Origin: Bradyrhizobium sp. B097
Lineage (GTDB): Bacteria > Pseudomonadota > Alphaproteobacteria > Rhizobiales > Xanthobacteraceae
Assembly: GCF_038957035.1 (NCBI RefSeq)
Contig: NZ_CP152412.1
Location: 7,808,501-7,872,500, forward strand
DNA length: 64,000 bases
Reading direction: 5' to 3'
The stretch's first letter is position 1. The number at the start of each line of letters is the position of its first letter. Under the pieces are notes generated by a model. The model was not told where the DNA came from. It did not search any database and saw only the letters and a program-made list of their open reading frames with translations. The position numbers and the translations under genes are program-made. Below are positions 1 through 64,000 of this stretch, one piece after another.

Positions 1-687
1 GCCGATGACCGCATCATGCGCGGCATGGTGCGGAAATGCGTGCTGGCGCCGCTGCCGCCGAACATCGCAGCGCCCGCCGGCTTTTCGGATTCGATGCTGT
101 TGCAGCGGCTCGTCGCGGCACGCAGCAACGGCCAGCTCATCGTCGGACATTTCGGCTCGATCTATCCCGGCAAACAGCCGAACGGGCTGCTCGAGATCGG
201 CGCGATCCTGAAGCAGCGGGGCCTGGAACCCTTGATCGTCTATGTCGGCTCCTTCATTCGCGGCACCGACAATATCGAGCAGAAGTTCTATGCCCGGGTC
301 GCGGAGCTGGGACTGAAGGGCGATGTGATCGTCTCCGGCTATGTCGCCTCCGATCACGAGGTGTTCGGCCTGCTCGGCGAGATCGACGTGTTCTGCTACT
401 CGCTCGACGAGGGCCTGACCGCGCGGCGCTCGAGCATCCTGGCCTGCGTGCAGTCGGGCCGGCCGCTGATCGTCACCGGCCCGGCGCTGCCGGACGAATT
501 CGACCACCATCCGCGCTTCAAGGAATTGATCGATCGCGGCGCCATCCTGCTGGTGCCGCGCGACGCGGACAGTGCGGCCTATGCCGACCGCATCGTCACG
601 GCGCTGAAGCGGCCGACCGTGCCCGTGCCGTTCGATTTCGACGGCTGGTGGACGGACGTTGCCAACGCGGTCCGCGCGCAGCTCTAG
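1..687 (+). CDS. Glycosyltransferase (GT4-like), 5' end outside window
   Basis: The reading frame is open from the first base, so this is the C-terminal part (about 228 residues) of a larger protein. The visible part looks like the nucleotide-sugar-binding half of a GT-B enzyme: a strand with HFGSIYPGKQPNG, then a late EGLTARRSSILACVQSGRPL segment that matches the E-x7-E style donor-binding region of GT4-type transferases. Its likely role is adding a sugar to a lipid-linked exopolysaccharide precursor at the cytoplasmic membrane. It converges on the ligase-like gene to its right, and the two stop codons overlap within one CTAG at 684-687. The exact family is uncertain because the N-terminal half is missing. 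Confidence 0.7.
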   Translation, partial: ADDRIMRGMVRKCVLAPLPPNIAAPAGFSDSMLLQRLVAARSNGQLIVGHFGSIYPGKQPNGLLEIGAILKQRGLEPLIVYVGSFIRGTDNIEQKFYARVAELGLKGDVIVSGYVASDHEVFGLLGEIDVFCYSLDEGLTARRSSILACVQSGRPLIVTGPALPDEFDHHPRFKELIDRGAILLVPRDADSAAYADRIVTALKRPTVPVPFDFDGWWTDVANAVRAQL

Positions 688-2003
688 ATCTCGCTCCGCA
701 TCCGGAACCGGGCCAGATAATGCAGCCCGAATACCGCGATCAGGAACGTCACCCAGATCGTATCGGCGCGATCGAGGAAGAAGCTCTCCATCGACGACAG
801 ATAGAGGCCGAACAGCCAGATCCGCAAGAACAGCATCGTCAGCGGGGCATCATTGCCGCCGCGATCCGCAGCCTGGAAGTCGCGCAACGGCTTGACGACA
901 ACGGCCGCGATCAACAGGACGAGACCCGGCAGACCGGTCCCGAGCGCGGTATCGAGATAGCCATTGTGGCTGTGCGAGGCGTAGCCCGCCCACTCCTTGC
1001 CTTCCTGCAGGTTCTGGATCGCGCTGGTGCCCCAGAACGACTCGAAGCCGTAGCCGGTCCATAGCCGCTGATGCAGCGATTCGAGGGCAAAGGCCCAGAT
1101 GTCGGCGCGGCCGGTGAAGGAGGTGTCGATCGGCATCCGGCCGGCGATCGCGGCAAGCGTATCGCTCATCACGGTGCCGACGCTGAACAGATTGAGCAGC
1201 AGCAGCGGCGTCAGCAGCAGCAGCGCGCGGCCCCACAGCGAGCGGATCACCGGCATCAACGCGGTCAGCATCAGCACGGCGACACAGAGCACGATCGCAC
1301 TCTTGCCGGCGGTGAAGAACAGGAACACCGCGGCGAGGCCGGTCACGGCGATGCCCGACAGCCAGCCGCCGGCCCGCATCAGATAGATGCCGAGGAAGAT
1401 CAGCATCGCCATCATCGCGGCCGCGACGTTCTTGTGGCCGAACGCGCCGCGCCAGTTGCCGGCAAGCGCCGGCTCCTGCGGATCGGTGGCCTGGTGGATC
1501 GACAGATGCGGCGCCAGGAAGACGCCGAGATAGCAGGTCACCAGCAGCACCAGGGCGGCGATGCCGAACCAGCGCATCAATTCGCCCTGCGATTTCGGCA
1601 GCAACAGCAGCGTCGCGGTCACCACGATGACGAACACCGACAACGCCAGGCGGCGCAGCGAGGTGGCGGGATCAGACGACAGCACGACGGTGACGCAAAT
1701 CCAGCCCGCGAACAGCAGGAAGGCCGGCGTCAGCAATGATTTCAGCGCCGGCAGATTGTCGCGCAAGGTCAGCGCCAGCATCGCAACCGTCAGCACGCCG
1801 AACAGGGCGTAAAGCACCGCATCCTTGCCGGTGACCACGTCGCCGACATAGAAGCCGCTCAGATCCGCGAATGGACGGAGCGATATCCAGACCAGCAGGA
1901 GGATACCGACAAAGAATGCGCCGCGGACGACATCCATCACCGGCCGGCGCGCAATGTCGGCGATCAGCGCCCGGCTCTCCGCGGTGACGGACAACTCACT
2001 CAC
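684..2003 (-). CDS. O-antigen ligase / ExoQ-like polysaccharide polymerase, membrane protein
   Basis: A 439-residue integral membrane protein with about ten to twelve hydrophobic segments. The C-terminal half has a large soluble loop with GRADIWAFALESL and ASHSHNGYLD, the layout of the Wzy_C / O-antigen ligase family, where this loop takes part in glycosyl transfer at the periplasmic face. I chose the GTG at 2003 because it overlaps the upstream stop in a GTGA arrangement; the frame is open further upstream, but that stretch is antisense-like, arginine-rich read-through of the GT2 gene. It is translationally coupled to the upstream GT2 glycosyltransferase. Expected role: polymerising repeat units or ligating the exopolysaccharide of this locus. 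Ligase and polymerase cannot be separated from sequence alone. Confidence 0.82.
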   Translation of the reverse strand: MSELSVTAESRALIADIARRPVMDVVRGAFFVGILLLVWISLRPFADLSGFYVGDVVTGKDAVLYALFGVLTVAMLALTLRDNLPALKSLLTPAFLLFAGWICVTVVLSSDPATSLRRLALSVFVIVVTATLLLLPKSQGELMRWFGIAALVLLVTCYLGVFLAPHLSIHQATDPQEPALAGNWRGAFGHKNVAAAMMAMLIFLGIYLMRAGGWLSGIAVTGLAAVFLFFTAGKSAIVLCVAVLMLTALMPVIRSLWGRALLLLTPLLLLNLFSVGTVMSDTLAAIAGRMPIDTSFTGRADIWAFALESLHQRLWTGYGFESFWGTSAIQNLQEGKEWAGYASHSHNGYLDTALGTGLPGLVLLIAAVVVKPLRDFQAADRGGNDAPLTMLFLRIWLFGLYLSSMESFFLDRADTIWVTFLIAVFGLHYLARFRMRSEI

Positions 2004-2995
2004 GACGCGATCTTGGACGCTGCGTAGGGCTGCGGCTCGATGCCGAGCACGGCAAGCGCGCTGCCGACCGCGACCACCATCGGATGCATCGCAATGACGG
2101 CCTGCTGCTCGCGCAGCACGATGCGCGTGAAGCGATACAGCGAGAACGGCACCAGGCCGAACATCTTGGCCTTGACGGCCGCGCGCGACCACATTGTCTG
2201 CGCCGCCTTGCGCTCGATGTGGTAGTTGATCGCGCCGATCCGCAATCCGCGCCGCACGATCCAACCGAGACTGGTCCGGGTCGAGGGAACGGTCTCGCTG
2301 ATGACGGCGTCCGTGACCCAGAAGAAGCGAAAGCCGGCGCGGCGCGCCCGCGCGAAGAAATCGTGGTCGCCGCCGCCGAGGAAGTTGAAACGCAGGTCGA
2401 AGGCGGGCTGTCCGAGCTTGTCGAACACGGCGCGCCGGATCAGGCAGTTGCCGCAGCCATAGATCACCGGAACCGGACCGCTGGCATGATAGGCCGGCGC
2501 AAACGCCGGATGGCGCTTGAGGCTGCCCTTCTGCTTGTCATCGAAATTCGGCCACACCGGCCCGCCGACGATCTCGGCGCCGGAGCTCTCGGCCGCCTGT
2601 ACCATTCGCTCCAGCCAGTCCGGCGAGGCGACCTCGTCGTCGTCGATCATCAGGAAGTTCTGCGCGCTCGGAAAGGTCTCGAGCGCGGTCTCGAACGCCG
2701 CGTTGATCGCCCGGCAATTGCCCTGCCGCGGCTCGACGATGCAGACGCCGTTGAGCTTGCCGGAATTGAGGAACTCGGCGGCGACCGGCGCGCTCTCGCA
2801 CCGCGAGGCGTCGTTCTCGACCACAACGATTGCAAAGCTGCGTTCAGTGCGCTGTGCCGCCACGGACTCCAGCGTCAGCCGCAGGTGCTTCGGCCGGCGG
2901 AAGCTCGGAATGCAGATGACGGTCTCGACGGAGCAATCCAGCGCAGGCGAGGTGGTTACCCAGGCGCGGTCAGCTACAGCAAGCTCGGTCGACAT
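2000..2995 (-). CDS. Family 2 glycosyltransferase
   Basis: A 331-residue GT-A-fold transferase. The N-terminal part reads VICIPSFRRPKHLRLTLES, the nucleotide-binding start of GT2 enzymes. It is followed by FLMIDDDEVASPDWLE, which carries the DxD metal-binding motif, and later GGGDHDFFARARRAGFRF, the ED/D-x-D acceptor region. The C-terminal third has a hydrophobic stretch that may touch the membrane. The ATG at 2995 is preferred because AGGAGG lies about 8 bases upstream; an ATG two codons earlier is too close to that site. It overlaps the polymerase-like gene by 4 bases, so the two form an operon. Likely role: adding a sugar to the lipid-linked exopolysaccharide repeat unit. Confidence 0.85.
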   Translation of the reverse strand: MSTELAVADRAWVTTSPALDCSVETVICIPSFRRPKHLRLTLESVAAQRTERSFAIVVVENDASRCESAPVAAEFLNSGKLNGVCIVEPRQGNCRAINAAFETALETFPSAQNFLMIDDDEVASPDWLERMVQAAESSGAEIVGGPVWPNFDDKQKGSLKRHPAFAPAYHASGPVPVIYGCGNCLIRRAVFDKLGQPAFDLRFNFLGGGDHDFFARARRAGFRFFWVTDAVISETVPSTRTSLGWIVRRGLRIGAINYHIERKAAQTMWSRAAVKAKMFGLVPFSLYRFTRIVLREQQAVIAMHPMVVAVGSALAVLGIEPQPYAASKIAS

Positions 2996-3400
2996 CTCCA
3001 TGCCCTCCTGGCAATCGCGATCCGCACGACGCATCATCCCGGCACGGATCGGAATGGGACATGGCCGTCCCAAAGTGACCGGCGCGGGCAGCGATACGGC
3101 CGCGGATCGAACGTTACGGCGACCTCATGGCAAAATCCGCTCCAGACGAGACCCGCGTTACCGCAACTTCGTCGCAAGGTTAATTTGAAGTCGAACGAAG
3201 CCATTTGCAGGAATAGACAGCCGCGCGAGGCGCGCGGTCTCACGATCGGCGCCACCCTGTTAGCTGATCCTTAGGGTTAAGAGCCGTCACGCGCGCGTGC
3301 CGCGTGTTGTGCGCTTTAGTTGGCATTCAATTTGCTGATCAACCCATAAATCCTCGATCGATCCGGTCGCAACAACGCAAAACACTGCCAGAGGTTCACC
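2996..3400. other. Divergent intergenic region
   Basis: This 405-base stretch separates the leftward GT2 operon from the rightward radical SAM gene and must hold both promoters. It is somewhat more AT-rich near 3170-3200 and 3310-3350 than its surroundings. I find no open frame with coding character and no strong palindrome. Confidence 0.5.
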
Positions 3401-4489
3401 TTGAAAGCGCTCGACCTCGTCTCGCTCGGCACCAAGCACTTCCGCAACGCCCTCTCGGAAGAGCTCTATTTGCGCACCGGACGCGACGTCACGCGTCCGG
3501 CGGCGATCTTCGCGGAGGTGGTCGAACGCTGCAACTACAAGTGCCGCTACTGCGACTACTGGCGCCGTCCGAACTATCGCGACGAGATGTCGATCCCCGA
3601 ATGGCAGCGCGCGCTCGCGAGCCTGAAGGAATTCATCGGCGCCTATCACGTCGAGTTTGCCGGCGGCGAGCCCTACATCAAGAAGGGCTTTCTCGATCTG
3701 TTGCGGTTCTGCCGCGACAACGACATCCACTGGGGCGTCACCACCAATGGCGGCGCCTACCTCAACAAGAAGATCGTGGCGCAAACTGTCGAGGCGCACC
3801 CGTTCAACATCAACATCTCGATCGACTCCACCGATCCCAAGATTCACAACTACTCGCGCGGCGTTGAAAACTCGCTGAGCGACATCGTGCAGGGCATCCG
3901 CAACGTCGCCGAACAGCGCCGTGCCGAAGGTCTGGATTTCCCGATCATCATCAAGCCGGTCGTGCACAGGCTGAACTTCCGCCGCCTGCCCGAAATGGTC
4001 GACTGGATCCAGCAGATCGGCGCCACCGCGCTGAGCTTCCAGCCGGTCGAGCAGGGCACGCAAGAAGTCGAAGACGAACTGTGGATCGGCGAGAACGAGC
4101 TGGACGATCTCATCAAGGTCCGCGACGAGCTGTTGCGACTGAAGCGCGAGGGCGCGCCGATCCTCAACGGCGAGGCCGTGCTGCGGGCCTGGCCGAACCA
4201 TTTCCGCCGCGAGAAGGCGCCGAAGGAAGTGATGCCCTGCCGCGTCGGCATGCGCAATTACTTCATCCGCTCCGACGGTCGCCTGGAAACGTGCTGGTTC
4301 TTCAAGCCGATCGGCAACGTGCGTACCCAGACCGCACGCGAGATCTGGTACAGCGAGGAAGCCCGGGCCCGCCGCAAGGAGACCGTCGCCTGCGACAAGC
4401 TTTGCCTGTTCACCTGCCTCGCGCAGCGCACGCTGCAGGACAAGCTGAAGATGGGCCTGACGCTGTTGACCAACACCAAGGCCGCCTGA
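3401..4489 (+). CDS. Radical SAM protein with SPASM/twitch-like C-terminus
   Basis: A 362-residue protein starting at TTG with GAGG about 7 bases upstream. Residues 44-51 (CNYKCRYC) are the CxxxCxxC motif that binds the SAM-cleaving [4Fe-4S] cluster. It is followed by FAGGEPYIKKGF, the GGEP motif that contacts the SAM amino group. The C-terminus has a CX12GX4C pattern (CRVGMRNYF...LETC) and then CDKLCLFTC, as in SPASM/twitch proteins that hold auxiliary Fe-S clusters. Known relatives modify peptides, proteins or sugars; the substrate here is unknown. Its place between glycosyltransferase, hydrolase and flippase genes suggests a sugar-tailoring or maturation role in exopolysaccharide synthesis, but that is inference. 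A terminator-like hairpin follows, so it appears to be monocistronic. Confidence 0.85.
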   Translation: MKALDLVSLGTKHFRNALSEELYLRTGRDVTRPAAIFAEVVERCNYKCRYCDYWRRPNYRDEMSIPEWQRALASLKEFIGAYHVEFAGGEPYIKKGFLDLLRFCRDNDIHWGVTTNGGAYLNKKIVAQTVEAHPFNINISIDSTDPKIHNYSRGVENSLSDIVQGIRNVAEQRRAEGLDFPIIIKPVVHRLNFRRLPEMVDWIQQIGATALSFQPVEQGTQEVEDELWIGENELDDLIKVRDELLRLKREGAPILNGEAVLRAWPNHFRREKAPKEVMPCRVGMRNYFIRSDGRLETCWFFKPIGNVRTQTAREIWYSEEARARRKETVACDKLCLFTCLAQRTLQDKLKMGLTLLTNTKAA

Positions 4490-4508
4490 CGCAGCAGGAG
4501 AGGAACAG

Positions 4509-4546
4509 CAAAGCCCGGTCGGTCCGCGAGACAGATCGGGCTTTTG
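4509..4546 (+). terminator. Rho-independent terminator after the radical SAM gene
   Basis: AAAGCCCG pairs with CGGGCTTT across a loop of about 20 bases and is followed by TTGCTTG. It lies 20 bases after the radical SAM stop and just past the convergent GH26 stop, so it may serve both transcripts. Confidence 0.7.
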
Positions 4547-4562
4547 CTTGATCGTGTTCAGC

Positions 4563-5531
4563 TCAGCCCGCGAACAGCTTGCGGAACAGGCTCGCGGATT
4601 CCCGAAACTGGCCGTTGTCGATCTGCGTCGGCCACAGGCCATCGACATCGAAATAGGCCGCGTAGGCGATCGCAGCCTGATTGGCGGCGAACCAGTCGTG
4701 CATCTGCTGCACGAAATACGCGTTGTCGCCGGACTGGCCGACGCCCCATTCCGGATAGCTCATCAGCTTGCCGTGTTTTGCTGCGAAGGTGCGCTGCCAT
4801 TCGAGACCGAAGGGCGCCTTCAGACAGGAGTTGGTCCAGCGCTCTGCGGCGCTGCCGTCCGATTTGAAGTCGTAGACGTCGAGGCCGATGAAATCGACCA
4901 TGTCGTCGCCGGGATAGGCGGCGTCGGCCGGCATGTCCTGAGCTCCCCAGCCCGGACACCAGTCGAATTTGAAACTGCCGGAATGGCGACGGAAGATTCT
5001 AACCACGCGGCGGAACGCCTTGATGTAATCGTCTTCATGGCCCTTGGCGAACCAGGCCGAGTTGGAGATGTTCATCTCCCAGCCGAGGCGGATGATCGCC
5101 TTGGGATGCGCTCCCGCAATCGCACGCGCGGCCGTCTCGAACTCGGCATCGTGCAGGCCGCCCGCGACATCGGCGAGCGGTGTGCCTGACATGGTAAGCG
5201 GCACCGACCAAACCAGATTGCGCGCCGGATTGAGCTTCTTCCAAAGCCCCGGCACCCAATCGAGCTTGTGAAAGTCGTCCCAGCTGCTCTGGCCATAGAA
5301 GTCGACGCCGAGCACTGACGACCGCGGCCGATTGAGCCATGTCTCCCAGGCCTGCAACACAGGCTCGCGGCCGGTCTCGCCCCAGTTGACGAAGGCGCCG
5401 GCAAACCGTGCCGAATTCGCACTGAGCTGCGATCGGGCAGACGGCGCGGCCCGCGCGGTCGACAGTCCGCCCACGGCAAGCGCCGCGACTGCAAGAACAC
5501 CGCGCCGCGTGATTCCGCGATCAGTTGGCAT
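4563..5531 (-). CDS. Exported GH26-like glycoside hydrolase (beta-mannanase type)
   Basis: A 322-residue protein with an N-terminal twin-arginine-type signal (ITRRGVLAVAALAVGG, ending ARA near residue 28), so it is probably exported, possibly by Tat. The body matches GH26: RLGWEMN carries the presumed acid/base Glu near residue 152, and YPEWG the presumed nucleophile near 261. Other GH26-like segments are FDWCPGWG and FIGLDVYDF. GH26 enzymes cut beta-mannans or related beta-1,3/1,4 glucans. In a polysaccharide locus the likely job is trimming or releasing the locus's own polymer. The start at 5531 has GGAG 8 bases upstream; a start 13 codons earlier is possible but would disturb the signal peptide. 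Confidence 0.83.
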   Translation of the reverse strand: MPTDRGITRRGVLAVAALAVGGLSTARAAPSARSQLSANSARFAGAFVNWGETGREPVLQAWETWLNRPRSSVLGVDFYGQSSWDDFHKLDWVPGLWKKLNPARNLVWSVPLTMSGTPLADVAGGLHDAEFETAARAIAGAHPKAIIRLGWEMNISNSAWFAKGHEDDYIKAFRRVVRIFRRHSGSFKFDWCPGWGAQDMPADAAYPGDDMVDFIGLDVYDFKSDGSAAERWTNSCLKAPFGLEWQRTFAAKHGKLMSYPEWGVGQSGDNAYFVQQMHDWFAANQAAIAYAAYFDVDGLWPTQIDNGQFRESASLFRKLFAG

Positions 5532-5948
5532 CGTGCGCTCCAGCCGGCTCGCGCGCGGCGCGCGTGCCAAAAGCGCACAGCGCCGACAGTGCGGATGTCT
5601 CGAAATGGACTGATGGTGCGGCCCGCCGTTCAGCCGTGCCGCTTACCCGCCGGAAATACCATCGAATCTGCATGTGCACTCGCCTGCGCCGACCAAATCG
5701 GCATTCCAGACGTCAGCACTGCAATATCCGGGCAACATCCCGATCCAGCGTCAAAATCGTGCAGTGAGCGATGCTTTCCGATCCGTTAGCGGCCGCGGCG
5801 GGCCGCCATTTACCATTGCTTAGCCATCGCCGCCGCCGGCAGGGCGGTCAAAACGCTCCGGCACCGATCTTGCTGAACTGAGGTTCAGGACAAGTCTGGC
5901 GGCCACGATGTTCCGCCCTGACACGGTGTCGCCGGAGAGAGTTACGAG
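5532..5948. other. Divergent intergenic region
   Basis: This 417-base stretch lies between the leftward GH26 gene and the rightward DUF6492-like gene. It contains a GC-rich palindromic patch near 5790-5812 (GCGGCCGCGGCGGGCCGC). GGAGAG just upstream of 5949 serves as ribosome binding site for the next gene. Promoters for both directions should lie here, but no clear consensus box is visible. Confidence 0.45.
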
Positions 5949-6875
5949 ATGAACCCTGTCGCGTTGCTGACCCCGACCTACGGGCGCGATCTGGAAATCT
6001 GCACGCTGCTCTGCGAGAGCGTGGATCGTCACGTCACGTCCTTCTCCCGGCATTATCTGCTGGTGCCGGATTGCGACCTGCCGCTGTTCGCGCCGCTGGC
6101 CAGCGAGCGCCGCATCATCATTCCGGCCTCCTCCTTCCTGCCCGACTGGCTGCGGCCGCTGCCGCGCATGATCCAGCGCAAGCGTCGCCAGTTCTGGTGG
6201 TCGCTGCGCGCCAAGCCGGTGAACGGCTGGCACGTGCAGCAGATCCTGAAGATCGCGGCGACGATCTCGTTGCCCTGTGAGCGGTTCTGCATCCTGGATT
6301 CCGACATCGTGTTCTTCCGCGATTTCGACCTCGCACGCTTCCAGTATCCGAACACGATCCCGCTGCTGAAGATGGTGGACGCGGTCACGGCCGACCAGCC
6401 GCGCCACTCGCGCTGGCTCGAGACCAGCCACCAGCTGATCGGGCTGCCAACGCCGCCCTTCCCGGCGCCGGATTTCATCGGACACATCATCTTCTGGGAC
6501 AAGCAGACCACGCGCGCGCTCGCCGAGCGCATCGAGGCCGTCAGCGGAATGAGCTGGATCGAGGCGCTGTGCCGGACCCGCGAGTTCTCCGAATACCTGC
6601 TGTACGGCTTCTTCGTCGAAAACAACGAGTCCGCCGCATTGCGTCACTCCGACGTGCCGAAGACGCCATGCGTCAGCTACTGGGACGATCCGACCCTGAG
6701 CAAGGACGAACTCACCTGGCTGCTGCTGCGCGCCGACAGGGACGACGTCGCGTTCTCGATCGCATCGTTCTCGGGGACGCCGGTCACGACAATTCGTGAG
6801 GTCGTGGCCGAGAGCGACACGATCCTGGCGTCGTCGGCGGCGACAAGGCTCTCGGAGCTCGCCGCATCATGCTGA
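5949..6875 (+). CDS. DUF6492-like putative glycosyltransferase
   Basis: A 308-residue soluble protein. The N-terminus (ALLTPTYGRDLEICTLLCES) resembles a GT-A fold, and FCILDSDIVFFRDFD has the DxD-type acidic cluster expected to bind a metal and nucleotide sugar. The family resemblance is to DUF6492 proteins, common in rhizobial exopolysaccharide clusters and thought to be glycosyltransferases; the reaction is unproven. It overlaps the flippase start by 7 bases (6869-6875), so the two are cotranslated, and it is the first gene of a tight run to the deacetylase. Ribosome binding site GGAGAG lies about 10 bases upstream of the ATG. Confidence 0.68.
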   Translation: MNPVALLTPTYGRDLEICTLLCESVDRHVTSFSRHYLLVPDCDLPLFAPLASERRIIIPASSFLPDWLRPLPRMIQRKRRQFWWSLRAKPVNGWHVQQILKIAATISLPCERFCILDSDIVFFRDFDLARFQYPNTIPLLKMVDAVTADQPRHSRWLETSHQLIGLPTPPFPAPDFIGHIIFWDKQTTRALAERIEAVSGMSWIEALCRTREFSEYLLYGFFVENNESAALRHSDVPKTPCVSYWDDPTLSKDELTWLLLRADRDDVAFSIASFSGTPVTTIREVVAESDTILASSAATRLSELAASC

Positions 6876-8311
6876 TCGGACAAGCCAGCATCAACCTGAC
6901 GGCCAACGTGCTCTCGGCGCTGCTTGGATTGCTCAGCGTGTTCATTTTCACGCGGCTGTTCGCACCGCATGACTATGGCGTCTTTCTGCTCGGCGTCGGC
7001 TTCGCTTCGGTCATATCGGTCTTCCTGGTCGGCTGGTTTCGCAACCTGATCCTGAGCGGCCACGCCCGCAACGACGGCACCGACGTCCGCGGGCTGGTGG
7101 CGTCGGGTTACCTGATCTGCTGCCTCACCGCCCCGATCGCCTATCTGCTGGCCCGCCTCGTCGGCCTCGACGCCGCTGCCGCGCTCGCGGCCGTGGTTCT
7201 CGCCATTGCGATCGGCCTGTTCGAGCTGACGCAGGATCTGCTGCGTGCACGGCTGAAGGCGCTCTCGGTCATGAAGGCAACGCTGGTCCGCGCGACCGCC
7301 CTGCTCGGCCTTGGCGTCGTGGTTGCGCTGGTCAGCCCGACCGGCGTCCTGCTGCTGCTCGCGGCCGCCTCGGCCTATCTCGTCGCCGTGCTCGTGCAAT
7401 CGCGTAGCGCATGGCGCGGCACCATCGTCAATTTCGACCGTGCCGACCTGCGCTCGCTCGCCCGCACCGGCCTGCCGCTGACCTTGTCGTTGACGCTGCT
7501 CGCGATCTCGAGCGTGACCGATCGCTTCATGATCGCGAACCTGATCGGCGCGGCCGACGCCGGCAAATATGTCGCGGCGCTCGACCTGGTGCGCCAGACC
7601 CTGATGATGCCGGCGATGAGCATGGCCGCGGCGTTCTTTCCGATGGCCGTGCAGATCCATGCCCGGCAAGGCGACGCCGCGGTCAGGACCCATCTCGCAG
7701 ATTGCCTCGAACTGCTTGCCGGCGTCACGCTGCCGGCCTGTCTCGGCTTCGCGCTGATCGCCCTGCATGTCACCAACATCATCCTCGGCGCCGACTTCCG
7801 CGCGGTTGCAAGCGAGATCATGCCGGTTATCGCGATCGCCGTGCTGTTCCAGGTGCTGACGCAGCAATATCTGCATGCGAGCTTCCTGCTGTCGGGACGC
7901 AACTCCTTCTACCTGATCAACACCGCCTCGATCATCGCCGCGAATGTGTTCCTGTCCTACGTGCTGGTCAGCCTCTACGGCACCATCGGCGCGGCCTGGG
8001 CGCGGCTCGGCGCCGACATCGCGGGCTTTGTCTGCGCCCTGATCCTGAGCCGCTTCGCCTTCCGGCTTCCGATCCCGCTCGGCCGGCTTGCTCTGATCGC
8101 GATCGCAGCGCTCGCGATGGCGCTCACCGTCGGCGCGCTCGACCGCGCTCTCGACCTCGCCGATCTCCCTGCCAGCATCGTGCTGATCGGGGCTGGGCTC
8201 GTCGTCTACGCCGCGCTCTGCTGGCTGTTCGACATCGCGCGCCTGCGCGGCCGGCTGAAGCGGGGCCTTGTCATGTTCCACACCAGATCCGCAAACAGCA
8301 ACGTTGGATGA
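6869..8311 (+). CDS. Wzx-type polysaccharide flippase (MATE/MOP superfamily)
   Basis: A 480-residue membrane protein with 12 to 14 predicted helices spread along its length, which is the normal size and layout for Wzx/PST exporters. It begins ASINLTANVLSALLGLLSVFIFTRLF, the typical first helix with a following 'FAPHDYGVF' stretch seen in polysaccharide flippases. It would move the undecaprenyl-linked repeat unit from the cytoplasmic to the periplasmic leaflet. It overlaps the preceding gene by 7 bases and ends 4 bases before the methyltransferase start, so all are in one operon. Confidence 0.88.
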   Translation: MLIGQASINLTANVLSALLGLLSVFIFTRLFAPHDYGVFLLGVGFASVISVFLVGWFRNLILSGHARNDGTDVRGLVASGYLICCLTAPIAYLLARLVGLDAAAALAAVVLAIAIGLFELTQDLLRARLKALSVMKATLVRATALLGLGVVVALVSPTGVLLLLAAASAYLVAVLVQSRSAWRGTIVNFDRADLRSLARTGLPLTLSLTLLAISSVTDRFMIANLIGAADAGKYVAALDLVRQTLMMPAMSMAAAFFPMAVQIHARQGDAAVRTHLADCLELLAGVTLPACLGFALIALHVTNIILGADFRAVASEIMPVIAIAVLFQVLTQQYLHASFLLSGRNSFYLINTASIIAANVFLSYVLVSLYGTIGAAWARLGADIAGFVCALILSRFAFRLPIPLGRLALIAIAALAMALTVGALDRALDLADLPASIVLIGAGLVVYAALCWLFDIARLRGRLKRGLVMFHTRSANSNVG

Positions 8312-8315
8312 GCCG

Positions 8316-9131
8316 ATGAACAGATCCCTCGCGCTTGCTACGCGTCCCGCCCCGCTCACCGAACTTTCCATGCCCGTCCCCGCTGAAATCCATCCGGAAT
8401 CGCTGCTGGCCTTGCCGCCCGGCGAAGCCAAGCAGAGCCTGCTCACGGTTCACAGCATCCTCGAGGCCCGGCTGCCGGCCGGTCCGCTCTCGATTTACGA
8501 GGCCGGCGGCGGCTCGACCAGCTATCTGCCGCTCGGCGTGCTGCGCCGTTCGCATGTGACCGTCGTCGACATCGACGCCGATCAGATCCGCAACAACAGC
8601 TATGCGCAGGAAGCCATCCTCGGCGACATCCAGACCCATCGCTTCCCGCCGCAGCGTTTCGACCTGATCATCTGCTACAACGTCATCGAGCACATCCCCG
8701 ATGTGGAGGCCGTGCTGAGCGGGTTCTGCGAGGCGCTGAAGCCGAACGGGCTGTTGCTGATCGGTGCACCGAACCCGAAGTCGCTGTCGGGCATCGTCAC
8801 GAAATACTCCCCGCACTGGTTCCACGTCTGGTTCTACCGCCATGTGCGCGGCGAGAAGCACGCCGGACTGCCGGGCGAGGCGCCGTTCCCGACCCATTTC
8901 CATCCGCTGGTGACCCTTGGCAACCTCGAAGCGTTCGCGGCCGGCCGCGGACTGCAGGTCATCTACCGGAAGAAGTACGAGAGCCCGCGCTATCCCGAGA
9001 TGCGCCGGCGCAAGCCGCTGCTGGCCGCGATGATCGACGCCGGAGCAAAGACGATCAACGCGTTGCTGCCGGGCAAGACCGACGTCCGGCACGGCGACTA
9101 CCATGTGATCTTGCGGAAGCTTGGCTCATGA
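8316..9131 (+). CDS. SAM-dependent class I methyltransferase
   Basis: A 271-residue protein of the Methyltransf_11/23 type. IYEAGGGSTSYLPLG is the glycine-rich SAM-binding motif I, VTVVDIDADQI is the acidic end of strand 2, and FDLIICYNVIEHIPD is the motif IV strand. The ATG at 8316 lies 4 bases after the flippase stop; an upstream frame-open start would overlap the flippase gene by more than 40 bases and is less likely. The gene ends in an ATGA overlap with the deacetylase. In this operon it probably methylates a sugar of the repeat unit or its lipid-linked precursor, although methylation of the polymer end to control chain length is another possibility. Confidence 0.83.
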   Translation: MNRSLALATRPAPLTELSMPVPAEIHPESLLALPPGEAKQSLLTVHSILEARLPAGPLSIYEAGGGSTSYLPLGVLRRSHVTVVDIDADQIRNNSYAQEAILGDIQTHRFPPQRFDLIICYNVIEHIPDVEAVLSGFCEALKPNGLLLIGAPNPKSLSGIVTKYSPHWFHVWFYRHVRGEKHAGLPGEAPFPTHFHPLVTLGNLEAFAAGRGLQVIYRKKYESPRYPEMRRRKPLLAAMIDAGAKTINALLPGKTDVRHGDYHVILRKLGS

Positions 9132-9880
9132 ACGCATTGTGGTCGGAAGCCAGGGTCAAGGTCAGCCACCGGCTGGCGATGCATGTGCAGGTCGGGCGTT
9201 TTCGCCTGAACAATGCCACGCCGATGGTCACCTTCACCTTTGACGATCTGCCGAAGAGCGCGGCGACATTCGGCGCCGACATCCTGGAATCCTACGGCGC
9301 CCGCGGTACGTTCTACGTGTCGGGCGGACTGGTTGGACTGGACGCACCGGACTGGACCACCGGCAGCGCCGACGACGTCATCTCGCTGCATCGCCGTGGC
9401 CATGAGGTCGGCTGCCACACGTTCTCGCACCGCCGCGCCTGCGATCTCGACGAGAGCTCGCTGGCCGCGGAGATCGCGCGCAACCGGACCTATTTCCATT
9501 CGCTCGATCCGACCATGCCGGTCGAGAGCTTCGCCTACCCGTTCGGCTACGGCTCCTACGCGCGGAAGCACCAGTTGAGGTCCGAATTCCGCACCTGCCG
9601 CAGCATCGTGCCCGGCGTGAACAGCGGCGAGGTCGACCTGCAATTCCTCCGCGCCATGCCGCTGATCGACCGCCAGATGTCCCGCGACCGGATCGACATG
9701 GCCTTCGTCGAGGCGGCAAACATCAACGGCTGGTTAATTTTCTACAGCCACGACGTCGCCGACGCGCCGAGCCTTTATGGCTGCACGCCTGAGCTGATGA
9801 CCTACGCGCTGGAGGCAGCGGCGCGGCGCAATGTCCCGGTGCTGACGATGGCGGAGGCGTTCCGATGCGCCCGCGCTTAA
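9128..9880 (+). CDS. Polysaccharide deacetylase (NodB homology domain, CE4)
   Basis: A 250-residue protein with the CE4 motifs in order. TFTFDDLP carries the Asp pair at residues 39-40 (catalytic base and metal ligand), HTFSH supplies the metal-binding His97 and His101, and SFAYPFGYGSYARKH is the third motif. No signal peptide is evident, so it may act in the cytoplasm on precursors or be exported by an unknown route. It removes N- or O-acetyl groups from sugars. The start overlaps the methyltransferase stop (ATGA), placing it last in the 5949-9880 operon. Confidence 0.87.
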   Translation: MNALWSEARVKVSHRLAMHVQVGRFRLNNATPMVTFTFDDLPKSAATFGADILESYGARGTFYVSGGLVGLDAPDWTTGSADDVISLHRRGHEVGCHTFSHRRACDLDESSLAAEIARNRTYFHSLDPTMPVESFAYPFGYGSYARKHQLRSEFRTCRSIVPGVNSGEVDLQFLRAMPLIDRQMSRDRIDMAFVEAANINGWLIFYSHDVADAPSLYGCTPELMTYALEAAARRNVPVLTMAEAFRCARA

Positions 9881-10030
9881 ACCCTTTGTTTGCCTTTCTG
9901 GTGAATAGTCGGCGAATGAGTATGGTTAATTTTTCGTGTTGCGCCTCCGCGTCGCCTCGTGCGCGTTGCGTGCCCCGAAAGAGCGCTCCTCAGCCGATGC
10001 GTGCGGCCATTCAGACGGAAGCTGGGGTCG

Positions 10031-12349
10031 ATGCTTAGCTATGACCAGCCGATCAACCGGGCCAAACCCGAGCCGCGCCGGGCCGCAATCCCGGCCGGCT
10101 TCAACGTGCTCGAGCTGGTGCGGCTGCTGTGGGCGCGCAAGGTCGCGATCGTCTCGGTCGCGCTGCTCTGCGCCTGCATCGCGGTCGCGATCGGCAAGGG
10201 CCTGACACCGAAATATACCGCGGGCGCCCAGCTCTATGTCGACCCGCGCGAACTGCAGCTGGTCGAGCGCGAGCTGACCCCGCGCGCCCAGGACGTCTCC
10301 GGCCTCGCGATGGTGGTCGAGAGCCAGTCGCGCCTGATCACGTCAAACAATGTGCTGCTGCAGGTGATCCGCGACACCAACCTGGTGAAAGATCCCGAGT
10401 TCGGCGGTGGCGCCGCGAGCACGGGCCTGCTCGCCTCGCTGCTCGGCCTGTTCGGCATCGAGCCGCGAACCACGGCGGAGCAGCAACAGCAGATCGAGAT
10501 GACGACGCTCGACACGCTGAACCGGCATATCAACGTCAAGAAGACCGATCGTACCTTCATCGTCGACATCGACGTGTGGTCGCACGATCCGGTCAAGGCG
10601 GCGATGCTCGCCAACGCGATCGCCAAGGCCTACCTCACCGAGTCCAAGCAGTCGCAGGCCGAGGCCGCGCGGCGCGCCACCCGCGACCTGTCCGGCCGGC
10701 TGAAGGAGCTGCAACAGCGCCTGCGCAACGCCGAGGAGGCGCTTGCGACCTACAAGGCGCAGAACAACTTCGTCGGCTCGCAGGACAATCTGCTCACCGA
10801 CCAGCAGCTCTCGGTCGGCAACCAGCGGCTGGCCGCGGCGCGGGCGCTCGCGCTCGATGCCCAGGCCAAGTATGACCAGATCGAAGCCAGCCGCCGCGGG
10901 TCGATGGACGCGGGTGCGACCGCCGAAGCGCTGCAGTCGCCGACCATCGCAAATTTGCGCTCGCAATATGCCGATGCCAAGAAGCGGCAGGCCGAGCTGC
11001 AGGGTGAGCTCGGGCCGCGCCATCCGGCGCTGCGCCAGGTCGAGCAGCAGGTCGAGGACCTGCGCCGGACCATCAAGGAAGAGATCGACCGCTTCGCGGT
11101 ATCCGCGAAGAACGATCTGACCCGGGCGCGCGACTATGAAGCGTCGCTTAACAAGGCGCTCGACGTTCAGAAGCACCAGAGCGTGCAGATGAGCCAGGCA
11201 TCGGTGCGACTGCGCGAGCTCGAGCGCGAGGTCGATGCCAGCCGCGACGTCTATCAGTCCTTCCTCAAGCGCTCGCGCGAGACCGAGGAGCAGGAGAGCC
11301 TCAACACCTCGAGCGCGCGCGTGATCGGCGATGCGACGATCCCGCAGCAACGTACCTTCCCGCCGCCGATGAGCCTGCTCGCGATGATCGGGTTCATGTT
11401 TGGCACCCTCGCTGCCGCGGCGTGGATCGTTGCGGCCAGTCAGTTGGCGCCGGGCGCCGATCCGATCCGCCCCGGGCTCCAGCCGAAGCAGGATGCCGCA
11501 CCGGAGCGGCAGCCCGTCATCGCCAAGGCCAAGCCGCCGGTGCAGGTGCCGCCCGCGATCCAGCCGGCTGCCGCTCTGATCGACAAGCCCGTGATCGAGA
11601 AGCCGCTGATCGCCGAGCTGCAGGAATCCGATGTCATGCGCACGCTTGGCGGCATCCTGACCGGCGACAATCCCGCCGACGTCACGCGGTTCGGCTGGCC
11701 GACCCTGCGGACCAGTTCGGCGCTGGGGCCGTTCTCCAACACGATGCGGCAGATCCATGCGGCGCTGGCGACGGGCGCCGCCCCGGAGGCCGTCCCGGTG
11801 CTGGCCGTGATCGGCACCGCCGACGATCTCGATCGCAGCGTTGTCGCGCTCAACATCGCGCTCGTCGCCGCGCGCGACGGCGCGCGTGTCCTGCTGATCG
11901 ACGCCGATGCAACCGTCCACGCTCTGACCGACAGGGTTGCGCACCCTGCCCAGAGCAGCCCGAGTCGGCTCGACTGGCTCACGATCGGCAGCAAGGCGTC
12001 CCGCGCCATCAACACCGCAAACGGCATTGCGATCCTGCCCGCGATCAAGGGCAATCCCGCCAAGGCCAGCGAGGCGATCCAGAAAGCGATCGCGCAAGCG
12101 CGTTCCGCCGGCGGCTACGACCTCGTGATCCTCGACGGCCCGTCGATGCCGTGGGGTGCGGACGAACGGCGGCTGTTCGACATGGCCGACGGGCTGATCG
12201 CGGCGCTGCCGGTGGATCGCGACATCAACGCGTCGATGGAAGACATCATCACCGCGCTCGGGGGCGCGGAGCGCAAGCTCGCCGGTGTCGTTTTGAACGA
12301 ACTCCAGTCCACCGTCGCAAGCCAGCAGCACGACAGGCAGTATGCGTGA
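10031..12349 (+). CDS. Wzc/GumC/ExoP-like polysaccharide co-polymerase with degenerate kinase domain
   Basis: A 772-residue inner-membrane protein. An N-terminal Wzz domain begins with a transmembrane helix (about residues 38-58), followed by a long coiled-coil-rich periplasmic region and a second helix near residue 445 after a PPPMSLL-type proline motif. The C-terminal cytoplasmic part resembles a CpsD/BY-kinase: VLLIDAD is Walker A' and DLVILDGPS is Walker B. Where Walker A should be, the sequence is VIGTADDLDRSVVALN, lacking the GK[S/T] of a P-loop, and the C-terminal tail has only one Tyr rather than a Tyr cluster. It therefore probably controls chain length and export without being an active kinase. 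The ATG at 10031 with GGGG upstream is preferred to the longer frame. Confidence 0.85.
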   Translation: MLSYDQPINRAKPEPRRAAIPAGFNVLELVRLLWARKVAIVSVALLCACIAVAIGKGLTPKYTAGAQLYVDPRELQLVERELTPRAQDVSGLAMVVESQSRLITSNNVLLQVIRDTNLVKDPEFGGGAASTGLLASLLGLFGIEPRTTAEQQQQIEMTTLDTLNRHINVKKTDRTFIVDIDVWSHDPVKAAMLANAIAKAYLTESKQSQAEAARRATRDLSGRLKELQQRLRNAEEALATYKAQNNFVGSQDNLLTDQQLSVGNQRLAAARALALDAQAKYDQIEASRRGSMDAGATAEALQSPTIANLRSQYADAKKRQAELQGELGPRHPALRQVEQQVEDLRRTIKEEIDRFAVSAKNDLTRARDYEASLNKALDVQKHQSVQMSQASVRLRELEREVDASRDVYQSFLKRSRETEEQESLNTSSARVIGDATIPQQRTFPPPMSLLAMIGFMFGTLAAAAWIVAASQLAPGADPIRPGLQPKQDAAPERQPVIAKAKPPVQVPPAIQPAAALIDKPVIEKPLIAELQESDVMRTLGGILTGDNPADVTRFGWPTLRTSSALGPFSNTMRQIHAALATGAAPEAVPVLAVIGTADDLDRSVVALNIALVAARDGARVLLIDADATVHALTDRVAHPAQSSPSRLDWLTIGSKASRAINTANGIAILPAIKGNPAKASEAIQKAIAQARSAGGYDLVILDGPSMPWGADERRLFDMADGLIAALPVDRDINASMEDIITALGGAERKLAGVVLNELQSTVASQQHDRQYA

Positions 12350-12414
12350 GACACGCGCCAGCTGCGCCGCGTTCGGCGTCGCCGCTACAACATTGATCGC
12401 GAGTTGATCGTCCA

Positions 12415-13521
12415 ATGGCCCGGCTATCGATCCCCGCCATCGTCTTCGCCGCACCCATTCTGCTGTCCGTCGCTGCGCGGGCCTGCCCTCCCCTGATCGA
12501 AGGCGTCCCGGCGGACCGGATCAAGGCCTTGTCGCGCGGCGTCAATGCCGACGGCTGGATCGTCGATCCGCGGTCGGCGCCGCCGCGCGGCCTGCTGCTC
12601 GAACTGCGCAAGGCCGGCCTGACCCACATCCGGCTGCCGGTGCCGGCCGACTTCGTCATGCCGCGCTTCGCCACGAAGGCGGAGATCGACAGCCGGTTGC
12701 AAACCGTCGATGCAGCGCTGAAGACCCTGCTCGCACTCGGGTTTGCCGTGTCGATCGACCTGCATTCGGGTCAGCACTTCAATGCGCTGCACAAGGACGA
12801 TCCGCCCGGCGCGATGGCTGAAATGAAGAGCGCCTGGACCGCGCTCGCGCGGGTCATGCACCGCTATCCCTCCGATCGGGTGTTTGCGGAACTGCTGAAC
12901 GAGCCGGAGGTCGACGCCGCGCAGTGGCAGGGCGAAGTCCGGGAGTTGGCCGGCTTCATTCGCCAATTGCTGCCGCAGACCACGCTGATCACGGGTCCGG
13001 TCAACTGGCAGCGCGCGGACTCGCTGCCGGGCTTCGCGCCGCTCGACGATCCGAATATCGTCTATGCCATCCACTTCTACGATCCGATGGTGTTCACCCA
13101 TCAGGCCCATTGGGATCGGAGCGAGCCGCTTCACGACGTCGTCGGATTGCCCTATCCGATCCGTGCCGATGATCCGAAGGTTCAACAGTTGCGGGAGCAG
13201 CTGACCGCGCTGGACAGGCCCAAGGCGCTTGCGATGGTCGACCGCGCCATCCCCGACCGAGGCATCGACAAATGGCTCGAGCCCGCGGCGGCCTGGCAGC
13301 GGCAATATTCCCGTCCGATCATCATCAACGAGTTCGGGGTGCTCAAGGCTGGGGCGCCGCGCGACAGCCGGTTACGCTGGCTCGCCGGCGTCACGGCCTA
13401 CGCCCGGCAGCAGTGCTGGGGCTGGACCCATTGGGAGCTGTCGCAGGGCTTCGGCCTGGCCGACGCCGTCACCGGCAAGGCCGACCGCGACGTGCTGAGG
13501 GCGCTGCTCGGAACGCGCTGA
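12415..13521 (+). CDS. GH5 family endoglucanase-like glycoside hydrolase, exported
   Basis: A 368-residue protein with a Sec-type signal (IPAIVFAAPILLSVAARA, cleavage near residue 23). The GH5 signature is present: AELLNEPEVD with the acid/base Glu163 and IIINEFG with the nucleophile Glu306. HIRLPVPADF and HFYDPMVFTHQ are the other conserved strands. These enzymes hydrolyse beta-1,4 glucans and relatives. It follows the Wzc-like gene by 65 bases in the same direction, so its probable job is cleaving the polymer during synthesis or release, as cellulases do in other exopolysaccharide operons. Together with the GH26-like gene, the locus encodes two exported hydrolases of different families. Confidence 0.86.
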   Translation: MARLSIPAIVFAAPILLSVAARACPPLIEGVPADRIKALSRGVNADGWIVDPRSAPPRGLLLELRKAGLTHIRLPVPADFVMPRFATKAEIDSRLQTVDAALKTLLALGFAVSIDLHSGQHFNALHKDDPPGAMAEMKSAWTALARVMHRYPSDRVFAELLNEPEVDAAQWQGEVRELAGFIRQLLPQTTLITGPVNWQRADSLPGFAPLDDPNIVYAIHFYDPMVFTHQAHWDRSEPLHDVVGLPYPIRADDPKVQQLREQLTALDRPKALAMVDRAIPDRGIDKWLEPAAAWQRQYSRPIIINEFGVLKAGAPRDSRLRWLAGVTAYARQQCWGWTHWELSQGFGLADAVTGKADRDVLRALLGTR

Positions 13522-13613
13522 CCGATCTGGTTAACCGGTTCTTACACAATGCGCGGCTAGATCGACGATGCGGGTGTGGCACGCCACCCATCCGGTCATT
13601 TAGGTCAGAGCCT

Positions 13614-15116
13614 GTGCGAGCAGACATAGCCCCGCGGCCGCTGTTGGCCGGCGACCTCGTTCCTGCGCTCGGCATCGCCGTGGCATCGATCGCATTCGCG
13701 CCGATCATGCAGGCAGCCAATGCAGGGCTCGCGATCGTCGTCGAAGGCTTGATCGGCTGCGCCATCGTGCTCGCGGCGCCGGCCTATGCGCCGTCGATCG
13801 CCGTCTTCATCATCTTCTTCCAGAATCTGTTCGTCTCGATCCTGTCGTCCTACATCACGACCGAGCAGGAGATGGATTTCGTCAAGGGCTACAATTTCCT
13901 GATCTGCGCGGTGATGTGGCTGGTGACGCTGGCGCTGTACATGCTGCGCGAGCGCCAGCATTCGCCCGAGATCGACCGGATCATGAATTGGGGGCTGATG
14001 ACCCTCGCGGTCGTAGGGATGTATTTCCTGCTCGGCGCCACGCAGGACGCGCATGCAGCCCTCGTCTATCTGCGCAACATCGCATTTCCGCTGTTCCTGT
14101 TTCAGCTGTCGCTGCTGACCGCCGCAACCTTCGAGATCCGCATCACACCGTTCCTGGTGACCGTCGCCACGCTGCTGATCGTCTGCGGCTATGTCGAATT
14201 GCTGTTTCGCGATTTCTGGCTCGAGATCACCAACGGCTACACGTTCTGGCACTTCGACGAGCTGAAGGCGACCCGCTCCGGAGCCTGGGAAGCCGAGATG
14301 CGCCAAACCGGCAATGTCCCGGTCGATCTGATCGACCGCTTCCGCTTCAGCTTTCTCAACAGCCCGTTGTTCGAGGATCTCGGACTGTCGTCGATCTTGC
14401 GCATCTTCGGACCGAACATGAGCCCGATCAGCTTCGGCTACGGGATCGCCTTCTCCATCCTGTTCCTGTTCGCGGTCGGATATCGCTGGCTGGCGCTGGT
14501 CGCGATCCCGCTGCTGATCTTCTGCAGCGTGAAGGGCGCGCTCATCCTGGTCATCTTCGTGGCCCTGGCCTGGACGGCCACCTGGCTGCTCGGCGCCACC
14601 ATCACCCTTGCCGTCGCGCTGGTCGGGCTCCTGGTGTACGCCATCGCCGCGATCTACATCGGGCTCCAGATCGGCGACTTTCACGTGATCGGCTTCATGG
14701 GCGGCTGGGACGGATTCCTGCACAACCCGATCGGCCGTGGCCTCGGCGTCGGCGGCAATCTCTCCGAAGGTTACTTCTCGATCGACTGGAACGCCGCGCA
14801 AGCGACCGGCACGATGGACGGCGCGGTGGAGAGCGCGGTCGGCGTCCTGCTCTACCAGATGGGCATCGGCGCAGTGGTGCCGCTTGGCTTCTTCTTTGCG
14901 GTGGCGCTGAAGGCCTGGCGCCTCTACGCCTCGTCCGGAATTCTCATCCAGGGGCTCGCCGCGTTCGGCACGATGGTCGTGCTGGTGAACGGCATCTTCC
15001 AGGAGGAGGCGCTGTTTGCGCCGCCGGCGCTCGGGCTGTTGCTGTGCCTGACCGGCCTCGTGATCGGTCATCATTTGCGCACGCAGGGCAACGATCTGAC
15101 CACCTCCGGCGGATAG
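13614..15116 (+). CDS. Polytopic membrane protein, Wzy/O-antigen-polymerase-like
   Basis: A 500-residue protein with ten or more hydrophobic segments and a central soluble loop (about residues 205-270). The GTG at 13614 is the most plausible start: the frame is open further upstream, but there it is an arginine/alanine-rich shadow of the GH5 gene. The C-terminal half has NPIGRGLGVGGNLSEGYFS followed by ESAVGVLLYQMGIGA, which recalls the GxGxG-x-H and 'lllqlGliG' segments of Wzy/EpsG-type polymerases, but key residues are not firmly recognisable. Position and topology suggest it polymerises or ligates the exopolysaccharide; the locus already has one ligase-like protein at 684-2003. Function is unproven. 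Confidence 0.7.
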   Translation: MRADIAPRPLLAGDLVPALGIAVASIAFAPIMQAANAGLAIVVEGLIGCAIVLAAPAYAPSIAVFIIFFQNLFVSILSSYITTEQEMDFVKGYNFLICAVMWLVTLALYMLRERQHSPEIDRIMNWGLMTLAVVGMYFLLGATQDAHAALVYLRNIAFPLFLFQLSLLTAATFEIRITPFLVTVATLLIVCGYVELLFRDFWLEITNGYTFWHFDELKATRSGAWEAEMRQTGNVPVDLIDRFRFSFLNSPLFEDLGLSSILRIFGPNMSPISFGYGIAFSILFLFAVGYRWLALVAIPLLIFCSVKGALILVIFVALAWTATWLLGATITLAVALVGLLVYAIAAIYIGLQIGDFHVIGFMGGWDGFLHNPIGRGLGVGGNLSEGYFSIDWNAAQATGTMDGAVESAVGVLLYQMGIGAVVPLGFFFAVALKAWRLYASSGILIQGLAAFGTMVVLVNGIFQEEALFAPPALGLLLCLTGLVIGHHLRTQGNDLTTSGG

Positions 15117-15175
15117 CACATGACACGCGATCAGGCCCGGCCGCGGCGCGACCGGGCTCTCCTCGGCATGCGCGG

Positions 15176-15775
15176 TCAGAGCGGCTTGATCTGCACCTTG
15201 CGGAACTTGACCACGCCGGAACCATACTGAAGCGCGATGTAGCCGCTGGCGTGCTTGGAATCCTGCGCGTCGACGGTCTTCTGGCCATTCAGCGTCACGA
15301 CGAAATGCGGTCCCTGCGCCGTGATCTCGTAGACGTTCCACTTGCCGGCCGCCTTCGGCATCGGATCGACCTTGCCGACGTCGACGATCGCGCCGGTGCC
15401 GTAGGTCGGATCGGGCCGCTTGTCGAAGATGTTGACCTCGTAGCAGACCTTCGAGTCGATCACCTTGTTGCCTTCGCAGCGGATGAAGACCCCGCTGTTG
15501 GCGTCCTCGTCGGTCCAGAACTCCGCCCTGATCTGGAAATCCTTGTATTGGGTCTTGCTGACGAGATAGGAGAGATCCTTGCCGTCGAGCTTGTCGGCGA
15601 CCAGCGCGCCGTCCTTCATCGCCCAATTGGCCTTGCCGACCTCGTCCCAGTCGCCCTGCTTGGTGCTGTCGAGCAGCGTGACCCAGCCGTCATCGCCGGA
15701 TGCGGCGGTGGAAAATTGCAGCGCGGCCGCACCGATCACAAGTCCCGCCGCCAGTATCGACAGATGCTTCTTCAA
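15176..15775 (-). CDS. Secreted DUF1080 (3-keto-disaccharide hydrolase-like) protein
   Basis: A 199-residue protein with a clear signal peptide (MKKHLSILAAGLVIGAAALQF, cleavage near residue 25). The rest is one concanavalin-like beta-sandwich domain of the DUF1080 type, with ANSGVFIRCEG, CYEVNIFDKRPDPTYGTGAI and WNVYEITAQGPHFVVTLNG as recognisable strands. Some members cleave 3-keto-glycosides, while many are only known as secreted sugar-binding proteins. It points toward the exopolysaccharide locus but is transcribed against it, so a functional link is possible rather than shown. A probable ribosome binding site GGAGGATAACC lies just before the ATG. Confidence 0.82.
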   Translation of the reverse strand: MKKHLSILAAGLVIGAAALQFSTAASGDDGWVTLLDSTKQGDWDEVGKANWAMKDGALVADKLDGKDLSYLVSKTQYKDFQIRAEFWTDEDANSGVFIRCEGNKVIDSKVCYEVNIFDKRPDPTYGTGAIVDVGKVDPMPKAAGKWNVYEITAQGPHFVVTLNGQKTVDAQDSKHASGYIALQYGSGVVKFRKVQIKPL

Positions 15776-15960
15776 GGTTATCCTCCCGTCTTTTGGTTGG
15801 CGCGCAACCTATCATCGTCTGCAGCGTCGTAAATGCGTTTTTCATATTGCAACTGCGTTGTGTCACGGCCCGATGCCGCAATCTTGAGAGCAGACATGCG
15901 CGAGCGCGTCTTGTCCGGCGCAAGCGAGAGCGATTAGCATCATGCGATATACGGGCGCGG

Positions 15961-15991
15961 CAGTCGCCCGAACGAGCAGTCGCCCGAACGA
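15961..15991. repeat. Short tandem repeat, two 15-base copies
   Basis: CAGTCGCCCGAACGA occurs twice with a 16-base period, just upstream of the ribosome binding site of the broken cupin gene. It looks like a local slippage duplication. Confidence 0.8.
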
Positions 15992-16010
15992 ATTGACCTG
16001 GGAGGATACG

Positions 16011-16474
16011 ATGACGGCGTCGAACCGGTCCTGGCGATACCTCATGATGCCGCTGGCCCTTGCCGGCACGCTCAGCGTCAGCTCCGCGGCCGAACTCAAT
16101 CCGGCCGCCGTCACCTACAAGTTGCCGGACCAGATTCCCTGGAGCCCGGTCGACGCGCGCAGAATGCCGTGGTGGTCGGCGATCCCTCGAAGCCCGGCTT
16201 CTACATGGTCTACACCAAATGGACCAAGGGCAATCACTTCAGCCGTCCGCACTTCCATCCCAACGATCGCTACATCGTCGTGCTGAAGGGCACCTGGTGG
16301 GTCGGCTCGGGCCCGAAATTCGATCCCGATCACGGCACCGTGGCAATGCCGGCCGGAAGCTTCGTCACCCATTTCGGCAAGCAGGTGCATTGGGACGGCG
16401 CCAAGGATGAAGACGCCGTGCTGCTGATCATGGGCGAAGGCCCGGCCACCGCGACCGAGGTGGAACAGAAGTAG
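16011..16474 (+). pseudogene. Exported cupin-domain protein, frameshifted
   Basis: The gene starts at the ATG at 16011 with GGGAGGATACG upstream and encodes a signal peptide (YLMMPLALAGTLSVSSAAEL) and then PAAVTYKLPDQIPWSPVDAR. At about 16155-16165, in a GCGCGC run, the homologous frame changes. The rest of the cupin continues one frame over as NAVVVGDPSKPGFYMVYTKW, with HFSRPHFHPNDRYIV supplying the metal-binding histidines and HFGKQVHWDG the second cupin motif. One added base would restore a single 155-residue protein, so this is a one-base deletion, either a real inactivation or a sequencing error. The uninterrupted family members are small periplasmic cupins of unknown activity. Confidence 0.8.
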
Positions 16475-16530
16475 CCGCGTTGCGCGAAGTGGGGGCGATG
16501 CTATCATCACGGCCCAACGAAGGGCTTCCG

Positions 16531-16872
16531 ATGCATCCCGCCGCCAAGCTGCAATTTGCCCGCATCGCCGACGAGTTCGCGCGATGGCGCGCCATTGCCG
16601 AGGCGGATCGGCCGCCGGCGCCGGCGTGGTGGTGGGGACCGGCATTCGAACTGCGCAATGCCGCCGAGCCGCTGCCGTCCAATTGGTGCCGCCGGTTCCG
16701 CCTGCCCGACGGGGCGAGCTTTGCGGAGGCGTCGGCGACGCTGCGCCAGACCCTGGCCGGCCAGGCGATACCGTCCTGGCCCTATGATTTCTCGCGCGTG
16801 ATCGCATCCACCGATTCCGACGTCCGCGACCTGCCCGTGCAGCCGTCAGACGACAGCGCGTTTCCGCCCTAG
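16531..16872 (+). CDS. Small hypothetical protein
   Basis: A protein of about 113 residues that I do not recognise. It is Ala/Arg/Pro-rich with a WWWGPAFELRNAAEPLPSNW segment and no signal peptide, transmembrane helix or known motif. Starts at 16480 and 16498 are in frame too; the ATG at 16531 has GAAGGG six bases upstream and is preferred. Its last 27 bases overlap the 3' end of the convergent GAF-GGDEF-EAL gene. Codon use matches the neighbours, so it may be real, but confidence is limited. Confidence 0.5.
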   Translation: MHPAAKLQFARIADEFARWRAIAEADRPPAPAWWWGPAFELRNAAEPLPSNWCRRFRLPDGASFAEASATLRQTLAGQAIPSWPYDFSRVIASTDSDVRDLPVQPSDDSAFPP

Positions 16873-19800
16873 ATCCGGCCCGGCCTCACCGATCGCCTCG
16901 TCGTCCAGCGACGGCTGCAACGGTGGCGACGTCAGCACCGGCGACGTCTTCAACAATTCGGCGAGATCGCGCGGCGGCAGCGGCCGGCTGAACAAGAAAC
17001 CCTGCATCTCGTCGCAGGCATGGGCGCGCAGGAACTCCTGCTGCTCGGAGGTCTCGACGCCCTCGGCCACGATGGTCATGCCGAGCGCCTTGCCCATGCT
17101 GATGATCGCCTGCGCAATCGCGACGTCCTCGGAATCATCAGGCAGGTCGCGCACGAAGGAGCGATCGATCTTGATGGTGTCGATCGGGAACTGCTTCATC
17201 AGCGACATCGACGAATAGCCGGTGCCGAAATCGTCGATCGCGAGGCGAATGCCCCGGTGCTGGATCGCGTCGAGCACGCGGACCGCGCGCGTCACGTTGC
17301 GCATCACCATGCTCTCGGTGACCTCGAGCTGCAGCAGCGCCGGCGACATGCCGCTCGCCGCCAGCGCCTCGTCGATGTCGTCGAGCAGGTTCGGATCGCC
17401 GAACTGCCGCGGCGAGAGGTTGACCGCCATCGTCACCGCCTTGAGGCCGCGGTGCTGCCACGCCATGTTCTGCGCGCAGGCTTCCTTCAGCACCCAGCGG
17501 CCGATCGGCACGATCAGCCCGATCTCCTCGGCGAGCGGAATGAACTGCCCCGGCGAGACCTTGCCGAGCTCGGGATGGGTCCAGCGCAGCAGCGCCTCGA
17601 CGCCGCTGATCTGGCCGCTCGCCATGTCGACCTTGGGCTGATACTCGAGCGAGAACTGGTCGCGCTCCAGCGCGCGGCGCAGTGCGCTTTCCATCGTCAG
17701 GCGCTCGATCGACTGCGCCCTCACCTCGTTGGAGAAGAAACGAAAGCCGTTCTTGCCGTCCTCCTTGGCGAGATACATCGCCATGTCGGCATTCTTGGTC
17801 AGCGTCTGCACGTCGGAGCCGTCGGTCGGATAGGTCGCAATCCCGATCGAGGCCGTGGTGTGACACTCGTGCCCGCTGAGCTGCATCGGCTGGCTCAGTG
17901 CGACCAGGAGTTCGCCGGCGATGCGCTCGATGTCGTGACGTTCGGCAGTGTCCTCCAGGATGACCACGAACTCGTCGCCACCAAGCCGCGCCACCACGTC
18001 GCTCGCGCGCAACGAACCGCGCAGCCGCTCCGCGATCGCCACCAGCAGCATGTCGCCGGCGTCGTGGCCAAGCGAATCGTTGATCACCTTGAAGCGGTCG
18101 AGATCGATGAACAGCACTGCGAGCTGCCGGCGATGGCGGTCCGCCGCCGAGATCGCGTGACGCAGCATCTCGTTGAAGGTCTCGCGGTTCGGCAGATTGG
18201 TCAGGCTGTCATGCGAGGCGAGATATTCGATCCGCTCGTCGGCCTTGTGCTTCTCGTCGGCGCGATCGAAGCTCTCGAGCGCGAACGCCAGATTGTCGGC
18301 GAGCCGCTGCAGCAGCTCGGCGAACTCCGGCGTGAACGTATCCTTCTCGATCGCGACGAAGATCATGACGCCGACGACCTCGCCGCTGACGATCAGCGGA
18401 AACGAAGCACCGGACTGCGTTCCATCGCGGCGAGCGCGCTCATGGAACGCCGCGGTACCGGTATCGGCGAAATAGTCGTTGACGATGCAGGCCTTGCCCG
18501 ACCGGAACGCCCTGCCGCAGGCGCCGCGTCCCTCGGGGTGCGCCTCGCTGGTCGAGAGCGTCACCTGGCTCGCCCCGTCGGCGGCCGGGCCTGCGATCGC
18601 GACGATGCGGAGATAGTCGCTGCCGGGCTGTGCCAGCGCGATGGTGGTCGAGGTGAACTTGCCGCCGGTCGCTGCCGCCTCGCAGACCAGTTGATAGAGC
18701 TCGGCGCGGGACTTCGCCCGCATGATCGCCTCGTTGGTCGCGCTCAGCGCCGCGAACATCCGCGACAGCCGCTCCTTCTGCTCGTCGGCCCGGGCCTTCT
18801 CGTCGGCGCGGTCGAAATTGGCCAGCGCGAACGACACGTTCTCGGTGAGCCGCTGCAGCAGCGCCATCATCTCTGGACTGAAGGTGTTGAACTCGCCGGA
18901 GAGGAACACCAGCGCGCCGATCGCCTCGCCGTTCTTGATCAGCGGCAGGGCCGCGCCGGACTTGCTGCCGCTGTCTCGCACGGCCGGATAGACATGCGAC
19001 TCGGGGCCGAAGTCGCTGAGATAATCGTTGCTGATGCAGGGCCTGCGGGTGCGGATTGCAACGCCGGTCAGCGTCTGTCCCTCCGGACGCGTCGCATCGG
19101 CCGACAACTGGACTTCGCGGGCCCGTACCCGGTCGGGGCCGGAAGCAGCCACGTTCTCCAGGAAGGCCTCACCGGGGCGCACCAGCCTGATGGTGGCCGA
19201 GATGAACTGCCCGCCGACCGCCGCGGCATCGCAGACCAGATCGAACAGCTCGCCGCGGGACTTCGCCCGCATGATCGCCTCGTTGGTCGCGCTCAGCGCC
19301 GCGAACATTCGCCTCAGCCGCTCCTTCTGCTCCTCGGTGCGCGCCTTCTCGTCGGCGCGATCGAAACTGCCGAGCGCATAGGCGACGTTGTCGGCGAGCC
19401 GCTGCAGCAGCTCGGCGAACTCGGCCGAGAAGGTGTTGCGCTTGGCCGAGATGAACAGCATCACGCCGACCGGCTCGTCGTCGACGATCAACGGAAACGC
19501 CGCGCCCGATCGCGCGTCCTCGCGGTCGATGATATCGCGGAACGGGTTGTTGGCGACGTCGCCGAGAAAATCGTTGTCGATGCAGGCGCGCCGGGAGCGG
19601 AACGCCCTGCCGCAAACGCCGCGCCCTTCGGGACGCGCCTCGCTGCGCGAGACGTTGAGGCGGCGCGCATTCTCGGCGGTCGGCCCCGCGACCGCCATCA
19701 TCTCCAGGAAATCGTCGCCGGGTTTCGCGATCAGGATACTGGTGGAGTTGAACCCACCGCCATGCGCCGCCGCGGCGCAGACCAGTTCGAACATCTCGAG

Positions 19801-21009
19801 CCGCGACCGCGCGCGCATGATCGCCTCGTTGGTCGCGCTCAGCGCCGCGAACATCCGCGACAGCCGCTCGCGTTCGGCATCGGCCTTGGCCTTCTCGGTG
19901 GCGCGGCCGAACGTATCGAGCGCAACCGAGACGTTCTCGGCGATGCCCGCCAGCAGCGCGATGATCTCTTCGTCGCGGGCCCAGGAATTGCCGATGAAGA
20001 AGATCAGGACGCCGACGCTCCTGCCGAACCGGGTGAGCGGCAGCGCGACACAGGCCATCAGACCGCTCTCACCGGCTTGCGCCTGCGAGGCGCCCGTCGA
20101 TATCGGAATGTCGTGCTCGATGCACGGCCGTTTGGTCCGGAACGCCTCGCCGCAGATCCCCTTGCCGTAGAGATTGTCCGGGTCGGTCGAAAAGCGCGTC
20201 TGCGTGATCAGGTCGAGCGCCTCGCCGGTGCCGGCGACGGGCTCGAGCCAGTGCGTATCGGGCTCGGCCAGCAGCACCACCGTGGCGAAGGATTTGCCGC
20301 TGAACACCGCGGCGTCGCACACTCGCTGATAGAGATCGTGCTCGGTCTTGGCGCGAAGGATCGCCTCGTTGGTCGCGCTGATGGCGCCGAACATGCGGTT
20401 GAGCCGGCGCATCGCCCGCTCGCCGCTCTTGCGCGACGCCTCATGGTCGAAATTGTCGAGCGCAAAGGACACGTTCGCCGCAATGCGCTCCAGCAGCGAC
20501 ACGATCTCCTCGCCCAGCGAGTCGACCTCGCGCCGGGTCACCATGAAGACGCCGACGCTGCGCCCGTTGCAGACCAGCGGCATCGCCGCCGCCGCACCGA
20601 CGCCGGCTGCCGCGAGGCCGCTGCGCCAGGCCGCCGAACGGGCATCGTTGACATAGTCGTTGCTGACGCTGGCGCTCTGATCGCGGAACGCCCGCCCCGC
20701 GACGCCGTCGCCTTCCGGAATGTTGGCGTGGGTGGAGATGCTGATGCTGCGCAGACGCGCGACATCGTCGCCGCAACCGGCGGCGAATGTCAGCCGACCG
20801 GTATCCGGCTCCAGCAAAAAGACGGTCGCAGCCAGGAAGCTCCCGCTCGAGAACGCGGCTTCGCAGACCTTTCCGTACAATTCTTCTGGTGATTTCGCGT
20901 ACAGGATCGCTTCGTTGGTGGCATTCAACGCCGCGAATGTACGCCCGATGCTCGACTGCACGATCCCTGAAGGCCCCAGGGCCACCCCCTTCAATCTGCC
21001 GGGGAACAT
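16846..21009 (-). CDS. Five-GAF GGDEF-EAL protein (cyclic di-GMP turnover)
   Basis: A soluble protein of about 1387 residues. Five GAF domains follow one another at a period of 180-183 residues, each opened by a near-identical helical linker around ATNEAI (at residues 30, 212, 392, 574 and 757). A GGDEF domain follows (about 925-1085): GGDEF is intact at 1010, with an RxxD product-inhibition site five residues before it. The EAL domain (about 1105-1350) has EALLR at 1138, NLSPRQF, EVTES, DDFGTGYSS, IKIDRSFV and AEGVET, so both catalytic sites look competent. It should make and/or degrade c-di-GMP in response to small ligands or redox state sensed by the GAF array; ligands are unknown. The start is uncertain: the ATG at 21009 has a weak ribosome binding site and GTG codons a few residues later are possible. 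Its proximity to the exopolysaccharide locus fits c-di-GMP control of polymer production. Confidence 0.9.
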   Translation of the reverse strand: MFPGRLKGVALGPSGIVQSSIGRTFAALNATNEAILYAKSPEELYGKVCEAAFSSGSFLAATVFLLEPDTGRLTFAAGCGDDVARLRSISISTHANIPEGDGVAGRAFRDQSASVSNDYVNDARSAAWRSGLAAAGVGAAAAMPLVCNGRSVGVFMVTRREVDSLGEEIVSLLERIAANVSFALDNFDHEASRKSGERAMRRLNRMFGAISATNEAILRAKTEHDLYQRVCDAAVFSGKSFATVVLLAEPDTHWLEPVAGTGEALDLITQTRFSTDPDNLYGKGICGEAFRTKRPCIEHDIPISTGASQAQAGESGLMACVALPLTRFGRSVGVLIFFIGNSWARDEEIIALLAGIAENVSVALDTFGRATEKAKADAERERLSRMFAALSATNEAIMRARSRLEMFELVCAAAAHGGGFNSTSILIAKPGDDFLEMMAVAGPTAENARRLNVSRSEARPEGRGVCGRAFRSRRACIDNDFLGDVANNPFRDIIDREDARSGAAFPLIVDDEPVGVMLFISAKRNTFSAEFAELLQRLADNVAYALGSFDRADEKARTEEQKERLRRMFAALSATNEAIMRAKSRGELFDLVCDAAAVGGQFISATIRLVRPGEAFLENVAASGPDRVRAREVQLSADATRPEGQTLTGVAIRTRRPCISNDYLSDFGPESHVYPAVRDSGSKSGAALPLIKNGEAIGALVFLSGEFNTFSPEMMALLQRLTENVSFALANFDRADEKARADEQKERLSRMFAALSATNEAIMRAKSRAELYQLVCEAAATGGKFTSTTIALAQPGSDYLRIVAIAGPAADGASQVTLSTSEAHPEGRGACGRAFRSGKACIVNDYFADTGTAAFHERARRDGTQSGASFPLIVSGEVVGVMIFVAIEKDTFTPEFAELLQRLADNLAFALESFDRADEKHKADERIEYLASHDSLTNLPNRETFNEMLRHAISAADRHRRQLAVLFIDLDRFKVINDSLGHDAGDMLLVAIAERLRGSLRASDVVARLGGDEFVVILEDTAERHDIERIAGELLVALSQPMQLSGHECHTTASIGIATYPTDGSDVQTLTKNADMAMYLAKEDGKNGFRFFSNEVRAQSIERLTMESALRRALERDQFSLEYQPKVDMASGQISGVEALLRWTHPELGKVSPGQFIPLAEEIGLIVPIGRWVLKEACAQNMAWQHRGLKAVTMAVNLSPRQFGDPNLLDDIDEALAASGMSPALLQLEVTESMVMRNVTRAVRVLDAIQHRGIRLAIDDFGTGYSSMSLMKQFPIDTIKIDRSFVRDLPDDSEDVAIAQAIISMGKALGMTIVAEGVETSEQQEFLRAHACDEMQGFLFSRPLPPRDLAELLKTSPVLTSPPLQPSLDDEAIGEAGPDLGRKRAVV
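18724..20922 (-). repeat. Five internal repeats encoding GAF domain plus linker
   Basis: The segment encoding ATNEAI starts at 20922, 20376, 19836, 19290 and 18741 on the minus strand, a period of 540-549 bases. Around the last three copies the DNA is almost identical over some 40 bases, while the GAF cores differ. This points to tandem duplication within the gene, or to homogenisation of the linkers. Confidence 0.85.
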
Positions 21010-21357
21010 TGCCCGCGAGAGGCCTAAGTGATGGTTAGTGTATCCGGCAAGTTGTGAGACAAAGTAAACGGCTGACGAATGCCGGAGGCCGTTTTCCGGG
21101 ATAATACGGACGCCGATGTGCCAGGCTGAGGAGGGCCGGGGCACCCGGAGGCCTGGCTTGCACCGCCGGCGCAGCCAAATTCCGCAGCGCGACCGCGCCC
21201 GTTCCATTCGGTGAAATCCTGGCCGGGAGCACCCTGCTGGCGGTATGGCGGACCGGATTTTCCGCCCCTTGCTCGGCGCCCTGCGCTTTGAGAGCATGAC
21301 GCCGACAACAGCAAGCAAGACCCGCGCATCACGCGGGCGGACCGCGAGGAGAATCCC
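21010..21357. other. Divergent intergenic region
   Basis: This 348-base stretch separates the leftward GAF-GGDEF-EAL gene from the rightward Ldh2-family cassette. It should contain both promoters. GAGGAGAATCCC just before 21358 is the ribosome binding site of the dehydrogenase. Nothing with coding character is visible in it. Confidence 0.5.
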
Positions 21358-22410
21358 ATGCCGATCGTCCAGGCCGACCGTCTCACGCGCATCGGCGCGG
21401 CGCTGCTCCGGGGCGCCGGCGCATCGGAGGAGGAGGCCAATGCGGTCGCCTCCGGCTGCGTCAACGCCAACCTCGCCGGCCACGACTCCCACGGCGTGAT
21501 CGCGATCCCGACCTATATCGACCGCATCAAGGCCGGCCATATCGTCCCCGGCGCGAAATGGACCGTCGTGCAGGAGACGCCGACCACGACCGTGATCGAC
21601 GGTCATTGGGGGTTCGGCTTCCACGTCAACGCCAAGGCGATGGAGATGACCATCAACAAGGCGAAGACCGCCAATGTCGCGGCCTGCACCGTGTTCCGGC
21701 AGAGCCACGTCGGCCGGCTGGCGCATTACCCGATGATGGCGATGCGCGAAGGCATGATCGGGATCGCGGCCGCCGATTCCGGCCGCTCGCCGAAACATGT
21801 CGCGCCGTTCGGCGGCCGCGAGGCCCGGCTCGGCACCAACCCGCTCTCGATCGCGGTGCCGTCCGATCTCGAGGCGCCGTTCTATCTGGACATGGCGACC
21901 TCGGCGGTCGCGGCCGGCAAGATCCAGCTCGCGGTGGCGCGTGGCGAGAGCATCCCGAAGGGCTGGATCATCGACGCCGAAGGGCGCGACACCACCGATC
22001 CCAAGGATTACCGCAAGGGCGGCGCACTGCTGCCGCTCGGCGGCAGCGAAGGTTACAAGGGAAGCGGCCTTGCCGCGATGGTCGAAGTGCTGTGCGGCCT
22101 GCTCACCGGCCTCGGCTTCGGCGTCGAGCCGACCGGCCGGCACAATGACGGCTGCTTCATGGCGGTGTTCAACGTCGCCGCATTCCGTCCGCTGATGGAT
22201 TTCAAGAAGGAGGTCGCCGACTTCGCCCGCTACCTGAAATCGACGCAGCCCTCGGAAGGCAGCCGCGGCGTGTTCTATCCGGGCGAGATCGAATTCCTGC
22301 GCGAGCAGCAGCGGCGCAAGGACGGCATCGAGATCGAGGATGCGACCTGGGGCAAGCTCAAGGCGCTCGCCGCCGACTACAAGCTCACCGACGACCTCGA
22401 TCTTCGCTGA
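21358..22410 (+). CDS. Ldh2/malate-L-lactate dehydrogenase family oxidoreductase
   Basis: A 350-residue NAD(P)-dependent dehydrogenase of the Ldh2/MDH type II family, which does not have a Rossmann fold. Family features are GHDSHGVIAIPTYIDRIKAGHI near the N-terminus, the SHVGRLAHYPMMA region with the active-site His, and EARLGTNPLSIAVPS. Members reduce 2-keto acids or related compounds (malate, ureidoglycolate, 2,3-diketogulonate, delta1-piperideine-2-carboxylate). It is first in a three-gene cassette with an LLM monooxygenase and an FAH-family hydrolase, 24 and 12 bases apart, suggesting one catabolic pathway for an unknown acid. Confidence 0.87.
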   Translation: MPIVQADRLTRIGAALLRGAGASEEEANAVASGCVNANLAGHDSHGVIAIPTYIDRIKAGHIVPGAKWTVVQETPTTTVIDGHWGFGFHVNAKAMEMTINKAKTANVAACTVFRQSHVGRLAHYPMMAMREGMIGIAAADSGRSPKHVAPFGGREARLGTNPLSIAVPSDLEAPFYLDMATSAVAAGKIQLAVARGESIPKGWIIDAEGRDTTDPKDYRKGGALLPLGGSEGYKGSGLAAMVEVLCGLLTGLGFGVEPTGRHNDGCFMAVFNVAAFRPLMDFKKEVADFARYLKSTQPSEGSRGVFYPGEIEFLREQQRRKDGIEIEDATWGKLKALAADYKLTDDLDLR

Positions 22411-22434
22411 CGCATTCAGCTCCAGGAGAACAAC

Positions 22435-23799
22435 ATGACACGACAAATGGCGCTGGTCGGCTTTTTGCAGGCGCAGAACTGCACCAACCTGCCGAGCTCC
22501 TGGCGTCACCCGGAGTCGCGCGACGATTCGATGTCGGCGGACTACTACCAGGAGATCGCGCGCATCCTGGAGCGCGGCAAGTTCCACATGGCGTTCTTCG
22601 ACGATCGCCTCGCAATGCCCGACCGCTACGGCAACGATCACGCCCACACCGTCGAGTACGGCATCCGCTGCGTGAAGATGGACCCGATCGTGGTGCTGAC
22701 CACGATGGGCATGGTCACCACCAGGCTCGGCCTCGCCTCGACCGCATCCACCACCTATTTCGAGCCGTTCGACGTCGCCCGCCGCTTCGCCACGCTCGAT
22801 TTGATGACGGGTGGCCGCGCCGCGTGGAACGTGGTGACGTCGGTGAATGACGGCGAGGCGCTCAACATGGGCCGCGAACAGCATCTCGAGCACGATCTCC
22901 GCTACGACCGTGCCGACGAGTTCATGGAGGTGGTGCTCGGCCACTGGGATGCCTGGGAAGACGGCTCGCTGGTAATCGACAAGACATCCGGCCGCTTCGC
23001 CGATCCGGCCAAGGTGAAACGGCTCGATCACAAGGGCGCGTTCTTCACCTCGCGCGGCCCGTTCACGGTGCCGCGTTCGGCGCAGGGCCATCCCGTGGTG
23101 ATCCAGGCCGGCGCCTCCGGCCGCGGCCAGCGCTTTGCCGGGCGCTGGGGCGAGGTGATCTTCACCGCGGCGCGCAACCTCGCCAACGCCAAGCAGGGCT
23201 ATGACGCGATCCGGGGCGAAGCCGCCAAGGCCGGGCGCGATCCCGACCAGATGTTCCTCTGCAATCTGATCACGCCGGTCACCGGTGCGACCAAGGCCGA
23301 GGCCGAGGACCGGATGGCCGTGATCCAGAAGCTGCCGCTCGAGATCGACGCGCTGTCGCTGCTCGCCGAAGGCCTCAACTTCGATTTCGGTGCCAAACCG
23401 ATCGACGAGCCGCTCACGACAGAGGAGTTGCAGGGCATGCAAGGCATGCTCGGCATCCGCGACGGCGTGCTGCGCACCTCCGGCAAGACCAATCCCTCGA
23501 CCCGCGACTTCATCACCTTCTCCGGCCGCGGCCAGGTGCAGGACGCGATGGTCGGCGGCCCGAAGGAGATCGCCGACCGGCTGGAGGAAATGTTCGAAGG
23601 CCGCGGCTGCGACGGCTTCGTCATCGCGGCGAGCTATGTGCCGGGCTCCTACGCGGACTTCGTCGATCACGTGGTGCCCGAGTTGCAGAAGCGCGGTCTG
23701 TTCCACAAGGACTACACCGGAACCACGCTGCGCGAGAATCTCGGACTGAAGCGCCCGGCGGCGGGCGCCTGGAAGACCCGCGCGCAGGCCGCGGAATAG
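22435..23799 (+). CDS. LLM-class flavin-dependent monooxygenase (NtaA/SnaA/DszA family)
   Basis: A 454-residue TIM-barrel protein. It has FFDDRLAMPDRYG near the N-terminus, TSVNDGEALNMG with the preceding GRAAWNVVT that marks the NtaA/SnaA/DszA branch, and VVIQAGASGRGQRFAG, the flavin phosphate-binding region. These enzymes use FMNH2 supplied by a separate reductase to hydroxylate or cleave substrates such as nitrilotriacetate or dibenzothiophene sulfone. No reductase gene lies next to it. Strong ribosome binding site CAGGAGAACAAC. It lies 24 bases after the Ldh2 gene and 12 bases before the FAH gene. Confidence 0.88.
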   Translation: MTRQMALVGFLQAQNCTNLPSSWRHPESRDDSMSADYYQEIARILERGKFHMAFFDDRLAMPDRYGNDHAHTVEYGIRCVKMDPIVVLTTMGMVTTRLGLASTASTTYFEPFDVARRFATLDLMTGGRAAWNVVTSVNDGEALNMGREQHLEHDLRYDRADEFMEVVLGHWDAWEDGSLVIDKTSGRFADPAKVKRLDHKGAFFTSRGPFTVPRSAQGHPVVIQAGASGRGQRFAGRWGEVIFTAARNLANAKQGYDAIRGEAAKAGRDPDQMFLCNLITPVTGATKAEAEDRMAVIQKLPLEIDALSLLAEGLNFDFGAKPIDEPLTTEELQGMQGMLGIRDGVLRTSGKTNPSTRDFITFSGRGQVQDAMVGGPKEIADRLEEMFEGRGCDGFVIAASYVPGSYADFVDHVVPELQKRGLFHKDYTGTTLRENLGLKRPAAGAWKTRAQAAE

Positions 23800-23811
23800 A
23801 AGGACATCATC

Positions 23812-24609
23812 ATGCGCTGGCTGAAATTCACCGCCGCGGGCACGACGGCAGGCAATACTTCCTGGGGCCTCGTCGAGGGCGACACCGTCATCACCGTGAA
23901 CGGTGATCCATTCGGTGAATGGAGCAAGACGGCGAAGACCCACGCCTTGAAGGACGTCAAGATCGAGCTGCCGCTGATCCCGCGCACCTTCTACTGCGTC
24001 GGGCTGAACTATCTGAAGCATCTCAAGGAAGCCGCCGACAAGGCCGGCACCGTGCCGAATGTTCCTGATCGTCCCGAGATCGGCTACCGCGCGCAGAACG
24101 CGCTGATCGCCCACGACGAAAACGTCGTGATCCCGGCGAGCGCGACCGAGAAGATCCATTACGAGGGCGAGCTCGTCGTCGTGATCGGCAAGAAAGCCAA
24201 GCACCTCACCGAAGCCAATGCGCTGGACTGCGTGTTCGGCTACACGATCGGCAACGACGTCTCGGAGCGCAGCTGGCAGAAGGCCGACCGCGGGCTGTGG
24301 CGCGCCAAGAACGCCGACACCTTCAAGCCGATGGGCCCGTGGATCGAGACCGACGTCGATCTCGATCGCATGGAAACCGCGATCCGCGTCAACGGCAAGG
24401 AGACCGGCCGCTTCCGCACCAACGAGATGATCTTCGGTATCGTGCCCTTCCTGGTCGAGCTTTCGAAATACTTCACGCTGTCGCCCGGCGACGTGATGTG
24501 GATGGGCACCGACGGCGCCTCGCCGGACCTGAAGGACGGCGACGTGGTGGAGATCGACATCACCGGCATCGGGACATTGCGGAACAGGTTCGTGAAGGAG
24601 AAGGTGTGA
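23812..24609 (+). CDS. Fumarylacetoacetate hydrolase (FAH) family protein
   Basis: A 265-residue protein. The core starts at TFYCVGLNYLKHLKEA, followed by HYEGELVVVIGKKAKHL with the metal-binding E-x-E pair, GYTIGNDVSERSWQ, and FLVELSKYFTLSPGDVMWMGT. The family cleaves C-C bonds in diketo acids or performs hydratase/decarboxylase steps in aromatic breakdown. It needs a divalent metal and acts in the cytoplasm. Third in the cassette, 12 bases after the monooxygenase, it would act on the ring-opened or oxidised product. Substrate not identifiable. Confidence 0.88.
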   Translation: MRWLKFTAAGTTAGNTSWGLVEGDTVITVNGDPFGEWSKTAKTHALKDVKIELPLIPRTFYCVGLNYLKHLKEAADKAGTVPNVPDRPEIGYRAQNALIAHDENVVIPASATEKIHYEGELVVVIGKKAKHLTEANALDCVFGYTIGNDVSERSWQKADRGLWRAKNADTFKPMGPWIETDVDLDRMETAIRVNGKETGRFRTNEMIFGIVPFLVELSKYFTLSPGDVMWMGTDGASPDLKDGDVVEIDITGIGTLRNRFVKEKV

Positions 24610-24645
24610 GGGGGGCACTCCATTAGACCCGTCATCCCGCGCGCG

Positions 24646-24790
24646 CCTCATCCTCGATGTCGTCCCGGCGAAGGCCGGGACCCATAACCATAGGGTTGAG
24701 TTGTTGAAGAAGGCTCTGGCCCAAGCGTCGCACAACAATGAAGAACGGTGGTTATGGATCCCGGCCTTCGCCGGGACGACGATGAGGATG
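24646..24790. repeat. Palindromic intergenic repeat, family A
   Basis: CGTCCCGGCGAAGGCCGGGA on the left is matched by its complement on the right, with further pairing of CCTCATC/GATGAGG and CCATAACC/GGTTATGG. A second copy of the family is at 27139-27261. The 443-base gap 24610-25052 holds only this element and the family B element next to it. Confidence 0.85.
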
Positions 24791-24820
24791 GTTCACAGAT
24801 CAAGGTGTCACACCACGCGG

Positions 24821-24923
24821 TGTCATCACCCGCGCATGCGGGTGATCCAGTATTCCAGAGGCGGCTGTGCGTGGCCGACAAGCCGCGGCGTACTGGATCG
24901 CCCGGTCAAGCCGGGCGATGACA
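24821..24923. repeat. Palindromic intergenic repeat, family B
   Basis: TGTCATCACCCGCGCATGCG opens the element, and CGCCCGGTCAAGCCGGGCGA closes it; ATCCAGTATTCC and GTACTGGAT form the inner arms. A close copy lies at 60912-61016. Confidence 0.85.
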
Positions 24924-25052
24924 GTGTGAGTGGGGACGCAGCTTCGCGTTCTCGCGACATGAATTGTCCGAGCTTTGCTCTTCGTTTCGCCGCTCTGAGA
25001 ACAGAGGGCGCAGGGAAAGCCGGATGCCAATCGCACCCATGGGGCCCGCTAG

Positions 25053-25973
25053 CTAACGCGCCGCCGCCGACCTGCTCTTCACATGGTCGATGAAGGCGCG
25101 CAGCTTCGGCATGATCTGGCGGTGGCCGGGATAGTAGAGAAATACGCCGGGCGTTGTCGTCGCGAATGGCTCCAGCACGCGGACCAGCTTTTTCTCCTTC
25201 ACGGCGCCGGCGACCAGCGGCGCGGGCACTTGCGCCAGTCCCACGCCTTCGATGGCCGCGCCGACCAGCGTCGGGAAATCATGGCCGATGAACGATCCCG
25301 AGACGGCAAGCTCGATCGAACGGCCGTTGTCGTTGAGCGACCACGGCGCGAGCCCGCCGTTCGAGCGCCGCAACCGCAGGCACGTGTGTTCGCGCAGATC
25401 GTCCGGGCGTTTGGGCCGGCCGCGGCGCGCGAGATAATCCGGGCTGCCGACGATAGCGAAAGGGAACGGCTTGGTCAGACGCACCGCGATCATGTCCGGG
25501 TTGATGAACTGGCCCATCCGGATGCCGGCATCGAAACCTCCGGCCGCGAGGTCGACCAGCTCCTCGCTGGCGGCGAGCTCGACCTCGATCTCGGGATAGG
25601 CCTTGCAGAATGACGCGATCAGCGGCTCCAGCAGGATTGGCACCACCGAGCGCGGCACGGTGAGACGCAACAGCCCGGCCGGCTTCTGCCCGAGCTCGCG
25701 CGCGGCGCCACTTGCGGCGACCAGCTCCTCGAACGCGGGCCTGGCACGCGCCAGGAATCGTTCGCCGGCCTCGGTGAGGCCGACGCTGCGGGTGGTGCGG
25801 ATGAACAGCACGGCGCCGAGGCGCGCCTCGAGCGCGCGCACCGCCTGGCTGATCGCCGACGGCGTCACGGCGAGCTCGGTCGCCGCGCGACGAAAGCTGC
25901 GGTGCTGGGCGACGCTGAGGAACGCCTCCACGCCGTCGAGCGCCCCCTGCCTGACTGTGAAGTTCTGCTTCAT
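25053..25973 (-). CDS. LysR-family transcriptional regulator
   Basis: A 306-residue protein with an N-terminal winged helix (VEAFLSVAQHRSFRRAATELAVTPSAISQAVRALE, residues 14-48) and a periplasmic-binding-protein-like effector domain from about residue 93. It diverges from a small exported protein gene starting at 26106 with 132 bases between them, the usual arrangement for a LysR regulator and its target. The effector is unknown. The ATG at 25973 is the only plausible start. Confidence 0.9.
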   Translation of the reverse strand: MKQNFTVRQGALDGVEAFLSVAQHRSFRRAATELAVTPSAISQAVRALEARLGAVLFIRTTRSVGLTEAGERFLARARPAFEELVAASGAARELGQKPAGLLRLTVPRSVVPILLEPLIASFCKAYPEIEVELAASEELVDLAAGGFDAGIRMGQFINPDMIAVRLTKPFPFAIVGSPDYLARRGRPKRPDDLREHTCLRLRRSNGGLAPWSLNDNGRSIELAVSGSFIGHDFPTLVGAAIEGVGLAQVPAPLVAGAVKEKKLVRVLEPFATTTPGVFLYYPGHRQIMPKLRAFIDHVKSRSAAAR

Positions 25974-26105
25974 AGCCCGTCAACATTATCGCGAATAGTC
26001 GCGCACGGGAAGCCGCCCTACATCGGAGCCACAGGCAGCAGCACCGCGACGCGCGCTGCTCCACGCGACATCACGACAGCAGTCGTGAACGGAGACCTGC
26101 GACCG

Positions 26106-26525
26106 ATGAAAACAATCCGTCACACCCTCCTTGCCCTCACCCTCACTTCGACAGGCTTAACCTCCATGACCGCTCCCTCTCTCGCCCAAACCCAGGCGCA
26201 AGGCCAAACACAGGCCCCCTCCACCATCACCACCGGCGTGATGGTCATCCTGACCGTCAAGGCCGGCGTCACCCGTGAACAGGTGATGACCGTGATGCCG
26301 GATGAAATCCGGCAGACCGTGCAGCTCTATCTCAGCGGCAAGGTTCGCGAATGGTATTCGCGGTCCGACGGGCGCGGAGTCATCCTGCTGCTCGATGCCA
26401 AGGATACATCCGAGGCACACGCGATCATGGAAGGGCTGCCACTGTCCAAGCTTGATATCATGGACCACGACTACATCGCGGTCGGCCCGCTGCTGCCGCT
26501 GCGCCTGCTGGTCGGCAAGCCTTAA
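26106..26525 (+). CDS. Small exported muconolactone-isomerase-like protein
   Basis: A 139-residue protein with a signal peptide (HTLLALTLTSTGLTSMTAPSLAQ, cleavage near 28) and then a dimeric alpha/beta-barrel-like domain: GVMVILTVKAGVTREQVM, VREWYSRSDGRGVILLLDAKD, and EAHAIMEGLPLSKLDIMDHDYIAVGP. This fold is shared with muconolactone delta-isomerase and YciI-like proteins. Family members of this exported type have no proven activity. The gene is divergent from the LysR regulator at 25053-25973, which probably controls it. A strong hairpin follows before the next gene. Confidence 0.72.
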   Translation: MKTIRHTLLALTLTSTGLTSMTAPSLAQTQAQGQTQAPSTITTGVMVILTVKAGVTREQVMTVMPDEIRQTVQLYLSGKVREWYSRSDGRGVILLLDAKDTSEAHAIMEGLPLSKLDIMDHDYIAVGPLLPLRLLVGKP

Positions 26526-26549
26526 GCGTCAGGCCCTGAGTGCCTCGCC

Positions 26550-26580
26550 GAGGCCGGACCCGATCGCCGGGTCCGGCCTC
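26550..26580 (+). terminator. Strong GC hairpin between two small genes
   Basis: GAGGCCGGACCC pairs perfectly with GGGTCCGGCCTC across a 7-base loop. No T-run follows, so it could be a weak or Rho-assisted terminator, or a stabilising mRNA hairpin between the two genes. Confidence 0.6.
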
Positions 26581-26610
26581 CCCGGATCGACAGTCAGACG
26601 GGAGCCGACC

Positions 26611-27108
26611 GTGCCAGTAAGTCTCAACATTCCATTCCTGCTCAGCGTCGCCGGAGCATTTCTGACGAGTGCCGTGGTGGCCGCGACCTATGTCTGGCCG
26701 GCGCTCCGCACCTGGCCGCGCCATGAGGCGCTCCGGCTGCTTGCGGCTTTTCATGCCTTCCGGTTTCTCGGGATGAACTTCATGGTCGCAGGTTTCGTGT
26801 CGCCGGAGGTGAACCCGGTGTTTGCCAGCGCGGTCGGCTGGGGCGATCTGACCGCCGCAGCTCTTGCGCTGCTCGCGATGGCGGCACTGTCGTGGCGCTG
26901 GCCAATGGCCATTCCGATCGTCTGGTTCTTCAACATCTGGGGCACGCTGGATCTTCTCAACGCCTACTTCATGGGCGCGACGAAGAACGCTGATCCCGGT
27001 CTGTTCGGCGCCGGCATCTATATCCCGGCCCTCTACGTGCCGCTGCTGCTGGTTAGCCACGTGATGGTGTTCATGATCCTGATGCAGGCCAAGTCGGCGG
27101 AAGCATAG
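26611..27108 (+). CDS. Small hypothetical membrane protein
   Basis: A 165-residue protein starting at GTG with GGGAGC seven bases upstream. It has four or five hydrophobic helices (FLLSVAGAFLTSAVVAATYV; DLTAAALALLAMAALSW; AIPIVWFFNIWGTLDLL; YVPLLLVSHVMVFMILM). The longer open frame upstream overlaps the previous gene and has no coding character. I recognise no family. It probably sits in the same regulatory unit as the exported protein at 26106. Confidence 0.68.
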   Translation: MPVSLNIPFLLSVAGAFLTSAVVAATYVWPALRTWPRHEALRLLAAFHAFRFLGMNFMVAGFVSPEVNPVFASAVGWGDLTAAALALLAMAALSWRWPMAIPIVWFFNIWGTLDLLNAYFMGATKNADPGLFGAGIYIPALYVPLLLVSHVMVFMILMQAKSAEA

Positions 27109-27138
27109 GATCGGCAGAGCGCAACACTGCATCAACAT

Positions 27139-27261
27139 CGTCGTCCCGGCGAAGGCCGGGACCCATACTCCGCGGCAGATGTCGTGGACGGGATTCGTCG
27201 TTCCAGCGGCGCGCAATAAAGCGCATTCGTGGTTATGGGTCCCGGCCTGCGCCGGGACGAC
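27139..27261. repeat. Palindromic intergenic repeat, family A
   Basis: CGTCGTCCCGGCGAAGGCCG is mirrored by GGCCTGCGCCGGGACGAC about 100 bases later, with CCCATA/TATGGG inside. Second copy of the family found at 24646-24790. It lies between a rightward gene and a leftward gene, where it could end both transcripts. Confidence 0.85.
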
Positions 27262-27294
27262 ACCGCATATGTGGCACGGTCGTCGCAGCACACC

Positions 27295-27750
27295 TCAAAA
27301 CGGCAACACCACGCCGGTCTTGATCTCCTTCAGGATCACGTTGGTGCGGACGTGGCGGATGCCGGGGATGCGGAACATGAACTCGTCGAGGAATCTGTTG
27401 TAGGCGTCCATGTCGCGGACGACGACGCGCAGATGATAGTCGGCATCGCCTGTCGTCGCGAAGCACTCCAGCACCTCGCGGCGCTGCATCACCCGCGCGA
27501 CGAACTCGTCGACGAATTTCGTGTCGTGCCGCTCCAGCGAGACGTGCAGAATCGCCGAGGTCGCAAAGCCGGCGCGCTCGCGCGCCACCAGTGCCGAATA
27601 GCCCGAGATGACGCCGGCCTCCTCGAGCGCGCGGACCCGGCGCCAGCACGCCGAGGTCGACATCCCGACGGTTTCCGCCAGCTGCTGGTTGGTGGCGCGG
27701 CCATCCTTCTGCAGCTCGGCGAGGATTTTTTCGTCTTGCTCTTCGATCAC
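27295..27750 (-). CDS. Lrp/AsnC-family transcriptional regulator
   Basis: A 151-residue protein: helix-turn-helix at residues 5-50 (DEKILAELQKDGRATNQQLAETVG... MSTSACWRRVRALEEAGVI) and a RAM ligand-binding domain (CFATTGDADYHLRVVVRD). The GTG at 27750 gives the normal family length and has GGAG 8 bases upstream; the longer frame adds a tail unlike the family. It diverges from the indolepyruvate ferredoxin oxidoreductase gene with 155 bases between. Lrp-type regulators commonly sense amino acids, so it is the likely regulator of that aromatic-amino-acid-derived pathway. Confidence 0.88.
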   Translation of the reverse strand: MIEEQDEKILAELQKDGRATNQQLAETVGMSTSACWRRVRALEEAGVISGYSALVARERAGFATSAILHVSLERHDTKFVDEFVARVMQRREVLECFATTGDADYHLRVVVRDMDAYNRFLDEFMFRIPGIRHVRTNVILKEIKTGVVLPF

Positions 27751-27905
27751 CGCAGATCTCCGCTTTGGTAGATTGCACCAATATATGATGTTCAGCGCAA
27801 AATCATACCGAAATTTAGGTCGCGGGAGAACAGATAGGTAGGACCTACCAGACACTCAGGCATAGCCTTGCCCTTTACACATTGCGATTCCCGGAGGGGT
27901 CAGTC

Positions 27906-30900
27906 ATGGGCCAGATGCCGCAACTCGACGCCTACCAGCTGTCCGAGCGCTACAGCAGGGAACGCGGCCGCGTCTTCCTCACCGGCACGCAGGCGATCGT
28001 GCGCATCGCGCTCGACCAGATCAGGCGCGACCAGGCCGCCGGGCTCAACACCGCGGGCTTCATCTCCGGCTATCGCGGCTCGCCGCTCGGCGGCGTCGAT
28101 CTCGAATTGTGGAAGATCGGCGAGCGGCTGAAGGAGAGCCGCATCGAATTCCTGCCCGCGGTCAACGAGGACCTCGCCGCGACCGCCGTGCTCGGCTCGC
28201 AGCAGGTCGAGACCCAGACGGATCGCAAGGTCGATGGCGTGTTCGGGCTGTGGTACGGCAAGGGCCCCGGCGTCGATCGCTCCGGCGATGCGCTGAAGCA
28301 CGGCAATGCCTATGGCTCCTCACCGCATGGCGGCGTGCTGGTCGTGGCCGGCGACGACCATGGCTGCGTGTCGTCCTCGATGCCGCATCAATCCGATGTC
28401 GCCTTCATGAGCTGGTTCATGCCGACGCTGCATCCGGCCGACGTCGGCGAGTATCTCGCGTTCGGCGAATATGGCTACGCGCTGAGTCGATTTTCCGGCA
28501 TGTGGGTCGGCTTCAAGGCGATCTCGGAGATCGTCGAGTCCGGCGCCTCAGTCGAGCTGCCGCCGCCGCGCGCCTTCGCGCAGCCGGACTTCGTGCCGCC
28601 ACCCGGCGGCCTGCATTATCGCTGGCCGGACCTGCCGGGCCCGCAGATCGAGGAGCGGCTGGAGGCGAAGAAGCACGCGGTCTACGCTTTTGCGAAAGCC
28701 AATCCGATCGACCGCCGCATCTACGACATCAGGGACGCGACCTACGGCATCGTCACCACAGGCAAGGCGCATCTCGATCTGATGGAGGCGCTGCGGCTGG
28801 TCGGGCTCGACGAGGCCGCATGCCGCCGCTTCGGCATCGACATCTACAAGGTCGGCATGGTGTGGCCGCTGGCGCTGCACGATGCGATGGAGTTCGTGAA
28901 GGGCAAGCGCGAGATCCTGGTGGTCGAGGAGAAGCGCGGCATCATCGAGAGCCAGTTCAAGGAGTATTTCTACGACTATCCCGGCTCCAAGCCGGAACGG
29001 ATGGTCGGCAAGCACGACGAGCGAGGCGCGCGGCTGATCTCGTGGACCGGCGAATTGTCGCCGCGCATGCTAGCCGACGTGCTGGCGCGGCGGCTCGATC
29101 CGATGTTTCCGGAATTGCAGCTCGCCCGCCGCGTCGCCGCGCTCAGGCCCGAGCAGGACCGCATGATCGTGGTGCCGGGCGCGACGCGCACGCCGTATTT
29201 CTGCTCGGGCTGCCCGCACAATACATCGACCAAGGTGCCCGAGGGCTCCAAGGCGCTGGCCGGCATCGGCTGCCACTTCATGGCGAGCTGGATGGACCGC
29301 GAGACCTCGTCGCTGATCCAGATGGGCGGCGAAGGCGTCAACTGGGCGGCCTCGTCGAAATTCACCGGCAACAGCCATGTGTTCCAGAATCTCGGCGAAG
29401 GCACCTATTATCATTCCGGCTCGATGGCGATCCGGCAGGCGATCGCCGCCAACGCCAACATCACCTACAAGATCCTGTTCAACGACGCGGTGGCGATGAC
29501 CGGCGGCCAGCCGGTCGACGGCTCGGTCAGCGTGCAGGCGATCGCGCACTCTGTCCGCGCCGAGGGCGTCGCACGAATTGCGCTGGTGTCGGATGATCCC
29601 GCGCAGTTCTCGCCGGCGGATTTGCCGGTCGGCGTCACCATCCACCCGCGTGAGGAGATGGACGCCGTGCAGCGCGAGCTGCGTGCGATATCTGGCGTCA
29701 CCGTGCTGATCTATCAGCAGACTTGCGCCACCGAGAAGCGGCGGCGGCGCAAGCGCGGCACGATCAAAGATCCCGCGCGTTTTGCTTACATCAACGACCT
29801 CGTCTGCGAGGGCTGCGGCGACTGCTCGGTGGAATCGAACTGCCTCAGCGTCGAGCCGAAGGAGACGCCGTTCGGCCGCAAACGCAAGATCAACCTCTCG
29901 ACCTGCAACAAGGATTTTTCCTGCCTCAACGGCTTCTGCCCGAGCTTCGTCACCGTCGAGGGCGGCAAACGGCGGGCGAAGGGCGCAAGCGCGATCGATC
30001 CGCTGGCGCATGCGACGACACTGCCGACACCAGAGCTTGCGCCCCTCGACAAGCCCTACGATCTGCTGGTCACCGGCGTCGGCGGCACCGGCGTCATCAC
30101 GGTCGGCGCGCTGATCGCGATGGCCGCGCATCTCGAGGGCCGCGGCGTCTCGGTGCTCGACTTCACCGGCTTCGCCCAGAAATTCGGCCCGGTGCTGAGC
30201 TATCTGCGGCTGGCGGCGACGCCCGAGGCGCTGCATCAGGTGCGGATCGACCAGGGCTCGGCCGACGCGCTGATCGGCTGCGACCTCGTGGTGAGCTCGT
30301 CGGCGAAGGCGTCCGGCACCTACCGCAAGGGCATGCGCGCCGCGGTCAACATCGCGGAGATGCCGACCGGCGACGTGGTGCGCTTCCGCGACGCCGACCT
30401 CGCCTCGCCGGTTCGCTTACGCGCCATCGAGCGGGTGATCGGATCAGGCAACCTCACCGCGATCGACACCAATGCGCTGGCCGAGCAGCTGCTCGGCGAC
30501 AGCGTCTACGCCAACATCATGATGCTCGGCTTCGCCTGGCAGCAGGGCCTGGTGCCGGTGTCGCTGGACGCATTGACCCGCGCGATTGAACTCAACGGCG
30601 TCACCGTCGACCGCAACAAGCAGGCGCTGGCCTGGGGCCGGCTCGCCTTTGCCGATCAGGATTTCCTGCCGAAGGCAGACGGCCCTGCGGCCAATGTGCC
30701 CGAGACGCTGGAACAGATGATCGCGCGACGCGCAGACTTCCTTCGTGACTATCAGGACGCGGCCTATGCCGCGCGCTACCGCGCAACGGTCGAGCGCGTC
30801 CGTCGCGCCGAGGCCGCGCTCGGCGGCCGCCGCGGAGAAGGTGCGCCCCCTCTCCCGCTTGCGGGGGAGGGTCGGGGTGGGGGTGTCTCCACGAGTCGTG

Positions 30901-31550
30901 ACGCGGAGAGAGCCCTCACCCGGATCGCATCTGTCGATGCGATCCGGCCTCCCCCGCAAGCGGGAGAGGCGAACCGAGTCCGTGGCGAGGCCGCACTCCC
31001 CCTCACCGACGCCGTCGCCCGCTCACTGTTCAAGCTGATGGCCTACAAGGACGAGTACGAGGTGGCGCGTTTGCACATGCAGACCGGCTTCCTCGAGACC
31101 CTCAAGCGCGAGTTCGACGGTGACTTCACGGTGCAGTACCATCTCGCGCCGCCGCTGTTGCCGGCACGGCTGGATGCACGCGGCCGGCCACGCAAGCGCG
31201 CGTTCGGCCAGTGGATCCAGACGCCACTCCGCTTGCTGGCGCGGCTCAAGGGACTGCGCGGCACGCCGTTCGACGTGTTCGGCTACACCGCGGAGCGTCG
31301 CGCCGAGCGCGAGCTGATCACCTGGTACGAAACGCTGATCGAGACCATGCTCGGCAAGCTCGATGCCGCGCCGCTGCCCGATCTCACAGCGATTGCAAAG
31401 GCCCCGATGGAAATCCGCGGCTATGGCCCGGTGAAGGACGCTGCGATCGAGAAGGCCAAGGCGGAGGTGGCGCGGCTGACCGCGCTTCTCACCTCCGCCC
31501 CGTCAGATACCAACGACGGCTCAGGCCGCCGCGCCGCGCTTGGCGGGTGA
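27906..31550 (+). CDS. Indolepyruvate ferredoxin oxidoreductase, fused alpha-gamma type
   Basis: A 1214-residue enzyme that oxidatively decarboxylates aryl 2-keto acids (from Phe, Tyr, Trp) to aryl-CoA, reducing ferredoxin. The N-terminal pyrimidine-like domain starts RVFLTGTQAIVRIALDQ. A thiamine-diphosphate domain includes GIGCHFMASWMDRE. CEGCGDCSVESNC and CNKDFSCLNGFC (about residues 635-675) bind Fe-S clusters, and the gamma domain begins LLVTGVGGTGVITVGALIA. The ATG at 27906 with GGAGGGG seven bases upstream is preferred. Residues about 979-1027 are not part of the enzyme family: they are an in-frame copy of a genomic palindromic repeat. The last 30 bases overlap the convergent permease gene. 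Likely regulated by the divergent Lrp protein. Confidence 0.92.
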   Translation: MGQMPQLDAYQLSERYSRERGRVFLTGTQAIVRIALDQIRRDQAAGLNTAGFISGYRGSPLGGVDLELWKIGERLKESRIEFLPAVNEDLAATAVLGSQQVETQTDRKVDGVFGLWYGKGPGVDRSGDALKHGNAYGSSPHGGVLVVAGDDHGCVSSSMPHQSDVAFMSWFMPTLHPADVGEYLAFGEYGYALSRFSGMWVGFKAISEIVESGASVELPPPRAFAQPDFVPPPGGLHYRWPDLPGPQIEERLEAKKHAVYAFAKANPIDRRIYDIRDATYGIVTTGKAHLDLMEALRLVGLDEAACRRFGIDIYKVGMVWPLALHDAMEFVKGKREILVVEEKRGIIESQFKEYFYDYPGSKPERMVGKHDERGARLISWTGELSPRMLADVLARRLDPMFPELQLARRVAALRPEQDRMIVVPGATRTPYFCSGCPHNTSTKVPEGSKALAGIGCHFMASWMDRETSSLIQMGGEGVNWAASSKFTGNSHVFQNLGEGTYYHSGSMAIRQAIAANANITYKILFNDAVAMTGGQPVDGSVSVQAIAHSVRAEGVARIALVSDDPAQFSPADLPVGVTIHPREEMDAVQRELRAISGVTVLIYQQTCATEKRRRRKRGTIKDPARFAYINDLVCEGCGDCSVESNCLSVEPKETPFGRKRKINLSTCNKDFSCLNGFCPSFVTVEGGKRRAKGASAIDPLAHATTLPTPELAPLDKPYDLLVTGVGGTGVITVGALIAMAAHLEGRGVSVLDFTGFAQKFGPVLSYLRLAATPEALHQVRIDQGSADALIGCDLVVSSSAKASGTYRKGMRAAVNIAEMPTGDVVRFRDADLASPVRLRAIERVIGSGNLTAIDTNALAEQLLGDSVYANIMMLGFAWQQGLVPVSLDALTRAIELNGVTVDRNKQALAWGRLAFADQDFLPKADGPAANVPETLEQMIARRADFLRDYQDAAYAARYRATVERVRRAEAALGGRRGEGAPPLPLAGEGRGGGVSTSRDAERALTRIASVDAIRPPPQAGEANRVRGEAALPLTDAVARSLFKLMAYKDEYEVARLHMQTGFLETLKREFDGDFTVQYHLAPPLLPARLDARGRPRKRAFGQWIQTPLRLLARLKGLRGTPFDVFGYTAERRAERELITWYETLIETMLGKLDAAPLPDLTAIAKAPMEIRGYGPVKDAAIEKAKAEVARLTALLTSAPSDTNDGSGRRAALGG
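30841..30985. repeat. Palindromic repeat family D inserted in frame in a coding sequence
   Basis: This 145-base element starts GTGCGCCCCCTCTCCCGCTT and ends near GAGTCCGTGG; CTCCCGCTTGCGGGGGAG is mirrored by CTCCCCCGCAAGCGGGAG, and GGATCGCAT pairs with ATGCGATCC. It matches the intergenic copy at 48771-48914 almost base for base. It is read without a stop as GAPPLPLAGEGRGGG through AGEANRVRGE. Confidence 0.9.
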
Positions 31551-33011
31551 GATCAAGCCGACCACCACAGTCGCAATCACCGCCACCACGATGTTGAGCA
31601 AGAGCGCGCCGAGGCCGACATAGAAGGTGTAGCTGGCATCGCCGAGCGAGATGCTGGCGAGCGGCTTCAAGCCGTTGCTCCATGCCGTGTAGGTGCCCCA
31701 GCCGATACCGACCGCCCAGCCGAGCAACAGCGCTTCGGCGCGGAACCAGACGGTGAACAGGCCGAACACCAGCGCCGGCAGCGTCTGTACGATCCAGAGG
31801 CCGCCGAGCAGTTGCAGGTCGAGCGCATATTGCGTGGGCAGGAGCAGGATGAAGGCGAGCGCGCCGACCTTCACCACCAGCGAGGTGATCTTCGCCACCG
31901 ACGCCTCACCGGCATGCGAGATGTCCGGATTGACATAGGACTTCCAGACATTGCGGGTGAACAAATTGGCGGCGCCGATGCTCATCACCGCCGCCGGCAC
32001 CAGCGCGCCGATCGCGATCGCGGAGAACGCGAAGCCGGCGAACCATTCCGGGAACAAGGTCTTGAACAGCATCGGCACCACGTCGTTCGGCGACGTCACC
32101 TTGATGCCGGCGGCATAGGCCATGTAGCCGAGCAGCGCGATCAGGCCGAGCAAGAGCGTATAGGCCGGCAGCAGGATCGCATTCTTGCGGATGGTATCCG
32201 CCGACTTCGAGGCGAAGATGCCGGTCAGCGTGTGCGGATACATGAAGGCGGCGAGCGCGGAGCCGAGCGCCAGCGTCGCGTAGGGCAGATACTGGGCGGG
32301 CTTTAGCGTCAGTCCGGTGGCGCCGCCCTTCGCCGTGAAGGCGTCGTTGGCGGCGGAGAACACCGCGCCATAGCCGCCGAGCTTCGAGGGCACCACGACC
32401 ACGGCCGTCAGCACCACGATGTAGATCATGATGTCCTTGACGAAGGCGATCAGCGCCGGCGCGCGCAGGCCGGAGCTGTAGGTATAGAGCGCGAGGATCA
32501 CGAAGGCGGCGATGATCGGCAGTTCGCCGGTCAGGCCCATCGCCTTGATCACGACCTCCATGCCGATCAGCTGCAGCGCGATATAGGGCATGGTCGCGAC
32601 GAGGCCAGTCAGCGCCACCGCGAGCTCGAGACTGCGCGAGCCGTAGGCGCCATGGACGACATCTGCAGCGGTAACGTAGCCGTTGGCATGCGCCTTCTTC
32701 CACAGCACCGGCATCACGGCGAATACGAAGGGATAGACGATGATGGTGTAGGGCAGCGCGAAGAAGCCATAGGCACCGACTGCGTAGACCAGCGCCGGCA
32801 CCGCGATCACGGTGTAGGCGGTGTAGAAATCGCCGCCGACCAGGAACCAGGTGATCCAGGTGCCGAACTGACGGCCGCCGAGACCCCATTCGTCGAGATG
32901 CTCGCTGACCGGGCCGGACTTCCAGCGCGCGGCGAAGAAGCCCATCACGGTGACGAGGGCGAAGAAGAAGATAAAGACGGAGAGCGCTACCCAGGCGATA
33001 TGATCGGTCAT
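31521..33011 (-). CDS. mctP: Sodium:solute symporter, MctP-type monocarboxylate permease
   Basis: A 496-residue SSS-family protein with about 13 helices. It opens with IAWVALSVFIFFFALVTVMGFFAARW and has GGRQFGTWITWFLVGGDFYTAYT, the conserved first-bundle helix of the family. The resemblance is strongest to rhizobial MctP, which takes up lactate, pyruvate and similar monocarboxylates. The ATG at 33011 has GAGGGGG six bases upstream. It follows the DUF3311 gene by 10 bases. Its 3' end overlaps the convergent oxidoreductase gene by 30 bases. Substrate assignment is by family, not proven. Confidence 0.85.
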   Translation of the reverse strand: MTDHIAWVALSVFIFFFALVTVMGFFAARWKSGPVSEHLDEWGLGGRQFGTWITWFLVGGDFYTAYTVIAVPALVYAVGAYGFFALPYTIIVYPFVFAVMPVLWKKAHANGYVTAADVVHGAYGSRSLELAVALTGLVATMPYIALQLIGMEVVIKAMGLTGELPIIAAFVILALYTYSSGLRAPALIAFVKDIMIYIVVLTAVVVVPSKLGGYGAVFSAANDAFTAKGGATGLTLKPAQYLPYATLALGSALAAFMYPHTLTGIFASKSADTIRKNAILLPAYTLLLGLIALLGYMAYAAGIKVTSPNDVVPMLFKTLFPEWFAGFAFSAIAIGALVPAAVMSIGAANLFTRNVWKSYVNPDISHAGEASVAKITSLVVKVGALAFILLLPTQYALDLQLLGGLWIVQTLPALVFGLFTVWFRAEALLLGWAVGIGWGTYTAWSNGLKPLASISLGDASYTFYVGLGALLLNIVVAVIATVVVGLISPAKRGAAA

Positions 33012-33021
33012 GGCTGCCCCC

Positions 33022-33207
33022 TCAGCGCTGCTCGTCGGCATCAGGCTGCCGGCTGCGATAGACCAGCCAGATCAAGAGCGATGAGATCGGCACCCAGGCG
33101 AGCTGGTACCAGTAGAAGAAAGGAAAGCCGAACAGCGAGGGTTCGGCGAAATTATAGAACGGCACCCACAGCAAGCCGATGAACGGCAGCAGCAACAGAA
33201 TCCACAT
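33022..33207 (-). CDS. DUF3311 small membrane protein, symporter partner
   Basis: A 61-residue protein with two transmembrane helices (WILLLLPFIGLLWVPFY and YQLAWVPISSLLIWLVYR). DUF3311 proteins are almost always encoded just upstream of SSS-family permeases, as here (10-base gap), and are thought to be small subunits of the transporter. The ATG at 33207 has GGGAGAG nearby and begins the family's usual length; ten extra codons upstream are possible. Confidence 0.85.
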   Translation of the reverse strand: MWILLLLPFIGLLWVPFYNFAEPSLFGFPFFYWYQLAWVPISSLLIWLVYRSRQPDADEQR

Positions 33208-33353
33208 GGCTCTCTCCCAGCCCGGGGTGTGATCCAAACCGGCGGGGTTGCCGGCGTCCCGTCATCAACGACCCAGGAACCATTCGTTGCGTCTAGAATC
33301 ACAGTTGCGGCATGGCGATGCAAAAAGATGTGATCGCCGTGCGCGGCGGCGGC

Positions 33354-34325
33354 CTATTCGGCCTTGATGCCGGCATCCTGGATCACCGTGCGCCAGCGCG
33401 CCTCCTCGGCCATGAAGTAGCGGTCGAGTTCGGTGGGAGGCTGTGCCACCATCACGAGACCCTCATTGACGGCGAGCTTCCTGAAGGCCTCGGCCTGCAC
33501 GGCCTTGGCCGCCGATTTGTTGAGGCGGTCGATGATGTCGGGCGGTGTGTTCGCAGGTGCGTAAAGGCCGTACCAGGATTCCGCTGAATAGCCCGGCACA
33601 CCGGCTTCGGACACCGTCGGCAATTGCGGGAATGACGCCGAACGCTCGGCCGAGGTCACGCCGATCGCACGCAATTGCCCGGCCTCGACCAGCGACGCGC
33701 AGCTTGCCACCGTCGTGAACATCACCTGGATCTGGCCACCCATCAAGTCGGTGATGGCGGGCGCGGCGCCCTTGTAGGGCACGGTGGTGAGATTGACAGA
33801 AGCCATGTGCTTGAACAACTCGCCGGCCAGGTGCGCCGAGGTGCCGGTGCCATACGTCCCGTAGGACAGTTTTTCCGGATCGGTCTTCGCAGCCGCGATC
33901 AGATCGGCGATCGACTTGATCGGCGAAGCAGGGTTGACCACGACGACATTGAACGAGCGCGCCACCAGGGCCACCGGCGCAAAATCCTTATGCGCGTCGT
34001 AGGGCAGCCTGGCGTAGAGGCTCGGATTGACGGCGTTGGCGAAGGTCGCCATCAGCAGCGTGTAGCCGTCGGCCGGGCTGGCGGCGACGCTTTGCGTGCC
34101 GATGATGGTGCCCGCCCCCGGCTTGTTCTCGATGATGACGGTGACGCCAAGATCCTTCTGCATCTCCTGCGCCAGCGTGCGCGCCACGACATCGGTGCCA
34201 CCGCCTGGCGCGAACGGCACCACGATCTTCACGATATGGTCTGGGTAGAAGGCGCGCGCCGGCGCCGGCAGCAGCACATTTGCTGCGATCGCGAACAGGA
34301 TTGAGGTCAGGACGCGAAGCGGCAT
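33354..34325 (-). CDS. Bug/TctC-family solute-binding protein
   Basis: A 323-residue periplasmic protein. The signal peptide (VLTSILFAIAANVLLPAPARA, cleavage near 24) is followed by IVKIVVPFAPGGGTDVVAR, the hallmark Bug-family N-terminus. GAGTIIGTQSVAASPADGYTLLM and YGTYGTGTSAHLAGELF are further signatures. Bug proteins bind carboxylates such as citrate, tricarballylate, nicotinate or glutamate with high affinity. No TctAB membrane genes are adjacent, so it is an orphan binding protein that may use the TctAB pair at 46733-48733 or act as a sensor component. It points away from the LysR gene. Confidence 0.87.
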   Translation of the reverse strand: MPLRVLTSILFAIAANVLLPAPARAFYPDHIVKIVVPFAPGGGTDVVARTLAQEMQKDLGVTVIIENKPGAGTIIGTQSVAASPADGYTLLMATFANAVNPSLYARLPYDAHKDFAPVALVARSFNVVVVNPASPIKSIADLIAAAKTDPEKLSYGTYGTGTSAHLAGELFKHMASVNLTTVPYKGAAPAITDLMGGQIQVMFTTVASCASLVEAGQLRAIGVTSAERSASFPQLPTVSEAGVPGYSAESWYGLYAPANTPPDIIDRLNKSAAKAVQAEAFRKLAVNEGLVMVAQPPTELDRYFMAEEARWRTVIQDAGIKAE

Positions 34326-34429
34326 GGCAGGCCCCGGCAGCGGATGAGGTGTTCTTCTCATACACGCGAACGCCATGCGTGGAGTGCCGGGCGGTCATGA
34401 CGCGAAAGGAAGCGCCCGTGCTGCCAGCC

Positions 34430-34564
34430 CCGTCGTCCTGAGGTGACCGCTTCTTCAGCGGCCCTCGAAGGATCGACGGCCGGCAGCCGGGCCGTGCATC
34501 CTTCGAGGCTCGCTCCGCTCGCACCTCCAGCGACAAAGGCGAAGCCTTTGCGCGGGGATGACGG
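34430..34564. repeat. Palindromic intergenic repeat, family C (composite)
   Basis: CGTCGTCCTGAGGTGACCGC opens the element; CCTCGAAGGAT and ATCCTTCGAGG form the core arms. The right part contains ACAAAGGCGAAGCCTTTGCG, a small hairpin also present, in opposite orientation, at 40521-40557. Confidence 0.82.
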
Positions 34565-34590
34565 AGATGGAATCGAGCGCGACTTTCCGA

Positions 34591-35502
34591 TCACGAATAC
34601 GGATTGATCAGCTTCTGCTGCTCGGTGGCGTGATGCACCAGCAGGTCGATGAAGACGCGCACTTTCGCCGAGAGGTGATGGCGGTGCGGGTAAATGGCGT
34701 TCATGGTGAGCTCGACCGGCCGGTACTCGGGCAGCAGCCGAACCAGCTTCCCCGCTTCGAGCTCGTCCCGGACCAGGAAGCCCGCCGCGAGGAACACGCC
34801 GACGCCGGCGAGCGCCGCGAGTTTCAGCGTCTCGCCGCTGTTGGAGACGAGATTGCCGGCCACCTTCACCGCGGCCGGCGCGCCTTTGCGGTCGACGAAG
34901 TGCCACTCGTCCCCGAACGGGTAGTTGACATGGCGAACGCAGTTGAGGGTCGCGAGGTCGTCGAGCCGCTCCGGTTTGCCGTGCGCCTCGGCGTAGTCGT
35001 GCGAGCAGCACAGCACGTGCCGCCAGGTGGCGATGCGACGCACGATCAGCGCGGAATCGCGCGGCTGGATCATCTGCACGGCGAGATCGAAGTTTTCGTC
35101 GAGCAGGTCGGCCGAGCGTTCGCCGATCATCAGATCAATCTTGACCTCGGGATAGGTCGCCAGGAACTCGGTGACCGTCGACGACAGGAATTGGACCAGA
35201 TGGGTGTTGGTGAAGATCCGCAGCGTGCCGCGCGGTACCGATTGCTGCGCGCCCGCAACCTCATCGGCCTGCTCGATGTCGGAGAGGATCTGGATGCAGC
35301 GCTCGTAATAGGCCTGGCCGACCTCGGTGAGGCTGACCTTGCGCGTGGTGCGGTTGAGCAGCCGGGCACCGAGCCGGTCTTCCAGCGACTGCACATGGTT
35401 GCTCACCATGGTGGTGGACATGTTGAGCTTGCGGCCGGCGGCGGAAAAGCCGCCGGAATCCACGACCCGGACGAAGGCGGTCAAACTGGTCAGGCGATCC
35501 AT
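34591..35502 (-). CDS. LysR-family regulator of the efflux genes
   Basis: A 303-residue protein with a winged helix at residues 3-60 (LTAFVRVVDSGGFSAAGRKLNMSTTMVSNHVQSLEDRLG) and a CrgA/AaeR-type effector domain. It diverges from the emrA-like gene with 143 bases between the start codons. The gap contains a three-half-site element (35517-35563) that recurs in front of emrB, so this protein probably binds both and controls the pump in response to an aromatic or toxic ligand. The ligand is unknown. Confidence 0.88.
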   Translation of the reverse strand: MDRLTSLTAFVRVVDSGGFSAAGRKLNMSTTMVSNHVQSLEDRLGARLLNRTTRKVSLTEVGQAYYERCIQILSDIEQADEVAGAQQSVPRGTLRIFTNTHLVQFLSSTVTEFLATYPEVKIDLMIGERSADLLDENFDLAVQMIQPRDSALIVRRIATWRHVLCCSHDYAEAHGKPERLDDLATLNCVRHVNYPFGDEWHFVDRKGAPAAVKVAGNLVSNSGETLKLAALAGVGVFLAAGFLVRDELEAGKLVRLLPEYRPVELTMNAIYPHRHHLSAKVRVFIDLLVHHATEQQKLINPYS

Positions 35503-35516
35503 GTAACAAGGTCCGG

Positions 35517-35563
35517 ATTATCAGCGCTGGCTTGATAATGCTTCCAGTTTTATCGGGATTATC
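35517..35563. promoter_or_regulatory. Putative LysR operator, copy 1 (upstream of emrA)
   Basis: Three half-sites are arranged ATTATC-N11-GATAAT-N18-ATTATC. The two outer and one inner sites form inverted repeats. The spacing and most of the 18-base spacer (CTTCCAGT) recur at 37182-37228. The element ends 82 bases before the emrA start and begins 14 bases before the lysR start, so it could control both directions. Confidence 0.75.
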
Positions 35564-35645
35564 ACAGCGGACAGGACATTGCATCTAAGGGGCCGTATCC
35601 GGCGCCCTTTCTGGAAGGACGCGAATGTTCGGCCAGGAGACAATC

Positions 35646-36794
35646 ATGTCGACCACAACCTATATCCCTGAAGAATCAGCCAAAATCGGCCTCCGCCCGT
35701 CGCGGCGGACGGTCAAGCGGGTGGCGCTTGGGCTCGCCGCCCTGCTCGGAATCGCCGTGGCCAGCGACTTTGGCTACGACTACCTCACCACCGGCCGCTA
35801 TCTCGAATCCACCGACGACGCCTATGTGAAGGCGGACTCCACGATCATCGCCCCGAAAGTGTCGGGCTACATCGCCCGCGTGCTGGTGACCGACAACCAG
35901 CCGGTGAAGGCCGGCCAGCTGCTGGCCGAGATCGACGACCGCGACTACCGCACGGCGCTCGGCCAGGCCAAGGCCGATGTTGACGCCGCCGACGCCTCGG
36001 TGCGCAACCTCGATGCCCAGCTCGAATTGCAGCAGCCGATCATTGACCAGAGCACTGCGGACGTCGAAGCCGCCGAGGCCAATCTGAAATTCGCCCAGGA
36101 AGAGCAGACCCGTTACGACGGGCTGATGAAGTCCGGCTCCGGCACCATTCAACGTGCGCAGCAGACCGACGCGGCGCTGCGCAGCAATACGGCGCAGTTG
36201 CAGCACGCGAAGTCGGCGCTGTCGGCGGCGCAGCGCAAGGTCGACGTGCTGACCACGCAGCGCGCCCAGGCTGTCGCGCAGGCCGACCGGGCCCGCGCGG
36301 TCGAGCATCAGGCCGAGCTGAACCTGTCCTACGCACGGATCACCGCGCCGGTCGACGGCACGGTCGGCGCCCGCACGCTCCGCGTCGGCCAGTATGTGCA
36401 GGCCGGCACCCAGCTGATGGCGGTGGTGCCGCTCGATGCGGTCTATGTGGTCGCCAATTTCAAGGAGACGCAGCTGACCCATGTGCGCAACGGCCAGCCG
36501 GTCGAGCTCACCGTCGACAGTTTTCACGGCACCACGCTGAAGGGCCATGTCGACAGCCTGTCGCCGGCCAGCGGGCTTGAATTCGCGCTGCTGCCGCCCG
36601 ACAACGCCACCGGCAACTTCACCAAGATCGTGCAGCGCGTGCCGGTCAAGATCGTGCTCGACGATCACAGCCTCACCGGCCTCTTGCGGCCGGGCATGTC
36701 GGCGATCCCGACCGTCAACACCAAGGCAACCGTGCTGGCCGAGCGCGAAGAGAAGCGCCGCCTGGCGTCGGCGATGCGGGCGAGCGGCGGCTAG
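35646..36794 (+). CDS. emrA: EmrA/HlyD-family membrane fusion protein
   Basis: A 382-residue periplasmic adaptor. One N-terminal transmembrane helix (VALGLAALLGIAVASDFGYDYL) leads to ESTDDAYVKADSTIIAPKVSGYI, the first lipoyl half-motif of EmrA proteins. A coiled-coil hairpin (about residues 85-210) follows, then LSYARITAPVDGTVGARTLRVGQYV, the second half-motif. It links the inner-membrane pump to an outer-membrane channel. The ATG at 35646 with AGGAG eight bases upstream is preferred to one seven codons earlier. A terminator-like hairpin and a repeat separate it from emrB, so emrB seems to have its own promoter. Confidence 0.9.
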   Translation: MSTTTYIPEESAKIGLRPSRRTVKRVALGLAALLGIAVASDFGYDYLTTGRYLESTDDAYVKADSTIIAPKVSGYIARVLVTDNQPVKAGQLLAEIDDRDYRTALGQAKADVDAADASVRNLDAQLELQQPIIDQSTADVEAAEANLKFAQEEQTRYDGLMKSGSGTIQRAQQTDAALRSNTAQLQHAKSALSAAQRKVDVLTTQRAQAVAQADRARAVEHQAELNLSYARITAPVDGTVGARTLRVGQYVQAGTQLMAVVPLDAVYVVANFKETQLTHVRNGQPVELTVDSFHGTTLKGHVDSLSPASGLEFALLPPDNATGNFTKIVQRVPVKIVLDDHSLTGLLRPGMSAIPTVNTKATVLAEREEKRRLASAMRASGG

Positions 36795-36820
36795 CGTCGA
36801 ACGACTATCGACTGGTTACG

Positions 36821-36857
36821 CGCGATCGATCACCGCATCGGCGGTCGATCGCGTTTT
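36821..36857 (+). terminator. Terminator-like hairpin after emrA
   Basis: CGCGATCGA pairs with TCGATCGCG across a 15-base loop and is followed by TTTTGCT, 27 bases after the emrA stop. It would separate emrA from emrB transcription. Confidence 0.65.
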
Positions 36858-36909
36858 GCTGTGCCCTCCCGCTGCGTCCCTCCTTCGTGCCGCGATCACC
36901 GATGGAAGG

Positions 36910-37096
36910 GCTCCCTCCCCCCTTGCGGGGGAGGGTTGGGGAGAGGGGTGCCGCTTGCGCTGAGATCAGACGGATCGCGATTGCGCACCTGCTTCAAGTG
37001 ACGCATCGGGCGGATTGAAGCAGATCGAGCAAATTGACGCGTCAGCGCCCGGGGCCACCCCTCTCCCCACCCTCTCCCGCAAGGGGAGAGGGAGCC
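36910..37096. repeat. Palindromic intergenic repeat, family D-related
   Basis: CCCCTTGCGGGGGAGGGTTG near 36920 is answered by CCACCCTCTCCCGCAAGGGG near 37070, about 110 bases later. It fills much of the 483-base gap 36795-37277 between emrA and emrB. The interior differs from the copies at 30841 and 48771. I see no gene in the gap. Confidence 0.78.
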
Positions 37097-37181
37097 TGAG
37101 AGATGTGCTCACCTCACTCGTCGACACCACGAAGACCAAATGCAGCGTGCGCTGGCCGCGGGCGCAGTGGCAGCCATATCG

Positions 37182-37228
37182 ATTATCAATCGCGGCCGGA
37201 CAATCCTTCCAGTCTTTCCCGGATTATC
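37182..37228. promoter_or_regulatory. Putative LysR operator, copy 2 (upstream of emrB)
   Basis: ATTATC-N11-GACAAT-N18-ATTATC, with the same spacing as at 35517-35563 and a matching CCTTCCAGT-rich spacer. It ends 49 bases before the emrB start, where an activator or repressor site would be expected. Confidence 0.75.
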
Positions 37229-37277
37229 GAAACCGGCCGCCTAATCCATGTTGTGCGGGCAAGCAAGGACGATCCCA

Positions 37278-38888
37278 ATGACCGCGCTCCAGCCCACAGC
37301 CAACGCCGCCGCCCTCCCGTCGCCCGCAGCACCTGCCGCGCCAGCGATCCCGACCAAGACCTGGATCGCGGTGATCGGCGCCACGCTCGGCGCGTTCATG
37401 GCGGTGCTCAACATCCAGATCGTCAATGCCTCGCTTGCCGACATTCAGGGCGGCATCGGCGCAGGCATCGATGACGGCGGCTGGATCTCGACCTCCTATT
37501 TGATCGCCGAGATCGTGGTGATCCCGCTCTCCGGCTGGCTCGCGCAGGTGTTCTCGGTGCGCATCTATCTGCTCACCAACGCGTTCCTGTTCCTGGTGTT
37601 CTCCGGCGCCTGCGCACTGGCGCAGGACCTGCCGCAGATGATCGCGCTGCGCGCCGTGCAAGGCTTCACCGGCGGCGTGCTGATCCCGATGGCATTCACC
37701 CTGATCATCACGCTGCTGCCGAAGGCGAAGCAGCCGATCGGGCTTGCGCTGTTCGCGCTGTCGGCGACGTTCGCCCCGGCGATCGGCCCGACCATCGGCG
37801 GCTATCTCACCGAGAACTGGGGCTGGCAGTACATCTTCTATGTCAATTTGGTACCGGGCGCCGTGATGATCGCGATGCTGTACATCTCGCTCGATCCGAG
37901 CCCGATGAAGCTGTCGCTGATCCGCCAGGGCGACTGGCTCGGCATCATCACCATGGCGATCGGCCTCGCCGCGCTGCAGACCGTGCTCGAAGAAGGCAAC
38001 AAGGACGACTGGTTCGGCTCGCCCTTTATCGTCCGCCTGTCGGTGATCGCGGCCGTGGCGCTGATCGCCTTCCTGATCGTCGAGTTCACCGTCGCGAAGC
38101 CGCTGCTCAATCTGCGCCTGCTCGCCCGCCGCAATTTCGGCTTCGGCATGCTGGCCAACTTCCTGCTCGGCATCGCGCTGTACGGCTCGGTGTTTATCCT
38201 GCCGCAATATCTGTCGCGCATTCAGGGCTACAACGCCGAGCAGATCGGCATGGTGCTGGCCTGGACCGGCCTGCCGCAGCTCGTGCTGATCCCGCTGGTG
38301 CCGCGCTTGATGCAGCGCTTCGATCCCCGCATCGTCATCGGCGTCGGATTTGCGCTGTTTGCCGGCTCCAACTTCATGAACATCTACATGACCAACGACT
38401 ATGCGGCCGATCAGCTGCTCTGGCCGAACGTCATCCGTGCCGTCGGTCAGGCGCTGGCATTCGCTCCGCTGTCGGCGGTTGCGACGGCCGGAATTGAGGC
38501 GGAGAATGCCGGATCGGCGTCAGCGTTGTTCAACATGATGCGCAACCTTGGCGGCGCCATCGGCATTGCCGCGCTGCAGACACTGCTGACCAAGCGCGAG
38601 CAATATCACTCCAATGTGCTGATGCAGTCGGTCTCAATGCTGGAACAGGCGACCCGTACGCGGATTGAGGGATTGACCCAGTATTTCCTGAACCACGGCG
38701 TTGCCGATCACGCCGACGCCACCCACCGCGCGATCGCGGCGGTCGGCAGGGTCGTGCAGAAGCAGGCCTACATCCTCGCCTTCAGCGACACCTTCTATCT
38801 GCTCGGTGTGGCGCTGATCATAGCGCTGGTGGCGGCGCTGTTCCTGAAGAAGCCGGGCCAGTTCGCTGGCGGCGGCGGTGCACACTAG
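37278..38888 (+). CDS. emrB: EmrB-type MFS drug efflux pump (DHA2 family)
   Basis: A 536-residue transporter with 14 predicted helices, the DHA2 layout. The first helix (WIAVIGATLGAFMAVLNIQIVNASLADIQ) carries the conserved D/N-x-IVN motif. FGWISTSYL-type helix 2, RAVQGFTGGVLIPMAFTLI (motif B region) and APAIGPTIGGYLTENWGWQYIFYVN (motif C) follow. It exports hydrophobic or aromatic compounds by proton antiport with EmrA as adaptor. The ATG at 37278 follows AAGGA by 7 bases. It is separated from emrA by a hairpin and repeat but has its own copy of the putative LysR operator. Confidence 0.92.
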   Translation: MTALQPTANAAALPSPAAPAAPAIPTKTWIAVIGATLGAFMAVLNIQIVNASLADIQGGIGAGIDDGGWISTSYLIAEIVVIPLSGWLAQVFSVRIYLLTNAFLFLVFSGACALAQDLPQMIALRAVQGFTGGVLIPMAFTLIITLLPKAKQPIGLALFALSATFAPAIGPTIGGYLTENWGWQYIFYVNLVPGAVMIAMLYISLDPSPMKLSLIRQGDWLGIITMAIGLAALQTVLEEGNKDDWFGSPFIVRLSVIAAVALIAFLIVEFTVAKPLLNLRLLARRNFGFGMLANFLLGIALYGSVFILPQYLSRIQGYNAEQIGMVLAWTGLPQLVLIPLVPRLMQRFDPRIVIGVGFALFAGSNFMNIYMTNDYAADQLLWPNVIRAVGQALAFAPLSAVATAGIEAENAGSASALFNMMRNLGGAIGIAALQTLLTKREQYHSNVLMQSVSMLEQATRTRIEGLTQYFLNHGVADHADATHRAIAAVGRVVQKQAYILAFSDTFYLLGVALIIALVAALFLKKPGQFAGGGGAH

Positions 38889-38924
38889 CCCTTTTTACTG
38901 AACCCATAACCAAGGAGAACGACC

Positions 38925-39383
38925 ATGAAACCCCGCATGAACTTCTACCAGGCCGCCCCCGAGACCATCAAAGCGCTGGTTGCGGTCGAAAGCCAGATCA
39001 CCGCGAGCGGCCTCGAGCAATCGCTGATCGAACTGGTCAAGACCCGCGCCTCGCAAATCAACGGCTGCGCCTACTGCATCAACATGCACACCGAAGACGC
39101 CCGCAAGCACGGCGAGACCGAGCAGCGGCTCTATCTGCTCAACGCCTGGCGCGAGTCGCCGCTCTACAGCGAGCGCGAGCGCGCGGCGCTGGCCTGGACC
39201 GAAGCGCTGACGCTGGTTGCAGAGACGCATGCGCCCGACGCCGACTACGAGGCGGTGCGCGCGCAGTTCACGGACAGCGAGCTGGTCAACCTGACCACGC
39301 TGATCGGCGCCATCAACGCCTGGAACCGGATCGCGATCGGCTTCCGCGCGGTGCACCCGGTGAAGGTGAAGGTCGCGGCGTGA
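38925..39383 (+). CDS. Carboxymuconolactone decarboxylase/AhpD-like protein
   Basis: A 152-residue all-helical protein of the CMD/AhpD superfamily. INGCAYCINMHTEDARKHGE contains the CxxC-x3-H active site of the alkylhydroperoxidase AhpD type, so it may reduce peroxides or disulfides. It lies 36 bases after emrB and probably in the same transcript, suggesting it helps detoxify the compound that the pump exports. Ribosome binding site AAGGAGAACGACC is strong. The exact substrate is unknown. Confidence 0.86.
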   Translation: MKPRMNFYQAAPETIKALVAVESQITASGLEQSLIELVKTRASQINGCAYCINMHTEDARKHGETEQRLYLLNAWRESPLYSERERAALAWTEALTLVAETHAPDADYEAVRAQFTDSELVNLTTLIGAINAWNRIAIGFRAVHPVKVKVAA

Positions 39384-39399
39384 GGGCGATCTGTTTTCC

Positions 39400-39505
39400 C
39401 GTCATCCTGAGGTGCGAGCGCAGCGAGCCTCGAAGGATGCACGGCCACAGTCGGGCCGTCGACCCTTCGAGGGCCGCTGAAGAAGCGGCCACCTCAGGGT
39501 GACGG
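39400..39505. repeat. Palindromic intergenic repeat, family C
   Basis: CGTCATCCTGAGGTGCGAGC opens and CACCTCAGGGTGACGG closes the element, with CCTCGAAGGAT and CCCTTCGAGGG inside. It lies between two convergent genes. Confidence 0.85.
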
Positions 39506-39548
39506 GTTTGGCTTTCGTACCATCAGCAAGCGATCCAACGAAGCGCGA

Positions 39549-39577
39549 TGGATTGCCGGGTCAAGCCCGGCAATGAC
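39549..39577. repeat. Small palindrome at the aminotransferase 3' end
   Basis: ATTGCCGGG pairs with CCCGGCAAT across a 5-base loop, immediately after the leftward aminotransferase stop. It may act as a terminator for that gene. Confidence 0.6.
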
Positions 39578-39580
39578 GGA

Positions 39581-40441
39581 TCAAACCGCCGTCGCGCGGG
39601 CGAACTCGACATAGATCTCGCGCAGGCGGTCGGTGATCGGGCCGACCTTGCCGCCGCCGACGGTCTTGCCGTCGATCGCGACCACGCCCTGCACGAACAC
39701 CGAGGCGCTGGTGATGAAGGCTTCCTTGGCGGCGAGCGCCTCCTCGACCGTGAAGGCGCGCTCCTCGATGCGAAGCTGACGCTCCTCGGCAAGTTTGACG
39801 ACGGCCTTGCGGGTGCAGCCGGGCAGGATCTCGTTGCCGTTCTGCCGGGTCACGATGACGTCGTCCTGGGTGACGATGAAGGACGAGGACGAGCCGCCCT
39901 CGGTGACCTTGCCGTCCTCGATCATCCAGGCTTCGCCGGCGCCGGCCGCGGCCGCGGCCTGCTTGGCCAGCACCTGTGCCAGCAGCGCGACGCTCTTGAT
40001 GTCGCGCCGCTCCCAGCGGATGTCGGGCACCGTGATCACGTTGATGCCGGTCTTGGCCGATGGCGCGTTGATGATGTCCTTTTCCGAGGTGAACATCACA
40101 AGGGTCGGCTTGACGTCGGCCTTCGGGAAGGCGAAGTCGCGCCCCTTGTCGGCACCGCGGGTGACCTCGAGATAGACCATGCCGTTGACGAGGTCGTTGC
40201 GCTTGACCAGCTCCTTCTGGATCTCCTCGATCCGCTCCAGCGTCTCGGGGAGCGCCAGCTGGATCTCGCCGACCGAGCGCTTCAGCCGCGCCAGATGCGA
40301 GGCGTTGTCGATCAGCTTGCCCTCGAGCACCGCCGCCACCTCGTAGATGCCGTCGGCGAACAGGAATCCGCGGTCGAACACCGAGACCTTGGCCTCCGAA
40401 TGCGGCACGAACGAGCCGTTGACGTAAGCGATCTTTTCCAC
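39581..40441 (-). CDS. Class IV PLP aminotransferase (D-amino-acid transaminase-like)
   Basis: A 286-residue enzyme. YVNGSFVPHSEAKVSVFDRGFLFADGIYEV is the conserved class IV N-terminus. RRDIKSVALLAQVLAKQ carries the PLP-binding Lys, and EAWMIEDGKVTEGGSSSSFIV the phosphate-binding region. The pattern resembles D-alanine/D-amino-acid transaminase more than branched-chain aminotransferase, but the two are close. The start at the GTG (40441) has AGGAGAAC eight bases upstream and gives the usual length; an ATG further up is outside the family. It stands alone between repeats. Confidence 0.87.
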   Translation of the reverse strand: MEKIAYVNGSFVPHSEAKVSVFDRGFLFADGIYEVAAVLEGKLIDNASHLARLKRSVGEIQLALPETLERIEEIQKELVKRNDLVNGMVYLEVTRGADKGRDFAFPKADVKPTLVMFTSEKDIINAPSAKTGINVITVPDIRWERRDIKSVALLAQVLAKQAAAAAGAGEAWMIEDGKVTEGGSSSSFIVTQDDVIVTRQNGNEILPGCTRKAVVKLAEERQLRIEERAFTVEEALAAKEAFITSASVFVQGVVAIDGKTVGGGKVGPITDRLREIYVEFARATAV

Positions 40442-40520
40442 GCGAGTTCTCCTGCGGACGAAGGGGAGTTTCAGGCCTTCGTATACGCAAATTGTTAACG
40501 GGGGAAAACCCTCCACCGGC

Positions 40521-40649
40521 GCCCCCGCGTAAAGGCTTCGCCTTTGTCGCTGGAGGAGCGCGCCTTGCGCGCGTCTCGAAGGGTCGACGGCCCCGCTGGC
40601 GGCCGTGCATCCTTCGAGACGCCGCTTCGCGGCTCCTCAGGATGACGGG
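40521..40649. repeat. Palindromic intergenic repeat, family C (composite)
   Basis: AAAGGCTTCGCCTTT forms a small hairpin at the left. TCTCGAAGGGTCGACGG and CCGTGCATCCTTCGAGA form the core, and GGAGGAGCG pairs loosely with CGGCTCCTC. Compare 34430-34564, which has the same parts in the opposite order. Confidence 0.82.
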
Positions 40650-40667
40650 TCTGGCTGGTGCAGCGCC

Positions 40668-41399
40668 TCAGTGCTGCAGGATCTTCGACAGGAACTTCTG
40701 CGCGCGGTCGCTGCGCGGCGTGCCGAAGAAATCGGCCTTCTTGGCGTCCTCGACGATCTCGCCGCGGTCCATGAAGATGACGCGGTCGGCGACCTTGTTG
40801 GCAAAACCCATCTCGTGGGTGACCACCATCATGGTCATGCCCTCGCGGGCGAGGTCGACCATCACGTCGAGCACCTCGCTGATCATCTCGGGGTCGAGCG
40901 CCGAGGTCGGCTCGTCGAACAGCATCGCGATCGGGTTCATCGCGAGCGCGCGGGCGATCGCGACGCGCTGCTGCTGGCCGCCCGACAATTCGGCCGGGAA
41001 TTTCTTGGCGTGATCCTTCAGCCCGACGCGATCGAGCAGCTTCGTGGCCGTGACCACGGCATCGTCATGCTTGCGGCCCAGAACCTTCTCCTGTGCGAGG
41101 CAGAGATTGTCGATGATCCGCAGATGCGGAAACAATTCGAAGTGCTGGAACACCATGCCGACGCGCGAGCGCAGCTTCGGCAGATCGGTCTTGGGATCGT
41201 TGACCTTGATGCCGTCGAGGATGATGTCGCCGCCCTGGATCGGCTCCAGCGCGTTGACGCATTTGATCAGGGTCGACTTGCCCGAACCCGACGGGCCGCA
41301 GACCACGACCACCTCGCCCTTGGCGACGCTGGTGGTGCAATCCTTCAGCGCCTGGAAGCTCGGCCCGTACCATTTGTTGACGTGATTGATCTCGATCAT
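40668..41399 (-). CDS. gltL: Glutamate/aspartate ABC transporter ATP-binding protein
   Basis: A 243-residue ABC ATPase of the polar amino acid group. GPSGSGKST is Walker A, LSGGQQQR the signature motif, and [14 protein letters not shown]alker B. It begins [11 protein letters not shown], typical of GltL/GlnQ. It powers uptake by the two permeases encoded upstream. Its start lies 18 bases after the GltK stop, making it last in the operon that begins at or before gltI. Confidence 0.92.
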
Positions 41400-41417
41400 G
41401 ATGGCTCAGCTTGTTGT

Positions 41418-42116
41418 TCAGCGAACAATGGCGATTCGCGCCTGCAGGCGGCGCACGCCAAAGGACGCGACACAGGAAATGACGAAGTAGACCAGCGCGG
41501 CGAACAGGTACATTTCGACCAGGCGGCCGTCGCGCTGCGCAACCTTGCTGGCGGCGCCGAGGAAATCCGGGATCGACAGCACGTAGACCAGCGAGGTGTC
41601 CTGGAACAGCACGATGGTCTGCGTCAGCAGCACCGGCAGCATGTTGCGGAACGCCTGCGGCAGCACGACGTAGCGCATCGACTGCGCGTAGGTCAGGCCG
41701 AGCGCGCTGGCCGCGGCCGGCTGGCCGCGCGAGATCGACTGGATGCCGGCGCGCATGATCTCGGAGAAATAGGCCGCCTCGAATGCGACGAAGGTGATCA
41801 GCGAGGAGGCGAAGGCGCCGACCGAGATCGGCCGCGACGCGCCGGTCACCCACTGCCCGATGTAAGGCACCAGGAAGTAGAACCAGAAGATCACCAGCAC
41901 CAGCGGCAGCGAGCGGATGAAGTCGACATAGAAGCCCGCGATGCGCCCGAGCACCTTGTAGCTCGACAACCGCATCAGGGCGATCAGGGTGCCGAACACG
42001 AGGCCGCCGAACGCCGCGAGCGCCGTCAGGGTCAGGGTGAAGCGCATACCCTCGAAGAACAGATAGGGTAGCGAGCGGCGGATGACGTCGAAATCGAGAT
42101 TGCCGAGCATCGTCAT
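41418..42116 (-). CDS. gltK: Glutamate/aspartate ABC transporter permease GltK
   Basis: A 232-residue permease with five to six helices. FEAAYFSEIMRAGIQSISRGQPAAASALG is the EAA loop that contacts the ATPase. Sequence and position match GltK. The ATG at 42116 overlaps the GltJ stop as ATGA; an ATG two codons later is also possible. It pairs with GltJ to form the membrane channel. Confidence 0.9.
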   Translation of the reverse strand: MTMLGNLDFDVIRRSLPYLFFEGMRFTLTLTALAAFGGLVFGTLIALMRLSSYKVLGRIAGFYVDFIRSLPLVLVIFWFYFLVPYIGQWVTGASRPISVGAFASSLITFVAFEAAYFSEIMRAGIQSISRGQPAAASALGLTYAQSMRYVVLPQAFRNMLPVLLTQTIVLFQDTSLVYVLSIPDFLGAASKVAQRDGRLVEMYLFAALVYFVISCVASFGVRRLQARIAIVR

Positions 42117-42844
42117 TTGCCCGTGATGTAGCCGGGGATCGCGACATAACGCTCGAGGAAGCGCATCGCGGTGACCACGACGAAATTGAGGAGAAGATAG
42201 AGCACGGTTGCCGCGGTGAACGCCTCGAACACCTGGAACGAGAACTCCTGCATCGAACGCGCCTGGCCGGTCAATTCGATCAGGCCGATGGTGATGGCGA
42301 CCGCGCTGTTCTTGATGGTGTTGAGGAACTCGGAGGTCAGCGGCGGCAGGATGATGCGGAACGCCATCGGCAGCAGCACGTAGCGATAGGTCTGCACCGT
42401 GGTGAGGCCGAGCGCGGTCGAAGCCTGCTTCTGGCCACGCGGCAGCGAGCCGATGCCGGCCTGCAATTGCACGGCGACGCGCGCCGACATGAAGAGGCCG
42501 ACGCCGACCGCGGCGGTCCAGAACGGCGCGTTCGGCAACTGTTTCAGCCACAGCCCGGCGGATTTTGGCAGCAGCTCGGGCAGCACGAAGAACCACAGGA
42601 AGAGCTGCACCAGCAGCGGCATGTTGCGGAAGAACTCGACCCAGCAGAAGCCGATCCACGACGCCGTCCGCGACGGCAGCGTGCGCAGCACGCCGATCAC
42701 CGTGCCGCAGACCAGCGCGATGATCCAGGCGAGCACCGACACCTTGATGGTGACCACCAGTCCCGCCAGCAACAGGTCGAGATAGGTGCCGGTCCCCATC
42801 GGGTTCGGCTCGAGAAAGATGTGCCAGTTCCAATTGTAGTTCAC
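42113..42844 (-). CDS. gltJ: Glutamate/aspartate ABC transporter permease GltJ
   Basis: A 243-residue permease. MNYNWNWHIFLEPNP is close to the GltJ N-terminus, WVEFFRNMPLLVQLFLWFFVLPELLP is the first permease core, and SARVAVQLQAGIGSLPRGQKQASTALG the EAA loop. The gene overlaps gltK by 4 bases. It is separated from gltI by 150 bases that contain a perfect hairpin, a common place to lower expression of the membrane part relative to the binding protein. Confidence 0.91.
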   Translation of the reverse strand: MNYNWNWHIFLEPNPMGTGTYLDLLLAGLVVTIKVSVLAWIIALVCGTVIGVLRTLPSRTASWIGFCWVEFFRNMPLLVQLFLWFFVLPELLPKSAGLWLKQLPNAPFWTAAVGVGLFMSARVAVQLQAGIGSLPRGQKQASTALGLTTVQTYRYVLLPMAFRIILPPLTSEFLNTIKNSAVAITIGLIELTGQARSMQEFSFQVFEAFTAATVLYLLLNFVVVTAMRFLERYVAIPGYITGK

Positions 42845-42907
42845 GGGTCCCCCGCGCTCTCGCGCCGATCACGCATTACGCCGACATCACGCGCGGCGTC
42901 TATGCAA

Positions 42908-42942
42908 ATGTCCGGCCATTTTCCTCCAAAATGGCCGGACAT
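42908..42942 (-). promoter_or_regulatory. Perfect hairpin between gltI and gltJ
   Basis: ATGTCCGGCCATTTT pairs base for base with AAAATGGCCGGACAT over a 5-base loop, a 15-bp stem. In the operon transcript it lies 52 bases after the gltI stop. It probably acts as a partial terminator or a 3'-end stabiliser, allowing more GltI than permease to be made. Confidence 0.78.
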
Positions 42943-42994
42943 GCTAACTTTCAAGACCGCCGCCGACGGCGACGGGTCATGCGCAACACTGCGA

Positions 42995-43912
42995 TCAGTT
43001 CACCAGATAGGCATCCGGATCGGGTGAATCCGACGGCTTGGCAAGCTGCTTCTTCATCTCCGGCCCGAGCGGCACGTTGAGGTTCAGGCCCTTCGGCGGG
43101 ATCTTCTGGTTGAACCACTTGTCGTAGATCTTTTGGCCCTCGGCGCTGGTGTAGAGCGCGGCGGTGGCGCCGTCGACGACCTTCTTGAACGGCGCGTCAT
43201 CCTTGCGCAGCATGATGCCGTAGGGCTCGGGCTTGGAGAACGCGTCCTTGGAGATCACGTAGTCGTCCGGCGACTTCGAGCCGGCGACGAGGCTCGCGAG
43301 CAGGATGTCGTCCATCACGAAGGCGACCGCGCGGTCGGTCTCGACCATCAGGAAGGCCTCGGCATGATCCTTGGCCGGGATGATGTTGATGCTCAGCCCG
43401 CGTGCGACGTTGGCCTCGGTGAGCTGCTTGATGTTGGTGGTGCCGGCGGTCGAGACCACCGTCTTGCCCTTCAAATCATCGATCGAGTTAATCTTGCTCG
43501 CCTTCTTGGTGACGTAGCGGCTCGCGGTCAGAAAGTGCGAGTTGGTGAAGGAGACCTGCTTCTGGCGCTCGGCATTGTTGGTGGTCGAGCCGCATTCGAG
43601 GTCGACGGTGCCGTTGGCCATCAGCGGGATACGCGTCGCCGAGGTCACCGGGTTGAGCTTGACCTCGAGCTTGTCGAGCTTCAGCTCCTTCTTGATGGCA
43701 TCGACGATCTTGTAGCAGATGTCCATCGCATATCCGACGGGCTTCTGGTTGTCGTCGAGATAGGAGAACGGGATCGAGGAATCGCGGTAGCCGAGCGTGA
43801 TCGCGCCGGTGTCCTTGATGTTCTTCAGGGTTCCCGTAAGCTCCTCGGCCTGCGCCTGGCTCGCGCCGAGCGCGGCGGCGAACGCGAGGCCGATCAGATA
43901 TTTGGATGTCAT
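42995..43912 (-). CDS. gltI: Glutamate/aspartate-binding periplasmic protein
   Basis: A 305-residue protein with a signal peptide (YLIGLAFAAALGASQAQA, cleavage near 22). GAITLGYRDSSIPFSYLDD, TVDLECGSTTNNAERQKQVSF and AFVMDDILLASLVAGSKSPDDY closely match E. coli GltI (YbeJ), including the residues that hold the amino acid carboxylates. It delivers glutamate or aspartate to GltJK. It starts 28 bases after the upstream hydrolase stop, so the hydrolase and the unknown gene before it may be in the same operon. Confidence 0.92.
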   Translation of the reverse strand: MTSKYLIGLAFAAALGASQAQAEELTGTLKNIKDTGAITLGYRDSSIPFSYLDDNQKPVGYAMDICYKIVDAIKKELKLDKLEVKLNPVTSATRIPLMANGTVDLECGSTTNNAERQKQVSFTNSHFLTASRYVTKKASKINSIDDLKGKTVVSTAGTTNIKQLTEANVARGLSINIIPAKDHAEAFLMVETDRAVAFVMDDILLASLVAGSKSPDDYVISKDAFSKPEPYGIMLRKDDAPFKKVVDGATAALYTSAEGQKIYDKWFNQKIPPKGLNLNVPLGPEMKKQLAKPSDSPDPDAYLVN

Positions 43913-43940
43913 ACGTCTACTCCTTCGTGGAAGCGTCGAT

Positions 43941-44804
43941 TTACTGCGTGAGAATGTCGGCGAGGACGGGTGCGATGTAGCGGCGAAACTGGTCCGGATT
44001 CTCGCTCATCGGAAAATGACCGAGCTTTTCCATGATCGTGACGCTGGCGCCCCCTATTGCCGCTGCCGTCCGCCTCGTGTCCTCAGGCGTGCAGGAGAAA
44101 TCATACTCGCCCGTGAGGAGATAGAGCTTGCATACTTTAGTATCGATTGACGCGACCCGGCCGCGCAGGTCGCCGTCGACACGGTAGAAATACAGGTCGC
44201 CCTTGAACACGCCGGGACCGCCCTGCTTGTAGGCCCACAGCGTTTCCATCCGCGCAGGCGCCGGGCTCTGTGGCGCAATCAGCCCCGACACCAACGCGGC
44301 GCAGACCTCGCCGCCGTGAACGTCCGCCCGATTGAGCCAGTCGGTGTCGTACCATGGCGTCTGGAAATCGGCGGCCTCGAGCCCGATCAGCGCGCGAAAC
44401 TCGGCGGCATATTCGATCGCAAGGTTGAGCACGATGCGGCCGCCGATCGAGCAGCCCATCACGACAGGCTTCTCCAGCCGCAATGCGCGACAGAAGGCGC
44501 GGATGGTCTCGGTGTAGCTGTTGGTGGTGAGTTGGTATTCATCGCCGGTCCAGCTTTTCGGCGGATTCGACTTGCCATGCCAGGGCATATCGAAGGCAAT
44601 GACGCGGAAATTTTCGGCAAACGCGCTATCTGCGAGCAGATGCCGCCACTGCCGCGCGTCTGATCCCGCGGTATGCAGGCAGACCAGCGGAATGCCCTTG
44701 CCGTTCTCCTCGAAATAGATCCGGTGCAGCTCGCCGCCGATCTCGACGTGAACGTAGCGGCCGACCATCGGCTCGATATGGCCGTTCATGATCGTACCGC
44801 TCAT
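43941..44804 (-). CDS. Alpha/beta-fold hydrolase
   Basis: A 287-residue hydrolase. The nucleophile elbow is GCSIGG, the Asp lies in LLTGEYDFSCTPED and the His in EKLGHFPMSE, so a complete catalytic triad is present. LVCLHTAGSDARQWRHLL holds the oxyanion region. It resembles carboxylesterases and C-C hydrolases; the substrate is unknown. The ATG at 44804 overlaps the stop of the preceding gene, and gltI follows after 28 bases. A link to amino-acid uptake, for example hydrolysis of an amide or ester, is conceivable but inferred. Confidence 0.82.
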   Translation of the reverse strand: MSGTIMNGHIEPMVGRYVHVEIGGELHRIYFEENGKGIPLVCLHTAGSDARQWRHLLADSAFAENFRVIAFDMPWHGKSNPPKSWTGDEYQLTTNSYTETIRAFCRALRLEKPVVMGCSIGGRIVLNLAIEYAAEFRALIGLEAADFQTPWYDTDWLNRADVHGGEVCAALVSGLIAPQSPAPARMETLWAYKQGGPGVFKGDLYFYRVDGDLRGRVASIDTKVCKLYLLTGEYDFSCTPEDTRRTAAAIGGASVTIMEKLGHFPMSENPDQFRRYIAPVLADILTQ

Positions 44805-45217
44805 GATACGGCCGCCGCGAAATGCTGCCGCGGCAGCGCCAGCAGGTCCTTGAAGTATTGCAGGTGCGCCATGAAGGGATGCAGATCGCCTCCGAGCACC
44901 GCCTCGCCGCGCTTGGTCAAGGCCAGCAGATCGTGCCAGCCGGGTTTCGGCTCGGCCTGCCAATAGGCGGCCCAGGCCTGCGGCGTCGCACGATAGGCAA
45001 AGCGCCACGAGCGCATCAGGACCGGCGAGGGCACGAACTCGACGATGCGGCCGGCCCGGATCGCGGCGTGAAACGGCCGCGCCGTCGGGCCGAGCAGGCA
45101 GTCGCAATCGAGCAGCCGCCCGCGCGAGACCAAGAGCGGCGCCTGGTCGAGCAATGCGGGAATGCCGGCAAACACCGTCGTCACAGCGTCGTCGGTGGCG
45201 TCGGGCGATCGCGTCAT
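44801..45217 (-). CDS. Hypothetical protein, possibly SCP2-like
   Basis: A protein of about 138 residues. No clear motif is visible. The stretch ending VPSPVLMRSWRFAYRATPQAWAAYWQ, then PGWHDLLALTKRGEAVLGGDLHPFMAHLQYFKDLL, loosely recalls SCP2-like lipid-binding proteins (a large pocket domain with a conserved mid-chain metal-free core), but I would not assign it. The ATG at 45217 has no strong ribosome binding site and longer starts are open. The ATGA coupling to the hydrolase shows it belongs to that operon. Confidence 0.5.
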   Translation of the reverse strand: MTRSPDATDDAVTTVFAGIPALLDQAPLLVSRGRLLDCDCLLGPTARPFHAAIRAGRIVEFVPSPVLMRSWRFAYRATPQAWAAYWQAEPKPGWHDLLALTKRGEAVLGGDLHPFMAHLQYFKDLLALPRQHFAAAVS

Positions 45218-45608
45218 CTGTCGGGGAAGTTTTCCTGCGGCGGACGCCCCATGATGACCGGAAGGGCGCGATCCCGCAAGACGCCGATGCCCTTGGGTTC
45301 CCTGGATTATACGCTTGACCAAACGCGGCTTGCCGGTCAGGGCGCGGGGTGGCGCGCCCTCCCCGCATACTGCCAGGAGCTGCCAATAGTTGCCACTCCG
45401 TCAGACCAAAGACCGATTGAATTCCGCGGCTCGGCAGGTCGCGCCAACTCGCGGCAGGCCAATTGTCGCAGTCGGCGCCTTCGCTCTTCCGTTGCCCGCC
45501 GCGTTCTGTCCAATGCGCAGCGTGTCCCTGCGACGACAGGGACGATCATTGCCAACACCGAACAAGACATGGCCGCGATCGAACGCGGCCACACGGGGAG
45601 AGATCGAG
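45218..45608. other. Divergent intergenic region
   Basis: This 391-base stretch lies between the leftward glt operon and the rightward tct operon, and must contain both promoters. It holds short near-repeats TGCCAGGAGCTGCCAATAGT and a GTCCCTGCGACGACAGGGAC inverted repeat near 45525-45545. No gene is visible. Confidence 0.5.
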
Positions 45609-46577
45609 ATGTCGCAGCGCAATTCCTGGATGGTCCTGCTCGCCGCCGCCGGCATGCTGCTGTCAACAGCGGCGCAGGCGCAGGATTATCCGACCAAGCC
45701 GATCACGCTGATCGTGCCGTGGCCGGCGGGCGGCTCGACCGATATCTCGATGCGCGCGATCGCCGAGAGCGCCTCCAAGGTGCTGGGCCAGCCGATCGCG
45801 GTCGACAACAAGGCGGGCGGCGGCGGCACCGTGGGTCCCGCGACCATGGCCGCCGGCGCCAAGCCCGACGGCTACACCATCGCGCAGATCCCGATCACCG
45901 TGTTCCGCCTGCCGCTGATGCAGGACGTGTCGTGGGATCCGGCGAAGGATTTCTCCTACATCGTCCACCTCACCGGCTACACCTTCGGCGTCACCACCAA
46001 TGCGGAGTCGCAGTTCAAGACCTGGCAGGACGTGGTCGACTTCGCCAAGAAGAATCCCGGCAAGGTGACCTATGCGACGCCGGGCACCGGCACCTCGCTG
46101 CATATCGGCATGGAGCAGATCGCCTTGATGGCCGGCGGGATCAAGCTGACCCAGGTGCCGTTCAAGGGCGGCGCCGAGACCAACGCCGCGGTGCTCGGCC
46201 AGCACACCATGCTGCAGGCCGATTCCACCGGCTGGCGGCCGCTGGTCGACGCCGGCAAGCTCCGGCTCTTGATGGTGTGGACCGGCGCGCGCTCGCCGAA
46301 CTATCCCGACGTGCCGACGCTGAAGGAGCTCGGCTATCCCATGATCTATGACTCGCCGTTCGGCATCGCCGGCCCCAAGGGCATGGATCCCAAGATCGTG
46401 GCCAAGCTGCACGACGCCTTCAAGAAGGCGATCGAGGACCCGGCCGTGATCGCGACGCTGGCCAAATACGACATGGTGCCGAACTACAAGAACACCGAGG
46501 ACTACAGGAAGTTCGTGGTCGAGGTCACCGAGTCCGAGCGCAAGGTGATCGACACCCTCGGGCTGGCGAAGAAGTAA
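45609..46577 (+). CDS. tctC: Tripartite tricarboxylate transporter binding protein (TctC/Bug)
   Basis: A 322-residue periplasmic protein: signal peptide (WMVLLAAAGMLLSTAAQA, cleavage near 24), then YPTKPITLIVPWPAGGSTDISMRAI, the Bug/TctC hallmark. VTYATPGTGTSLHIGMEQIALMAG and GIKLTQVPFKGGAETNAAVLG form the carboxylate-binding loops. It is followed by tctB and tctA in the usual CBA order. The ATG at 45609 has GAGAGA upstream; a longer open frame is antisense-like. Substrate is probably a di- or tricarboxylate. Confidence 0.9.
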   Translation: MSQRNSWMVLLAAAGMLLSTAAQAQDYPTKPITLIVPWPAGGSTDISMRAIAESASKVLGQPIAVDNKAGGGGTVGPATMAAGAKPDGYTIAQIPITVFRLPLMQDVSWDPAKDFSYIVHLTGYTFGVTTNAESQFKTWQDVVDFAKKNPGKVTYATPGTGTSLHIGMEQIALMAGGIKLTQVPFKGGAETNAAVLGQHTMLQADSTGWRPLVDAGKLRLLMVWTGARSPNYPDVPTLKELGYPMIYDSPFGIAGPKGMDPKIVAKLHDAFKKAIEDPAVIATLAKYDMVPNYKNTEDYRKFVVEVTESERKVIDTLGLAKK

Positions 46578-46616
46578 GAAACAAAGACAGAGAACTGAAC
46601 TCGCCACGAGCGAGGA

Positions 46617-46716
46617 CGTCATCCTGAGGTGCGCGCTCTTGCGCGCCTCGAAGGATGGACGCGGGCACCGTCGCCCTTCGAGGGCTACGCTGCGCTTCGC
46701 TACCTCAGGGTGACGG
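46617..46716. repeat. Palindromic repeat family C inside the tct operon
   Basis: CGTCATCCTGAGGTGCGCGC opens the element, and CTACCTCAGGGTGACGG closes it. It occupies most of the 155-base gap between tctC and tctB. Like the gltI-gltJ hairpin, it would lie in the transcript between the binding protein and the membrane genes. Confidence 0.83.
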
Positions 46717-46732
46717 TGATTGAGAGCAACAC

Positions 46733-47218
46733 ATGACAGACCAAACCAACGTCAAACTCCGTCTCAACAACTCCGAGCTCTGGGGCGGGCTGATCGGGCT
46801 CGCGCTCGGCGGCTTCGTGATCTGGTCGGGGCTGAAGCTCAAGCTCGGCACCATCAACGATCCCGGCTCCGGCTACGTGCTGTTCTACACCGGCATCCTG
46901 ATGTGCGTGTTCGCGATCTCGATCATGGTCGCGGCGGTCACCGAGGGCGGTCCGAGCTTCGCCTCGCGATGGGAGAATGCGCGCTGGGGCAAGCCGGTCC
47001 TCGTCATCGTCTGCCTCACCGCGTTCGCCTTTGCGCTGGAGCCGCTGGGCTTCCTGCTGTCGGCGATCCCGCTGATGCTGTTGCTGTTGCGGGTGATCGA
47101 TCCGGTGCGCTGGTCGCTGGCGATCCCGCTGTCCATCCTTGCCCCGCTTGGGATGTGGTGGGTGCTGAAGCACCTGCTCGCGATCCAGTTGCCGAGCGGC
47201 ATCTTCGAGATCGGTTGA
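46733..47218 (+). CDS. tctB: Tripartite tricarboxylate transporter small membrane subunit TctB
   Basis: A 161-residue protein with four hydrophobic helices (LIGLALGGFVIWSGLKLKLG; GYVLFYTGILMCVFAISIMV; PVLVIVCLTAFAFALEPLGF; LAIPLSILAPLGMWWVLK). This is the DUF1468/TctB layout. It assists TctA in proton- or sodium-driven uptake. The stop is 6 bases before the tctA start. Confidence 0.88.
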   Translation: MTDQTNVKLRLNNSELWGGLIGLALGGFVIWSGLKLKLGTINDPGSGYVLFYTGILMCVFAISIMVAAVTEGGPSFASRWENARWGKPVLVIVCLTAFAFALEPLGFLLSAIPLMLLLLRVIDPVRWSLAIPLSILAPLGMWWVLKHLLAIQLPSGIFEIG

Positions 47219-47224
47219 GCGCCC

Positions 47225-48733
47225 ATGGATACTCTCGTCAATGTCGCCCACGGCCTCGGCGTCGCGCTGCTGCCGGTCAATTTGCTCTATTGCTTCATCG
47301 GCGTGTTCATCGGCACGCTGGTCGGCGTGCTGCCCGGCATCGGCCCGATCTCCGCGATGTCGCTATTGCTGCCGGTCACGCTGTCCGGCACGCCGGAGTC
47401 CGGCATCATCATGATGGCCGGCATCTACTACGGCTCGATGTATGGCGGCTCGACCACCTCGATCCTCGTCAATATCCCCGGCGAAGCCGCCTCCGTCGTC
47501 ACCTGCATCGACGGCCACCAGATGGCCAAGCAGGGCCGCGCCGGCCCCGCGCTCGGCATCTCCGCGTTCGGCTCGTTCATCGCTGGCACTTTCTCGCTGG
47601 TCGCCCTGATGCTGGTGGCGCCCTCGCTCGCCAGCGTCGCGATCGCGTTCGGCCCGGCCGAGTATTTCAGCCTGATGGTGCTCGGCCTCGTCGTGCTGAC
47701 GTTCCTCACCCAGGGCTCGATGGCCAAGGCGCTGCTGATGGCCTGCATCGGCGTCGTGCTCGGCCTGGTCGGGCTCGACAGCATCACCGCGCAGCCGCGG
47801 CTGACCTTCGGCCGCATCGAGCTGATCGACGGCATCGGCCTCGTGCCTGTCGTGATGGGCCTGTTCGGCGTCGCCGAGGTGCTGCTCAACACCGAGCAGG
47901 CGATCAGGCGCGACATCATCAACGCCAAGATCACCCAGCTGTTGCCCAACAAGGAAGACTGGAAGGCGAGCGCCGGTCCGGTGGCACGCGGCACCGTACT
48001 CGGCTTCTTCCTCGGCATCCTGCCCGGCGGCGGTGCCGTGGTGGCATCGTTTGCATCCTATGCGCTGGAGAAACGGCTGTCGAAGCATCCGGAGCGTTTC
48101 GGCCACGGCGCGATCGAGGGTGTCGCGGGGCCGGAATCGGCCAACAATTCCGCGGCCGGCGGCGCCTTCATTCCGCTGATGACGCTCGGCATCCCGCCGA
48201 ATGTGGTGATGGCCCTGCTGCTCGGCGCCTTCGTGATCCACGGCCTGCAGCCGGGACCGCTGATGATCTCGCAGAACCCAACGTTGTTCTGGGGCATCGT
48301 CGCCAGCATGTATATCGGCAATCTGATGCTGTTGGTGCTCAACCTGCCGATGATCGGGATGTGGGTGCAGCTGCTGCGGCTGCCCTACAATGTGCTGTTC
48401 CCGCTGATCATCCTGTTCACGATCATCGGCGTCTACTGCTCCAGCAACAACGTGTTCGACGTCCATGTCATGATCGCGTTCGGCGTGATCGGCTATTTCA
48501 TGCGCAAGCTCGGCTACGAGCCGGCGCCGCTGGTGCTGGCCTTCGTGCTCGGGCCGATGCTGGAGAACAATCTGCGCAAGTCGCTGATCCTCTCGCAGGG
48601 CGATCTCATGACCTTCGTGGAACGGCCGATCTCGGCGATCTGCCTCGCCTTCGCGCTGCTGCTGCTGGTCGGCCCGCTGCTGCCGTCGCTGCGCAGGAAG
48701 CGCGAGCTGGTGGCGCTGGACGAGGGGGCTTAG
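47225..48733 (+). CDS. tctA: Tripartite tricarboxylate transporter large membrane subunit TctA
   Basis: A 502-residue protein with about 12 helices. The two TctA repeats each start with a GxxPGxG motif: GVLPGIGPISAMSLLLPVT near residue 38 and GILPGGGAVVASFASYALE near 262. MMAGIYYGSMYGGSTTSILVNIPGE and GPESANNSAAGGAFIPLMTLGIP are further signatures. It forms the transport channel and works with TctB and TctC. Tight spacing to tctB (6 bases) shows cotranscription. The IclR regulator at 48933-49778 converges on it. Confidence 0.92.
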   Translation: MDTLVNVAHGLGVALLPVNLLYCFIGVFIGTLVGVLPGIGPISAMSLLLPVTLSGTPESGIIMMAGIYYGSMYGGSTTSILVNIPGEAASVVTCIDGHQMAKQGRAGPALGISAFGSFIAGTFSLVALMLVAPSLASVAIAFGPAEYFSLMVLGLVVLTFLTQGSMAKALLMACIGVVLGLVGLDSITAQPRLTFGRIELIDGIGLVPVVMGLFGVAEVLLNTEQAIRRDIINAKITQLLPNKEDWKASAGPVARGTVLGFFLGILPGGGAVVASFASYALEKRLSKHPERFGHGAIEGVAGPESANNSAAGGAFIPLMTLGIPPNVVMALLLGAFVIHGLQPGPLMISQNPTLFWGIVASMYIGNLMLLVLNLPMIGMWVQLLRLPYNVLFPLIILFTIIGVYCSSNNVFDVHVMIAFGVIGYFMRKLGYEPAPLVLAFVLGPMLENNLRKSLILSQGDLMTFVERPISAICLAFALLLLVGPLLPSLRRKRELVALDEGA

Positions 48734-48770
48734 CGCCCGACGAGAGGGAGTTGAGCGCATCAAGCCGGCA

Positions 48771-48914
48771 GTGCGCCCCCTCTCCCGCTTGCGGGGGAGG
48801 GTTGGGGTGGGGGTATCACCGCGAGTCATCTAGTGGAGAAAGCCCCCACCCGGATTGCATCTTCGATGCAATCCGACCTCCCCCGCAAGCGGGAGAGGTG
48901 AAGCCAGTCCGCGG
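48771..48914. repeat. Palindromic intergenic repeat, family D
   Basis: GTGCGCCCCCTCTCCCGCTT opens and CCCCCGCAAGCGGGAGAGGT closes the element; GGATTGCAT/ATGCAATCC form the inner arms. It lies between the convergent tctA and iclR genes and is the near-twin of the copy embedded in the oxidoreductase gene at 30841-30985. Confidence 0.9.
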
Positions 48915-48932
48915 AAAGACCTACTGCCCGCT

Positions 48933-49778
48933 TCAACCCGCCTTCGCCGGACGCCCGTTCTTCGGCGCCTGGGCCATCGCGCGGGCCAGCACCTGGGCTT
49001 CCTTCTTCAACATGTCGGCGAGCTCGCTTTCGCGGCGGCGGATGCGGTCGGTGGCAGCGCCGATCGACAGCGCGGCGACCACCTCGCCGGCATCGTCGCG
49101 GACGGGAACGCCGACGCCGCCCATGCCGGGGAATGCGGCGTCGAGCAGCACGGTGTGGCCGGCCTTGCGCGCCACGGCGATCCGCTCGCGCAGGAATTTT
49201 GGCGTGATGCGCGGCGATTTCGCCAGCCGAGGCACGATCACCTCGATCACGGCCTCGATCTCGGCATCCGGCAGCCAGACCAAGAGCGCCAGCGCGCCTG
49301 CGCCGACGCCGAGCGGACGGCGGCTGCCGATCTGCAGATAATTCGGCTGCAGCGGGTGGCTGCCGACCGAGCGCGCCAGATACAGCGCCTCGACGCCGGA
49401 GCGCACCGACAACAGCGCCGTATCCGCGGAGCGCTCCGACAGCCGGAGCAGGCTCGGCTGCGCCAGCTCGGCGATGTCGACCGAGCGGCGCGCGCCGACC
49501 GCCATCACCCGCGCCTCCTGGCCGAGCTCATAGGTCTTGGCGCCGGCGAGCCGACTGACGAAACCTTCCTCGATCAGCGAGTTGAGGATGCGCAGCGCGG
49601 TCGCCTTGTTCAGCGAGGTGGTGTCGGCGATGTCGGTCAGCCGCAGCGGCGAGCGCTGCGCCAGCACGCGCAAGATCGCGCAGACCTTCTGGATCGCGTT
49701 GAACTTGTCGGGTTGGCCAGGCTCCGGCGGTGGCCTCTTGCGGCTGGTCCGTGCGGTCGCAGTCGTGGAGGCGTTCAT
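48933..49778 (-). CDS. IclR-family transcriptional regulator
   Basis: A 281-residue protein. The N-terminal winged helix spans about residues 28-85 (FNAIQKVCAILRVLAQRSPLRLTDIADTTSLNKATALRILNSLIEEGFV), and the effector GAF-like domain follows from about residue 100 (GVGAGALALLVWLPDAEIEAVI). The ATG at 49778 is preferred to one 24 codons up. It lies 3' of tctA in the opposite direction and downstream of the MFS gene; it may regulate either. IclR proteins usually repress catabolic or uptake genes until a carboxylate or aromatic ligand binds. Confidence 0.88.
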   Translation of the reverse strand: MNASTTATARTSRKRPPPEPGQPDKFNAIQKVCAILRVLAQRSPLRLTDIADTTSLNKATALRILNSLIEEGFVSRLAGAKTYELGQEARVMAVGARRSVDIAELAQPSLLRLSERSADTALLSVRSGVEALYLARSVGSHPLQPNYLQIGSRRPLGVGAGALALLVWLPDAEIEAVIEVIVPRLAKSPRITPKFLRERIAVARKAGHTVLLDAAFPGMGGVGVPVRDDAGEVVAALSIGAATDRIRRRESELADMLKKEAQVLARAMAQAPKNGRPAKAG

Positions 49779-49963
49779 GCCTTGGTCTTCCTTGCCTTCA
49801 ATTCCAAATCCTGAACCGGCACGACAAAGGGATGTGCCGGCGGACATCATCCTAAAACGGATGACGCGCGCCGGACATCGTATACTTTCGTGAGATGAAA
49901 CTTTGATTGCGACTATCTACGCTGCCTTGCAGCAACGGGATGTTCGAATTTCGCTTCACGAAA

Positions 49964-51250
49964 TCAAGCCAGCCGCAGCCGGCGGATGGTGAACAGCGCC
50001 CACAGGCTGAGCAAGCAGACGCCGGTGAGGTAGTAGCCCGGTGCGAGCTCACCGATCGGCGCGAAGCCGCCCATCCAGGTCATGATCGCCGGGCCCATGC
50101 CGCCGAACAATGTGACGCCGATATTGTAGCTGAGGCCGAGCCCGGTGGCACGCGTCGCCGCCGGAAACAGCTCCGACATCAGCGCGGCGAGCGGCCCGTA
50201 ATATAGCGACTTGAGGACGCCGAGCCACAGCACGCCGATCAGGATGATGGTCGGCGTCGGCCTGCCCGTGAGCAGCAGGAAGGCCGGGAAGATCGAGACC
50301 AGCAGCAGCAGCGCAAACAGGATCATGTGCGTGGTGCGCCCGATCCTGTCGGAGACGAGGCCTGCGATCGGCGCCAGCAGCGCGACCGCCGTCTGCGCGG
50401 CGAATGCAGCGATGAATCCGACCGACGGCGCGAGGTTGAGCGTCTTCACCACATAGGTCGGCATGTAGACGATCAAATAGTTCACCGCGGTCGACACCGC
50501 GAGCGCACCGATCGCCAGCATCGTGGCGAGCTTCTGCCGCGCGAACACTTCCCTGACCGGCGAATCCTGCTTGCCCGCCGCCGGCGGCGGCGTCGCATCG
50601 TCGACATGGTTGCGGATGTAGATGCCGACCGGGCCGATCAGCACGCCGAACAGGAACGGCAGCCGCCAGCCCCAGGATTGCAAATCCTCGGGACTCATCA
50701 GCGACGTCAACAGCGCACCGAAGCCTGCACCGAGCAGGCCGCTGACGCCCTGGCTCGCGAACTGCCAGCTCGCCACGAAGCCGCGCCGCTCCGGCATGTG
50801 TTCGACCAGGAACGCGGTCGAGGAGCCGAACTCGCCGCCGGCGGAAAAGCCCTGCACCAGCCGCGCCAGCATCACCGCGATCGGCGCCAGGATGCCAATG
50901 GTCTGATAGGTCGGCATCAAGGCCAGCACCAGCGTGCCCAACGTCATCAGCACGATGGACAGCATCAGCGAGGCCTTGCGGCCGTGACGGTCGGCATAGG
51001 CGCCGAGCACGATGCCGCCGATCGGGCGGATCAGGAACGACAGGCCGAAGCTGCCGAAGGTCAGCAGCAGCGAGGTGGTCGGATCATTGGCCGGAAAGAA
51101 CGCCTTGGAGAGATAGACCGCGAAATAGGCGTAGACCGAGATGTCGTACCATTCGAGCGCATTGCCGACCGAGGTCGCGACGATCAGGCGGGTGATGTTT
51201 TTCTTTGTGGTGGCGTCGACTTCGGAGGTAAGCGGCGTCGATAGGGTCAT
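49964..51250 (-). CDS. MFS transporter, metabolite:H+ symporter (MHS) type
   Basis: A 428-residue protein with 12 helices. ATSVGNALEWYDISVYAYFAVYLSKAFFP is the first helix of MHS/ProP-like symporters. LIRPIGGIVLGAYADRHGRKASLMLSI holds the family A-loop motif, and LARLVQGFSAGGEFGSSTAFLVEH the charged helix 4-5 region. Members take up organic acids, betaine, proline or shikimate with protons. It lies between the M20 peptidase and IclR genes, all leftward with gaps of 185 bases each, so a loose operon or three separate units are equally possible. Confidence 0.87.
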   Translation of the reverse strand: MTLSTPLTSEVDATTKKNITRLIVATSVGNALEWYDISVYAYFAVYLSKAFFPANDPTTSLLLTFGSFGLSFLIRPIGGIVLGAYADRHGRKASLMLSIVLMTLGTLVLALMPTYQTIGILAPIAVMLARLVQGFSAGGEFGSSTAFLVEHMPERRGFVASWQFASQGVSGLLGAGFGALLTSLMSPEDLQSWGWRLPFLFGVLIGPVGIYIRNHVDDATPPPAAGKQDSPVREVFARQKLATMLAIGALAVSTAVNYLIVYMPTYVVKTLNLAPSVGFIAAFAAQTAVALLAPIAGLVSDRIGRTTHMILFALLLLVSIFPAFLLLTGRPTPTIILIGVLWLGVLKSLYYGPLAALMSELFPAATRATGLGLSYNIGVTLFGGMGPAIMTWMGGFAPIGELAPGYYLTGVCLLSLWALFTIRRLRLA

Positions 51251-51309
51251 CTAGATTCCTTGGCCGTGTCAGGCACTATTCTCTGAACTCGTCATAGCCG
51301 ACGGCTTCC

Positions 51310-51415
51310 CCGTCATCCTGAGGTGCGAGCTCTTGCGAGCCTCGAAGGATGCACGGCCCCGCTGGTGGCCGATTCATCCTTCGAGGCTCGCTCCGCTCGC
51401 ACCTCAGGATGACGG
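51310..51415. repeat. Palindromic intergenic repeat, family C
   Basis: CGTCATCCTGAGGTGCGAGC and its complement GCTCGCACCTCAGGATGACG bracket the element; CCTCGAAGGATGCACGGCC lies inside. It fills the gap between the peptidase and the MFS gene. Confidence 0.87.
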
Positions 51416-51435
51416 AGAAATAGCGAGCCCTTCCT

Positions 51436-52821
51436 TCACCCCTTGCGCGGCGTCTCGCCGAGATCCCAGAACAGGCCGGCCATGATGGTCAGCGCCTCCT
51501 CGGTCACCGGCAGCAGGATGTGCTCGTCGGGCGCGTGCTGCGAGCAGCCCGGATAGGAATGCGGCACCCAGATCGTCGGCAGGCCCAGCCCTTCCGAAAA
51601 CACGTCGTTCGGCAGCGAGCCGCCGAAGTTCGGCAGCACCGCTGGCGCCTTGCCGGTGGTGGTGCGGATCGAATTCGCCGCCCACTCGATCCACGGGCTG
51701 TCCATGTCGGTGCGCGAGGCGCCAAAGCGCTGCGCGCCCGAGACCTCGACCATCGGAAAGCCGTTCTTGTGCAGATAGTCGCGCACCCCATCGATCACTT
51801 CGAGATATCTGGTGCCGACCACGAAGCGGAGCTGCAGCACCGCATTCGCCTTGCCCGGAATTGCATTGGCGGGCTTGTCGATATTGCCCGACGACATCGC
51901 CAGCACTTCCAGCGTGTTCCAGGCATAGAGCCGCTCGGCCGCGGTCAGGCCCTCCTCGCCCCAATCCTCCGCCAGCGCCGGCTCGTCCGCCGTCGGCTTG
52001 ATCTCGACGTCGGCGAGCGCGGCACGGACGCGGTTCGAGATCGGCGGCGGCTTCAGGATCTCGAGCTTCATGCGGCCCTTGCCGTCGACCAGGCTCGCGA
52101 TCGCGTTGACCAGAATCGTCGCCGGATTGGCCAGCACGCCGCCCCAATTGCCGGAATGGTTGCCGCCCTCGCGCAGGTTGACGTCGAGATGGATGCGGTT
52201 GCCGCCGCGGCAGCCGAGGAAGATCGTCGGCCGGTCCGCCGACAGCCGCGGCCCGTCCGAGGCAATGAACAGATCCGCCTTCAGCTCCTCGCGATGCGCC
52301 TCGCAGACCTCGCGCAGATCGGGCGAGCCGATCTCCTCGCCGGTCTCGATGATGAACTTGGCGTTGAAGCCGAGCTTGCCGCCGCGCGCCTGCTTCACCG
52401 CGCGCAGCGCGGCCATGTTGATCGAATGCTGGCCCTTGTTGTCGGCGGTGCCGCGGCCATAGACGCGGTCGCCCTTGACCGTGGTCTGCCAGGGATTGAG
52501 CCCATCGCGCCATTCGCCGACCATGCCGTCGACGACGTCGCCGTGGCCGTAGGTCAGCACGGTCGGCCGCGCGGCATCCTCCTGGTAGTCGGCGATCAGG
52601 TAGGGCCCGCGGCCGGTCGGCGACTCGATCAGCCGGGTCTTGAAATCGAGCTCGGCGAAGGCCGGCTGCAGATTCTCGACCAGATAGGCGCGCAGCGCAT
52701 CGGCCTTGTCGGCATTCAGGCTCTCGGTCTGGTAGCCGACCCTGCGGTCCAGCTCCTGCAGGAACTGTCCCGATTTAAAATGCTCTCGCACGTTTGCGAT
52801 TGCGTCGGCCCGTGTCGCCAT
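51436..52821 (-). CDS. M20-family metallopeptidase
   Basis: A 461-residue zinc hydrolase. LTYGHGDVVDG carries the first metal-binding His and Asp, GRGTADNKGQHSINMAAL the bridging Asp, and FIIETGEEIGSPDL the catalytic Glu pair. ERLYAWNTLEVLAMSSG belongs to the dimerisation (lid) domain of the M20 dipeptidase/acylase type. It cleaves amide bonds in dipeptides, N-acyl amino acids or similar. The ATG at 52821 follows AAGGA by 7 bases and gives the usual length; an ATG 15 codons up is possible. Cytoplasmic, no signal peptide. Confidence 0.88.
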   Translation of the reverse strand: MATRADAIANVREHFKSGQFLQELDRRVGYQTESLNADKADALRAYLVENLQPAFAELDFKTRLIESPTGRGPYLIADYQEDAARPTVLTYGHGDVVDGMVGEWRDGLNPWQTTVKGDRVYGRGTADNKGQHSINMAALRAVKQARGGKLGFNAKFIIETGEEIGSPDLREVCEAHREELKADLFIASDGPRLSADRPTIFLGCRGGNRIHLDVNLREGGNHSGNWGGVLANPATILVNAIASLVDGKGRMKLEILKPPPISNRVRAALADVEIKPTADEPALAEDWGEEGLTAAERLYAWNTLEVLAMSSGNIDKPANAIPGKANAVLQLRFVVGTRYLEVIDGVRDYLHKNGFPMVEVSGAQRFGASRTDMDSPWIEWAANSIRTTTGKAPAVLPNFGGSLPNDVFSEGLGLPTIWVPHSYPGCSQHAPDEHILLPVTEEALTIMAGLFWDLGETPRKG

Positions 52822-53073
52822 GATTGTTCCTTCGTCCGGTCGCGTCTTGAGATGATTTCTTGGCATGATCCCACCGGAACGCGACGCTTTGCGCCCGGAT
52901 TATGCTTCTGGAGGCCGGCAACCTATCGGGATCGGCGCGCCACCGGAAGGGTGTGAATCGCGAAGGGGGCCTTGCCAAAACGTGGGAAGTCGCAACAAGT
53001 TGCTGCGGGACGCCCGGCATCCGACCGGGCAGCATTCGAAGCGGCGCTCAAGGTTTCGACCAAGGTTTCGACA

Positions 53074-54456
53074 ATGACAAAACAAATCCGGCTCAACGCC
53101 TTTGCCATGAACTGCGTGGCGCATCAGTCGCCGGGGCTGTGGACCCATCCGCGCGACCGCACCAAGGACTACAACAAATTGTCCTACTGGACCGATCTGG
53201 CGAAGACGCTGGAGCGTGGCCGGTTCGATGGTCTATTCCTGGCCGACGTGCTCGGCGTCTATGACGTCTATGCGGGCAATCCGGATGCGGCACTGCGCAA
53301 TGCGGCGCAGACCCCGGCCAACGAGCCGTTGATGCTGATCCCGGCGATGGCCGCGGTAACCGAGAATCTCGGCTTCGGCGTCACCAGCAATCTCTCGTTC
53401 GAGCCGCCCTACCCGTTCGCGCGGCGAATGTCGACGCTCGATCACCTCACCGGCGGCCGGGTCGGCTGGAACGTGGTGACCGGCTATCTCGATTCCGCGG
53501 CGCGCGGTGCCGGCAAGGACAAGCAGACCGCGCATGACGACCGCTACGAACTCGCCGACGAATATATGGAGCTGGTCTACAAGCTCTGGGAAGGCAGCTG
53601 GGAGGACGACGCCGCGGTCCGCGACGTCGCGCGCGGCATCTTCACGGATCCCGCGAAGGTGCATCGCGTGCAACACGAAGGCAGCAACTACCGGCTCAAC
53701 GCGATCCATCTCTCGGAGCCGTCGCCGCAACGCACGCCGGTGCTCTACCAGGCCGGCACCTCACCGCGCGGCCGGCAATTCGCCGCCGAGCACGCCGAAT
53801 GCGTGTTCATGTCAGGGCCCTCAGCCAAAGTGATCGGCCCGCGCGTGTCGGCGATCCGCGAGCTCGCCGCCGCAAAGGGCCGCAACGCCGCCGAGATCCT
53901 GATGTTCTCGATGATGTGCATCGTGGTCGCGCCGACCGAGGCCGAAGCCAAGGCGAAATATGCCGAGTATCGCAGCCATATCAGCCATGAGGGCGCGCTG
54001 GCGCTGATGTCGGGCTGGACCGGCGTCGACTTCTCGACCTATTCGCTCGATCAGGAGGTGCGGCACGTGCAGAACGATGCCGGCCGCTCGGCGATGGATA
54101 ATGTCACCCGCGCCGACCCCGATCGGATCTGGACCGTGCGCGAGGTCGCCGAGCATGTCGGCATCGGCGGCGCCGGCCCCGTGGTGGTCGGCACGCCCGA
54201 GCAGGTCGCCGACAAGATCGAGCAATGGTTCGAGGACACCGACGTCGACGGCCTCAACGTCGCGTTTGCGATCTCGCCCGGCGATTTCGAGGACATCGCC
54301 GACATGCTGGTGCCGGAGCTCGTCAAGCGCGACCGCTTCAAGAAAGAGTATGCCAAGGGCACGCTGCGCGAGAAGCTGTTCGGCGCGGGGCGCGCCAGGC
54401 TCGATGCGACGCATCCGGCGGGGCGATATCGGGTGAAGAGCGCGGCGGCGGAGTGA
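53074..54456 (+). CDS. LLM-class flavin-dependent monooxygenase (NtaA/DszA family)
   Basis: A 460-residue protein of the same branch as that at 22435, but clearly a distinct paralogue. LNAFAMNCVAHQSPGLWTHP opens the barrel, FDGLFLADVLGVYDVYAG follows, GGRVGWNVVTGYLDSAARGAG marks the NtaA/SnaA/DszA subfamily, and PVLYQAGTSPRGRQFAAEHAECVF the flavin site. It would use FMNH2 to oxidise or cleave a C-N or C-S bond. No flavin reductase gene is nearby. The ATG at 53074 is preferred; the frame stays open upstream but lacks conservation. A short AAGGTTTCGA direct repeat lies just before it. Confidence 0.88.
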   Translation: MTKQIRLNAFAMNCVAHQSPGLWTHPRDRTKDYNKLSYWTDLAKTLERGRFDGLFLADVLGVYDVYAGNPDAALRNAAQTPANEPLMLIPAMAAVTENLGFGVTSNLSFEPPYPFARRMSTLDHLTGGRVGWNVVTGYLDSAARGAGKDKQTAHDDRYELADEYMELVYKLWEGSWEDDAAVRDVARGIFTDPAKVHRVQHEGSNYRLNAIHLSEPSPQRTPVLYQAGTSPRGRQFAAEHAECVFMSGPSAKVIGPRVSAIRELAAAKGRNAAEILMFSMMCIVVAPTEAEAKAKYAEYRSHISHEGALALMSGWTGVDFSTYSLDQEVRHVQNDAGRSAMDNVTRADPDRIWTVREVAEHVGIGGAGPVVVGTPEQVADKIEQWFEDTDVDGLNVAFAISPGDFEDIADMLVPELVKRDRFKKEYAKGTLREKLFGAGRARLDATHPAGRYRVKSAAAE

Positions 54457-54462
54457 TCGTCT

Positions 54463-54550
54463 CCGTCATTGCGAGCGAAGCGAAGCAATCCATCGCACCG
54501 GGCGAACGGAAGTATGGATTTGCTTCGTCGCTTCGCTCATCGCAATGACG
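54463..54550. repeat. Palindromic intergenic repeat, family E
   Basis: CGTCATTGCGAGCGAAGCGA opens and CGCTTCGCTCATCGCAATGACG closes the element, with AAGCAATCC/GGATTTGCTT inside. A close copy lies at 58758-58842, and a fragment at 63739. Confidence 0.82.
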
Positions 54551-54560
54551 CGGATAGTTC

Positions 54561-54667
54561 CGTCATCCTGAGGTGCGCGCTCTTGCGCGCGTCTCGAAGG
54601 ATCGACGGCCACCGGCCGGGCCGTGCATCCTTCGAGGCTCGCTCCGCTCGCACCTCAGGATGACGGG
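54561..54667. repeat. Palindromic intergenic repeat, family C
   Basis: CGTCATCCTGAGGTGCGCGC on the left pairs with CTCGCACCTCAGGATGACGG on the right; CTCGAAGGATCGACGGCC lies inside. It stands between two convergent genes directly after the family E element. Confidence 0.87.
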
Positions 54668-54685
54668 ACGGAGCGCGCGCCGCGC

Positions 54686-56350
54686 TCAATTCACCGAATT
54701 GCTGACCATCACCTCGATCAGCTTCGCGCCGGGACGGCTGAACGCCGACTTCATCACGCCCTTCAGCTCCTGCGGGTCGGTCACCTTGATCGCTTCGAGC
54801 CCGAGCGAGCGCGCGACGCCGGTGAAATCGACCGGCGGGTCGATGAAATCCATCCCGACATAATTGTCGTCACCATGGAAGGCGAGCAGGCGCTGCTTGA
54901 TGATGCGATAGCCGCCATTGTTGACGATGACGAAGTTGAGCGGCAGCTTGTGATTGGCGGCGGTCCACAGCGACTGGATCGAATACATCGACGAGCCGTC
55001 GCCGGAATAGCACACCACCGGGCGCTGCGGATTGGCGAGGCTGACGCCGACCGCGGCCGGCAGGCCCCAGCCGATGCCGCCGGAGGCGAGCGCGTGATAG
55101 CCGTAGCGGTCGCGATGCGGGCGCAGCGCGAGGATCTGCCGCGACGAGGTCAGACCTTCGTCGACCAGGATCGCGTTGTCCGGCATCGCCTCCACGACTT
55201 GCAGGGCGAGCCAGTCCGGATCGATCGGCGATTTCAGGGCCGCCTTCGAGATCTGCTCGACCAGCGCCTCGCGCTTCGCCGCCCAGTTCTTCGTCGACAG
55301 CGCCGCGAGCCCCTGCCTGGCGCGCGTCTCCAGTGCGCCGCCGCCGAGCTCCTTCAATGCCGGGACCAGCGCGCGCAGCGTCTCCTTGACGTCGGCCTTG
55401 ACCGCGATCTCGGCGCCGTAGTTCCTGGCGAGATCGCTGTCGACCAGCCCGACCTGCACGATCGAGAGCCCGTCCGGCAGCGGATCGACCTCGCTATAGA
55501 CCGACATCCGCAGCGGATCGCCGCCGAGCGCGATCAACAGATCATACGGCGCCAGCACATCGCGGGCGACCTTCTGCAGCCGCGCGATCGCGCCCATGAA
55601 GCTCGGGCTTTCGGAAAGAAAATGCGAACCATAGGGCGTCGGCGATTGCCAGGCCGGGCAGCCCAGCGTCTCGGCCAGATCGGCCGCCTCGCGCAGCGCG
55701 TCGCTTTTGACGATCTCGTCGCCGACGACGATCACCGGACGCTCGGCTTTCAGGATCCGCGCGGCCAGCGCCTTCAACGAATCTTCCGACGGCCGGACCC
55801 TTGTGTCGACCCGGGTGGAGCGGCCGAGCTCGATGCCGGCCTCGGCGTTGAGAATGTCACCGGGCAGCGAGATGAACACCGGTCCCGTGGGCGGCGTGGT
55901 CGCGATCTTGGCGGCGCGGCGCACGATGCGCGGCAGGTCTTCGAGCCGCGTCACCTCGACCGCCCATTTCACCAAGGGCGTGGCCATCTGCACCAGCGGG
56001 CCATAGAGCACCGGTTCGGTCAGGCCGTGGCCCTGCTCCTGCTGGCCGGCGGTGAGGATCAGCGGCGTGCCGGTGAAGCTCGCATTGTAGAGCGAGCCCA
56101 TCGCATTGCCGAGACCGGGCGCGACATGGACGTTGCAGGCGACGAGCTTGCCGGAGGCTCGGCTGAAACCATCGGCCATCGCGACGACCAGGCTCTCCTG
56201 CATCGCCATCACATAGGTGAGGTCGGGATGGTCCTTCAGCGCATGCATGATCGGCAGTTCGGTGGTGCCGGGATTGCCGAACAGATGCGTGACGCCCTCG
56301 TCCTTCAGCAGCGCCAGGAATGCCGAGCGGCCGGTTATGCGATTCTTCAT
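54686..56350 (-). CDS. Thiamine-diphosphate decarboxylase, benzoylformate decarboxylase-like
   Basis: A 554-residue ThDP enzyme. GVTHLFGNPGTTELPIMHAL begins the PYR domain and MAMQESLVVAMADGFSRASG carries the cofactor-activating Glu. GDGSSMYSIQSLW to FVIVNNGGY is the ThDP/Mg motif GDG-x24-NN. The best likeness is to benzoylformate decarboxylase (MdlC), which turns a 2-keto acid into aldehyde and CO2; acetolactate-synthase-like or 2-hydroxyacyl-CoA-lyase-like activity cannot be excluded. Ribosome binding site TGGAGGAAAC is strong. The aldehyde product could feed the aldehyde dehydrogenase at 61184. Confidence 0.85.
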   Translation of the reverse strand: MKNRITGRSAFLALLKDEGVTHLFGNPGTTELPIMHALKDHPDLTYVMAMQESLVVAMADGFSRASGKLVACNVHVAPGLGNAMGSLYNASFTGTPLILTAGQQEQGHGLTEPVLYGPLVQMATPLVKWAVEVTRLEDLPRIVRRAAKIATTPPTGPVFISLPGDILNAEAGIELGRSTRVDTRVRPSEDSLKALAARILKAERPVIVVGDEIVKSDALREAADLAETLGCPAWQSPTPYGSHFLSESPSFMGAIARLQKVARDVLAPYDLLIALGGDPLRMSVYSEVDPLPDGLSIVQVGLVDSDLARNYGAEIAVKADVKETLRALVPALKELGGGALETRARQGLAALSTKNWAAKREALVEQISKAALKSPIDPDWLALQVVEAMPDNAILVDEGLTSSRQILALRPHRDRYGYHALASGGIGWGLPAAVGVSLANPQRPVVCYSGDGSSMYSIQSLWTAANHKLPLNFVIVNNGGYRIIKQRLLAFHGDDNYVGMDFIDPPVDFTGVARSLGLEAIKVTDPQELKGVMKSAFSRPGAKLIEVMVSNSVN

Positions 56351-56684
56351 GTTTCCTCCAGGCCTGCCGGCGAGTCGGCCGACGGCGGGAGGAGATGACC
56401 AAACTTGCGCTTGGGGAGCAATCGAGCCGCCGGTCATGGCCGCATTCCGCTGGCGCGCGCCTGGCTCTCTAGGGCACGCGCTCGTCATTTCACTCCGCCG
56501 GCCAGTCCCTCGAAAGCCGGCGCGGGGCAGACGTGAACCTCGACGGGAGCCATCGAATTGCGCGGCCGACTTTAACGCTACTTTAGCGAGAGTGTCCTAA
56601 AGCGACGATGGTTTGTCTTCATCAAGCACACAGAAAAGCATGCAGGGCCCGCAGGCGGCTCGATTCGATCGCGGGGGTTCAGTC
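56351..56684. other. Divergent intergenic region
   Basis: This 334-base stretch separates the leftward decarboxylase and the rightward membrane protein. It is more AT-rich near 56560-56640 (CTACTTTAGCGAG, GTCCTAAAGCGACG), a likely promoter area for the membrane protein. No gene is seen. Confidence 0.45.
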
Positions 56685-58169
56685 ATGGACGCGCTGGCGG
56701 CCTGGAACGGAACCAGGCTCGATAGAGGACCGGGAACGATCGGGCGCGAGAAGCTCGGACTCTATGTCTTCCTGATCGCAGTCACGTCTCTGTACTACCT
56801 GTCGAACGGGCCGCTCCTGCTCGGCCACCTTGATCTCGGATGGCACCTCGCCGCCGGAGACCTGATCAGGGAGCGCGGCAACGTCCCCTTTCAGGATCCA
56901 TGGTCGTTCACCCTCGGCGACAGGCAATGGTACAATCTGTCCTGGCTCTGGGACGTGGTCGCCAGCGTGGTGTTTCAATACACGGGATATACCGGCCTCA
57001 CATTGGCGGTCATTGCATGTGGCGCCGTCATCGCCGGATATCTTGCATCGATCTGCCTGCGCAGCGGCGCCTCGACACTCGCGGTTGGCATTTCCGTTCT
57101 CGCCGCGTGCCTGCTTTACCCGGCGTTCGTGACCGCGCCGAATTCCTATCTCGCCGCTTCGCCGAACACCCCCACCATGTTGTTCTGCGTCGTCTTCTAC
57201 GCAGAGTGCCTGAAGCGAACCAGATGGTTCCTGCTGCCGGTGATGATGGTGCTTTGGGCCAATCTGCATGGCGGCTTCGTGCTCGGGCTTTTCATCATCG
57301 GCATTTTCGGCGCCGCGTCCGTGCTCAGGCGGGACTGGGCAGGTCTTAAGATCTACGGTTTCGCAGCTGCCGGCTGCCTTGTCGCGATCCTGATCAATCC
57401 GCTTGGCTGGCATATCTACGACGGCGTCACGACCACGCTCGGCCACTTTGCGCAGGCGAACATCACCGAGTGGTGGTCTTATTCCGCGAACTTCACCGTG
57501 CCCGGGAGCATTCCCGGCATCGTCTATATCGCGATATTTGCGGCGTTCGAGCTCCGCCACCCGGCTGCTTCGCCGGCTCCTCTGGAGTCGCGGCTGCTGT
57601 CCTGGCTGTTCCTGCTGCTGGGGTTCTATCAATACCGGTACATGTCGTTCTTCTTCATGTTCGCAACGGTGCCGCTGGCGCTTCACATCGACCGGGTGCT
57701 GCCCAAGCAGCTCAACGATCTCAAGGTCCAGAGCTCGCTCTTGGTTGCCGGCATCATCGGAATGTGCGCGCTGCCGCTGACGCTGATGGTCGTCAAACCG
57801 GCGCTCGCGCTTCCGCAGCTGCTCTCGGAACAGGATGCGCGCGATCTTCAAAGCCATTTTCCGCATGCGCGGCTGCTGAACCACTGGAACGTCGGCGGAC
57901 TCCTGATCTTCTACACGCGCGGTGCGGTGCCGGTGTTCGTCGATGGCCGATCGGCTACCGCCTATCCCGATGAGCTGCTGCGCGACTATTTCAGTCTGAT
58001 CAAATGGGAGGTCGATGAGACCGCCTGGGACACCGTGCTTGCCAAGTACAAGATCGACACGGTGCTCTGGGTGAAGGCGCACGAACCGCTGAAGAGGTTC
58101 CTCGTCGACAAGAGAGGGTGGACCGAGGAATACGCAGGAACGGATGAGGTCATCTACGTGAAGCACTGA
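56685..58169 (+). CDS. Polytopic membrane protein, GT-C-like
   Basis: A 494-residue protein with ten or more helices and a C-terminal periplasmic part. The first loop, LDLGWHLAAGDLIRERGNVPFQDPWSFT, has the WHL-x-G-x2-I and P-x-x-DPFS-type pattern seen in GT-C membrane mannosyl/arabinosyltransferase-like proteins, where the acidic residue is catalytic. WANLHGGFVLGLFIIGIF and the C-terminal HWNVGGLLIFYTRGAVPVFVDGRSATAYPD follow. These proteins transfer sugars from lipid carriers, but the substrate here is unknown. The ATG at 56685 has GGGGG upstream. It is monocistronic and flanked by non-polysaccharide genes. Confidence 0.68.
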   Translation: MDALAAWNGTRLDRGPGTIGREKLGLYVFLIAVTSLYYLSNGPLLLGHLDLGWHLAAGDLIRERGNVPFQDPWSFTLGDRQWYNLSWLWDVVASVVFQYTGYTGLTLAVIACGAVIAGYLASICLRSGASTLAVGISVLAACLLYPAFVTAPNSYLAASPNTPTMLFCVVFYAECLKRTRWFLLPVMMVLWANLHGGFVLGLFIIGIFGAASVLRRDWAGLKIYGFAAAGCLVAILINPLGWHIYDGVTTTLGHFAQANITEWWSYSANFTVPGSIPGIVYIAIFAAFELRHPAASPAPLESRLLSWLFLLLGFYQYRYMSFFFMFATVPLALHIDRVLPKQLNDLKVQSSLLVAGIIGMCALPLTLMVVKPALALPQLLSEQDARDLQSHFPHARLLNHWNVGGLLIFYTRGAVPVFVDGRSATAYPDELLRDYFSLIKWEVDETAWDTVLAKYKIDTVLWVKAHEPLKRFLVDKRGWTEEYAGTDEVIYVKH

Positions 58170-58222
58170 CGCAAGGTTGCGTGCGACCGCCTCCCCCGAA
58201 TGCCGGCACGCGAGCTGGCGTC

Positions 58223-58738
58223 CTAGAACATCCCCTCGCGCTCGCTGCGCTTCTTCTTTTTCGAACGCTGCCAGACCACGCCGGGATAGCCCTTCAGCGG
58301 CACCAGCGGCTCGCCGGTGTAGGCCCATTCCTGCAATTCCTCGATCGCGATGTGATAGAGCGGCTGCCGGCCGGTGCGCCCCGAAAACAGCGCACGCGGG
58401 ATATTGACCATGTGCGGCGACCGCGCGCGCTCGTAGATGACGGGCGTGCCGCAATTGGCGCAGAAGCTGCGCGCGGTCTTGCTTTTCGTGTCCTCATAGC
58501 GCGAGAGCTCGCTTTCGCCCTGCGTGATGCGGAAGCGTTTCTTCCAGCTGCCGACATAAGTCGCATAGACAGCGCCATGGGCGCGGCGGCTCGCAGCGGT
58601 GTGATCGTGCCAGGCCCAGCGCGCCGGCACGTCGATCTCGAACCGCACCTTGCCGCACAGACATTGGCCGGCCGCAGGCTTTGCCAGCGCCACCGGCTTG
58701 GGCTTCTTCGTCGGCTCGAACTCGTCGTCCGGAAACAT
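58223..58738 (-). CDS. GFA-family (glutathione-dependent formaldehyde-activating-like) protein
   Basis: A 171-residue zinc protein. GQCLCGKVRFEIDVPARW contains the first Cys cluster and SFCANCGTPVIYE the second, the CxCG and CxxCG pattern of GFA proteins. Gfa condenses formaldehyde with glutathione in a few bacteria, while most members have no proven activity. The C-terminus is strongly basic (QRSKKKKRSERE). No formaldehyde-pathway gene is adjacent. Confidence 0.82.
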   Translation of the reverse strand: MFPDDEFEPTKKPKPVALAKPAAGQCLCGKVRFEIDVPARWAWHDHTAASRRAHGAVYATYVGSWKKRFRITQGESELSRYEDTKSKTARSFCANCGTPVIYERARSPHMVNIPRALFSGRTGRQPLYHIAIEELQEWAYTGEPLVPLKGYPGVVWQRSKKKKRSEREGMF

Positions 58739-58757
58739 CGGGGTCTCCCGGTCTACA

Positions 58758-58842
58758 CGTCATTGCGAGGAGCGAAGCGACGAAGCAATCCATCTCTCCG
58801 CAAGCTGGGAGATATGGATTGCTTCGCTTCGCTCGCAATGAC
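58758..58842. repeat. Palindromic intergenic repeat, family E
   Basis: CGTCATTGCGAGGAGCGAAG opens and GCTTCGCTTCGCTCGCAATG closes the element, with GCAATCCATCTCTCC/GGAGATATGGATTGC inside. Copy of the element at 54463. Confidence 0.83.
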
Positions 58843-58856
58843 GAAGATGGAACCAT

Positions 58857-58945
58857 CGTAGCCCGGATGCAGCGAAGCGAAATCCGGGGACGGTTGATCC
58901 GCCGACAAAAGGCCCCGGATTGCGCTGCGCTTCATCCGGGCTACG
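58857..58945. repeat. Palindromic intergenic repeat, family F
   Basis: CGTAGCCCGGATGCAGCGAA and TTCATCCGGGCTACG form the outer arms; ATCCGGGGA and CCCCGGAT lie inside. It ends 3 bases before the alkene reductase stop and may terminate that leftward transcript. Confidence 0.82.
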
Positions 58946-58948
58946 AAG

Positions 58949-60076
58949 TCAGGCCTGCGCCATCTCATCGTGCACGGGATAGTCCGTGTAGCCCTTCTCC
59001 TCGCCGGCATAGAAGGTCGCGCGGTTGTACTTGGTCAGCGGATAGCCGCGCTGCAGGCGGCGCGGCAAATCCGGGTTGGAGATGAAATAGCGGCCGAACG
59101 CGATCGCATCGGCATGACCTTCCGCGACCGCACTCTGCGCGCTGTCGCCGACGAAATTGCCGGCGGTGATCAGGACACCGCTCCACATCGGGCGATACAG
59201 CACCATCGCGGACGGCACGTTCTGCCAGTCGACCTCGGCGCGACCGGTGCCCGAGGCGCGCGGCTCGATGAAATGCAGATAGGCGAGCCCGAACTTGTCC
59301 AGCGCCTTGATGGCGTGGCTGTAGAGCGGCATCGGGTCGGCCTCGCCGCTGCCATTGGCGATGCCGTAGGGCGAGAGCCGCACACCGACGCGGTCGGCGC
59401 CCCAGACCTCGGTCACCGCCTGCGTCACTTCCAGCAGGAAGCGGACGCGGTTCTCGATCGATCCGCCATACTGGTCGGTGCGCAGATTGCTGCGCGATTG
59501 CAGGAACTGCTCGATCAGATAGCCATTGGCGCCGTGTATCTCGACGCCGTCGAAGCCGGCGGCGAGCGCGTTCTTCGCCCCCTGCCGGTAGGCCTCGACC
59601 ATCAGGGCGACTTCACCGGTCTCGAGCGCACGCGGCGTCTCGTAGTCGACCACCTTGCCGTCCGCCGTCATGCACTTGAACTCGGAGGGGATCGCGACCG
59701 CCGACGGCGCCACCGGCAGCGCGCCATCCGGCTGGAACGAGGAATGCGAGACGCGGCCGACGTGCCAGAGCTGCAGGAAGATCAGTCCGCCCTTGGCGTG
59801 CACCGCATCCACCACCTCGCGCCAGCCCGCGATCTGGGTATCGCTATAGATGCCGGGGACGCCGGGATTGCCGAAGCCGGTGGCGACCACCGGCGAGGCT
59901 TCCGCGATCAAGAGGCCGCCGGGCGTGGCGCGCTGTGCGTAATATTCCGCGTTCATCGGCCGCGGCGCGAGGCTCGGCCGCGCCGCCCGCATCCGCGTCA
60001 GCGGCGCCATCACGACGCGATGCTTCAGCTCATAGGGACCGACCTTGAGCGGCGAAAACAGCGATGGAGAACTCAT
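58949..60076 (-). CDS. Old Yellow Enzyme-family alkene reductase
   Basis: A 375-residue FMN oxidoreductase of the NemA/OYE type. It starts LFSPLKVGPYELKHRVVMAPLTRMRA, contains GLIFLQLWHVGRVSH, and has GFDGVEIHGANGYLIEQFLQ with the conserved His-x-x-Asn pair that holds the substrate. QYGGSIENRVRFLLEV and AIAFGRYFISNPDL complete the flavin site. It reduces activated C=C bonds or nitro groups with NAD(P)H. GGGGTAGG just before the ATG serves as the ribosome binding site. It diverges from the ModE-N regulator gene. Confidence 0.91.
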   Translation of the reverse strand: MSSPSLFSPLKVGPYELKHRVVMAPLTRMRAARPSLAPRPMNAEYYAQRATPGGLLIAEASPVVATGFGNPGVPGIYSDTQIAGWREVVDAVHAKGGLIFLQLWHVGRVSHSSFQPDGALPVAPSAVAIPSEFKCMTADGKVVDYETPRALETGEVALMVEAYRQGAKNALAAGFDGVEIHGANGYLIEQFLQSRSNLRTDQYGGSIENRVRFLLEVTQAVTEVWGADRVGVRLSPYGIANGSGEADPMPLYSHAIKALDKFGLAYLHFIEPRASGTGRAEVDWQNVPSAMVLYRPMWSGVLITAGNFVGDSAQSAVAEGHADAIAFGRYFISNPDLPRRLQRGYPLTKYNRATFYAGEEKGYTDYPVHDEMAQA

Positions 60077-60118
60077 GCCTACCCCAAATATTCTTATGTG
60101 GTTTCCGTTATAGAGTGG

Positions 60119-60165
60119 GCATGATCCGCCCCGGAAAGCCGGTTACCACTTTTCCGGACCATGCC
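60119..60165. repeat. Small palindromic repeat in a promoter region
   Basis: GCATGATCCG pairs imperfectly with CGGACCATGC, with CCGGAAA/TTTTCCGG inside and GGTTACC at the centre. It lies between the divergent alkene reductase and ModE-N genes, so it may affect their promoters. Confidence 0.6.
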
Positions 60166-60238
60166 CGTTATGTCACGGGTTCATCTTGTTCGCAAAAGCA
60201 GGTAGTGGCAATCTAGTGAACAGACAAGCAGGCTTGCC

Positions 60239-60622
60239 ATGTCGAAAACGAGCGCCACATCGCTCCCCTCGTTGAGCGTCCGCATCGATCTCGATGCCGA
60301 AGACCGCATCGGACCGGGCAAGATCCTGCTGCTCGAGCGGATCAGGGAATGCGGCTCGATCTCCGCCGCCGGCCGCGCCATGGACATGAGCTACAAGCGC
60401 GCCTGGGACCTGGTCGACGAGATCAACCGCATCTGCCGGCAGGCGGCGGTGGAACGCCAGACCGGCGGCAAGAACGGCGGCGGCGCGGTGCTGACCCCGT
60501 TCGGCCTCTCTTTGGTGGCGCGCTACCGCAAGATCGAGCGCGATGCGGCGACCGCCGTACGCAAGGATCTCGAGGCCCTGCGCAGCGACATCGGCAAGCC
60601 GAAGAAGGCCGCGGGGCGGTAA
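60239..60622 (+). CDS. Stand-alone ModE N-terminal-type DNA-binding protein
   Basis: A 127-residue protein made almost wholly of the ModE winged-helix domain. VRIDLDAEDRIGPGKILLLERI, then GSISAAGRAMDMSYKRAWDLVDEIN, then GGGAVLTPFGLSLVARYRKIE. It lacks the MOP domains that bind molybdate in full-length ModE (about 260 residues). Such one-domain proteins regulate molybdate transport or other genes without direct sensing, or respond through a partner. No mod or moa genes are in the window. It diverges from the alkene reductase gene. Ribosome binding site is weak. Confidence 0.82.
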   Translation: MSKTSATSLPSLSVRIDLDAEDRIGPGKILLLERIRECGSISAAGRAMDMSYKRAWDLVDEINRICRQAAVERQTGGKNGGGAVLTPFGLSLVARYRKIERDAATAVRKDLEALRSDIGKPKKAAGR

Positions 60623-61183
60623 ACGCTGGAATCGGCGGCCGCAGCAAGGGCGCTTACGAAAATATCGAAAACAACCCCATGCAAAGTAGCCGGCGTCGGC
60701 CGGCGCTCGACAAGGCAACTTGACGCGTCGGGCAAATCAGGGATATTCTTCTAATATTCCGAAATCGTGCATTGGGATTGCATCCGTCAATGCAATCCGA
60801 CCTCCTCCCGCAGGCAGCAAGGTTTATCGCATTTCGCGGCAATGCCCTCGTGGGCCATCCTTCGAGACGCCCGCCTTCGGCGGGCTCCTCTGGATGATGC
60901 GGCTTGCTCAGTGTCATCACCCGCGCATGCGGGTGATCCAGTATTCCAGAGACGTCTGTGCTTGAATCGAGGGGCCGCGGCGTACTGGATCGCCCGGTCG
61001 AGCCGGGCGATGACAGCGGTGGGCAAGGATATACGCCTTGCTTCGCGGCTGAACTATTGGCCCGCATGGTGAGGAGCGCCGCTTGCGGCGCGTCTCGAAT
61101 CACGAGGCCGAGCGCTTGCGCGGTCGCCAAGACGGTAGATGCGATACCTCTCCCCGCAAGCGGGGAGAGGTGAGAAGCCAGCC
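60623..61183. repeat. Mosaic of palindromic repeat fragments
   Basis: This 561-base gap has no gene. It holds a family D fragment near 60765-60815 (GGATTGCATCCG/ATGCAATCC), a family C fragment at 60856-60900 (ATCCTTCGAGACGCCCGCC), a full family B element at 60912-61016, another C-like piece near 61070-61105, and a short D-like hairpin at 61146-61168 (CTCTCCCCGCAAGCGGGGAG) just before the aldehyde dehydrogenase stop. Confidence 0.8.
60912..61016. repeat. Palindromic intergenic repeat, family B
   Basis: TGTCATCACCCGCGCATGCG on the left, CGCCCGGTCGAGCCGGGCGA on the right, with ATCCAGTATTCC and GTACTGGAT inside. It matches the element at 24821-24923 closely. Confidence 0.87.
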
Positions 61184-62680
61184 CTAACCCGTCTTGATCC
61201 AGACCGCCTTGACGTTGAGATATTCCTCGACGTGCTGCTTGCCGGACTCGCGGCCGTAGCCGCTCATCTTGTAGCCGCCGAACGGCACCGCCGGATCCAT
61301 GGCCTGGTAGCAATTGACCCAGACCGAGCCGGCGCGCAGCGCCTTGGCGACCTGGTGCGCCTTGCTGACATTGGTGGTCCAGACACCCGAGCCGAGGCCG
61401 AAGGTGGTGGCGTTGGCGCGCTTGATCAGCTCGTCCGGATCCTTGAACGAGATCGCCGAGATCACCGGGCCGAAGATCTCCTCCTGCGCGATGCGCATGT
61501 TGTCCTGCACATTGGCAAACACGGTCGGCTGCACGAAATAGCCCTTCGACAGCGCGCCTTCGGTGAGGCGGCCGCCGCCGGCCAGCGCCTTGGCGCCTTC
61601 CTTCTGGCCGATGTCGAGATAGCTGGAGACCCGCTCCATCTGCTGCTGCGACACCAGCGGCCCGATCTGGGTGTTGGGGTCGAGGCCGTTGCCGACCTGC
61701 AGCTTCTTGCCGAACTCGGCGACGCGGCCGACGAATTCGTCATAGACCTTCTGCTCGACGAACAGCCGCGTGCCTGCGCTGCAGATCTGGCCGGAATTGG
61801 CGAACACCGCCATCGCAGCGCCCGGCACCGCGGCGTCGAGATCGGCGTCGGCGAACACGATGTCCGGCGACTTGCCGCCGAGCTCGAGCGAGACGCGCTT
61901 GAGGTTGCCGGCCGAGGCACGGATGATCGATTGTCCCGTGACGTGCGAGCCGGTGAAGGCGACTTTGTCGACATCGGGGTGCGAGGCGAGCGCGGCGCCC
62001 GCGGTCTCGCCATAGCCCGGCACGACGTTGACGACGCCGGGCGGAATGCCGGCCTCCATGCAGAGCTCACCGATGCGCAACGAGGTCAGCGGCGATTCCT
62101 CGGCCGGCTTCAGCACCACCGTGCAGCCGGTCGCGATCGCGGGGCCGATCTTCCAGATCGAGGCGGTCAGCGGGCCGTTCCAGGGGATGATGGCGCCGAC
62201 CACGCCGATCGGCTCCTTCAGCGTGTAGGAGAAGATCTCGCCAGGCAGCGAGTTCTCGATGGTCTCGCCGTGGATCGCGGTGGCCTGACCGGCGTAGTAG
62301 CGCAGCATGCCGAGTGCGCGCAGCCGGTTGCCGCGGGTGCGGCTGATCGGCGCGCCCATGTCGAGCGTGTCGAGCTGGGACAGTTCCTCGAAATTGGCCT
62401 CAACCAGCTCGGCGAGCTTGAGCAGCATGTTCTGCCGCTCGAACGGCTTCACCTTGCTCCAGGGCCCTTCGAAGGCGCGGCGCGCCGCCGCAACCGCACG
62501 GTTGATGTCCTCGGCATCGCCCTCGGCGACGGAGGCGAGCAATTCACCGGTGGCGGGATTGTGGGTTTCGAATTTCTTGCCGGAGGCGGCGTCGACCCAT
62601 TTGCCGTCGATCAGCATCTGCTTGTAAGAGCCATCGGCATAAGGATGGCGCGTGATCGGAATAGCCTGCGAAACAGCCAT
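61184..62680 (-). CDS. NAD(P)-dependent aldehyde dehydrogenase
   Basis: A 498-residue enzyme of the ALDH superfamily. IPWNGPLTASIWKIGPAIATGCTVVLKPAE is the cofactor-binding region, VSLELGGKSP carries the general-base Glu, and FANSGQICSAGTRLFVEQ the catalytic Cys. The ATG at 62680 has GGGAGTGC ahead of it; the longer open frame is unlikely. It oxidises an aldehyde to the acid. It could take the product of the benzoylformate-decarboxylase-like enzyme at 54686, but they are not in one operon. Its 5' end diverges from the SDR gene. Confidence 0.92.
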   Translation of the reverse strand: MAVSQAIPITRHPYADGSYKQMLIDGKWVDAASGKKFETHNPATGELLASVAEGDAEDINRAVAAARRAFEGPWSKVKPFERQNMLLKLAELVEANFEELSQLDTLDMGAPISRTRGNRLRALGMLRYYAGQATAIHGETIENSLPGEIFSYTLKEPIGVVGAIIPWNGPLTASIWKIGPAIATGCTVVLKPAEESPLTSLRIGELCMEAGIPPGVVNVVPGYGETAGAALASHPDVDKVAFTGSHVTGQSIIRASAGNLKRVSLELGGKSPDIVFADADLDAAVPGAAMAVFANSGQICSAGTRLFVEQKVYDEFVGRVAEFGKKLQVGNGLDPNTQIGPLVSQQQMERVSSYLDIGQKEGAKALAGGGRLTEGALSKGYFVQPTVFANVQDNMRIAQEEIFGPVISAISFKDPDELIKRANATTFGLGSGVWTTNVSKAHQVAKALRAGSVWVNCYQAMDPAVPFGGYKMSGYGRESGKQHVEEYLNVKAVWIKTG

Positions 62681-62880
62681 GTTTGCACTCCCTGTAAAAT
62701 GTCGGCTGAGGTGTTTTGGAAGCGTTATATCGACGATTCTACAGCGCGGGCACGAAACCGTAAAGCGACGCCGGCGTTGTCGAGGGTGGCGCGCATGAAA
62801 ACCTCCCATGCACCTGCGTGCATGCCAGGTGCGATATGCTGATTTTCCAACTGAGCCACAGATGTGTCTGGAGACCAACG

Positions 62881-63732
62881 ATGCCCCACCCCGTGATATC
62901 AGCCAATCATGTTGCCGTGATCACCGGAGGCGCATCCGGCATCGGGCTTGCCGCCGCATTGCGGTTTGCCGAAGCCGGCATGAAGGTCTGCATCGCCGAT
63001 CTCGGCGATGACAGGCTGAAGGCGGCGGCGGCAAAACTGTCATCCGCCGCGCCCGGCGGCGCCGCCGACATCATGACGGCTGCGGTCGATGTCAGCCGCG
63101 CCGACGAGGTGGCAAGCCTTGAGGCCGCGGTCGCGAAAAAGTTCGGCGGCACCGACGTCCTGATGAACAATGCCGGCATCCAGCCCGGCAGCGCGATGTT
63201 CGGGCCTGCGGACAATTGGCAGCGCATCCTGGGTGTCAATCTGTGGGGCGTCATCAACGGCACGCAGGCGTTCGCGCCCAACATGATCAAGCGCGGGCAG
63301 CCGGGCCTGATCATCAACACCGGCTCCAAGCAGGGCATCACCACGCCGCCGGGCGACCCCGCCTACAACGTCTCCAAGGCCGGCGTGAAGGCGTTCACCG
63401 AGGCGCTGCAGCACGAGCTGCGCAACACCGACGGCTGCAAGATCACGGCGCATCTCCTGATCCCGGGTTTTGTCTTTACCGGGCTGACCGCGCGCGGCCG
63501 CACCGAGAAGCCGGCCGCCGCCTGGACAGCGGAGCAGACCGTCGACTTCATGATCGAGCACCTCAAAGCCGGCGATTTCTATATCCTCTGCCCCGACAAC
63601 GACGTGCCGCGCGCGCTCGACGAGCGCCGCATCCTGTGGGCCGCCGGCGACATCGTCGAGAACCGCCCGCCGCTGTCGCGCTGGCATCCGGATTTCGGCG
63701 ACGCGTTCGCGGCGTTCGTGAAGGGGAAGTAG
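62881..63732 (+). CDS. Short-chain dehydrogenase/reductase (SDR)
   Basis: A 283-residue classical SDR. VITGGASGIGLAAAL is the nucleotide-binding TGxxxGIG, VLMNNAGIQPG the NNAG motif, INTGSKQG the Ser region and YNVSKAG the YxxxK catalytic pair. The DxD after strand 2 (IADLGDD) suggests NAD rather than NADP. The start at 62881 has GGAG ten bases upstream. It is divergent from the aldehyde dehydrogenase gene with 200 bases between, which suggests alcohol-to-aldehyde-to-acid steps under common control, an inference. Confidence 0.89.
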   Translation: MPHPVISANHVAVITGGASGIGLAAALRFAEAGMKVCIADLGDDRLKAAAAKLSSAAPGGAADIMTAAVDVSRADEVASLEAAVAKKFGGTDVLMNNAGIQPGSAMFGPADNWQRILGVNLWGVINGTQAFAPNMIKRGQPGLIINTGSKQGITTPPGDPAYNVSKAGVKAFTEALQHELRNTDGCKITAHLLIPGFVFTGLTARGRTEKPAAAWTAEQTVDFMIEHLKAGDFYILCPDNDVPRALDERRILWAAGDIVENRPPLSRWHPDFGDAFAAFVKGK

Positions 63733-63738
63733 TTACAC

Positions 63739-63765
63739 CGTCATTGCGGAGAGCGAAGCGACGAG
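63739..63765. repeat. Fragment of palindromic repeat family E
   Basis: CGTCATTGCGGAGAGCGAAG and a following CGACGAGG match the left arm of the family E elements at 54463 and 58758; the right arm is missing. Confidence 0.6.
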
Positions 63766-63813
63766 GCCTGTCATCGGGCGCGCATTCGCGCGGCCCGTTG
63801 GCTTGCACTGACG

Positions 63814-64000
63814 TCATGAGCCGCTGAGACGAGTGTCGGGCCAAGCCGACATGGCGACGTCGATCATGCGATCGAGCATGCTCGGATCACCTCCCGCTTG
63901 CGGGAAATTCAATACGGCCTGCAGCACACCGAGATAATACCAAGCCATTGCATCGATGTCGGCATCCTCGGGCAGCTCACCCGCCACAACGCCTTCACGC
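63814..64000 (-). CDS. TetR-family regulator, C-terminal end only
   Basis: This frame is open to the window edge and gives 61 residues: REGVVAGELPEDADIDAMAW, then a helix ending VLNFPQAGGDPSMLDRMIDVAMSAWP. The 'GELPxDADxDAMA' pattern and following helix are typical of the TetR/AcrR C-terminal dimerisation domain, where a short loop precedes the last helices. It is read toward the SDR gene end. The DNA-binding domain would lie beyond the window. Confidence 0.75.
   Translation of the reverse strand, partial: REGVVAGELPEDADIDAMAWYYLGVLQAVLNFPQAGGDPSMLDRMIDVAMSAWPDTRLSGS

Follow-up and report, generated by a model that had tools for sequence, protein, structure and literature searches.

A dispersed palindromic repeat carried in an open frame by an indolepyruvate ferredoxin oxidoreductase gene of Bradyrhizobium

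The best-known protein-coding palindromes are those of Rickettsia and Wolbachia, two obligate intracellular genera (PMC2229807). The Rickettsia palindromic elements (RPEs) are described as intragenic, in-frame repeats of conserved genes, about 105-150 bp in length and thought to be neutral or slightly detrimental (PMC2229807; PMC10969869). The GTAG and CGTC REPs, for which Bradyrhizobium is among the reported hosts, are palindromes arranged in dimers with intragenic copies, including ones in DnaE2 and repair genes; CGTC REPs are said to lack a Y1 transposase, and it has been speculated that such insertions alter error-prone repair (Di Nocera 2013, PMC3733652). The CIR repeats of Caulobacter and other alphaproteobacteria are described as two-armed, about 110 bp long, with conserved GANTC, stops in six frames and no intragenic location, and the ERIC/RU and Correia (NEMIS) MITEs as short, non-autonomous elements whose open frames have become joined to genes (PMC2229807).

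The window analyzed here is a 64,000-nt stretch from the 9.25-Mb genome of Bradyrhizobium sp. B097 (NZ_CP152412.1, positions 7,808,501 to 7,872,500). It contains a gene that was originally predicted to encode an indolepyruvate ferredoxin oxidoreductase (IOR), an identity borne out by its matches to NCBIfam PRK13030 and to Pfam POR and DUF6537 (Table 1). Judging from the lengths of homologues, the true start of IOR is probably the ATG at 27906 (MGQMPQL). The original prediction placed a palindromic element at 30841-30985 of this gene, read without a stop as residues 979-1027. The open reading frame does pass straight across the segment, and the residue numbers are right when counted from MGQMPQL (they become 987-1035 when counted from the TTG at 27882). 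The predicted location was also correct, but comparison with empty alleles, those of relatives without the insert, shows that the true extra stretch is longer (30828-31001). The site in these relatives reads AEAALGSET joined to LTDAV, and the net gain in the window allele is 168 nt, or 56 codons. Among the 120 best homologues, 112 have no such segment, seven have the full insert, and one has a remnant, in support of the claim that a dispersed palindromic element was inserted in IOR. A search of 265 genomes of the genus found the insert in frame in 11, frameshifted in one, and as a remnant in one.

Table 1. Features of the IOR insert and its surroundings, in window coordinates
Feature	Position	Strand	Basis or remark
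Fused indolepyruvate ferredoxin oxidoreductase (IOR) gene	27882..31550	+	ORF; NCBIfam PRK13030; Pfam POR/DUF6537
Stretch missing from empty alleles (174 nt where empty alleles have 6 nt)	30828..31001	+	comparison with 12 same-clade empty alleles; protein alignment
Conserved repeat unit, 156 nt, CCGCG...CGTGG	30830..30985	+	flank conservation over 79 genomic copies
Repeat core, 121 nt	30849-30969	.	
Left arm (22 nt) of the large palindrome	30849..30870	+	
Right arm (22 nt), with 100% complementarity to the left arm	30948..30969	+	
Inner hairpin, 12-bp perfect stem, 4-nt loop	30920..30947	+	2 base pairs altered in both partners across orthologous inserts
GAGTC (GANTC site) in the spacer	30893..30897	.	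sequence
Second family copy within the window	48771..48914	+	between convergent ORFs 47225-48733(+) and 48933-49850(-)

Across the genome, the arm motif was matched 197 times at up to three mismatches and its reversed control not once, and the retrieved stretches of the B097 genome contain 92 separate copies, which shows that the repeat is not a chance palindrome. The consensus unit ends in CCGCG/CGCGG and has 22-nt inner arms, so that terminal inverted repeats, a hallmark of MITEs, are present. When folded as single-stranded DNA, the segment has a z-score of -8.5 relative to shuffled sequences (0 of 200 equally good), and 59 of the 79 genomic copies have a GANTC site in the spacer (mean 9.4 and largest value 17 in 200 shuffles). 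The second copy in the window was called intergenic, and it does sit between two convergent ORFs, which we take to be real genes. The 22-nt arms are identical in 30841-30985 and 48771-48914; the predicted match "almost base for base" is slightly strong for an overall identity of 87%. The best reading of these data is that the repeat is a dispersed, hairpin-forming, MITE-like element of about 156 nt.

Mobility driven by a RAYT (Y1) transposase was rejected given the absence of such a gene from the B097 genome, which has no match to PF01797, a family found in 5 of 14 control genomes. An Rfam search of the window gave no family reaching its gathering score. A longer element with outer arms was also considered, as TAGAGCGCGATGA-type arms were seen by eye in L010, L018, L019, and L024, but an automatic search found 14-nt outer inverted repeats in 6 of 79 copies, most of them unconvincing. 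An 18-nt direct repeat flanks the window insert (30804-30821 and 30981-30998); it was dismissed as a target duplication because it is absent from some orthologues and because several orthologues have a downstream end that resembles the outer flank of the family. The alignment with orthologues that had been proposed as a way of finding a target duplication revealed none, nor did a fixed-offset 5-mer test, in which 3 of 79 copies matched compared with 2-6 in 30 shuffles, although the true ends may lie further out, given the outer arms in a few copies.

Of 79 genomic copies, 44-52 are stop-free in each of the six frames; because more than half of the copies are open in any given frame, read-through is possible for an insertion of suitable length. 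In the B097 genome, 39 repeat-spanning frames, IOR among them, pass the length filter. When 16 of these were read by eye and eight ORFs were scanned with Pfam, ImuB alone was conserved on both sides of the repeat, four ORFs had a match downstream of it only, and three had no match. Codon GC pattern, without gene calling, was the sole criterion for the rest of the 39, so the number of in-frame, mid-gene copies, at least 2 of 92 (IOR and ImuB), is a lower bound. The further in-frame copies that the original prediction had suggested looking for are rare by this count, the second being in ImuB. DnaE2, the partner of ImuB, holds a different repeat, and across the genus the loops of both proteins are repeat-bearing in many genomes. 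The predicted likeness in behavior to the RPEs is supported, as this is a many-copy palindrome read in frame within conserved genes.

These observations raise the possibility that the loops of ImuB and DnaE2/ImuC, the two partners within the SOS error-prone polymerase, serve as landing pads in Bradyrhizobium, with at least four distinguishable kinds of dispersed repeat entering in frame repeatedly, that the length or content of the loops may tune mutagenesis, and that the IOR loop is a rarer case of the same kind; we regard this proposal as speculative and unlikely. A peptide search of the genus gave 62 long ORFs, of which 29 were assigned by motif to neither ImuB nor DnaE2; many of the 29 resemble upstream or wrong-frame ORFs. 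Several ImuB records begin 3' of the repeat; inserts of this kind may mislead gene finders, as at the starts of such records.

Filled and empty alleles of IOR are scattered on the gene tree of the 30 of 265 genomes that matched best, and closely related genomes lack the insert altogether. The filled state requires nine changes on this tree, no better than shuffled labels, which contradicts vertical inheritance alone. The IOR flanks are a recombination mosaic, and recombination is the probable cause of the scatter. The same nine changes would also be expected if several independent insertions had occurred at this site, and other observations point the same way: the 3' tail has three forms among the 12 filled alleles (eight short, one long, and three different, in L038, L039, and L042), the insert of L036 is nearer to a genomic copy (0.042) than to an orthologue (0.066), a quick tree of the copies requires five changes, and in ImuB and DnaE2 one and the same loop does hold different repeats. 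On the other side, the insertion point and the 5' junction are identical in 12 of 12 filled alleles, and the empty alleles have ancestral SET-like codons rather than scars. Among 157 copies compared (those of the B097 genome and those in the retrieved loci only), the nearest neighbor of 11 of the 12 IOR inserts is another IOR insert. The cores of the IOR inserts differ less among themselves (mean 0.098) than from copies in the B097 genome (0.144). A single clade of IOR inserts is not rejected (p-AU 0.86), and the tree constrained to it scores 44 log units above the quick free tree. Based on the common insertion point and 5' junction, one old insertion likely lies behind the filled alleles even though their 3' tails differ, and repeated insertion at the IOR site is in our judgment unlikely. 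Some comparisons are less sharp: the window insert is about equally distant from a genomic copy (0.075) and from its nearest orthologue (0.074), and insert distances track flank distances weakly (rho 0.22, with 557 of 5000 permutations as high). The empty allele L048 is nearest to the filled allele L039 on either side of the site, so loss of the insert there would need a very short exchanged tract.

An alternative reading of the insert is that its hairpin is kept for an intragenic structural role at the RNA or DNA level, acting for example on transcription or translation, with read-through being incidental. In 11 orthologues (L042 set aside), 97.2% of 506 pair cells are kept, and the covariation score exceeds those of all 500 shuffles and all slid controls; the arms are almost invariant. 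However, the structure comes from one of the sequences compared, double-sided changes affect only 2 of 46 pairs, as many as in 257 of 500 shuffles, the same pattern could arise from hairpin-templated repair or gene conversion by other copies, and the empty alleles manage without the hairpin. A maintained structural role is unlikely.

The frame of the insert and its amino acids appear to be under different constraints. Across 10 orthologues (L041 and L042 excluded), mean heterozygosity at codon positions 1, 2, and 3 is 0.135, 0.145, and 0.154 in the insert, compared with 0.046, 0.032, and 0.203 upstream; codon periodicity is thus absent from the insert, and the flanking codons of filled strains are under strong constraint at the protein level. 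The arms vary equally little in orthologues (differences of 0.018 and 0.034) and in 72 genomic copies (0.010 and 0.037). The 121-nt core length is free of indels in 10 of 12 orthologues compared with 17 of 79 genomic copies, and the core difference (0.095) is below that at fourfold sites of the flanks (0.225). Neutral drift alone is therefore not a sufficient explanation, and something conserves or homogenizes the core at the DNA level. L041 carries a -1 and a +1 change that offset each other, so that the element is read in another frame as an altered peptide and the downstream frame is kept. The best reading of these sequence comparisons is that the frame is kept while the amino acids would not be selected.

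If the peptide had instead been domesticated and selected for a function in the enzyme, a frame kept open in 11 of the 12 filled genomes, once through two cancelling changes, and a core conserved beyond fourfold sites would be expected; however, the lack of a codon-position signal, the other frame of L041, the loss of roughly half of the extra sequence in L043, and the close relatives without any insert make domestication very improbable. A misassembly or a dying IOR gene in the filled strains, to which the frameshifted L042 might point, is hardly credible given an in-frame insert in 11 separate genomes and flanking codons strongly constrained at the protein level. The predicted placement in a linker or loop of the C-terminal part agrees with an AlphaFold2 model of moderate quality (mean pLDDT 69.3, pTM 0.61), which puts the insert in a loop of the C-terminal domain, with residues 985-1035 at pLDDT below 50 between two helices. 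The insert is thus probably a floppy, disordered loop in this model; a search of solved structures found no useful relative of the insert-bearing domain. The further proposal that the element can act as a source of new protein sequence is weaker: the inserted codons carry no sign of protein-level selection, L041 has the element in another frame, and just 2 of 92 copies in the B097 genome, a lower bound, were shown to lie in frame within a gene. Residues are added to conserved proteins, repeatedly in ImuB and DnaE2 of the genus, but a use for them is unsupported.

We propose that a MITE-like repeat entered IOR of an ancestral Bradyrhizobium, most likely once, and landed in a helix-to-helix loop of the DUF6537 part, where read-through would add about 56 residues as a floppy loop that is tolerated. 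Selection would hold the reading frame downstream of the insert but would not act on its amino acids, the repeat would continue to evolve like the genomic copies, and homologous recombination would now shuffle filled and empty alleles between species. We consider this joint reading probable, with translation of the insert and its neutrality for the enzyme as presumed parts of it, and the insert is best read as tolerated selfish DNA, not as a useful peptide. Drift is strong in Rickettsia and Wolbachia, and Bradyrhizobium is free-living. This large-genome genus, with filled and empty alleles of one enzyme in about a dozen species each, provides a natural comparison in which a codon-position test tells a tolerated insert apart from a used one. 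The repeat-laden loops of ImuB and DnaE2 make the speculation about error-prone repair testable by mutation rate.

Compared with known systems, this family is like the RPEs in being a palindrome with many copies, in frame in IOR, ImuB, and DnaE2, a likeness of architecture. It differs from them in its host, with a Bradyrhizobium-like 9.25-Mb genome, and from the R. conorii RPEs, nearly half of which are reported in genes, in that at least 2 of 92 copies, a lower bound, are shown to lie mid-gene. With the GTAG/CGTC REPs, as these are described, it shares dimeric palindromes, a Bradyrhizobium host, and intragenic copies including DnaE2. However, no GTAG or CGTC was seen by eye at the arm ends in a 30-copy alignment and its consensus, the REP tags being known by description, and the arms start with CCTC, a reported CGTC variant, but one that is paired with GAGG here. 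The absent Y1 transposase counts against GTAG REPs only, since CGTC REPs are said to lack one. Conserved GANTC sites are shared with CIR, but here the ends pair with each other, most copies are stop-free in any one frame, and genic copies exist. Like ERIC/RU and Correia (NEMIS), this is a small repeat with an open frame joined to a gene, but the hosts are others and the 5-mer test of 79 copies found no target duplication. The kind of element is already known, from the RPEs and from intragenic REPs, DnaE2 included, and the repeat family and its host set appear to be new.

The original prediction that an intergenic palindromic repeat is inserted in frame in the indolepyruvate ferredoxin oxidoreductase (IOR) gene was correct, and the repeat is well above chance: its arm motif occurs 197 times genome-wide at ≤3 mismatches versus 0 for the reversed control. 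A 34-nt pattern from the left half gave 82 occurrences versus 0 for its control. The genome of this strain (G000) is a single contig of 9.25 Mb in which the window is G000:C1:7808501-7872500, and a homologue search found Bradyrhizobium to be the source of the closest named protein relatives. The palindrome in the IOR gene contains an inner perfect 12-bp hairpin, and its folding has a z of -8.5 versus shuffles.

Features of the IOR insert, its repeat family and neighboring stretches in the window
Feature	Position	Strand	Description
Fused IOR ORF	27882-31550	+	ORF reading plus domain and family matches
Palindrome	30849-30969		Two 22-nt arms, 100% complementary; inside the IOR ORF
Conserved unit of the repeat	30830-30985		~156 nt, by flank conservation in 79 copies
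Second copy of the repeat	48771-48914		87% identity over 145 positions to the IOR copy; between convergent ORFs
Copy of the palindromic repeat found inside this strain's DnaE2	36904-37096		Inverted ends such as CTCCCTCCCCCCTTGCGGGGGAGG
Stretch translated as VVPAQAGTH...VWVPAFAGTT	~27140-27291	-	Minus-strand ORF translation; looks like yet another dispersed repeat
Small ORF	27295-27855	-	Lies upstream of IOR, next to the VVPAQAGTH...VWVPAFAGTT stretch

A near-complete census, based on 30 loci and 53 further stretches fetched (loci are given L numbers), contains at least 92 non-overlapping copies of the repeat, 80 of them ≥100 nt. The spacer carries GANTC in 59 of 79 copies, compared with 9.4 in shuffles. 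No Rfam family matched in the window, and no Y1 transposase is encoded in the genome. Any one of the six frames lacks stops in 44-52 of 79 genomic copies, and 23 of these 79 combine an open IOR frame with a length divisible by three; read-through therefore stems from the stop-poor repeat itself. Because the copies at L010, L018, L019, and L024, judged by eye, extend into further arms (TAGAGCGCGATGA...TCATCTTGCTCTA type), the full element may be longer than the conserved unit of 156 nt. At 11 other loci (L139, L156, L160, L162, L166, L168, L171, L172, L173, L175, and L176), the repeat lies directly upstream of a conserved gene, the frame is shared and open, and the protein starts near AHAFIAYVSNEKSNTV; here the repeat probably occupies a single conserved site as part of the 5′ leader.

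Alignment with relatives lacking the insert showed that, among the best 120 of 7,883 homologue hits, the segment is present in 7, reduced to a remnant in 1, and replaced in 112 by a short form that is mostly like AEAALGSET followed directly by LTDAV. A fixed-offset 5-mer comparison of 79 repeat copies found no target duplication (3 matches versus 2-6 in 30 shuffles). Among the score-sorted matches listed for the 265 genus genomes searched, the insert is in frame in at least 11 genomes (this strain included), frameshifted in one (L042), and internally deleted in one (L043). In the clade studied, 12 alleles without the insert (empty) have 27 nt at the site versus 195-210 nt in 12 alleles that contain it (filled).

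Mean heterozygosity by codon position (1, 2, and 3), taken over the 10 orthologues with an intact frame and excluding L041 and L042, was 0.135, 0.145, and 0.154 in the insert, compared with 0.046, 0.032, and 0.203 in the sequence before it and 0.078, 0.053, and 0.247 in the sequence after it. Based on these values, no protein-level selection is evident in the inserted codons, in contrast to the surrounding enzyme. L041 (genome G092) has two compensating changes, -1 and +1: another frame of the insert is read and its peptide differs, yet the enzyme frame is kept. The palindrome core is less variable than flank fourfold sites (0.095 versus 0.225), which points to DNA-level conservation or homogenization; arm differences were 0.018 and 0.034 in IOR inserts, similar to the 0.010 and 0.037 in 72 genomic copies. 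Ten of 12 IOR orthologues have the 121-nt core without an indel, and a length of 121 nt, taken from the extent of the match, was found in 17 of 79 genomic copies; common descent explains part of this difference.

Pairing was analyzed in 11 orthologues, excluding L042: 97.2% of 506 pair cells were kept, and the covariation score was above that of every slid control and of 500 of 500 shuffles. Changes on both sides were limited to 2 of 46 pairs, a number reached by shuffles 257 of 500 times. This pattern fits hairpin-templated repair, gene conversion from other copies, or selection on structure alike. The proposal that the peptide is accommodated in a loop agrees with an AlphaFold2 model of residues 700-1222 (50 sequences; mean pLDDT 69.3, pTM 0.61), in which pLDDT is <50 at fragment residues 286-336 (985-1035), between helices 261-285 and 341-355. 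The insert is thus predicted, with moderate confidence, to be a disordered loop between two helices.

The insertion point and 5′ junction are common to all 12 filled alleles; three forms of the 3′ tail occur: a short one in 8 alleles, a longer one in L035, and a different one in L038, L039, and L042. Mean core difference was 0.098 among IOR orthologues, 0.138 among copies in this genome, and 0.144 between the two groups. When 157 copies were compared (12 from IOR, 78 from this genome, and 67 from loci of other genomes), another IOR insert was nearest for 11 of 12 IOR inserts, with a near tie for the one in the window (0.074 versus 0.075); the exception, L036, was 0.042 from a genomic copy versus 0.066 from L038. 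A quick tree of these copies needed 5 changes, and a single IOR clade was not rejected (p-AU 0.86), the tree constrained to it being 44 log units above the quick free tree. The shared 5′ junction, the nearest neighbors, and the unrejected clade make one old insertion into IOR, although not proven, the likelier origin.

The flanking coding sequence of the 30 genomes with the best matches was used for a gene tree, on which the filled state needs 9 changes; shuffled labels needed 9.7, and 207 of 500 shuffles needed no more than 9. A single clade of the 12 filled and 1 remnant alleles was rejected on this tree (p-AU 1.6e-146). SET-like codons, which excision from a filled allele would not bring back, are retained in the empty alleles. 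In every 90-nt window, the filled-empty distance deviates by no more than 0.005 from the average of the distances within the two classes. The IOR gene is a mosaic: empty allele L047 is nearest to empty L050 in the 240 nt before the site and to filled L037 at greater distance upstream and in each of the five windows downstream. Homologous recombination probably shuffles old filled and empty alleles; empty L048, for which filled L039 is nearest on both sides of the site, is an awkward case for such shuffling. Insert and flank distances are only weakly correlated (rho 0.22; 557 of 5000 permutations as high).

The suggested search for in-frame copies in other genes brought up ImuB, which with DnaE2 is a partner protein in the SOS error-prone polymerase. 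There are 39 spanning frames in this genome; among those examined (16 read, 8 ORFs scanned), ImuB (L004 and L144) alone, besides IOR, has conserved protein on both sides. ImuB relatives have the same repeat, other repeats, or a short loop between LPIDRIKRK and SVVVAKDHN. When the insert alone was searched against proteins of 672-2138 aa, 17 of 239 candidates were hits, 6 being IOR and 11 the error-prone DNA polymerase DnaE2 (by name or Pfam set). A peptide match at E ≤1e-8 was found in 119 of 257 genus genomes, a count that favors ImuB because the query came from ImuB. Near peptide matches, 62 ORFs of ≥300 aa comprised 17 ImuB (with this strain's entered twice), 16 DnaE2, and 29 that were other or unresolved; this set covers 71 loci, of which 40 had been chosen, in nearly every case for a long open frame, and includes no further IOR place. 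The imuB and dnaE2 genes of this strain (L144:3872-9348, in G000:C1:6068000-6086000) each have an in-frame palindromic repeat at one loop, and the two repeats differ. The repeat in the DnaE2 loop has 94 genome matches, many partial.

Of 89 genomes, 88 yielded DnaE2, and both loops were surveyed in this genome and 40 others (roughly every second row), with repeats typed by motif. The ImuB loop was readable in 39 genomes and unreadable in two; 15 of the 39 contain a repeat there (A 5, B 4, A+B 1, C 5), and in the other 24 the loop is 14-19 aa. The DnaE2 loop contains a repeat in 34 of 41 genomes (A 3, B 2, B+D 1, and D 28, the D motif set being loose and taking in at least one doubtful short loop, L208) and is 30-39 aa in 7. 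Judged by motif, these loops contain at least four repeat kinds across the 41 genomes; the split of A from B is by motif, and their arms resemble each other, a B copy differing from the A arm at 3 mismatches. For D and C, one example of each was checked, and both are dispersed in the genome that carries them (81 matches for D, 32 for C). The wider point is that ImuB and DnaE2 loops have been filled repeatedly by several repeat kinds.

Listing-level searches of the open-licence literature found no description of this repeat or of ImuB hosts, and earlier notice of these Bradyrhizobium cases is possible. Intragenic REPs were reported in 2013 with DnaE2 among the hosts and altered mutability proposed (PMC3733652), a paper whose main text does not name ImuB. 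The repeat is not CIR as described in the text of PMC2229807, its frames being open in 44-52 of 79 copies. Most likely, the IOR insert is a tolerated, putatively translated selfish element in a predicted loop, of an already known kind. According to the text of PMC2229807 and PMC10969869, RPEs in Rickettsia show the same behavior, with gmk translated and active; in its behavior, the Bradyrhizobium repeat works like an RPE.
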